This document shows, piece after piece, positions 1-33,032 of a DNA stretch of 33,032 nucleotides. The DNA comes from an uncultured Erysipelotrichaceae bacterium (GTDB lineage Bacteria; Bacillota_I; Bacilli_A; RFN20; CAG-826). Made by a program: the position numbers and the translations under genes. Location: the NCBI GenBank assembly GCA_902791935.1, contig CADAXQ010000021.1:1-33032 (forward strand). Direction: 5' to 3'. The notes under the pieces were generated by a model. It was not told the DNA's origin. It was given only the letters and a program-made list of their open reading frames with translations, and ran no database searches. How positions within the stretch are numbered: position 1 is the stretch's first letter; each line of letters opens with the position of its first letter.

Positions 1-75
1 CTCGTTTCGACTCACGAAGTAGTCAGATATAGGAGTGTGATGGCCAAAAATCCCGATGAACCCGAGACTAGGTAG
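1..75 (+). CDS. C-terminal fragment of an unidentified ORF (possibly transposase)
   Basis: Frame 1 is open from the window edge and ends at TAG (73-75), giving 24 residues that end in the peptide MAKNPDEPETR. No domain can be recognised from so short a tail. It is followed within 10 bases by three GTGCAA-type repeats, an arrangement reminiscent of the multiple terminal repeats of IS21-family elements, so it could be the end of a transposase gene. This is a guess from context; it could equally be the end of any other gene or a chance open frame. Confidence 0.25.
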   Translation, partial: LVSTHEVVRYRSVMAKNPDEPETR

Positions 76-82
76 CCCTTAC

Positions 83-143
83 GTGCAAATCAGTACTTTA
101 AATTAAAATAGGGGTGCAAATACCTATGGAGGGGGGTGCAATT
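83..143. repeat. three GTGCAA(A/T)T repeats
   Basis: GTGCAAAT occurs at 83-90 and 114-121, and GTGCAATT at 136-143; the last two are preceded by a G-run. Spacings are 31 and 22 bases. Repeated short motifs beside the end of an ORF resemble transposase-binding repeats at insertion sequence ends (IS21 family has several per end). The other end is outside the window, so the identity is not proven. Confidence 0.3.
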
Positions 144-180
144 GTATCATTTTCGTAGTATGTTGCCAGCAAACAAGTAA

Positions 181-204
181 GGCCTGGTTTGTCCAGGCCT
201 TTTT
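181..204 (+). terminator. intrinsic terminator upstream of rimP
   Basis: GGCCTGG (181-187), a 5-base loop and CCAGGCC (193-199) form a perfect 7-bp GC-rich stem followed by five T. It would end transcription entering from the left before the rimP promoter. Confidence 0.85.
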
Positions 205-244
205 GTGACTCCTAGGAAAACGGCATTTCTTTCGCCTTTTCCTC

Positions 245-273
245 TTGTATTCCCCGTCACAATCGCGGATAAT
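245..273 (+). promoter_or_regulatory. sigma-A type promoter of the rimP-nusA-infB operon
   Basis: TTGTAT (245-250), a 17-base spacer and GATAAT (268-273) make a good housekeeping promoter just after the upstream terminator. The start of transcription would be near 280, leaving a leader of about 90 bases before rimP. Confidence 0.65.
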
Positions 274-279
274 CATAGA

Positions 280-354
280 TGCAGATGATCCTCGGGTAGG
301 CTCTGCAGACGCTCATGCTTACATGGGTGGCTTCCTTCGGGAGACCACCCTTTT
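280..354 (+). promoter_or_regulatory. structured leader with terminator-like hairpin before rimP
   Basis: Two hairpins are visible in the predicted leader. The first pairs TGCAGA (280-285) with TCTGCA (302-307), with inner CCT/AGG pairing (290-292/298-300). The second pairs 325-335 with 340-350 (GGGTGG with CCACCC outside, one C/A mismatch, then a short inner stem) around a TTCG loop, and is followed by TTTTGTTT. The second has the form of an intrinsic terminator 22 bases before the rimP start, which suggests attenuation of the operon. No known riboswitch class is recognised. Confidence 0.55.
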
Positions 355-372
355 GTTTGCTAGAGGAGGAAT

Positions 373-834
373 ATGGACGAGATAGAACGGGTAAAAGAAG
401 TGCTTCGTGCCCCACTAGAACAAGCGGGCTATGAACTCGCGGATGTCAGTTTAAGCCGCGACAAAAACGGATTAACACTCCATGTCTTCGTGGATCGGGA
501 TGTCCCGATATCGCTCGATGACATCGTGGAGGTGAGCAATCTCATCAATCCCTTGTTAGATCAAGCGGACCCCATCTCCGACCCCTATCTCCTCGACGTT
601 TCGTCCTTAGGGTCTGAAAAGCCACTCCATCTCGATCGCCTTGAACATTATGTTCACCAATATGTGAACGTTCATCTCACCCATCCTTATCAAGGGGAGA
701 ACATCTTAGAAGGCGAACTGACGGATGTCACCCCCGAAACCGTCACCTTATTACTCACCATCAAGACGCGGAAACGTTCCGTTGTCCTTCCTAGGGCCGA
801 TATTGACAAAGCCCGTTTAGCCATTCGTTTCTAA
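373..834 (+). CDS. rimP: Ribosome maturation factor RimP
   Basis: RimP assists assembly of the 30S subunit. The 153-residue product has the family length and layout: an N-terminal alpha/beta domain with the 'AGYELADVSLSRDKNGLTLHV' region (about 18-38), the segment DPYLLDVSSLGSEKPL (about 69-84) that corresponds to the conserved 'Y-LEVSSPG-RPL' signature, and a C-terminal SH3-like beta domain. The ATG at 373 follows AGAGGAGGA (362-370), a strong ribosome binding site. It is the first gene of the operon with nusA, ylxQ, infB and rbfA, the usual order in Bacillota, and lies behind a possible attenuator. The signature here has LGS instead of the more common PG, a small deviation. Confidence 0.93.
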   Translation: MDEIERVKEVLRAPLEQAGYELADVSLSRDKNGLTLHVFVDRDVPISLDDIVEVSNLINPLLDQADPISDPYLLDVSSLGSEKPLHLDRLEHYVHQYVNVHLTHPYQGENILEGELTDVTPETVTLLLTIKTRKRSVVLPRADIDKARLAIRF

Positions 835-853
835 TTGTGTTTGAGGAAAAACT

Positions 854-2677
854 ATGAATGTAAAAGAATTCCAAGCTGCCGTCGATGCGATCGCGGAAGC
901 CAAAGGCATCTCCCACCAAGCCGTCATCAATGCGCTTCATGACGCATTACAAGCCGCTTATATCCGTTATTTAAAAGGCGGAAATGATGCGGATGTCGAA
1001 GTCACGATCGACGAAGAAAACGGCTATGTCACGATTGCTCAAGTCAAGAACGTCGTGAAAGACGTCCAAGATGACTATCTTGAAATCTCGCCAGAAGACG
1101 CGAAAGCAAACGCCGAAGAGACACTGGCCCGTATCCAAGACGATATGTCGCAGCTCAAGCGCAACCAAGCTTCGCAAAAGAACGACATGCGGCATTTAGC
1201 CGATTTGATCAAAGTCGAAGAAAAGAACATCAAAGTTGGTGGCAAATATCGGATTTATTGCCCATTTGAAACGCTTTCGAAGTTAACGACCTCTTCGATT
1301 AAGACGGTTTTACGGCAAAAAATTGCCGAAGCCGGACATGAAGTGCTTTACGAAATCTATAAAGACCACATTGGTGAATTAGTCACCGGTACCGTAGAAG
1401 CCGTTTCTCCGAACTCCGTCTCTGTGAATATTGGGAAAGGCACAACCGATCTTTATAAAGAAGACTTAATCGGCGAAGAAGATTTCAAACCTGGCGATCC
1501 CATCAAGGTTTACATCGAAGAAGTGCAACAACCGAAAGATGAGAATGGCCATTCTCCGAAAGGTGCTCAAATCAAAGCCACCCGTTCTTCGGAAGGCTTC
1601 CTCAAACGCCTCTTTGAAGAAGAAATCCACGAAATTTATGATGGCACTGTCGTCATCAAAGGCATCGCCCGTCGCGCTGGCGTACGAAGCAAAGTCGCGG
1701 TTGCCTCGGTGAATGACGACGTCGATCCGATCGGCGCTTGCATTGGGCCAGGCGGATCCCGTATCCAAAAGATCGTTTCGCAATTAGGAAATGCGAAATA
1801 CAAAGAAAAGATTGATATCATTCCTTATTCCGATTACACGCCGCTTTACTTGGCGGAATCGTTACGTCCCGTCGAAGTACTTGGCGTCAAAATCATCGAT
1901 GAGCACTCCGTTCCTTATCCAACGGCTGCCGTGGTGATTGATGACGATCAATACGCGGTTGCCATCGGCAAACGGGGGAGCAACGCCATCCTTGCCAATA
2001 AATTAACCGGCTGGAATATTCGGGTTTATAAGAAATCCGATGCCGAAGCGGAAGGCTTGGACTATGTCCCATTAGAGACGATTCAGAAAGAAGCGGCCGA
2101 ATTCAAGAAGAATCAAGAACGCGCCGCTTATGCGAAACGCTCTGCCGAAGAAGCGGCAGCTCGTGCCGAAGAGACGAAGGCAGCCATTGCGCCATCTACT
2201 CCAGTCATGCCAGAAGCTGACGAAAGTGAAGTGGAAGAAGCCGTTGAGACACCCGTGATGCCCGCTGCTCCTGAAGCGAAGCCAGTCGAAGAAGCAAAAC
2301 CCGTGGAAACACCGGTTGCTCCTACACCAGAAGCGAAACAAGAACCGGTCGCTCCCGTCGAACCTTTGGCCGTCAAGACGACGAAGACGCTCGACGAACT
2401 CGAAAAAGAGTTGGCCGAATCGTCGCAATCCGAAAAGAAGGGTGGTCGTTCCTTCCACGAAAAAGGCAAATCGAAACGGCCGCATAACATCTCTGAAAAA
2501 GAGGTGGCTCATGCGAAACCTGAAGAGACGCCAGCCAATAAGATGCCAATCTACTCTGAAGAGGAATTGGCCGAAATCGAAAAGGAAGAAAACGCCGAAC
2601 AACTCGATACGAACGGCGAAGACGAATCCTTTGACGATTACAGCGATTACGACGATTACTACGACGACAAGAAGTAA
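854..2677 (+). CDS. nusA: Transcription termination/antitermination protein NusA with long acidic C-terminal extension
   Basis: NusA binds RNA polymerase and nascent RNA, controlling pausing and termination. Visible domains: N-terminal polymerase-binding domain (about 1-130), S1 domain (about 172-245), KH1 with the loop IGPGG (297-301) and KH2 with IGKRG (371-375), ending near residue 395. The 607-residue protein is much longer than Bacillus NusA (about 370). Residues 430-607 are a low-complexity tail rich in Ala, Pro, Glu and Lys, finishing in a very acidic Asp/Tyr segment. The N-terminal domain also carries a charged insertion near 85-128. The ATG at 854 has GAGG at 842-845. It lies 19 bases after rimP. 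What the tail does is unknown; the core identity is certain. Confidence 0.95.
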   Translation: MNVKEFQAAVDAIAEAKGISHQAVINALHDALQAAYIRYLKGGNDADVEVTIDEENGYVTIAQVKNVVKDVQDDYLEISPEDAKANAEETLARIQDDMSQLKRNQASQKNDMRHLADLIKVEEKNIKVGGKYRIYCPFETLSKLTTSSIKTVLRQKIAEAGHEVLYEIYKDHIGELVTGTVEAVSPNSVSVNIGKGTTDLYKEDLIGEEDFKPGDPIKVYIEEVQQPKDENGHSPKGAQIKATRSSEGFLKRLFEEEIHEIYDGTVVIKGIARRAGVRSKVAVASVNDDVDPIGACIGPGGSRIQKIVSQLGNAKYKEKIDIIPYSDYTPLYLAESLRPVEVLGVKIIDEHSVPYPTAAVVIDDDQYAVAIGKRGSNAILANKLTGWNIRVYKKSDAEAEGLDYVPLETIQKEAAEFKKNQERAAYAKRSAEEAAARAEETKAAIAPSTPVMPEADESEVEEAVETPVMPAAPEAKPVEEAKPVETPVAPTPEAKQEPVAPVEPLAVKTTKTLDELEKELAESSQSEKKGGRSFHEKGKSKRPHNISEKEVAHAKPEETPANKMPIYSEEELAEIEKEENAEQLDTNGEDESFDDYSDYDDYYDDKK

Positions 2678-2684
2678 TCTTGAC

Positions 2685-2717
2685 CCTTCCTTCTCCTCAT
2701 TTTGGGGAGGGGGAAGG
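2685..2717 (+). other. 14-bp stem-loop between nusA and ylxQ
   Basis: Bases 2685-2698 pair with 2704-2717 without a mismatch (three G-T wobbles) around the five-base loop ATTTT. The hairpin begins 8 bases after the nusA stop. The following bases (CTCTTGCATTTAT) lack a proper T-run, so it is a poor intrinsic terminator. It could be an RNase III site, a partial terminator or a stabilising structure separating nusA from ylxQ-infB expression. Confidence 0.7.
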
Positions 2718-2750
2718 CTCTTGCATTTATAAAGAAAGGAGGAAAAACCG

Positions 2751-3062
2751 ATGAATCAAGATCCTAGATTAGGATTTCTCGGAATCCTCTATTCTCGGGA
2801 CAAAGCCTTGATTGGAGAGACGTTGCTTCACCAAGCGGAACAGGTCCGCTTCGTAGTGGTCGCTAATAACATCACGTCCAACGAAGGCAAGAAAATTCAA
2901 GCGAGCTTTGCCCGTCGCCACATCCCAATGGACATGAGTTTCACTGCCGAAGAACTCGGAATGGCCTTAGGGCACGATGCCGTGAACTTCGTCGGCATCA
3001 CCGACAAAAAGGCGGCGGAAGCCTATGCCGTGAAATCATTACGGAAAGGAGTTAACGAATGA
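2751..3062 (+). CDS. ylxQ: YlxQ-like ribosomal L7Ae-family RNA-binding protein
   Basis: The 103-residue product matches the small L7Ae/L30e/YlxQ fold: an N-terminal 'LGFLGILYSRDKALIGETLL' segment, a middle 'SNEGKKIQ' segment (about 43-50) that corresponds to the RNA-contacting region of the family, and 'ELGMALGHDAVNFVGITDKKAAE' near the end. L7Ae-like proteins bind kink-turn RNA; YlxQ's exact target is not established. It sits between nusA and infB as in Bacillus, and its stop overlaps the infB start (ATGA, 3059-3062), implying coupled translation. AAAGGAGG (2736-2743) precedes the ATG. The gene ylxR, usually just upstream, is missing. Confidence 0.8.
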   Translation: MNQDPRLGFLGILYSRDKALIGETLLHQAEQVRFVVVANNITSNEGKKIQASFARRHIPMDMSFTAEELGMALGHDAVNFVGITDKKAAEAYAVKSLRKGVNE

Positions 3063-4927
3063 AGAAGAAACAACAATACGTGTCGCAAAAGAATCGAAAC
3101 GAGGCTGCCATGCATCGGCAAGCCAACTTCGAATCGCGTCCTCATAACACGAAGAAAAAAGAGGAATACGCCAAAGTCAATGGTGGTGTTTTCGTTTATT
3201 CGAAACCCCTGACTGTGGCAGAACTTTCAAAAGCCATCAACGTTCCAGTCAACGCGATTTTGAAATTCTTATTCATGAATGGCAAAGTCGTGAACATCAA
3301 CCAAACGTTAGACGATGAAACCATCGGCACCATCTGCTTGGAGTTCAATTATGACTTCAAGAAAGAAAAAGTCGTCGATGCCGAACATTTCGAAGACTTA
3401 GAGATTGCCGATGACCCGAAAGACTTAAAAGAACGCGCCCCTGTCGTTACGGTCATGGGACACGTGGACCACGGCAAGACCTCCATTATCGACGCCATTC
3501 GTCATACGAAGGTAGCCGAAGGAGAAGCGGGTGGTATCTCCCAAGCCATTGGTGCTTATCAAAAAGAGTTCCATGGCAAAAAGATCACGATTATCGATAC
3601 GCCTGGGCACGCCGCGTTCACCGCGATGCGCGCTCGTGGGGCACAAGTCACCGATATTGTCGTGCTTGTCGTTGCAGCGGATGATGGCGTCATGCCGCAG
3701 ACCGTCGAAGCGATTAACCACGCGAAAGCCGCGAACTGTGCCATCATCGTTGCCATCAACAAGATGGATAAACCCGGCGCCAATCCTCGCAAAGTCAAAG
3801 AAGAACTCATGGCCCATGACGTCATTGCTGAAGATTATGGCGGCGATGTCATGATGATCCCGGTTTCGGCCAAGACGGGACAAGGTCTCGAAGATTTACT
3901 TGAAGCCATCTTAGTCAAAGCGGAAATGATGGAACTCAAAGCCAATCCGAATCGTTATGCAATCGGCACGGTTTTGGAAGCAAATCTCGATAAAGGTGAA
4001 GGTCCAAAAGCCACGTTACTCGTGCAAAACGGCACGTTAACCAATAGCGATTACATCGTGGTTGGCGACATTTATGGCAAAGTCCGTCGCATGACGAACG
4101 ACTATGGCCAAGTCGTGAAGACGGCTGGCCCATCGACTCCGGTGGCTGTCACTGGCTTATCGGCCGTTCCGAATGCCGGGGACCGCTTCATGGCGTTCCC
4201 AGACGAAAAAGAAGCGAAGGAAATTGCCGAAAAACGCGCTCTTGCCAAAAAAGAACAGCAACAAGCGGGAACTTCAGCCGCCACGTTAGCGGATTTGAAT
4301 AACCTCGTGAATGCGGGCAAAGTCCAAACGATCAACGTCATTGTGAAAGCCGATACCGATGGTTCGGCCGAAGCGCTTCGCACCGCGTTAGAGAAACTTT
4401 CTAACGACCAAGTCAAAGTCAAAGTCATCTCGGCGATGGCTGGCGCCATCAATGATTCCGATGTCTTGCTTGCCCAGGCATCGCACGCGGTCATTTACGG
4501 GTTTAACATCCGTCCGGATGCCCATATTTCCGAAATGGCAGCCGAAGCGAAAGTCGAAATCCGTCCGTATCGTATCATTTACGAATTGCTTGATGAGATG
4601 TCGGCATTGATGAAAGGTATGTATAAGGCCGAAAAAGTCGAAAACGTTACCGGCCAAGCCGAAATTCGACACATCTTTAAGATTTCGCATGTCGGCGTTG
4701 TCGGTGGATCGTATGTCACTTCCGGCGTCATTAAAGCCGGCGAAAAAGTGCGGTTACTTCGTAACGGCGTCGTCACTTATGAAGGCAAACTAAGCTCGTT
4801 AAAACGGTTCAAAGATGACGCGAAAGAAGTCAAAGAAGGCTACGAATGCGGCATTACGATCGAAAACTATAACGACATCAAAGAAGGAGACATCATCGAA
4901 GGTTACGAGATGGTGGACAAAGAATAG
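3059..4927 (+). CDS. infB: Translation initiation factor IF-2
   Basis: IF-2 is the GTPase that places initiator tRNA on the ribosome and promotes subunit joining. Seen: a short Lys/Arg-rich N-terminus (1-50), an IF2-N module (about 45-100), then the G domain with G1 GHVDHGKT (134-141), the DTPGH motif (about 180), NKMD (about 234) and a SAK motif, followed by domains II to IV. At 622 residues it is a compact form (Bacillus about 716) with a reduced N-terminal region. It starts within the last codon of ylxQ and stops immediately before the rbfA ATG, so the three genes are translationally linked. Confidence 0.97.
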
Positions 4928-5290
4928 ATGGCGCAACGTCAAGGTCGGATTAAAGCCCTCGTCACGAAAAACATCTCGGATATTCTGACGTTTGAGTTAA
5001 AGAACTCGAAAGTCGGGATGCCGTGCGTGAATCACGTCGAGATGAATCGCGATAATACTTTAGCCAAAGTCTACGTGACGTTCTTAGGTTCCAAGAATCC
5101 GCAAAAGAATCTCGAAGAGCTCGAACGTTGCAAAGGCTATGTCCGTTCGTCTTTGGCGAAGAAGATGGATACCTATAAAGTGCCAGATATCCGCTTCATC
5201 TACGACACGACTTATGATGACCAAGAACGCTTAGAAGCGGTCTTAGCCAAAGAAGAGGCCGAAATCGAAGCCACGAAAAAGAAGGACTAA
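4928..5290 (+). CDS. rbfA: Ribosome-binding factor A
   Basis: RbfA is a KH-fold protein that binds the 30S subunit during late 16S rRNA maturation. The 120-residue product shows the family features: N-terminal 'RIKALVTKNISDILTFELK' helix, 'AKVYVTFLG' strand (about 40-48), and 'VPDIRFIYDTTYDDQERLEAVL' at the end of the KH-like fold. Its ATG follows the infB TAG with no gap and has no separate ribosome binding site, so it likely depends on reinitiation. The ylxP gene that often separates infB and rbfA is absent. A terminator follows 11 bases after the stop. Confidence 0.93.
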   Translation: MAQRQGRIKALVTKNISDILTFELKNSKVGMPCVNHVEMNRDNTLAKVYVTFLGSKNPQKNLEELERCKGYVRSSLAKKMDTYKVPDIRFIYDTTYDDQERLEAVLAKEEAEIEATKKKD

Positions 5291-5301
5291 ATGTTCCTTT
5301 T

Positions 5302-5325
5302 GCTCCCGTTATTGGGAGCTTTTTT
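5302..5325 (+). terminator. terminator of the rimP-rbfA operon
   Basis: GCTCCC (5302-5307), a six-base loop and GGGAGC (5314-5319) are followed by six T (5320-5325). The T-run overlaps the stop codon of the minus-strand gene that converges here. On the minus strand the hairpin has no T-run after it. Confidence 0.88.
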
Positions 5326-6484
5326 AGTCGACTTTTTTCTCGAAATGGGGGCTCGTTTGTCCCCAAGCCGTTTCGTTTTGGAAGCCAAGTGACAGGGCAA
5401 TGTCTTTCTTCACGCCAAGCAAAACAAAATGGGCTGGTTTCGTTTTCTTGGAAATCCGGGACATCCATTCTTGGAGAATGAGTTTTTGCGTTTTGGCACT
5501 TCCTTCTAAGGCAAAGAACTCAATCCGGTGTTTGCTCGTGAAACGATAGGCAAAAGCGCCAATCCGATGATGGTTTTGAAGCACTAAGAAATCTTGCTCG
5601 TCTTCTTTACGTTGACGGGTGGCAAACATCGTATTTCGCATATCTTCGGCGGTCAATAAAGGCCAATAAGAAATCGATGAATCGAGAATAGACTCATAAC
5701 ATGGGTGAATTCCAGCGAGGGATAAGTCGCCATTTTTCATTTTTTCACGGAAGTTCTTTAACAAAACGGGGCGTTCATTGGTCATCGATTGCAAGAATGT
5801 ATCGATTTTTTGATCTTCAGGACTAAGTGGCAATGGTGGGAAAAATAGTGAAGCGTCAACTTCATTTTCATTCTTCCATTGCTCAAATAAGGATTCAGGG
5901 CAGAATAAAAACGGACGAATCTTTTGCTTGCCACGAAATTTTTCTATGGGTTTTAGCAAGGGGCAATCCTTGTTCCATAGTTGTTTAAAGAAAGCAAAAT
6001 AGGCTTCGTCTAACGTAGAAAGAAGCAACAATTTGTTCCCATGGATTTCGTCGGATAGATAAGAAAATGCGGCGAGTTGTTCGAGATGTCGGCGTAACGA
6101 AGAAGAGAAACTAAGATCTTTCTCATGCGTTTTTAGGGAGGTCATAATATAGGCAGCAGGAACCGAGTGAACCGTAATTCCGAGCGCTTGGTACATCTCT
6201 AATTGGGAAGATGGCAATGGCTTGTCTTCTTCGAGATAGTAGTAGAAAAACGAAAGTTTCTTTTTCGCGTAGAGCGGGTAGCACGTTAATGCATTGGCTA
6301 ACCAGTAGGAGCGAAGCGTTCCGTCTAACAAAACGACGATCTTGTCTCTATCTTGCAACAAAGAGAAGGACATATCTTCATCTCGCAACAAAGAAAGCGT
6401 GTGACGTAAGGCAAGAGAATTCATGCGTTTAGTGTAACGCAAAAAGGGGGTATGTCCCAAGAAAACGAATGGTTTTGAAGCCAT
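5324..6484 (-). CDS. Degenerate TtcA/TilS-like PP-loop protein fused to a GNAT-like domain
   Basis: No standard name applies. Residues 21-205 follow the pattern of TtcA-type tRNA 2-thiocytidine enzymes: a 'DRDKIVVLL' strand (45-53), SSSLRR (127-132) where TtcA has C-x-x-C-SRLRR, GNKLLLLSTLDEAYFAFF (149-166) where TtcA has NK-ALGHH-DD-LETL, and KQKIRPFLFCPE (186-197) where TtcA has the IRPL motif. The ATP-binding SGGxDS is replaced by LDGTLR (53-58) and the Cys pair is lost, so catalysis looks impossible. Residues 285-375 resemble a GNAT acetyltransferase core (strand FLVLQNHHRIGAFAY, strand RIEFFAL followed by a helix, then LGF at 366-368). The start is uncertain: M1 (6484) has AAGGA 11 bases upstream, while M21 (6424) aligns better with TtcA and sits just after a possible -10. 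The fold assignments are read by eye and the function is unknown. Confidence 0.6.
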   Translation of the reverse strand: MASKPFVFLGHTPFLRYTKRMNSLALRHTLSLLRDEDMSFSLLQDRDKIVVLLDGTLRSYWLANALTCYPLYAKKKLSFFYYYLEEDKPLPSSQLEMYQALGITVHSVPAAYIMTSLKTHEKDLSFSSSLRRHLEQLAAFSYLSDEIHGNKLLLLSTLDEAYFAFFKQLWNKDCPLLKPIEKFRGKQKIRPFLFCPESLFEQWKNENEVDASLFFPPLPLSPEDQKIDTFLQSMTNERPVLLKNFREKMKNGDLSLAGIHPCYESILDSSISYWPLLTAEDMRNTMFATRQRKEDEQDFLVLQNHHRIGAFAYRFTSKHRIEFFALEGSAKTQKLILQEWMSRISKKTKPAHFVLLGVKKDIALSLGFQNETAWGQTSPHFEKKVD

Positions 6485-6500
6485 GAAGGCGGTTTTCCTT

Positions 6501-6506
6501 TATAAT
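6501..6506 (+). promoter_or_regulatory. -10 box of truB, possibly leaderless
   Basis: TATAAT (6501-6506) lies 9 bases before the best truB ATG (6516), so the transcript would begin at or within a few bases of the start codon. No good -35 is visible (TTGAAG at 6475-6480 leaves a 20-base spacer). No Shine-Dalgarno sequence fits the ATG at 6516. Confidence 0.45.
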
Positions 6507-6515
6507 AAGCCTCGC

Positions 6516-7367
6516 ATGAAAGACGGAATTCTTTGTATCGATAAACCAGGCGGCATGACCTCTCGTCACGTGGACAATGTTCTGATGAAACGTTTTGGTC
6601 AAGCGAAGATTGGCCATTTTGGAACGTTAGATCCGTTCGCGACGGGCGTTTTGGTGATTGCCATCGGCAAAGGCACGAAGTTCTTGCCTTATTTAGATGA
6701 TGCGTGGAAATGTTATGAAGCCACGTTAGAACTCGGAATAGAAACATCTACAGGAGATCCCGAAGGAGATATGTTTCAAAAAGCAGAAGTCCCGTCTTTT
6801 TCAAACGAACAAATCCAAGCAACCATGAAATCCTTTCTTGGTGTGAGTGAGCAAATTCCTCCGATGACAAGCGCCATCAAAATCCATGGCGTGCCGCTTT
6901 ATAAAAAAGCCCATAAAGGGCAAGAAGTGGAACGTCAACCGCGCTCGATTACCGTCAAAGAAATGAAACTACTCTCCTATGAAAACCATACGTTACGTTT
7001 CTCTTGCACTGTCTCCAAAGGTACCTATATTCGAGTGCTTGGTATGGACCTTGCAAAACGGTTAGGAACCATTGGCTATTTAAGCGCGTTACGTCGTACG
7101 AAACTTGGGCCATTTTCCCTTTCTGACTGCCATCCGTTAGATACCGTAACAGAAAATGATGTCACGGATCCTTCTTGTTATCTTCAGGGCTATCCCATTT
7201 ATGAAGTGAAGCCCGAAGAGAAGAAAAGAATTATGGACGGGGCAAGCTTAACGTTGCCCTCTTTCCTCGGAGACAAAATCTTAGTCAAAGACGGTGAACA
7301 AGTATTAGCCGTTTATCGTTATGTCCCTGAAAAAGGCCGTTATGAAGCAGAACGGGGGCTTTTCTAA
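6516..7367 (+). CDS. truB: tRNA pseudouridine(55) synthase TruB
   Basis: TruB makes pseudouridine 55 in the T-loop of tRNA. The family start 'ILCIDKPGGMTS' is followed by KIGHFGTLDPFATGVL, which holds the catalytic Asp in GTLDP (about residue 39 of the 283-residue form), and by 'SAIKIHGVPLYKKAHKGQ' and 'KGTYIRVLGMDLA'. An ATG at 6483 would add 11 residues but overlaps the opposite-strand gene and is not needed by the family; 6516 is preferred. ribF follows after one base. The gene is cut off from rbfA by the inverted PP-loop gene, whereas in Bacillus truB follows rbfA directly. Confidence 0.93.
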   Translation: MKDGILCIDKPGGMTSRHVDNVLMKRFGQAKIGHFGTLDPFATGVLVIAIGKGTKFLPYLDDAWKCYEATLELGIETSTGDPEGDMFQKAEVPSFSNEQIQATMKSFLGVSEQIPPMTSAIKIHGVPLYKKAHKGQEVERQPRSITVKEMKLLSYENHTLRFSCTVSKGTYIRVLGMDLAKRLGTIGYLSALRRTKLGPFSLSDCHPLDTVTENDVTDPSCYLQGYPIYEVKPEEKKRIMDGASLTLPSFLGDKILVKDGEQVLAVYRYVPEKGRYEAERGLF

Positions 7368-7368
7368 T

Positions 7369-8268
7369 ATGGAAATCCGGATTTTAATGCCAGGGGTAAA
7401 ACAGCCTTCTTTCTCCGATGGGGCCTTGCTTTTAGGGAACTTTGATGGGGTGCATCGGGGTCACCAAACCCTGGTTTTTGCTGCGCGAAACGTAGAGTCA
7501 CACGTTGGAGTGCTGCTTTTTCAAGGGAATCCAACCGACTTTTTCCCCAATCACAAATCTTCAAAAATCTTAACGACCTGGGAAGACAAGGTTCGTCTCT
7601 TTGCGTCACTCGGCGTCGAATACGCATACTTGTTGCCATTAGATGCTTCCTTGTTCCGAGAAAGCAAAGAAGAGTTCATGGAAAAAGTGCTTCGCCCTTT
7701 GAACCCAGGATATTTGGTGGTTGGCACTGACTATACGTTTGGACGCCATGCCGAAGGAAAGGTCGAAGACCTTAAGAAGGAATTCTCAGTTTTGGCGTTG
7801 CCACTTTTATCCGAAGAGGGAAAAAAGATCGCTACTAGAACCATCATTGAAGAAATCGAAGAAGGCAACATCAGCAAAGCCAATGAAGACCTAGGCCATG
7901 ACTACCAAATTAGAGGTCAAGTCATAGAAGGATTCCACAACGGCAGAAAAATTGGTTATCCAACCGCGAATCTTTGTTTGTCAGATCCCTATGTTTTGCC
8001 AAAGTCTGGCGTTTATGCGGGCTGGACAGAAGTGGATGGCGTCTCTTATCCTTCAATGATTAACGTCGGCTCCAATCCCACGGTCGGAAAGCTTCATCAT
8101 CCGATTATCGAAACGCATCTTATTGATTTCACAGGCGACTTATACGGCAAAATGGTTACCGTATCGTTCCATTCTTATTTAAGAGGCGAAAAGAAGTTCG
8201 CGGATTTATCGGCGTTAGAAAATCAATTAAATTCAGACCTAATTACCATAAAAAAGGTATTAAAATAA
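7369..8268 (+). CDS. ribF: Bifunctional riboflavin kinase/FAD synthetase
   Basis: RibF turns riboflavin into FMN and FMN into FAD. The N-terminal nucleotidyltransferase domain shows LLLGNFDGVHRGHQ (about residues 19-32) and a 'GTDYTFG' motif; the C-terminal kinase domain shows GRKIGYPTANL with the PTAN motif, then 'LPKSGVYAGW', 'MINVGSNPTVG' and 'IETHLIDFTGDLYG'. The chosen ATG (7369) begins one base after the truB stop and gives 299 residues, close to the usual 310; an upstream in-frame ATG at 7321 lies inside truB and is not supported. A GGGGG run 12 bases upstream may serve as a weak ribosome binding site. Confidence 0.94.
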   Translation: MEIRILMPGVKQPSFSDGALLLGNFDGVHRGHQTLVFAARNVESHVGVLLFQGNPTDFFPNHKSSKILTTWEDKVRLFASLGVEYAYLLPLDASLFRESKEEFMEKVLRPLNPGYLVVGTDYTFGRHAEGKVEDLKKEFSVLALPLLSEEGKKIATRTIIEEIEEGNISKANEDLGHDYQIRGQVIEGFHNGRKIGYPTANLCLSDPYVLPKSGVYAGWTEVDGVSYPSMINVGSNPTVGKLHHPIIETHLIDFTGDLYGKMVTVSFHSYLRGEKKFADLSALENQLNSDLITIKKVLK

Positions 8269-8318
8269 TTCGACAATAACAAGTTATATTTTTACCTAAA
8301 ATAAATACAAAAGGTAAA

Positions 8319-8345
8319 AAAAGAAGCGCTTTATGCGCTTCTTTT
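8319..8345. terminator. bidirectional terminator between ribF and typA
   Basis: A run of A, then GAAGCGC, a five-base loop, GCGCTTC and a run of T form an 11-bp stem (8319-8329 with 8335-8345) that works on both strands. An outer inverted repeat (8289-8297 with 8312-8320) partly overlaps it. It ends 10 bases from the typA stop codon. Confidence 0.88.
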
Positions 8346-8355
8346 CGTATTGCCT

Positions 8356-10206
8356 TTATTTTCCTTCGAGCAATGCTTGCTTTTCCGCTTTTTGATGTGC
8401 GTCGAATTTCTTCCGCTCCGCCGTGTCCAAGATCCGTTTCCGCATCCGGATGACATGAGGGGTGATTTCAACAAGTTCATCGGAGTTGATGTAGTCCAAG
8501 CAAGCCTCCAAAGACATCTTGCGTGGCGCCTTTAAGACGATCATGAGTTCACGGGTCGAAGAACGGACGTTTGTCATCGGCTTCTTTTCCGTGCAGTTAA
8601 CCGCTAAGTCAACGGGGTAACGATGTTCGCCGACGATCATGCCTTCGTAGCAAATATCACCAGGAACAATGAACATCGTGCCGTGTTCTTCGACTTTTTG
8701 TAAGGCGTATGATGTCGCTGGATTCTGCCCTTTATCTGTAGAAACCAAGACACCGATATTCCGTTCGCCGACATCGGCTTTTACCATCGGACGATATTCT
8801 TTGAACGAATGGTTGATGATGCCATAACCTTTGGTCATCGTTAAGAAGTTCGAGACAAAACCAATGAGGCCACGAGAAGGAATCACGTAATTCAAACGCG
8901 TGATGGTTCCGTTGTCGTTCATATCGATGAGTTGCGCGCTACGATTGCCAAGTGTCGTCATCATATCGCCGACAAATTCATTCGGAACATCAATCTGCAA
9001 GTCTTCGAATGGCTCGCATTTGACGCCATTGATTTCTTTGATGATGACTTGGGGTTTGGCGACTTCAAGTTCGAAACCTTCCCGACGCATGGTTTCAATT
9101 AACACGCCAAGGTGAAGTTCACCACGGCCCGAGACAATCCAGGATTCTTTGTTCGGAACGCGTTCGAATTTCAAAGAAACATCGCGTTGCGTTTCGAGAT
9201 ACAACCGTTCCTCAATCAAACGGGCGGTGACTTTCTTACCATCTTGTCCACGAAGAGGCGAAGAATTCGTGCCGAATTCCATTTGTAACGTTGGCTCATC
9301 GACACGGAGTGGCGGCAACGCTTCTAATTGCTTCGGATCACAAACTGTATCTGAGACGCCGATATCGGTTAAGCCAGCAATGCCACAGACATCACCTGCC
9401 GTGACTTCTTGGACTTCGTTTTTCTGCATGCCATAGAACGTATAGAGTTTCATGACTTTGAAGTTTGTCTTCGAGCCGTCTTTACGTAAATCAGTTAACG
9501 TATCTCCGACATGGACCACGCCACGACGGACGGTGCCAATCCCAATTCTTCCGACGAAATCGTTATAGTCCAAGAGGGCGCTTTGCCATTGGAATGGTCC
9601 ATTGGGATCGCATTTCGGGGCAGGGATATATTTCAAAATCAAGTCAAATAAGCAATCCATGCCAGGTTTTTGGGTAGCCGGATCAGGATCCATCGAGGAG
9701 GTGCCATTTAATGCCGAGACATAGCAGACAGGGAAGTCCAATAAATCATCAGGGGCACCAAGTTCAATAAAGAGGTCTAAGACTTCATCGACCGCTTTTT
9801 GCGGATTGGCATTTGGGCGGTCGACTTTATTAATGACAACGATGGGACGAATATGGTTTTCCAAAGCGTTCTTTAAAACAAAACGGGTTTGCGGCATGGT
9901 GCCTTCATAGGCATCCACCAAAAGCAAGCACCCATCGACCATGTGCATAATCCGTTCGACTTCGCCGCCGAAGTCCGCGTGCCCAGGGGTATCGACGATG
10001 TTGATTTTCGTATCTTTATATTTAATGGAGGTCGTCTTGGCCAAAATCGTGATGCCACGTTCGTGTTCGATCGGGTTGGAATCCAACATACGATCTTGAA
10101 TGGCTTCATTTGCCCGGAAGGTATGAGACGCCGTCAATAACGAGTTCACCAAGGTCGTTTTGCCATGGTCAACGTGCGCAATAATCGCAATATTCCGAAT
10201 GTCCAT
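8356..10206 (-). CDS. typA: GTP-binding protein TypA/BipA
   Basis: TypA is a ribosome-associated GTPase of the EF-G class linked to 50S assembly and stress or cold growth. The G domain shows [11 protein letters not shown] (10-20), the switch I segment ERGITILAK (about 49-57), [14 protein letters not shown] (about 72-85) and NKVDR (about 128). The C-terminal half holds the EF-G-like domain III/V and the TypA-specific end '[15 protein letters not shown]'. At 616 residues it has full family length. GGGAGG ends 10 bases before the ATG. It is transcribed toward ribF and shares their terminator, and its promoter is back to back with that of rpsO. Confidence 0.96.
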
Positions 10207-10237
10207 AATCTTCTAACCTCCCAAAAATGCCTTGACA

Positions 10238-10266
10238 ATTTTAGACGTTAGCGCGTGTGCGCGCAA
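10238..10266 (-). promoter_or_regulatory. typA promoter
   Basis: On the minus strand TTGCGC (10266-10261), a 17-base spacer and TAAAAT (10243-10238) form a clear housekeeping promoter. Transcription would start near 10231, 25 bases before the ATG. Confidence 0.65.
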
Positions 10267-10285
10267 GGAAAAGTGCAAGTTCTCG

Positions 10286-10314
10286 TTGCTTTTCTTCGAT
10301 TTCTTCGCTATAGT
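10286..10314 (+). promoter_or_regulatory. rpsO promoter
   Basis: TTGCTT (10286-10291), a 17-base spacer and TATAGT (10309-10314) predict a start near 10321. This leaves a leader of about 80 bases before rpsO, long enough for S15 autoregulation, although no specific S15-binding structure could be assigned. Confidence 0.65.
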
Positions 10315-10400
10315 TTTTCCTGCAGCGTGCCTTTGTATCGCCACTCTTTGTTGACGTTACTTAGACAACGCCAAGTCACGTTCGAAAGGAGAAAGAGCTC

Positions 10401-10667
10401 ATGTTAACTAAAGAAGAAAAGAACGTCATCATCCAAAAGTACGGCAAAAATGCCAAGGACACCGGAAGCACCCAAGTCCAAGTTGCCATCTACACGAAAC
10501 GCATTCAAGAATTGACCGCGCACCTCAAGAAAAACAAAGGGGATGCCACCGCGAAACGTTCGTTAACCGAACTCGTCGGCAAACGCCATTCGCTTCTTGC
10601 TTATCTCGAAGCCAATGATCACGATGCCTACGTCGCGCTTATTCAATCGCTTGAACTTCGTAAATAA
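10401..10667 (+). CDS. rpsO: Small ribosomal subunit protein uS15
   Basis: S15 is a primary 16S rRNA binding protein. The 88-residue product has the family length and the conserved segments DTGSTQVQVAIYTKRI (about 20-35), LTAHLKKNKGD (about 38-48) and 'LVGKRHSLLAYLE' near residues 57-69. AAAGGAG (10385-10391) precedes the ATG. It is followed by its own terminator and then pnp, the conserved rpsO-pnp order. Confidence 0.97.
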   Translation: MLTKEEKNVIIQKYGKNAKDTGSTQVQVAIYTKRIQELTAHLKKNKGDATAKRSLTELVGKRHSLLAYLEANDHDAYVALIQSLELRK

Positions 10668-10682
10668 GCAATTCTACGAAAC

Positions 10683-10705
10683 AAAAAGCCCTTCGGGGCT
10701 TTTTT
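10683..10705 (+). terminator. terminator after rpsO
   Basis: AGCCC (10687-10691), a TTCG loop and GGGCT (10696-10700) form the core stem, extended by an A-run against a T-run, with T at 10701-10705. It separates rpsO from pnp, though readthrough is possible since no strong pnp promoter is visible. Confidence 0.85.
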
Positions 10706-10797
10706 CTTTGCCTGAGACAGCCATGCATCGTTAGTTTTCATAGCCCACCCGTTTTAGGTGTGGTAAGATACCAAAGTAATACATAAAGGAAAAAAGA

Positions 10798-13047
10798 ATG
10801 AGCAAACAAGTATTCCAACTCGAATTTGAAGGCCGTCACCTTCAAGTCGAAACGGGCGAAATTGCCAAACAAGCTGATGGCGCCGTTTTCGTCCGCTTCG
10901 GAGACACTGTGGTACTCTCTACCGCGTGCTGCTCCGATCAACCGAAGCCAGGAGATTTCTTCCCACTTACGGTCGACTACATCGAAAAGCAATATGCTTC
11001 GGGAAAAATCCCGCAAAGCTTCTTACGTCGTGAAGGTTCTCCCGACGAACATCAAACGTTAAGCGCGCGTCTCATTGACCGCCCGATTCGTCCTTTGTTC
11101 GCGGAAGGATTCCGTAATGAAGTTCAAATCGTGAACACCGTCATGTCTTGTGACCCTGAATGCCCACAAGAAGTGACCGCCATGCTTGGCTCCTCGTTAG
11201 CCCTTTGCATCTCAGACATTCCGTTTGACGGCCCAATCGCCGGTGTCGTTGTTGGCCGTATCGATGGTCAATTCGTTATTGATCCGACCGTGGAACAACG
11301 GGCGAAATCCGACATTAACTTAACGGTTGCTGGTACGAAAGACGCCATTATGATGGTTGAAGCCGGCGCTGCCGAAGTTCCAGAAGAACAAATGCTCGAT
11401 GCCATCATGTATGGACATGAAGCCATCAAGAAACTCTGCGCGTTCGAAGAAGAAATCATCAAAGCCGTTGGCAAACCGAAACGCCACATCGATCTTTATG
11501 CACCGGACCCAGATATCGTCAAAGACATCTACGACCGCATTAACGATCGTATGGTCGATGCCATCGATCACACGATGGACAAACTCGAACGCCAAGACAA
11601 AATCGATGCGCTTAAGAACGAAATTATTGAAGACTATGACGCGCGCGAATATAAGAACGAAGCGGAACATAGCAAGACCATGATGATGGTCGGCGACATC
11701 TTAGAAGGCATGGTTGCCAAAGAAGTTCGCCGCTTAATCATTGAAGACAAAGTTCGTCCTGATGGACGTAAAGTCGATGAAATCCGTCCTTTGGACGCTC
11801 AAGTCGACCTCTTGCCACGTGCCCATGGCTCTGCCATGTTCACCCGTGGCCAAACCCAAGTCATCTCGACTACGACCTTAGGGCCTCTTACGGATGCGCA
11901 GATCATCGACTCCTTAACCGGAGATGCTGATAAGACATTTATGCATCAATATAACTTCCCGCCGTATTCTGTCGGTGAAATCGGAAGAATCGGCCGTCCA
12001 GGACGTCGGGAAATCGGACATGGCGCTTTAGGCGAAAGAGCCTTAAGCTACGTTATTCCTTCGATTGATGAATTCCCTTACACGATTCGTTGTGTGGCGG
12101 ATGTCGTCGAGTCCAATGGCTCGTCCTCTCAAGCGTCTATCTGCGCCTCTTGTATGTCGTTGATGGCTGCTGGTGTTCCGATTAAGAACATGGTTTCTGG
12201 TATCGCGATGGGCTTAATCACCGATGATCCAAGCCGTTCGCCCGATAAAGAAACGAACCATTACACCATTTTGACCGATATCCAAGGCATGGAGGATCAC
12301 TTCGGCGATATGGACTTCAAGTGCGCTGGCACGAAGAACGGTATTACCGCCCTTCAAATGGATATCAAGATCCATGGCGTTACCCGTGAAGTCTTAAGCG
12401 AAGCGCTTGAACAAGCGAAGAAAGCGCGTGCAGAAATCCGTGAAGTCATGGCCAAAGCCATCCCAGAACCGCGCAAAGAAGTCAGCAAGTGGGCTCCGAA
12501 GATGGTTACGTTCAATATTGATCCAGACAAGATTCGTGATGTCATCGGCACGGGTGGCAAAGTCATTAACGACATCATTGCCAAGTGCGGGCAAGTGAAG
12601 ATTGATGTTGAAGAAACCGGAAAAATCACGATTTATCACACCGATAAAGAGATGATTGAGAAGGCCAAGCAGATGATTGATGATATCGTTCGCGAAGCCA
12701 AAGTCGGCGAAATCTACGAAGGAAAGGTCACCCGCGTTGAAAATTACGGCGCGTTTGTGAATCTCTTCGGGGATACAGATGGCCTTTGCCACGTGTCCCG
12801 TCTCGATTGGAAGTATATCGATGACGCGACCCACGTCGTCAAAGTTGGAGACACCTTAAAAGTGGTGGTCATCGGCCTTGAAGATGGCAAGATTAAGCTC
12901 TCTCACCGCGAATTCGTGGAGAAACCTGCCGATTATGTGGAACGTCCAGAACGCAGCGAAAGCGATCACTCTCCGCGCAACCGTAACAACAATGGACGCG
13001 ATTTCCATCGTTCTAACGGAAACCGTAACAACGGCAATCGCCATTAA
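10798..13047 (+). CDS. pnp: Polyribonucleotide nucleotidyltransferase (PNPase)
   Basis: PNPase degrades RNA from the 3' end by phosphorolysis. The 749-residue protein shows RNase PH domain 1 (about 1-145), a helical linker, RNase PH domain 2 (about 310-540, with '[16 protein letters not shown]' and '[15 protein letters not shown]'), a KH domain with GTGGK (about 583-587) and an S1 domain (about 640-705, '[16 protein letters not shown]'). The last 40 residues are an Asn/Arg/His-rich tail. AAAGGA lies upstream of the ATG. Its own promoter is weak (an extended -10 TGGTAAGAT at 10761-10769 without a clear -35), so some expression may come from rpsO readthrough. Confidence 0.97.
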
Positions 13048-13065
13048 TCGATTCTGAACGAAAGA

Positions 13066-13093
13066 CTCGTTACCAAGCGTAGCGAGCCTTTTT
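13066..13093 (+). terminator. terminator after pnp
   Basis: Bases 13066-13073 pair with 13079-13086 (eight pairs, one wobble) around a five-base loop, followed by CC and five T (13089-13093). Confidence 0.75.
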
Positions 13094-13328
13094 CTATATC
13101 TTGTAATTCACATCAAAGAACGCAAGAACGATGCATGGAAGCAAAGAGAAAGAAACAAGGGTAAAAAAAGAACTGTTTAAAATGAAAAAAATAAGCAGTG
13201 AAAAAATATTGTTTGTGAAAGAATATATTGACTAAAAATTAAATAAGAAACGTTCTAAGAATATTTGAGTGGAAACAGTTGGCAGCGAAAAGGAAGAAGT
13301 AGCAAAAAAGAAAAACAGGGTAGGGCAA

Positions 13329-13366
13329 GAATCATTTCGATCTCAAGTCCGTCATAAAAATGATTC
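13329..13366. repeat. 9-bp inverted repeat in the AT-rich island
   Basis: GAATCATTT (13329-13337) and AAATGATTC (13358-13366) are perfect complements separated by 20 bases. No T-run follows on either strand, so a terminator is unlikely. Confidence 0.55.
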
Positions 13367-13610
13367 GGTGATAGTAGAGGCAGCGCAAACAAAAATTCAT
13401 TAAATAAAATATGGTCAATGTAAAAATGCAATGGCAAATTGTAAATATCGAGAAATGAGAAAACAAAGAAAAACATAAAAAGATCGATAAAAAATTAAGC
13501 GAAAATGAATGATAGAAAATAAGGCAATATATAGCACTGAAAAACAAGAGAAGTGGAAGCGGGTTATCAAAGTACTAAAAATGCTTAAATTATTATTTAT
13601 AGTTAAATTT

Positions 13611-13720
13611 GATTAATCATGAATATTAATCATTTTTAATTCGATAAATATTAAAATATAACAATTTTGATATAAGACTAATAAAATACTAATAAATAAC
13701 TAGTTATAAATTTTGATATA
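13611..13720. repeat. short direct and dyad repeats in the AT-rich island
   Basis: ATTAATCAT occurs twice (13612-13620 and 13625-13633) and forms a GATTAAT/ATTAATC dyad (13611-13617 with 13625-13631). AATTTTGATATA occurs at 13663-13674 and again at 13709-13720. In such AT-rich sequence some repeats are expected by chance, but the 12-base copy is notable. Confidence 0.45.
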
Positions 13721-13906
13721 CCGCTGTTTTCCTCGATAGTTTTTCTGCTGATATTTTGGACTTCCGCAAACGAATGGTTGTTGCCATCAAAAAATATTTT
13801 GAACATTTGATAAAAATAAAATTGGTGTCGATTTTATTTTGAAAATTGCTTTAAAAAATTACTGTCAGTTAAAATCAGTTTATTTTCTTGATTTTGCATC
13901 CTGCGT

Positions 13907-13912
13907 TATAAT
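13907..13912 (+). promoter_or_regulatory. -10 box upstream of the YfcE-type gene
   Basis: A perfect TATAAT (13907-13912) lies 25 bases before the ATG at 13938. The -35 region at 17-base spacing is TTTCTT, a poor match. The start would be near 13919, just before GAAAGGAG. Confidence 0.5.
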
Positions 13913-13937
13913 CGCTTTGCTTTGAAAGGAGCGCTTT

Positions 13938-14477
13938 ATGAAAATCCTTATTGCTTCTGATATTCATGGACGTATTACTCGGATGAGACGTTTGGCGGAA
14001 GTTTTAGATTCGTACGAACCTGATAAAATTATTCTTTGCGGTGACTATGCTTACAATGGGCCAAGAAACGGTGTCCCCGATGATTATGATCCAATGGGCG
14101 TTATTCAAATTTTGAATCGTTATGCTGACCGTATCATTGGAGTTAAGGGCAACTGTGATTCTCGTGTGGACGAGATGCTTCTCCATTTTTCTTTGAAGGA
14201 CTACCAGCGGATTTCGCTTAACGGTATTTTCATGGAGCTTTATCATGGGGATGACTTCTCTTTGCCAATGGTCGAACATATCCCTGGCGATCTTCTTATT
14301 TCTGGTCACACGCATGTCCCCGTATTGTGTGAAGAAAACGGCTGCGTTTTGATCAATCCCGGTTCTGTCTCTTTTCCCAAAGGCGGAAGCGAACCCTCCT
14401 ATGTTATTATGGAGGACCGGCACATTGAACGACGTCGCCTTGCTGATGAAGCTGTTTTAGACCAGTTGGATTTCTAA
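13938..14477 (+). CDS. YfcE/MJ0936-family metallophosphodiesterase
   Basis: Small calcineurin-like phosphodiesterase of 179 residues. All metal-binding motifs are present: DIHG (8-11), GD (35-36), GNCD (about 75-78), GHTH (about 127-130) and NPGS (about 146-149). Family members hydrolyse phosphodiesters such as model bis-p-nitrophenyl phosphate in a Mn-dependent way; the natural substrate is not known from sequence. GAAAGGAG (13923-13930) is a strong ribosome binding site. It follows the AT-rich island and is probably transcribed alone, with a possible terminator downstream. Confidence 0.88.
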   Translation: MKILIASDIHGRITRMRRLAEVLDSYEPDKIILCGDYAYNGPRNGVPDDYDPMGVIQILNRYADRIIGVKGNCDSRVDEMLLHFSLKDYQRISLNGIFMELYHGDDFSLPMVEHIPGDLLISGHTHVPVLCEENGCVLINPGSVSFPKGGSEPSYVIMEDRHIERRRLADEAVLDQLDF

Positions 14478-14507
14478 CTTTTTCAAAATCCGTCGCGACT
14501 ATCTTTA

Positions 14508-14533
14508 TTTTTCGCAGCGAAAAAGTATTTTTT
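14508..14533 (+). terminator. possible terminator after the phosphodiesterase gene
   Basis: TTTTTCG (14508-14514), a three-base loop and CGAAAAA (14518-14524) form a stem followed by GTATTTTTTCGTTTT. The stem is AT-rich, so efficiency is uncertain. Confidence 0.5.
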
Positions 14534-14535
14534 CG

Positions 14536-14564
14536 TTTTCTTATGCGTGTCTAATATTTATAAT
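14536..14564 (+). promoter_or_regulatory. promoter of the RNase J-like gene
   Basis: A perfect TATAAT (14559-14564) with TTTTCT (14536-14541) at 17-base spacing. The start would be near 14571, giving a leader of about 60 bases that holds two palindromes (GATACGTATC at 14582-14591 and the TTATGCATGCGTAA region). Confidence 0.5.
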
Positions 14565-14633
14565 ATTACAGGTAGGTTAAATGATACGTATCTTTATGCA
14601 TGCGTAAGCAAAACCAAGTAATAGGAGTGATTC

Positions 14634-16307
14634 ATGAGCGATAAAGTCAAAATTTTCGCCTTGGGCGGTCTCGATGAAGACGGCAAAAGCTGTCTCGTCG
14701 TAGAAGTGAACGATGAGATTTATGTGGTTTCTTGTGGGATTAACTATCCCGATCGCACCATGCCTGGTGTCGATTATTTGATTCCTGACTTCACTTATTT
14801 GAAAGAAAACAAAGACCGCGTCAAGGCTTATCTTTTGCCTCACGGTCACGATGACGAAATGGGCGGCTTGGTCTATATCTATAACGAAGTGCCAGCGCCT
14901 GTTTATGCTTCTCGTGCCACACTCATGATGTTAGAGACATTTGCCCGCCACGTCGGCGCAAACGTGAAATTCGATGAACATGTGGTGGAGGCTTCCTCTT
15001 CGTTCTATATTGGCGCAAGACGGTTTTATTTCTTCCAAACCTCGCATAACATCGCACAATCTAGTGGTATTGCCATCTCTACTTCGTTAGGGAACGTCGT
15101 AATCACGAGCGATTTCGTGATTGAAAATAATGCGACTTCTGCCTACAAGACCGATTTGAATATGATTGCGAAAGTGGCAGAAAATCCGACGTTGGTCTTA
15201 CTTCCCGAATCGCTTTATGCTTCTCGCCCTGGCTATACGGCCCCGAAATATAAGCTCACTCCGCTCATTGAGCAGGAAGTGAAAGACGCCCCAGGACGGG
15301 TATTTGTCGCCCTTTATGGTTCTAACTTTTATAACGTTGACGAGCTTGTGTCTTTGGCTATCGCTTCTCATAAACGCATTGTTCCTTACGATGAAGATAC
15401 GGCGGATATGTTAAAAGCCATGCAGGCTTCCGAACAAATCGCCATTCCCAGAGATAATTTTGCCCCGTTTGACGACATTAACCGTTACCGGGCCCAAGAA
15501 TTGATTGTCTTGATGCTTGGCTTTGGAACGCGTTTGTTCCGCAAAATCGCTCTATTGGCGGCTGGTCAATCTGAACGGATCCGTCCGATTTTCTTAGACG
15601 CTAACGACACTTTCATTATCGCTTGCCCAGCGAACGACAACACAGAAATCGAAGCGACAGATGCTTTAGACGAACTCTATCGTTCCGGTTGCCACGTCCA
15701 TTCGTTAGGCAAAAAAGAGTTCTATCGTATGCATGCCTCTGAAGAAGACTTGAAGATGATGATTTCTTTGCTTCATCCGAAGTATTACATCCCAGTGAAA
15801 GGCTACTTCAAGGATATGTTGGCCAGTGCTGAAAATAGCTTATCCATGGGTGGTTATTTGAATCACAATTCCGTTTTCTTGATGGAAAACGGCACTGTCG
15901 TTCACTTTGATGAACACGGAGCAAAACTGGTGCCGAATGAAGTGCCTCATGGTGACATTATGATTGATGGCATCGGCGTTGGTGACGTTGGATCTGCCGT
16001 TTTAAGCGAACGGGAAAAATTAAAGCAAGGCGTTGTCGTGATGGCAGTCACCATTGATCCAAAGACACGCAAAATCGTCGCTGGACCGGACATTCAGTTC
16101 CGAGGGTTAGTGATGATGGGCGACAGCGATGCATTAATGCGCGATGTTACCAAAGCGTTCAATGAAACGTTAAAAGAGGGCTTAGACGATCCAAAAATGT
16201 CGTTAGAAGAAGTGCAGTCCTCTCTTTATGACCATTGTTCGCGGCTCATCCGCCGTCAAAGCGGAAAAGAACCCATGGTTTTGCCAATCATTGTGCAACG
16301 TCCGTAA
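14634..16307 (+). CDS. Ribonuclease J family protein with altered active-site residues
   Basis: RNase J enzymes are metallo-beta-lactamase/beta-CASP nucleases with 5'-exo and endonuclease activity. Length (557), order and spacing fit the family. Metal-ligand positions are H70, H72, D74, H138 and D160, but the canonical HxHxDH is HGHDDE (E75 for His) and the late 'PVHG' is PVKG (K389 for His). The beta-CASP signatures 'SDSTN', 'GRSM' and 'TGSQGEP' are also absent, while 'HASEEDLK' and a C-terminal domain remain. B. subtilis RNase J2 is likewise a weakly active partner of J1, so this may be a structural subunit or a pseudo-enzyme. AGGAGTG precedes the ATG. ftsK follows after 28 bases. Confidence 0.85.
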   Translation: MSDKVKIFALGGLDEDGKSCLVVEVNDEIYVVSCGINYPDRTMPGVDYLIPDFTYLKENKDRVKAYLLPHGHDDEMGGLVYIYNEVPAPVYASRATLMMLETFARHVGANVKFDEHVVEASSSFYIGARRFYFFQTSHNIAQSSGIAISTSLGNVVITSDFVIENNATSAYKTDLNMIAKVAENPTLVLLPESLYASRPGYTAPKYKLTPLIEQEVKDAPGRVFVALYGSNFYNVDELVSLAIASHKRIVPYDEDTADMLKAMQASEQIAIPRDNFAPFDDINRYRAQELIVLMLGFGTRLFRKIALLAAGQSERIRPIFLDANDTFIIACPANDNTEIEATDALDELYRSGCHVHSLGKKEFYRMHASEEDLKMMISLLHPKYYIPVKGYFKDMLASAENSLSMGGYLNHNSVFLMENGTVVHFDEHGAKLVPNEVPHGDIMIDGIGVGDVGSAVLSEREKLKQGVVVMAVTIDPKTRKIVAGPDIQFRGLVMMGDSDALMRDVTKAFNETLKEGLDDPKMSLEEVQSSLYDHCSRLIRRQSGKEPMVLPIIVQRP

Positions 16308-16335
16308 AAGAAGAATTTCATAGAGGCTTTTGAAG

Positions 16336-19332
16336 ATGCAGGAAGAGCGGGTTTATACGCATCGTCAATTGTTACGTGCCCTTGGTGTCGGCATTGTTTT
16401 GCTGTCGATGATATTTTTAATTTCCCCCTTTTCGACGCATATGTGGGGCATCGCTTTCCTTTTTGTCTATCTTTTCGGCCTCACTTATTATTGGTTTTTT
16501 CAACCGTTATTGATGGCCTTAGGCTTTTATTTGGTGTTCCGCCGGAACGAAGAGAAGAGCGTTTTCACTTGGCGCTTTTGTCTTGGCGTTACGCTATGCC
16601 TTCTTGGCACCTGCTTAACTTTCGGCTTCATTACGGCTGCCACCTATCAAAAAGACAATCTTTCTCTCTATGACCTCCACGGGGCAACAGGTGAGAATGG
16701 TTATGGCTTAATCGCCTCCTTTGCTACGTTTAAAGGCGTTTTTGACTTAAAAAATGGCGGCGGCATTCTTTTTAGCGCCATTGCGGACGGTATCAACCAT
16801 GCTTCAGCTGCCTTGACGTTAACGATCTGCATCGTTCTGATGGTGGCAGGCGTTATTTTCCTGTTCTACCCGTTGCTCCGCAAATTGTTCCGTTACGTTT
16901 CCGCACATGCAACTTTGTCACGGGCAAAGAAAGCGAACGACGCCGCTTTACGCTATCAAAAAGAGCAAGAAGAAAAAGAATTACAGTCTTATATGGCTCA
17001 GAATCAGCCGATTTCTAGCCAACAATCGCTGCCTTATGAAGCGACTCCTTTGCACATTCAAGAGACCGTCCAAGCAGCAACGTTAGATGAGGCGTCTGCG
17101 CCTTTGCCTTCTCGCTCCGCGACTTATCATGCTCATGCTGAATCGCCGATTCCCGAAGAAGTGCCACCAGCCTCTCCAACGATGGTTGCGCCCATGATGT
17201 CCCAAGGCGCTAGCGAATTACAGGAAGCGACTTTTGCGGCCGATACAACACCAGTGCAAAAGCAACCAGAAGTTACCATGCCAACTCCAGCGCAAACTTC
17301 TTCGTTTGAAGAGACACCGAAAGCGAAGAAACCCGCTCCGCTTTTGGGCGAAGTTGTCGTTCCTGAAGAGCCAGTAACGCCCGCCTCTACGGAACAAGCG
17401 ATGACTTATCCACAAGATAGCCCGGTTATTTTATCTGCGCCAAAGGGAGACGACCTCCAAGAAGCTTCTTTAAATGATTCTCCTGTTTTGCTCACCCCCG
17501 AGAAACCTGCCCCGACAGAATCAGTAAAGCCTACTCCGACACCAAAGGCTGCGCCAGTGGTGGAGAAGCCCATCCAAGAAGAAAAGATTCCCGTGGCTGA
17601 GCCTGTTATCGAAACTGCGAAAGAAGAACCCATCCCAGAGCCAGTTCATCCTGAACCCGCCATTGCCCCTGAAGAGCCTTTAATCAAACGCACGGATCCA
17701 AAACCAATTCCGGTGGCGCAACTCGCCGTCGAAAAACCAGCCAAAGAAGAAGAACCGGCAGAAGAACCCGTGAAAGAACAAACTCCCGAAGAGAAAATCG
17801 GTATCGCTCCTGCCAAACCGCGTCCGCGCTATCATTTCCCGCCTGTGGATTTGCTTCGCACTTATGAGCGCGATCCCGCCGTCATCGAACAAAACAAGGC
17901 AGATTGCCAAAAGAAGGCGGATATCATCAACCAATGCTTTACGGATTTAAATGCGCACGCTTCCGTTGTTGGTTTCACCATCGGGCCTTCCATCACTCGT
18001 TTTGATGTGCAACCTGACCGCACCGTTAAAGTCGATACCGTGGGGCAATATGTGCAAACGATTTCTGCCCGTTTAGGCGGCATTGCCACCCGTTTCCAGC
18101 AAACGGTCCCTGGCAAAACGACCTCAGGCTTAGAAATCCCGAACGAACGTACCACTGTCGTTTCCTTAAAAGAAATGATTGAGGCGCTTCCGCCAACCCA
18201 TGGTAAGCCCAGCTTAATGATTCCTTTCGGTGTCAATGTCGATGGCAAAGCGATTTATGGCGATTTAGCTGACTTCCCGCACATGCTTGTCGGCGGCGGC
18301 ACTGGCTCTGGCAAATCCATTTTTGCGCATGGCATCCTTGCTTCTTTGATTATGCGGAATCGCCCTGAGGACTTAAAACTCGTCTTGATTGACCCGAAAC
18401 ACGTCGAAATGACGAAGTATGATGATATTCCTCATTTGCTTTGCCCAGTGATTAACGGCGATATGAACGAAGCAAAAGTTTGCTTAGAGAAACTCATTGA
18501 CGAAATGGAAGCCCGTTTCATGCGTTTTGCTTTTGCTAAAGTCCGAGATATCGGCGCTTATAACAGCACGTATTGCCCCGAAGCGCATGCGGATCCCATG
18601 CCGTATATCGTTGTTTTTGTCGATGAATTTGCAGATTTGGTCGATACTTGCAAAGACATCTTTAAACCAGTTGGCCGGTTGGCGCAAAAAGCCCGTGCGG
18701 CTGGCATTCATTTAATCATTGCTACGCAGCGCCCTTCCGTCGACGTGATTAACGGCAACATCAAGAATAACTTGCCAGTCCGTGTTTCTTTGTCGGTCAG
18801 CCGCCCGCAAGACTCCATCACAATTCTTGGCGAAGGTGGCGCAGAGAACTTAAGAGGCCATGGCGACATGCTTGTGATTTGCCCGAGTATTAATCGTTCG
18901 GGAACACCAATCCGTTGCCAAGGCTGTATGGTGCAAGACGAAGAATTACAAGCCATTACGGATTATGTGAAAGAACAGCAAAAAGTCTCTTATGATCCTC
19001 GTTTCTTAGACTTGAAAGACCATTCGCAAGACAAAGAGATTGAGGCCGAAGAAATCCGAGCGCAAAAAGCGCAAGCGAAAGAAGACGCCAATCTTGACTT
19101 CTACGAACAAGTCAAGCGCGATGTCATGCAACGCGACTATACGTCGATTTCCCGGATTCAACGCGAATATAGCATCGGTTTTCCCCGTGCTGGCAAAATC
19201 ATGAATCGCTTGGTGCAAGAAGGCATTGTGGCACCGCCGGATAGCCAGTCTTCCGCAAAAGGTTCAAAAGTTCTTGTGCACGCCGCCCCGGAAAGCGATG
19301 GCAGTGATCGTCTTTCTGGCGATAACGATTAA
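16336..19332 (+). CDS. ftsK: DNA translocase FtsK/SpoIIIE
   Basis: FtsK pumps chromosomal DNA through the division septum. The N-terminal 180 residues hold about four to five membrane segments (for example 14-31, 38-66, 80-100 and 157-180). Residues about 200-490 are a Pro/Glu/Ala-rich linker. The motor has Walker A GGGTGSGKS (653-661) and Walker B VVFVDEF with Asp763. The C-terminal winged-helix gamma domain (about 925-985, 'YTSISRIQREYSIGFPRAGKIM') reads KOPS-type orienting sequences in this family. The ATG at 16336 is preferred to the TTG at 16330, since AGAGG (16322-16326) is then nine bases upstream. At 998 residues it is longer than SpoIIIE because of the linker. Confidence 0.95.
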   Translation: MQEERVYTHRQLLRALGVGIVLLSMIFLISPFSTHMWGIAFLFVYLFGLTYYWFFQPLLMALGFYLVFRRNEEKSVFTWRFCLGVTLCLLGTCLTFGFITAATYQKDNLSLYDLHGATGENGYGLIASFATFKGVFDLKNGGGILFSAIADGINHASAALTLTICIVLMVAGVIFLFYPLLRKLFRYVSAHATLSRAKKANDAALRYQKEQEEKELQSYMAQNQPISSQQSLPYEATPLHIQETVQAATLDEASAPLPSRSATYHAHAESPIPEEVPPASPTMVAPMMSQGASELQEATFAADTTPVQKQPEVTMPTPAQTSSFEETPKAKKPAPLLGEVVVPEEPVTPASTEQAMTYPQDSPVILSAPKGDDLQEASLNDSPVLLTPEKPAPTESVKPTPTPKAAPVVEKPIQEEKIPVAEPVIETAKEEPIPEPVHPEPAIAPEEPLIKRTDPKPIPVAQLAVEKPAKEEEPAEEPVKEQTPEEKIGIAPAKPRPRYHFPPVDLLRTYERDPAVIEQNKADCQKKADIINQCFTDLNAHASVVGFTIGPSITRFDVQPDRTVKVDTVGQYVQTISARLGGIATRFQQTVPGKTTSGLEIPNERTTVVSLKEMIEALPPTHGKPSLMIPFGVNVDGKAIYGDLADFPHMLVGGGTGSGKSIFAHGILASLIMRNRPEDLKLVLIDPKHVEMTKYDDIPHLLCPVINGDMNEAKVCLEKLIDEMEARFMRFAFAKVRDIGAYNSTYCPEAHADPMPYIVVFVDEFADLVDTCKDIFKPVGRLAQKARAAGIHLIIATQRPSVDVINGNIKNNLPVRVSLSVSRPQDSITILGEGGAENLRGHGDMLVICPSINRSGTPIRCQGCMVQDEELQAITDYVKEQQKVSYDPRFLDLKDHSQDKEIEAEEIRAQKAQAKEDANLDFYEQVKRDVMQRDYTSISRIQREYSIGFPRAGKIMNRLVQEGIVAPPDSQSSAKGSKVLVHAAPESDGSDRLSGDND

Positions 19333-19337
19333 CTCTT

Positions 19338-21449
19338 ATGAAAGATACCTTTGTCTCTGCACGCCTTGTCGCGCCGAATCAAATTCGCGTGTTGCTCGTA
19401 TCTCCCGCTTCTTGGGAGAAGGAACGTTTTTGGTTAGAAGTCGATCATCAAAGTGAAATTGCGCTTCACTCCCGGAAAATCGAAGGGGATTATCTGGATT
19501 TCACGCTTCCCTCTCCGTTGGCGCTTGGCCATTCTTATTTCGTCTATACCCCCTCTTTGGGCAATATCCCGCTTGATGTTTCCGAAGCGACGACGTTTCC
19601 TGATTTTGATGAGAATTATACCTATCATGGTCGCCTTGGACCCGAATACTCGCCTGAAGAAACCACATGGCGCGTTTGGGCCCCTTTAGCTAGTTCCGTA
19701 TCGCTAGTGGTGCATCAAAAACGGGGAAGAGAAGTGCTTTATCCCCTGCGCCGTTTTGCTCATGGAACGTGGATTTTGACTTTAAAAGGCAATTTTCTCC
19801 ATACCGCTTATCATTTCCGCGTCACGAATAATGAAGTCGTGACGGATACCTTAGATCCTTATGCAAAATCATCCCTGGCAAATTTAGGGGCCTCTGTCGT
19901 CATGGATGAGCGCAAGATTTTAGCGGAAGCTCCCCATGCTTCTTTGCCTTCTCTTTCGTTCGGCCAAATGGTTCTTTATGAGGGGAATGTTCGCGATTTA
20001 ACAGTAGACAGTTCTTCGGATATTGTGTGTAAAGGCTTGTATCTCGGTCTCACTGAAAGCGGAAGAAAGACATTCAAAGGCAATGCGTTTGGACTCGATT
20101 ACTTACGTTCTTTAGGCGTGACACACCTGCAACTTCAGCCTTTGCAAGACTTTGGCTCCGTCGATGAAATGAAGCCATTCTCGCAATATAACTGGGGTTA
20201 TGATCCAATGCAGTACTTTGTGCCAGAAGGATCTTATGCCACCAAACCGAATGACCCCGAAAGCCGCGTGCAAGAAGCGCAAGCAATGATTCGTGTCCTT
20301 CACGAAGCGGGGATCCGTGTCGTGTTAGACGTTGTTTATAACCATGTTTATCGCCCTGCGCGATTCGCGATGGCCCAATTAGTGCCAAACTATTGCTTTC
20401 GGCATACGCATGATGGCAAACTCAGTTCTTACTCGGGATGCGGCGATGATTTAGACAGCAATCGTCCGATGGTAAGACGGCTGATTGAAGATTCGGCAAA
20501 GTGGTGGATAGATGCCTATGGGGTCGATGGATTCCGTTTTGATCTCATGGGGTTAATCGATACGAAAACCATTGAAGACATCCGTCATTATGGCAAAGCA
20601 AAGAATTCCGATTTCCTTTGCTATGGAGAAGGCTGGGAAATGGCGCCAGACGGGCAAGAAAAGATGGCGAATATGGCACATGCGTCTTTATTGCCCCACG
20701 TCGGTTTTTTCAATGACCGTTTCCGCGATGCCGTGAGAGCGTATTGTGCCGGAGACTTAGGCGAAAGAGATCATTTCATTTATGCGATGCTAGGTTCTGC
20801 GAATGATTGGGCTGACCAGAAAGCGTTATTTTCTTCTGTTGCCCAATCCATTAACTATATTGAATGCCATGATAATGCCACCTATTACGACTGGCTTAGA
20901 AAACGGGGCATCACTTCCGAAGCAGAGCGGCTATCCATCGTAAAATTCGGCATGGCATCTGTGCTTTTCTCTTTTGGCATTCCCTTCCTTCATGCGGGAC
21001 AAGAATTGGGTCAAACCAAATTTGGAAATGAGAATTCTTATAACTTAGGCGACCTGGTAAACAAATTGTCAACAAAAATGCTTGACACACGGTTAGAAAT
21101 CGCGCAATATGGAGTCAGCGCCCTCCGGTTGCGGCAAAAACTTTCGTTCTTTGCCTGGCAAGACCCGAAGACATTGGCTGATCGAGTTGATATTCTCTCT
21201 TTCGGCGACGGATTACTCATTCGCGTAAAAGGCGATAATGGCCTTGATAGCGATGCAGTGGATTTCCTCTTTAACCCAACCGCGAGTGCTTTGACTTACG
21301 CTTACCCCGATGACCGCTGGATCTTATTTGATGGTGGCGGTGCATGTGACGGGGCGCGTCTATTAGGAAGGAATGTGATTATCCCGAAGCATTCGCTTCT
21401 CATCACGGCAGTACCCCCTTCGCACTGGCCGTCTTCCCACGGGAGATAA
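19338..21449 (+). CDS. pulA: Type I pullulanase (GH13 debranching enzyme)
   Basis: Cleaves alpha-1,6 branches in pullulan or glycogen-like glucans. An N-terminal carbohydrate-binding/CBM48 part (to about 190) precedes the GH13 barrel, which has the type I pullulanase signature YNWGYDP (284-290), region I DVVYNHV (about 334-340), the nucleophile Asp402 in GFRFDLM, the acid/base Glu431 in GEGW, and Asp512 in HDN. There is no signal peptide, so it acts in the cytosol. At 703 residues it has normal size. It starts five bases after the ftsK stop without a visible ribosome binding site, suggesting translational coupling; the metabolic link to ftsK is unclear. Confidence 0.93.
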   Translation: MKDTFVSARLVAPNQIRVLLVSPASWEKERFWLEVDHQSEIALHSRKIEGDYLDFTLPSPLALGHSYFVYTPSLGNIPLDVSEATTFPDFDENYTYHGRLGPEYSPEETTWRVWAPLASSVSLVVHQKRGREVLYPLRRFAHGTWILTLKGNFLHTAYHFRVTNNEVVTDTLDPYAKSSLANLGASVVMDERKILAEAPHASLPSLSFGQMVLYEGNVRDLTVDSSSDIVCKGLYLGLTESGRKTFKGNAFGLDYLRSLGVTHLQLQPLQDFGSVDEMKPFSQYNWGYDPMQYFVPEGSYATKPNDPESRVQEAQAMIRVLHEAGIRVVLDVVYNHVYRPARFAMAQLVPNYCFRHTHDGKLSSYSGCGDDLDSNRPMVRRLIEDSAKWWIDAYGVDGFRFDLMGLIDTKTIEDIRHYGKAKNSDFLCYGEGWEMAPDGQEKMANMAHASLLPHVGFFNDRFRDAVRAYCAGDLGERDHFIYAMLGSANDWADQKALFSSVAQSINYIECHDNATYYDWLRKRGITSEAERLSIVKFGMASVLFSFGIPFLHAGQELGQTKFGNENSYNLGDLVNKLSTKMLDTRLEIAQYGVSALRLRQKLSFFAWQDPKTLADRVDILSFGDGLLIRVKGDNGLDSDAVDFLFNPTASALTYAYPDDRWILFDGGGACDGARLLGRNVIIPKHSLLITAVPPSHWPSSHGR

Positions 21450-21483
21450 CTTACCTATCATAGATTGTTTGGAGGAACGAGTT

Positions 21484-21756
21484 ATGATCTCGTCTTGTTT
21501 CGTCACGGGTCGATTGGGCAAAGTCATCGACCCCACCACGCGTTATGTGGAAGTGGACCGCGTCTTACCCGATGCCTGCGGCACCTATTCCGTTGACCGC
21601 ATCCCCGTCCGCACCTATAGTGGTAAAGGTTGTCTTTTCATGGTGGCGCCAGAAGGTTCGTATATCGGATTAAAAGGACATCTGGAAACTCGTGAAGAAT
21701 TCGGCGTTTTGGTTTATTTGGAATTCGAAGAAATTTTCCCGATGAAGACCAAATAA
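21484..21756 (+). CDS. Small SSB-like OB-fold protein
   Basis: A 90-residue product (start ATG 21484, GGAGG at 21471-21475; the upstream TTG at 21469 overlaps that site and is rejected). The beginning 'MISSCFVTGRLGKVID' and the end 'GSYIGLKGHLETREEFGVLVYLEFEEIFP' resemble the first strand and the 'KGSLIAVEGRLQTR...V-A-SVQFL' part of single-stranded DNA-binding protein. The middle is shortened and the acidic C-terminal tail of SSB is missing. It could bind single-stranded DNA or RNA, or be a related OB-fold with another role. It lies between the pullulanase and plsC genes, neither of which helps with function. Confidence 0.5.
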   Translation: MISSCFVTGRLGKVIDPTTRYVEVDRVLPDACGTYSVDRIPVRTYSGKGCLFMVAPEGSYIGLKGHLETREEFGVLVYLEFEEIFPMKTK

Positions 21757-21807
21757 TTCTACGGGGTTCGCTTTTTGCCTCACGCGTTAGGATAGGAAAA
21801 GGGTATA

Positions 21808-22620
21808 ATGTGGCCTATGTGGAAGTATTTACGACTTATCTTTACTGCCGGAATCCGCATCGTATGGGATTTCCTCTTCTATATTAATCGTTATGCCCGC
21901 CATCCTGAAAAATACCCATTAGAGCTTCGTTATCGTCGGGTTCGCGCCTTGATGGTTTATGTGGTGAACTGCATGCACCCCGATTTTAAAGTTACGGGGA
22001 TTGAGCATCTTCGCGCGTTGGAGAAATCGGATACGACATTCTTATTAACCTCGAATCATCAAAGCGACATGGATCCGGTTCTTATGGTCTATTTCTCGGA
22101 GAAGCCAATTTCTTTCGTCGCGAAAGCCGAAACCCGTAAGATGCCGTTTATCGGGAAAATCGTTCGGGCCTTAGATGGGTTCTTCTTGGAACGCAATGAC
22201 TTACGGAAGTCGCTTCGCACCATCATGGATTTAAAGGACCGCCTTGCGAAAGGTGGTCTCTCTTACATGATTTATCCTGAAGGCACGCGAAATAAGCATT
22301 TGAATGAAACCATGTTGCTTCCCTATAAAGCCGGCGCCTTTAAAGCAGGCCAATTAGCCGGAGTGCCAGTGCTTCCCGTTTCCATTTGGGGCACCCAACG
22401 CTTACTTTCTCCGAAAGTGAACCATCATCGTATTCCGATTGAAGTCACGTTCTTTGAGCCGTTCTCTGCGGAGAGAATGAAGGTGGAAAAGACGGAGACG
22501 ATTGCTGAAGAAAACGAAAAATTAGTCCGTGCTCAGATTGCTATCGATCAAAAAGAAGACAAAGAGTTCTATGAGAAACGCTACGAAAAAGTCCCTTTAA
22601 GAAAGGGACCGGTTCGTTAA
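21808..22620 (+). CDS. plsC: 1-acyl-sn-glycerol-3-phosphate acyltransferase (PlsC family)
   Basis: Acylates lysophosphatidic acid to phosphatidic acid at the membrane. The 270-residue protein has an N-terminal hydrophobic segment (about 5-28), the HX4D catalytic motif NHQSDMD (about 84-90), 'GFFLERND' (about 127-134), and EGTRN (about 166-170) for phosphate binding, then 'GVPVLPVSIWG'. The start is uncertain. ATG 21808 has GGAAAAGGG four bases upstream, while the next ATG (21817) sits eight bases after TATAAT (21804-21809), as in a leaderless transcript. It converges with the RsmF-type gene, whose terminator lies inside its 3' end. Confidence 0.9.
   Translation: MWPMWKYLRLIFTAGIRIVWDFLFYINRYARHPEKYPLELRYRRVRALMVYVVNCMHPDFKVTGIEHLRALEKSDTTFLLTSNHQSDMDPVLMVYFSEKPISFVAKAETRKMPFIGKIVRALDGFFLERNDLRKSLRTIMDLKDRLAKGGLSYMIYPEGTRNKHLNETMLLPYKAGAFKAGQLAGVPVLPVSIWGTQRLLSPKVNHHRIPIEVTFFEPFSAERMKVEKTETIAEENEKLVRAQIAIDQKEDKEFYEKRYEKVPLRKGPVR
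22586..22609 (-). terminator. terminator of the RsmF-type gene, inside the plsC coding end
   Basis: GTCCCTTT (22591-22598) and AAAGGGAC (22602-22609) form a perfect 8-bp stem around a three-base loop. Read on the minus strand, it is followed by TTTTTCG (22590-22584). It lies 23 bases past the minus-strand gene's stop and within the last codons of plsC. Confidence 0.85.
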
Positions 22621-22631
22621 GGATAATTCCT

Positions 22632-23918
22632 TTATATATCGCGGCGCAATCCTTTCGGATAGTGGTTTTTCGCGATGTTCTGACTCACTTTGACATAGCC
22701 AAGGTTTTGATTGTCGTAACTCACAATGTAGAAGCCGTCTGGTTTTTCTAACGGGAACGTTTCCCCTTTGATATACGCCTTGGTTTCTTCATAAGTAATC
22801 GGGATCGAGTAAGACGGATCGAGATAATGCGTTAAGTGGTGGTCTGGAATATAGATGTTCCGCATTTCAAAGAGCTTCACCCCATAGCGGAGAATATTCA
22901 GATGGCTCGTATCAAAATGCTGACTCATCGAATAGAACTTTGAACGCATCATTTCGTTCGAACGGTTTTCCAGTCCATATTGTTTTAGGAATTGGGCATA
23001 ACGTTCGTTTTTAACGATTTCTTTCTTCGTTTTGATGAGTTTGCCAGGTTTCCGGAACAAGCCGATAAATTGGCCTTCTCCTTCGAAATGGTTCGGATGG
23101 AGACGGACCGCTTCTGGCAAATCGATGCCGCGGACAAACGAAGGATCGTCTGGCAACGCAATGAATTCAATTTCCGGATGTTTGGCTTTGAAAGCTAAGA
23201 GAACACCCTCGTCTTCTTCATACGAGAAAGAACAAGTGCTATAGGCTAAGGTTCCGCCTTCTTTTAACATGTCATAGGCCAATTCTAAGAGATCGAGTTG
23301 CCGTTTCGAGCAAGACTTCACTTTCTCAGCACGCCAATCGGCTTTTGCTTCGTCGTTCTTTCTCATCATGGCGCTTCCCGAGCACGGGGCGTCTAATAAG
23401 ATTTTGTCAAACGTATCGTGGAAGTGGATATGAGAGAACACAAAGTCATTCGAAGCAACGATAATATCGCCTCTTCCCATTCGTTCCACGTTTTGCGACA
23501 TGGCCTTGGCACGGGGATAAGAAATATCATTGGCCACAATGACGCCTTCGTCTTCCATTAAGAAGCTGGCGCCAATGGTCTTGCCACCCGGAGCGGCACA
23601 CATATCGAGAACGATGTCGTCTTTTTCGGGATGCAAGAAGTAGGCCACCATCATGGCCGAAGCATCTTCAATGGAAAAGACGCCGTCATCGTAAAGCAAA
23701 TCTTTTCCTAATTCGTATTCATCTTTGTCGTATAGAAAGGCATGCGGAACAAACGGATGGGGACGAACGTGCGGATAACGTTTGACAAATTCTTCATCGC
23801 TCATCTTCTTGGGATTTACCAAGACCGCATGTGTCGTTTTTCCGTGTTCGATCGCGTCAAGCAGGGCATCCGTCTCATTTTCGGGCAGATGCGAAAGTAA
23901 ACTAGTGCGAAAATCCAT
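22632..23918 (-). CDS. rsmF: 16S rRNA m5C methyltransferase, RsmF/NOL1-NOP2-Sun family
   Basis: SAM-dependent cytosine-C5 methyltransferase. Visible: SAM-binding CAAPGGKT (about 110-117), DAPCSGSAMMRK with the motif IV Cys (about 178-189), and YSTCSFSYEEDE with the motif VI nucleophile Cys (about 230-241). The rest of the C-terminal half fits the RsmF-specific extension plus a PUA-like domain. The 428-residue form from ATG 23918 is preferred over the GTG at 23924: TATAAT (23930-23925) ends six bases before that ATG and no ribosome binding site is present, which suggests a leaderless transcript. The exact target base cannot be known from sequence. Confidence 0.9.
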   Translation of the reverse strand: MDFRTSLLSHLPENETDALLDAIEHGKTTHAVLVNPKKMSDEEFVKRYPHVRPHPFVPHAFLYDKDEYELGKDLLYDDGVFSIEDASAMMVAYFLHPEKDDIVLDMCAAPGGKTIGASFLMEDEGVIVANDISYPRAKAMSQNVERMGRGDIIVASNDFVFSHIHFHDTFDKILLDAPCSGSAMMRKNDEAKADWRAEKVKSCSKRQLDLLELAYDMLKEGGTLAYSTCSFSYEEDEGVLLAFKAKHPEIEFIALPDDPSFVRGIDLPEAVRLHPNHFEGEGQFIGLFRKPGKLIKTKKEIVKNERYAQFLKQYGLENRSNEMMRSKFYSMSQHFDTSHLNILRYGVKLFEMRNIYIPDHHLTHYLDPSYSIPITYEETKAYIKGETFPLEKPDGFYIVSYDNQNLGYVKVSQNIAKNHYPKGLRRDI

Positions 23919-23924
23919 GGTCAC

Positions 23925-23932
23925 ATTATAAT
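23925..23932. promoter_or_regulatory. palindromic -10 element between rsmF and pdp
   Basis: ATTATAAT (23925-23932) reads TATAAT on both strands. On the minus strand it places the start exactly at the rsmF ATG (23918). On the plus strand it gives a start near 23939, 30 bases before pdp. Neither direction has a convincing -35. Confidence 0.45.
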
Positions 23933-23968
23933 TAAAATCGTAAGAAAAATACAGGGGGCATTCGCACG

Positions 23969-25273
23969 ATGAGAATGGTCGATATTATTGAAGAAAAAGT
24001 GGAAGGGAAAGCCCTATCCGACGAAGAAATCCGTTTTTTCATTGACGGTTATACCAAAGGTTCAATTCCTGACTATCAAGCCAGCGCATGGGCGATGGCT
24101 GTGCTGTTTCAAGGCATGACGCCTCACGAGATCGCTACTTTGACAGACGCCATGGAACATTCGGGCGAAACCATGGATCTTTCTGCCATCAAGGGCATCA
24201 AAGTCGACAAACATTCGACCGGTGGCGTCGGTGATAAAACGTCATTGGCGTTGGGACCATTAGTGGCCGCCTGTGGCGCAAAACTCGCCAAAATGTCTGG
24301 CCGTGGCTTAGGCCATACGGGTGGCACATTAGACAAAATGGAATCCGTTCCTGGAACGAATGTTTTCTTAACGCCTGAGCAGTTCATCGATCAAGTCAAC
24401 CGCATTGGCATTGCCATCGTGGGGCAAACCGCAGAAGTCGACCCTGCTGACAAGAAACTTTATGCGCTTCGTGATGTCACGGGAACCGTGCAATCCATCC
24501 CCTTAATCGCTTCTTCCATCATGTCGAAAAAACTAGCGTGCGGATCGAATACCATTTTGCTAGATGTGAAATTTGGTAACGGCGCCTTTATGAAAACCAT
24601 TGACGATGCGCGCGAATTAGCCAAAACCATGGTGCAAATCGGTGATGATTTAGGGCGTGATACCCGTGCCATTTTAACGGATATGAACGAACCTTTAGGA
24701 TTTGCTGTAGGCAACGCTTTAGAAGTGCAAGAGGCTATCGCGACGTTACATGGGCAAGGGCCGCGTGACTTTACGGAACTTGTCACCCAAGCCGGTGCCA
24801 TCATGCTTTGCCAAGCGAAGATCGCCACTTCTGTGGAAGCCGGTCGAAAGAAAATTCAAACGGCGATGCAAGACGGATCGGGATTTCAGAAGATGCTGGA
24901 ACTCTTTGCGGCGCAAGGTGGCGATATTTCTTATTTGGAACATCCCGAAAAATTCCCGAAAGCAGCCTATATCACGCCGATTCTTGCCCCGCGTTCTGGC
25001 TATGTGAAAGCCATTGATTCCTTAGAAATCGGCCTTTCTGCGATGCGTCTTGGCGCTGGTCGGGCTACCATGCGTGATAAAATCGATATGGCTGCCGGCA
25101 TCGTCTTGCAAAAGAAGATCGGCAACTATGTGGAACAAGGGAAGCCTTTGGCTTACGCCTACACGAACAAGACGGGCGTGGAAGAAGTGTTAACGCAGAT
25201 TCAAGCTGCCTTCACCTTAGACGAAAATAAAGTTAAAGCAGGCCCTGTTGTTCACGAAATGATTGCGTTATGA
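23969..25273 (+). CDS. pdp: Pyrimidine-nucleoside phosphorylase
   Basis: Splits uridine, deoxyuridine and thymidine into base and (deoxy)ribose-1-phosphate for salvage. The start 'MRMVDIIEEKVEGKALSDEE' and 'FFIDGYTKGSIPDYQ' match Bacillus Pdp, and KHSTGGVGDKTSLALGP (about 79-95), SGRGLGHTGGTLDK (about 110-123) and the 'K-FGNGAFMKT' segment are the phosphate and base binding signatures of the thymidine phosphorylase family. Length 434 is typical. A G-run AGGGGG lies 10 bases before the ATG. The stop overlaps the dtd start, so pdp-dtd-mnmA form one operon. Confidence 0.95.
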   Translation: MRMVDIIEEKVEGKALSDEEIRFFIDGYTKGSIPDYQASAWAMAVLFQGMTPHEIATLTDAMEHSGETMDLSAIKGIKVDKHSTGGVGDKTSLALGPLVAACGAKLAKMSGRGLGHTGGTLDKMESVPGTNVFLTPEQFIDQVNRIGIAIVGQTAEVDPADKKLYALRDVTGTVQSIPLIASSIMSKKLACGSNTILLDVKFGNGAFMKTIDDARELAKTMVQIGDDLGRDTRAILTDMNEPLGFAVGNALEVQEAIATLHGQGPRDFTELVTQAGAIMLCQAKIATSVEAGRKKIQTAMQDGSGFQKMLELFAAQGGDISYLEHPEKFPKAAYITPILAPRSGYVKAIDSLEIGLSAMRLGAGRATMRDKIDMAAGIVLQKKIGNYVEQGKPLAYAYTNKTGVEEVLTQIQAAFTLDENKVKAGPVVHEMIAL

Positions 25274-25734
25274 GAGTATTGGTTCAAGAAGTAAAATCCG
25301 CCTCCGTCACGATAGAAGGCGAAACGGTCGCCTCAATTGGGCACGGCATGTTGCTTTTCGTTGGCTTTACGGAAGGCGATAATGAGGCAACCCTTTGCAA
25401 AATGCGGGATAAGGTTTTGAAATTACGGATTTTCCCAGACGAGAACGGCAAGACAAATCTTTCGCTAGATGCAGTGCATGGCGAAGTATTATCCGTCAGC
25501 CAATTCACGTTATATGGTGATGTCAAAGAAGGAAATCGCCCCTCATTTGTGAATGCCATGAAACCCGAAGAAGCATCACGCTTATACGCTTTATGGGTTA
25601 ATTTGTTACGGGAGAAAATCCCTTCCGTCCAAAGTGGCCGATTCCAAACCACAATGGAAGTGGCATTAGTCAATGATGGTCCTTTTACCTTATGGCTCGA
25701 TAGCAACGAGCTTTTTCCGAGGAAAGTCGCATGA
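25270..25734 (+). CDS. dtd: D-aminoacyl-tRNA deacylase
   Basis: Removes D-amino acids (and glycine mischarged on tRNA-Ala) from tRNA. The 154-residue protein has the SQFTLYGD motif (about 77-84) and the cross-subunit NDGPFTL motif (about 137-143; the common form is N-x-GP-VT-L, with Phe instead of Val here). It starts within the last codon of pdp (ATGA) and its own stop overlaps the mnmA start (ATGA), implying tight translational coupling. Confidence 0.94.
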   Translation: MRVLVQEVKSASVTIEGETVASIGHGMLLFVGFTEGDNEATLCKMRDKVLKLRIFPDENGKTNLSLDAVHGEVLSVSQFTLYGDVKEGNRPSFVNAMKPEEASRLYALWVNLLREKIPSVQSGRFQTTMEVALVNDGPFTLWLDSNELFPRKVA

Positions 25735-26867
25735 GCAAGAAAGTATTATTAGGCCTTTCGGGTGGTGTCGATAGCGCCATCGCCGCCTATCGTTTAAAAG
25801 AGCAAGGTTACGACGTCACCGGTGCTTTTATGCGGAATTGGGACGCCATGGCCAATGGGGATTATTTAGGAAACCCCACCGTCAATGACTCGCAATGCCC
25901 ACAAGAAAAAGATTATGATGACGCGAAAGCCGTCGCGGCCAAACTTGGCATTCCCTTGCTTCGCATCGATTACATCAAAGAATATTGGGACAATGTCTTT
26001 TCCTATTTCTTAAAGGAATATGAAAAAGGCCGTACACCGAATCCGGATGTTCTTTGCAATAAAAACATCAAGTTCGGCCCGTTCTTAGACTACGCCAAAA
26101 CCCATGGATTCGATGCAATCGCCATGGGACACTACGCCAAAAAGGTGTTTTATGAAGGCCATTGGCATTTGGCAAAGCCATTGGATCACAACAAGGATCA
26201 AACGTATTTCCTTTGCGAACTTTCGGAAGAGCAGATTATTCCTTCGCTCTTCCCAATGTGTGACATTACGAAACCGCAAGCCCGCGAAATTGCTTCCAAA
26301 CTCGGCTTAACCGAAGTGGCCACCAAACACGGTTCTACTGGCGTTTGCTTTATCGGGGAACGGAATTTCCGTGCGTTCTTGCAGAATTATTTTCCTGCCC
26401 ATGAAGGCAATATCATAGACATTGATACGGGCAAAGTCGTCGGAAAACATATCGGCGTTCTTTACTATACGATCGGACAACGCAAAGGCTTAGGCATCGG
26501 TGGCATCAAAGGCCAAGCGGAAGGCGCCTATTTCATCTGCAAAAAAGATGTGAAGAACAACATTCTTTACGTCACGCAAGGTGACCGTTCGGAGTGGTTA
26601 TTCACGGATTCTTGCTACATCGATAATGTGAACTGGATTGGTGAGCGTCCCACCGGGGAAATTCCTGTCATGACGAAATTCCGTTACCGGCAGACTGACA
26701 ATCCATGCATGCTTCGTTTCGAGGGGGACCGTGTGTTCTTACGTTACGATCCGCCCGTAGAAGCGGTAACGCCTGGGCAATTCGCCGTCTTTTATACGGC
26801 CGATGGCGTGATGCTCGGTGGCGGCGTGATTGACGACACCTATCGAAATGGCGTCCGCCGTGACTAA
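25731..26867 (+). CDS. mnmA: tRNA-specific 2-thiouridylase MnmA
   Basis: Thiolates U34 of Lys, Glu and Gln tRNAs with ATP activation. The PP-loop SGGVDS is at residues 9-14, the first catalytic Cys lies in 'NPDVLCNKNIKF' (about Cys104), the second in STGVCFIG (about Cys204), and 'DQTYFL' and 'YYTIGQRKGLGIGG' are conserved elsewhere in the family. Length 378 is typical. It keeps the active PP-loop that the TtcA-like gene at 5324-6484 has lost. A cysteine desulfurase is not adjacent. It overlaps dtd by four bases. Confidence 0.95.
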   Translation: MSKKVLLGLSGGVDSAIAAYRLKEQGYDVTGAFMRNWDAMANGDYLGNPTVNDSQCPQEKDYDDAKAVAAKLGIPLLRIDYIKEYWDNVFSYFLKEYEKGRTPNPDVLCNKNIKFGPFLDYAKTHGFDAIAMGHYAKKVFYEGHWHLAKPLDHNKDQTYFLCELSEEQIIPSLFPMCDITKPQAREIASKLGLTEVATKHGSTGVCFIGERNFRAFLQNYFPAHEGNIIDIDTGKVVGKHIGVLYYTIGQRKGLGIGGIKGQAEGAYFICKKDVKNNILYVTQGDRSEWLFTDSCYIDNVNWIGERPTGEIPVMTKFRYRQTDNPCMLRFEGDRVFLRYDPPVEAVTPGQFAVFYTADGVMLGGGVIDDTYRNGVRRD

Positions 26868-26898
26868 TTTCATTTATTTCTCGTGAGGAAGTAATTTC

Positions 26899-28251
26899 AT
26901 GGCCAAGAAAAAATCGCCGCGAAAATCTTCGGTGCAACGGCAAGTTGAAAAACAGGCAAAGAAAGCGGCGAAGAAACATCCCGTCGCCGTTTTGATCATT
27001 GTCTTAGTAGTGGTTCTTGTTTTGGGCGTAGTTGGTTATTTCGTCTATCGGCAATCTGTCGCTAACGCCGAAAGCTCTTCTTCGCAAAAATCTTCCGACT
27101 CCCCCGAAACCTCTTCGGTGATTTCTTCCACCGAAGGCGACTATGCTCCTATTTCTTTCCATTTTATCGAACAAGGAGTTCCGAATTCGGGTGACGTTAC
27201 TTACATTCAGGCCGGCGATAACGACATTTTGATCGATGGCGGGGCAAAGCAAAGCGTGGCCAAAACGGTCATCTCCTATCTTGACGATCATCATTTAGTC
27301 AGCGATGGCAAGCTTGAATATGTGATTGCCACCCACGCCCATCAAGATCATTTAAGCGGCCTTTATGGCGTGGCAGATAAATCCGAACCAAGCGGAAAAA
27401 CTGGCCTTCTATATCATTACAAAGTTGGGACACTCATTGATTTCTCCTATTACAACACCTCGACTTATTGCCATTTGAACGATTGGACTTCTGCCAGTGA
27501 AGAATTCCTTGCCGCACGGGCGAATAAAAACGTGACTTCCGTCTACGAATCTTACTTAAAGGCAAGAGATTACGCGATTTCGAATGGTGCTAAGCATTAT
27601 CTTGCGAAGGATCTTTCGAGCGCGGGCAATAACTGGAAAGTTTCGTTAGGCAATGGGTTAGAAATGGAAGTGCTTTATCAATTCTTCTATGACCATACGA
27701 GAGATGATGTGAAAACATTGGATTCGTCCTATTCGCTAAGCAATTTCTCCGATCAAAATGACTGCTCGGTCTCCGTGCTTTTCACCCAAGGCAATCGTCA
27801 TTTCTTATTTACGGGCGATAGCGAGGAATACGCGGAAGCGTCCTTAGTGAAATATAACAACCTGCCTCATTGTGACTTATTTAAAGCTGGGCATCATGGT
27901 TCCTATACTGCCAGCAGCGATGCTTTGCTAGACGTCATCGATCCGGACTTAATCGTCTGCTGTGCTTGTGCCGGAAATACGGAATATGCTTCGAATTTAT
28001 CGCATACGTTCCCTGCCCAGGAAGCGATTGATCGCTTCGCAAAACACACGGACCGCGTTTATGTGACAACGCTTGGAAACCCGGACGATCCCACGGATAA
28101 GACCACCCATTCTCCCATGAATGGCAATATTGTGGCTTCTTATGATAAAGTTGGAAAAGAATCCGTGACATTTTCCGAGAACGACCTCAAACTGAAAGAC
28201 ACGGCATGGTTTAAGAAGAACCGCACGTGTCCTGCTGCCTGGGCAGCCTAA
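26899..28251 (+). CDS. Membrane-anchored metallo-beta-lactamase-fold hydrolase (ComEC C-domain-like)
   Basis: A Lys/Arg-rich cytosolic start (1-27) precedes one membrane segment (28-50) and a Ser-rich stalk (about 58-80), so the catalytic domain faces outside. The MBL domain shows THAHQDH (145-151, HxHxDH complete), LIDGGA (111-116), a later FTGDS (about 298-302) and AGHHGS (about 330-335). This set is that of the ComEC/Rec2 soluble domain and related secreted MBL proteins, some of which are thought to be nucleases; the substrate here is not known. GAGGAAG lies 10 bases upstream of the ATG. It follows mnmA by 31 bases and is followed within five bases by a barnase-like lipoprotein gene. Confidence 0.85.
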   Translation: MAKKKSPRKSSVQRQVEKQAKKAAKKHPVAVLIIVLVVVLVLGVVGYFVYRQSVANAESSSSQKSSDSPETSSVISSTEGDYAPISFHFIEQGVPNSGDVTYIQAGDNDILIDGGAKQSVAKTVISYLDDHHLVSDGKLEYVIATHAHQDHLSGLYGVADKSEPSGKTGLLYHYKVGTLIDFSYYNTSTYCHLNDWTSASEEFLAARANKNVTSVYESYLKARDYAISNGAKHYLAKDLSSAGNNWKVSLGNGLEMEVLYQFFYDHTRDDVKTLDSSYSLSNFSDQNDCSVSVLFTQGNRHFLFTGDSEEYAEASLVKYNNLPHCDLFKAGHHGSYTASSDALLDVIDPDLIVCCACAGNTEYASNLSHTFPAQEAIDRFAKHTDRVYVTTLGNPDDPTDKTTHSPMNGNIVASYDKVGKESVTFSENDLKLKDTAWFKKNRTCPAAWAA

Positions 28252-28255
28252 TATC

Positions 28256-29212
28256 ATGAAACACCCCCTAAAAAAGTCATCTCTTTTCTTCGTTACGGCG
28301 CTACTTTTATCGTCATGTACTTTGACGTTAGCTAGTCCTTCTAGCCACGATGATGTCGTTTCATCTTCGGAAGCAACTTCTGAAAATACGGGGGATGTAT
28401 TGAGTTCTCAAGAGAATTCCCTTTCTTCGGAAGAATATGCTTCTAGCGATAAATCCGCTCAAAGCACTGAATCTTCTTCTGTTCGTTCGTCATCCTCCTC
28501 GGTTTCCAGTTCTTCTTCGAGCCAATCCTCTTCTCAAGAAGTGATAGAAGCGGTGCCTTATTCGTCAGTGACGAATACTGCCTGGCCGACAGGCAATAAG
28601 ACTTACCGCGTCAAGCCCGTGAAAGCCAGTGGCGACTCCGTCACCGTTTATGACGTTCGTTACACCACAAAAGGCTATCTCGCATACCCGACGACTTTAA
28701 CCATCACAAAAGATGATTACTGCCTGACTTATGAAACGGTTGCCTTATATTACATGGCGTTCCGGTCATTCCCGAAGAACTATCTTTCAATTAGCAACAA
28801 GAAACAGGTCACAAAAGGTTCCGACTTACGTTGTGTTTCTACCTATTATAAAGGAACGAGTCATACCTATGATTACACGGTGAAACTTGGCACCTTCCAA
28901 AACGAAATCAACGGGACGTACTACGAATTTGACATCGCCTTAGATTCTTCTTATTCCGGAAGCAGTCGCGGTGCCGCCCGTTTGGTTGTCGTGGAAGAAG
29001 GGCTGGCGGAATATAACGGAGATGGACCCGTTTGTTACTACACGAAAGACCATTATGCGGATTTTTGCGAATTCTATAACTATGCCGGTGGTTGGAGTGA
29101 AGAATTCGCCGGGGTTTATAACAAATCGGGAAACTATTCCAATTCGCCAGAAGTCGATACGGAAAGACCGACACCGACAACGATTACACCGACCTATCTT
29201 TCCTTATCTTAA
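28256..29212 (+). CDS. Lipoprotein with barnase-like ribonuclease domain
   Basis: A signal peptide ends in the lipobox LSSC (Cys21), so the protein should be lipid-anchored outside. A Ser-rich stalk covers about 27-95. Residues 160-275 match the microbial guanyl-ribonuclease (barnase) layout: VALYYMAFRSFPKNYLS (162-178) aligns with the barnase helix VADYLQTYHKLPDNYIT; then YYEFDI (Glu224, like E73), SSRGAARLVV (Arg238 and Arg242, like R83 and R87) and YYTKDHYADF (His266, like H102). The Lys27 equivalent is Ser171, a notable change. The tail (275-318) is Thr/Pro-rich. No barstar-like inhibitor is seen nearby. It starts four bases after the MBL stop without a ribosome binding site. The family is inferred from motif order; activity is untested. 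Confidence 0.65.
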   Translation: MKHPLKKSSLFFVTALLLSSCTLTLASPSSHDDVVSSSEATSENTGDVLSSQENSLSSEEYASSDKSAQSTESSSVRSSSSSVSSSSSSQSSSQEVIEAVPYSSVTNTAWPTGNKTYRVKPVKASGDSVTVYDVRYTTKGYLAYPTTLTITKDDYCLTYETVALYYMAFRSFPKNYLSISNKKQVTKGSDLRCVSTYYKGTSHTYDYTVKLGTFQNEINGTYYEFDIALDSSYSGSSRGAARLVVVEEGLAEYNGDGPVCYYTKDHYADFCEFYNYAGGWSEEFAGVYNKSGNYSNSPEVDTERPTPTTITPTYLSLS

Positions 29213-29229
29213 GTGCCGTGCGAAATTGC

Positions 29230-29257
29230 TTCTTTTTTCGTAAAAGTGTCGTATAAT
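29230..29257 (+). promoter_or_regulatory. alaS promoter
   Basis: TATAAT (29252-29257) is perfect; TTCTTT (29230-29235) is a weak -35 at 16-base spacing. The start near 29264 coincides with the 5' base of T-box Stem I. Confidence 0.6.
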
Positions 29258-29264
29258 CCTCCTT

Positions 29265-29444
29265 GCGGGATAAGTCTCTTCCTAGCGAGGGCCGCAGGAT
29301 GGAAAAGCCCAAGAGACACGCCGCCCGCCTAGTTTGTGAGCAATGTCACCGCGTTCCGCGTTAAGGAAACAATCGAGTGCACCTGATGGTGAAGAAGGAT
29401 GGTACCGCGCCTGAAGCGTTCCTTCGCCAAGGTGTTTTTCTTTT
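29265..29444 (+). promoter_or_regulatory. T-box riboswitch, alanine-specific
   Basis: Senses uncharged tRNA-Ala to control alaS. Stem I: GCGGG (29265-29269) pairs with CCCGC (29324-29328) and GTCTCTT (29274-29280) with AAGAGAC (29311-29317). The internal loop between them carries GCC (29320-29322), an alanine codon, as specifier. The antiterminator pairs AAGGA (29395-29399) with TCCTT (29420-29424) and CGC (29406-29408) with GCG (29416-29418), with the conserved TGGTACCGCG (29400-29409). The competing terminator is only CCTT/AAGG (29421-29424 with 29429-29432) before T-runs at 29435-29444, which is weak. The alaS gene directly downstream agrees with the specifier. Confidence 0.9.
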
Positions 29445-29461
29445 GTTAGGAGGACAAAAAC

Positions 29462-32068
29462 ATGAAACCGTTAACGGGTCAGCAAATTCGTGAAACCTGG
29501 ATTAAATTCTTTGAAAAACGAGGCCATAAGTGGCTTCCTGGCGTCAGCTTGATTCCTAAAGATGATCCTTCCTTGTTATGGGTTAACGCCGGGGTCACAG
29601 GCTTAAAGAAATATTTCGATGGCTCAGAAGTGCCGCCGTGCCGTCGTATTGTGAACGTGCAGAAATCCATTCGGACGAACGACATTGAAAACGTCGGCCA
29701 TACCGCTCGTCACCATACGTTCTTTGAAATGTTAGGGAATTTCTCGATCGGCGATTATTTCCGCAATGAAGTCATCCCGTGGGCTTATGAGATTTTAACC
29801 AGCGAGACCGAAGGTTTTGGCATGGATCCGAACAAGCTTTATGTCACTTACAATCCCTCGGACTTAGCCTCTTATGAACTCTGGCAAAAAGTGGGCATTT
29901 CCAAAGATCATTTGATTCCCTTGGAAAGCAACTATTGGCAAATCGGAGAAGGACCTTGTGGCCCGAATACCGAAATCTTCTATGATCGTGGCGAAGCGTG
30001 GGATCCGAAGCATTTAGGGGACAAGTTATTACGCGACGACATCGAAAATGACCGTTACATCGAGATTTGGGGCATCGTGTTCTCCCAATATAATGCGGTC
30101 AATGGCGTCCCCCGGAGCCAATATAAAGAGCTTCCATCCAAAAACATCGATACCGGTTCTGGCTTGGAACGGATTGCTTGCATTTTGCAAGGCACCCCGA
30201 CAAACTTTGAAACGGACTTGTTCATGCCGATCATTCAGAAAACCGAGACATTATCCGGTCAAAAGTATGAAGGCAAGAACAAGATGGCTTTCCGCGTGAT
30301 TGCAGATCATATCCGTTGTTTGACGTTTGCGTTAAACGATGGGGCAACGTTCTCCAATCTTGGCAGAGGCTACGTATTACGCCGGATCATTCGCCGCGCG
30401 ATGCGTTATGGCCAAACCATCGGCTTCACGAAACCGTTCATGTACGAATTGGTCCCAACGGTCGTCGAGAAATATCGTGACTTCTATCCGGAATTAGAGA
30501 AATCGAAAGACGAAGTCATGAAGATGATTCGTTCTGAAGAAGAGAAATTCTTAACGACGCTCACCCATGGCGAAGCTTTGTTGAAGTCCATGATGGAAGG
30601 AAAGAAAGAACTCACAGGCGAAGTGATCTTCTTACTTGCCGATACCCATGGTTTCCCGGCCGAACTCACCCATGAAATCGCAGAAGAAGCAGGGGTGAAG
30701 TGCGATATGGAAGGTTACGAGAAACTCATGGAAGAACAACGGGAACGTGCCCGTTCTTCACGAGGACAAATTGATTCTTTCCATAAGCAGTCCAAAGATT
30801 TGATGGCGTTTAAGACCCCTTCGACATTCCATTACGACGTCGAAGAAACCAAGACGAAGATCATTGGGATCTTCCAAGACGGCGTCACCGTTCCTTCGCT
30901 TGACGAAGAAGGCGATATCATCGTGGAGGATACGCCGTTCTATGCTGAAATGGGCGGCCAAGTCTCCGATACTGGCGTCGTGACCTCAGCCACGGCAGAA
31001 GGCGTCGTTGACAATGTCAAATCCGCGACGAATGGCCAGCATCTTCACCATGTGACCTTAAAATATGGCAGTTTAAAAGTTGGCGATGAAGTCACGATGA
31101 CGTTAGACCATACACGTCGTCACTTGATTGAACGGAACCATTCGGCCACACACTTGCTCCATCAAGCGTTGATGGATGTCTTAGGTCGTCATGTGAAGCA
31201 GATGGGCTCTTATGTCGATGAGAACTATCTCCGTTTCGACTATGAAGCCGACCGTAAGCTCACCGAAGAAGAAATGACGAAATTAGAGACCATCGTGAAC
31301 GAAAAGATTGTCGGCGCCATCCCTGAAGTCACGAAAGTTTTGCCATTAGAAGAGGCAAAGAAACTCGGCGCTGAGATGGAATTCTCAGAAAAATATGGCT
31401 CGATGGTCCGTGTCGTTACTTTCGATGACTATAGCAAAGAGTTCTGCGGTGGCACTCATGTGCGTAACACCTCAGAAATCGGCTTATTCTTGCTTGAAAG
31501 CGACGAAGCTGTCGCGAGCGGCGTCCGGCGTTTGCAAGCCGTGACCTCTGAAGGCGCTTATCACTATCTTTCCAACCGTTTCCGCGTCTTGGAAGAAGTG
31601 GAAACGAAGCTCGGTGCCTCGGATAAAGACGTGGCAAAACGTGCTGGCGCCTTGCAAGAAGAAGATGCCATGCTTGGCAAATCGTTAAAAGAAGCAAAAG
31701 AAAAACTCGCTGCCATCGAAGCGAAGAACATGGCTTCCTCGTTAGAAGACATCAACGGCATCGCTTTCCGTTCTTATTTGCAAGAAGGCGCGACCCGTGA
31801 AGATCTTTTGACTTTGGGCGACAGCTTAAAAGCCAACCGCAGCGATTATTGCTTTGTGCTCGTCGGAGGCAAAGAAGAAGCCCGTCCGATTGTGGTCTTA
31901 GAAAAAGGCAAGGCCTTGACCTACTTAAAAGCGGGCGATGCCTTAAAACTCATTGCTGCCCACATGGGTGGCGGTGGCGGTGGCCGTCCGGAAATGGCTT
32001 CTGGCCAAGTAAAGCATGAAGCGGCTTTTGCCGATGCCATCAAAGCGTTAAAAGCCAAATTACAGTAG
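29462..32068 (+). CDS. alaS: Alanyl-tRNA synthetase
   Basis: Charges tRNA-Ala and edits mischarged Ser/Gly. The class II catalytic domain (about 1-240) contains 'WVNAGVTGLKKYFDG' and 'RHHTFFEMLGNFSIGDYF'; the editing domain has the zinc ligands His560, His564 (HSATH) and Cys662, His666 (CGGTH). The last 150 residues form the coiled coil and the Gly-rich DHHA1 domain ('AAHMGGGGGGRPEMASGQ'). At 868 residues it is full length. The ribosome binding site TAGGAGGA ends 8 bases before the ATG. It is controlled by the T-box upstream. Confidence 0.97.
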   Translation: MKPLTGQQIRETWIKFFEKRGHKWLPGVSLIPKDDPSLLWVNAGVTGLKKYFDGSEVPPCRRIVNVQKSIRTNDIENVGHTARHHTFFEMLGNFSIGDYFRNEVIPWAYEILTSETEGFGMDPNKLYVTYNPSDLASYELWQKVGISKDHLIPLESNYWQIGEGPCGPNTEIFYDRGEAWDPKHLGDKLLRDDIENDRYIEIWGIVFSQYNAVNGVPRSQYKELPSKNIDTGSGLERIACILQGTPTNFETDLFMPIIQKTETLSGQKYEGKNKMAFRVIADHIRCLTFALNDGATFSNLGRGYVLRRIIRRAMRYGQTIGFTKPFMYELVPTVVEKYRDFYPELEKSKDEVMKMIRSEEEKFLTTLTHGEALLKSMMEGKKELTGEVIFLLADTHGFPAELTHEIAEEAGVKCDMEGYEKLMEEQRERARSSRGQIDSFHKQSKDLMAFKTPSTFHYDVEETKTKIIGIFQDGVTVPSLDEEGDIIVEDTPFYAEMGGQVSDTGVVTSATAEGVVDNVKSATNGQHLHHVTLKYGSLKVGDEVTMTLDHTRRHLIERNHSATHLLHQALMDVLGRHVKQMGSYVDENYLRFDYEADRKLTEEEMTKLETIVNEKIVGAIPEVTKVLPLEEAKKLGAEMEFSEKYGSMVRVVTFDDYSKEFCGGTHVRNTSEIGLFLLESDEAVASGVRRLQAVTSEGAYHYLSNRFRVLEEVETKLGASDKDVAKRAGALQEEDAMLGKSLKEAKEKLAAIEAKNMASSLEDINGIAFRSYLQEGATREDLLTLGDSLKANRSDYCFVLVGGKEEARPIVVLEKGKALTYLKAGDALKLIAAHMGGGGGGRPEMASGQVKHEAAFADAIKALKAKLQ

Positions 32069-32079
32069 GAGGAATACCC

Positions 32080-32340
32080 GTGGAAATCACCGACAATACC
32101 GTACAAATCACCAAAGAGGATGGCAGCATCGTCGAGTGGAAGATTTATTTCTTCTATCAAAATCCAGAACGGCACAAAACGTTCTATTTCCTCTACCAAG
32201 AAAGCGATCCGGATTCGCTCGTGGTCATGGCCAGCGCCGATGGCAAAACGTTAGAGAATGTCTCTGACGAAGAATACCAAGAAGCCGAAGAAATGCTTGA
32301 AACCTACGAAAACGATCCAAAAATCCAGGAACTTCGTTAG
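32080..32340 (+). CDS. yrzB: DUF1292 family protein (YrzB-like)
   Basis: An 86-residue acidic protein starting at GTG (32080), with TAGGAGGA (32067-32073) overlapping the alaS stop. The order 'TKEDGSIVEWKIYFFYQNPERHKTFYFLY' followed by an acidic 'VSDEEYQEAEEMLETYEND' matches the YrzB/DUF1292 family, found after alaS in many Bacillota. Function is unknown. In Bacillus the yrzL (ireB) and yrrK (ruvX) genes stand between alaS and yrzB; here they are absent. Confidence 0.85.
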   Translation: MEITDNTVQITKEDGSIVEWKIYFFYQNPERHKTFYFLYQESDPDSLVVMASADGKTLENVSDEEYQEAEEMLETYENDPKIQELR

Positions 32341-32347
32341 GTTTACT

Positions 32348-32376
32348 TTGGCAAGCGCCCACGAAGTGACTATAAT
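32348..32376 (+). promoter_or_regulatory. greA promoter
   Basis: TTGGCA (32348-32353), a 17-base spacer and TATAAT (32371-32376) form the best housekeeping promoter in the window. Start near 32383; the ribosome binding site AGGAAGGA lies just after. Confidence 0.8.
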
Positions 32377-32404
32377 CTAAACGCAATAGCAGGAAGGATA
32401 TGTT

Positions 32405-32890
32405 ATGAAAGACGATAAGAAAGTTGTTTATACCGCCAGCAAGATCAAAGAGATGAAAGATGAACTTGCGGATTTGGTTAACGTTCAAAGACCGCAAAAC
32501 ATCGAAGATTTGAAGTTGGCTCGTTCGCAAGGCGACCTTTCAGAAAACGCCGATTACGATGCGGCGAAAAAACGCCAAGGCGAAATCGAATACCGCATTC
32601 AAGAATTGCAAGATAAGTTGGAACACGCCATCCAAGCTGACAACGCCGGATCCAAAGTGATTGGCATTACTGACTTTGTCACGTTCAAGAATTTGACGAA
32701 GAACGAAGAAATCACCGTCCAAGTCGTTTCTGGCGATGAAGCAGATGTCTTGGCACCCACGAAGAAAATCTCCGCGGATTCTCCGCTCGGCCTTGCTTTG
32801 ATTGGCCACGCCCCTTCGAACGACAAGATTCTCATTGAAGCCGCGCATCCTTACGAAATCCAAATCGTTTCGTTTGTACACGCCGACTAA
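32405..32890 (+). CDS. greA: Transcription elongation factor GreA
   Basis: GreA stimulates transcript cleavage in backtracked RNA polymerase. The N-terminal coiled coil holds the tip motif GDLSENADYDAAK (about residues 43-55), with the acidic residues that coordinate the catalytic metal, and 'KKRQGEIEYRIQELQDKL' behind it. The C-terminal FKBP-like domain contains 'SPLGLALIGH'. At 161 residues it has normal length, with a short N-terminal extension. It has its own promoter and terminator, so it is monocistronic. Confidence 0.94.
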   Translation: MKDDKKVVYTASKIKEMKDELADLVNVQRPQNIEDLKLARSQGDLSENADYDAAKKRQGEIEYRIQELQDKLEHAIQADNAGSKVIGITDFVTFKNLTKNEEITVQVVSGDEADVLAPTKKISADSPLGLALIGHAPSNDKILIEAAHPYEIQIVSFVHAD

Positions 32891-32912
32891 TATCCCTTCC
32901 TTCGATTCGTTT

Positions 32913-32939
32913 GCCTCGCAAAAAAAGCGAGGCTTTTTT
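32913..32939 (+). terminator. greA terminator
   Basis: GCCTCGC (32913-32919), a loop of seven A and GCGAGGC (32927-32933), followed by six T (32934-32939). Confidence 0.93.
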
Positions 32940-32983
32940 CTATACTTAGATCAGGATATTTCTATCTGGATCCATACCATGAG

Positions 32984-33001
32984 GAACACCCTAGGGTGTT
33001 C
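32984..33001. promoter_or_regulatory. perfect 18-bp palindrome (candidate operator)
   Basis: GAACACCCTAGGGTGTTC is a perfect palindrome of 18 bases at the window edge, in the region ahead of the next gene. It has no T-run after it and lies about 45 bases after the greA terminator. It could be a dimeric repressor's operator or the hairpin of a leader. No known binding motif is recognised. Confidence 0.5.
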
Positions 33002-33009
33002 GCGACTAA

Positions 33010-33025
33010 CATTCGTTATAGAATG
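33010..33025. repeat. short inverted repeat at the window edge
   Basis: CATTC (33010-33014) and GAATG (33021-33025) pair around GTTATA. It lies eight bases after the 18-bp palindrome, and both may belong to the same regulatory region of a gene beyond the window. Confidence 0.35.
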
Positions 33026-33032
33026 ATGTCAC

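Follow-up and report, generated by a model that had tools for sequence, protein, structure and literature searches.

The closest described relatives of the gene analyzed here are tRNA thiolases of the TtcA superfamily. In TtcA, the Fe–S cysteines are necessary for activity, and the family's ATP site is the PP-loop (PMC5372739, PMC6082896). Dead subunits of this superfamily are already known from eukaryotes, where CTU2/Ncs2 of the U34 thiolase retains the TtcA-superfamily fold after loss of the Fe–S cysteines and is kept together with an active homologue (PMC10067955). Among open-access papers, neither a dead TtcA from a bacterium nor a TtcA fused to a GNAT domain was found described.

A gene combining these two features was identified in a 33,032-nucleotide stretch (the window) from an uncultured Erysipelotrichaceae bacterium (genome G000; other genomes are likewise denoted by G numbers). 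The gene is single copy in its own genome when searched with itself as the query, and it resides in the retained gene order infB-rbfA-gene-truB-ribF. Because homologues begin at residue 21 of the open reading frame, translation probably starts at the ATG at 6424, and residues are numbered from this codon (366 aa). The locus comprises the following features.

5324-6484, minus strand: open reading frame of 386 codons (386 aa) between rbfA and truB
5327..6424, minus strand: predicted dead TtcA-GNAT pseudoenzyme, 366 aa; the frame extends to 6484 with an upstream ATG
5714..6424, minus strand: TtcA-type PP-loop domain, residues 1-237 (VIA Z 16.5-20.6 to TilS, TtuA, and NcsA)
4928..5290, plus strand: rbfA, convergent neighbor, assigned by gene order and sequence
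5302..5319, plus strand: terminator-like stem-loop in the interval between rbfA and the dead gene, from a consensus scan only
6483..7367, plus strand: truB, divergent neighbor, with a probable start at 6516

Adjacency to rbfA is kept in G016, G033, and G108, and truB likewise adjoins the orthologue in G016 and G108.

Scans of Pfam, NCBIfam, and PDB sequences with the window protein alone gave no significant match, so its kinship with TtcA is visible only via its relatives. Homologues were retrieved at E ≤ 1e-3 from 42 of 61 related genomes; the named relatives of one intact homologue are metagenome-assembled genomes of Bacilli, mostly from the rumen. The TtcA model NF007972 recognizes the intact homologues (E 1e-44 to 1e-54, with its curated cut-off), as does the PP-loop Pfam family. 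Columns 11-241 of the family's own profile match E. coli TtcA (about 226 columns, E 4.9e-37), and the profile also aligns to the structures of TtuA, NcsA, and TilS. Most homologues carry intact SGGKDS, CSICSRMKK, HH..DDA, and distal Cys motifs, followed by a C-terminal domain in register with that of the window protein. An AlphaFold2 model of the window protein, built with 28 homologues (pLDDT 85, pTM 0.73), was superposed by VIA-align on TilS over residues 3-258 (Z 20) and on TtuA/NcsA over residues 1-237 (Z 17), which identifies the PP-loop/HUP fold of the TtcA-TtuA-TilS group. The window gene is an orthologue, at the same locus, of genes encoding intact TtcA-type proteins.

The original prediction had recognized TtcA/TilS-type landmarks in linear order, and each of these falls in the anticipated column of a genuine TtcA alignment: DKI in the conserved (D/E)(K/R)I strand, LDGTLRS at SGGKDS(L), SFSSSLRR at CSICSRMKK, GNK at CNK, LSTLDEA at AHHxDDA, and KIRPF at FIRPL. 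This agreement far exceeds chance. The proposed pairing of a dead TtcA-like domain with a GNAT-like half is upheld by structure prediction, which displays both folds, and the alignment of homologues does reach TtcA. Four segments of the N-terminal domain correspond to catalytic or cluster-binding motifs of the live relatives.

6308..6325, minus strand: former PP-loop, residues 34-39, DGTLRS where live relatives have SGGKDS
6089..6115, minus strand: former CxxC Fe–S motif, residues 104-112, LSFSSSLRR where live relatives have CSICSRMKK, with a short gap before it
6014..6019, minus strand: former HH, now ST, residues 136-137, from the alignment of genus members
5837..5839, minus strand: former third conserved Cys, now Pro, residue 196 (Cys in 27/27 live genus members)

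The SGGKDS columns are invariant across the 27 live members of the genus, and 93 columns of the N-terminal domain are conserved in at least 85% of them, of which the window protein keeps 33. Retained residues include the structural R7, L10, D17, Y49, K55, R170, and P171, which no dead copy in the genus has lost. Gone are the CxxC, the HH, the third Cys, and all of SGGKDS except one Gly and the Ser. In place of the SGGxDS loop of a thiolase stands LDGTLRS, and the three cysteines of a [4Fe-4S] site (CxxC plus the distal Cys) are replaced by L, S, and P. Alignment with live relatives therefore confirms what had been read from the single sequence, namely LDGTLR for SGGxDS and a lost Cys pair. Judged from its sequence, the window copy is a derived pseudoenzyme devoid of any known catalytic or Fe–S residue.

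Among 124 family members examined, 114 have an intact SGGKDS. Wholesale motif loss was observed in G000, G016, G026, G034, and G036, and also in G108, a member of another genus with the identical order infB-rbfA-dead gene-truB-ribF; G033 shows only the C-terminal part of the gene because its contig ends there. The remaining exceptions are single-residue changes in G044 and G054 and a truncated sequence in G106. The two changed PP-loops, SYGKDS at L171 (G044) and SGGKES at L042 (G054), belong to otherwise conserved relatives and could reflect either incipient loss or mistakes in assembly. Whether LDGTLR is conserved among homologues had been raised as a point to check, and it is not: the dead lineages carry different replacements of the PP-loop. 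Within the genus, the infB tree favors two origins of the dead state, with a log-likelihood 17.5 better than for one, but the AU test does not reject a single origin (p 0.145). The gene's own tree groups the dead copies together, but long branches meet there.

The C-terminal half adopts the GNAT fold, as described by two features.

5327..5707, minus strand: GNAT-like domain, residues 240-366, lacking the QxxGxG/A acetyl-CoA loop (VIA Z about 12.5 to RimL)
5489..5527, minus strand: β4/α3 junction, residues 300-312, with a two-residue turn instead of the pyrophosphate loop

DSSP assigns a strand to residues 300-307 and a helix to residues 310-327 of the model, and the turn between them would leave no space for a pyrophosphate loop. 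No Q/RxxGxG/A motif is present, and conservation of acetyl-CoA-binding residues, which had likewise been raised as a point to check, fails beyond this protein: the loop is missing from the whole genus, including members with a live thiolase half, so its loss preceded that of the PP-loop. The C-terminal domain of homologues from other genera in the order is unmistakably a GNAT, with Acetyltransf_1/7/10 matches (best 8e-15, to Acetyltransf_10), and the live-looking GNATs carry QxxGxG, RKQGYG-type acetyl-CoA loops. Throughout the order, this TtcA type normally occurs as the fusion; its thiolase half is mostly live, and its GNAT half looks live in several genera. Members of this TtcA type from outside the order mostly have no fused domain and measure about 245-280 aa. 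Given that live relatives in the genus and other genera share the GNAT half and outsiders mostly do not, the fusion looks ancestral in the order. The predicted novelty of the architecture stands insofar as no description was found in the open-access literature, but not as a peculiarity of the window protein. Two genomes outside the order (L240:408-1616 and L241:551-1798) encode a TtcA joined to a differing GNAT with Acetyltransf_1/3 matches, perhaps an independent origin of such a fusion.

The window's genome encodes a second, unfused TtcA, referred to here as type B.

G000:C33:5555-6406: type-B TtcA, the live homologue in the same genome

Type B of G000, G026, G034, G036, and G108 has SGGKDS, CxxC, and all other motifs intact. 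Contamination as its source in G000 is unsupported, given GC contents of 0.44 vs 0.47 and related type-B genes in four genus mates. On the G000 contig (L083:4408-6520), type B lies directly after and overlaps a gene for a NifS-like cysteine desulfurase, plausibly its dedicated sulfur donor. Among 279 genomes of the order, 182 hold the fused type, 75 hold type B, and only 7 hold both (Fisher p 3e-33 for exclusion, with genomes counted as independent and kinship ignored). The fused copy is dead in five of the seven double holders, including one from another genus in which the synteny is unchanged; in the other two (G087 and G209), whose genomes carry 4-5% contamination, it is live. Among the examined fused genes without type B, only that of G016 (with its close relative G033) is wholesale dead. 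Phylogenetically, the fused type and type B are distant TtcA types rather than recent duplicates. The type B of G000 lies apart from those of G026, G034, and G036, which suggests separate acquisitions, and that of G108 falls between (support 90/92). By visual inspection alone, a further type-B TtcA (L134:333-1490, G269) carries an N-terminal extension that is rhodanese-like.

To compare evolutionary rates, branch lengths were fitted on a fixed infB topology, scaled to InfB, and contrasted between dead and live branches. The catalytic half evolves 9.1 times faster on dead branches and the GNAT half 2.1 times, with factors of about 10 and 1.5 in the window's lineage and about 8 and 3 in G026/G034, where both halves are accelerated; all of these factors are rough, given dS values close to saturation in most pairs and saturation of the longest dead branches. 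In the dead pair G000-G016, dN_C/dN_N is 0.77 (95% 0.57-1.08) vs 1.9-3.7 in five live pairs. Constraint is therefore reversed in the window's lineage, with no less conservation in the GNAT half than in the PP-loop half, but not in G026/G034.

The explanation we tentatively prefer, at somewhat less than an even chance, is that a vertically inherited fused TtcA-GNAT thiolase became a pseudoenzyme after type B took over thiolation and was kept for a non-catalytic role. Type B would have assumed thiolation, probably s2C32, whereupon selection on the old active site of the fused TtcA would have ended and a second, non-catalytic role would have preserved the protein. Such displacement is less certain for G016 and G033, both of the dead lineage, since type B was sought but not found in these genomes (91% and 68% complete, respectively).

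An unlikely alternative holds that the gene is a functionless, slowly eroding relic whose frame is open by chance. Loss of the motifs seems recurrent, the catalytic half is strongly accelerated, and the window protein evolves fast, with only about 52% identity to its G033 counterpart despite 97% identity in InfB. Substitution patterns in two dead pairs speak against erosion: pS is 0.70 vs a pN of 0.33 in G000-G033 (95% range of the difference 0.26-0.50) and 0.74 vs 0.24 in G026-G034, and a pN so far below pS indicates purifying selection on the dead gene. Under neutral drift over the same time, 8-16 in-frame stops would be expected, but none was seen, and the frame stays open in G108 and in each of the four complete dead copies from the genus. 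The PP-fold residues listed above likewise survive in every dead genus copy. In-frame stops first flagged in homologues fall outside the true frames, which ruled out a pseudogene with stops. With an open frame, kept synteny, and pN far below pS, the dead gene is not a pseudogene.

Alternatively, the dead protein would be the non-catalytic partner of type B, analogous to CTU2/Ncs2 in its heterodimer with CTU1/Ncs6, and would help to orient the tRNA. Dead fused copies occur alongside live type B in five genomes of two genera, and CTU2, modeled with the same fold despite lacking the Fe–S cysteines, is required for thiolation (PMC10067955). G156 reaches this pattern from type B instead, pairing a second kind of dead TtcA, a dead type B (L150, G156:C165:4015-4812; LTSANKSSL and no CxxC) with a live one (L138, G156:C136). 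We nevertheless regard a partnership of this kind as rather improbable: type B was not found in G016, the two types are distant relatives, and the half that would supply the shared-fold interface, the PP-loop half, is under weaker constraint than the GNAT half in the window's lineage. There is only a slight chance that a remodeled PP-loop pocket or GNAT cleft has given the protein another catalytic activity. An h-D-G-[TS]-x-x-S loop is common to G000, G026, and G034, and ST replaces HH in G000, G016, and G034, which might point to a new site. G016, G036, and G108 are different, however, the alignment reveals no new invariant polar cluster, and the acetyl-CoA loop is absent. Continued thiolation through non-canonical residues is very improbable; the kept fold and the failure to find type B in G016 are the only points in its favor, and the required Fe–S cysteines and the family-defining PP-loop are all gone (PMC5372739, PMC6082896).

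Under the preferred reading, in which a displaced thiolase persists in a non-catalytic role, the dead fused protein has probably become a helper or scaffold without enzymatic activity. The GNAT-like half would mainly carry this role in the window's lineage, and the dead PP-loop domain would act as a fold or as a scaffold facing RNA. Most likely the protein would bind tRNA or a partner in the translation machinery, which would make it an adaptor or chaperone-like factor. Of the two functions originally envisaged, modifier or adaptor, an acetyl-transferring modifier is unlikely because the acetyl-CoA loop was lost genus-wide, and we favor the adaptor. It is possible, if on balance doubtful, that displaced TtcA-GNAT enzymes repeatedly became doubly dead proteins under selection, acting in translation as tRNA binders or as CTU2-like partners of the incoming TtcA. 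If this scenario is correct, gene displacement can yield a pseudoenzyme instead of gene loss, and the order would provide a natural series, with up to three occurrences, of a tRNA-modifying enzyme losing catalysis on replacement and surviving under selection. Catalytic and non-catalytic roles of tRNA-modifying enzymes would then be separable, with a bacterial parallel to CTU1/CTU2. In some genera, TtcA-GNAT looks active in both halves by its motifs and may make a novel tRNA or protein modification.

Compared with E. coli TtcA (b1344; NF007972, tRNA cytidine(32) 2-sulfurtransferase), the window protein shares the N-terminal order and fold but lacks the catalytic and cluster residues and possesses a GNAT-like C-terminal domain missing from the E. 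coli enzyme; its live orthologues resemble TtcA in SGGKDS, CxxC, the third Cys, and HH..DD. Type B of the same genome belongs to the same PP-loop thiolase family with intact motifs but represents a separate lineage with no GNAT domain. The C-terminal fold is shared with GNAT acetyltransferases such as RimL, and the order-level relatives are nearest to PRK10314 and Acetyltransf_10, but the window protein and the live members of its genus lack the acetyl-CoA loop of these enzymes. CTU2 is similar in fold, in the loss of the Fe–S cysteines, and in the retention of an active homologue. The difference is that CTU2 associates with CTU1 and arose with it by duplication of a common ancestor, whereas any complex of the window protein would be putative, its live homologue belongs to a different TtcA type, and it carries an attached GNAT-like domain. 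CTU1/CTU2, in which the homologue devoid of cluster cysteines supports the live one (PMC10067955), is the nearest precedent, but the failure to find type B in G016 and a PP-loop half that is only weakly constrained argue against a strict copy.
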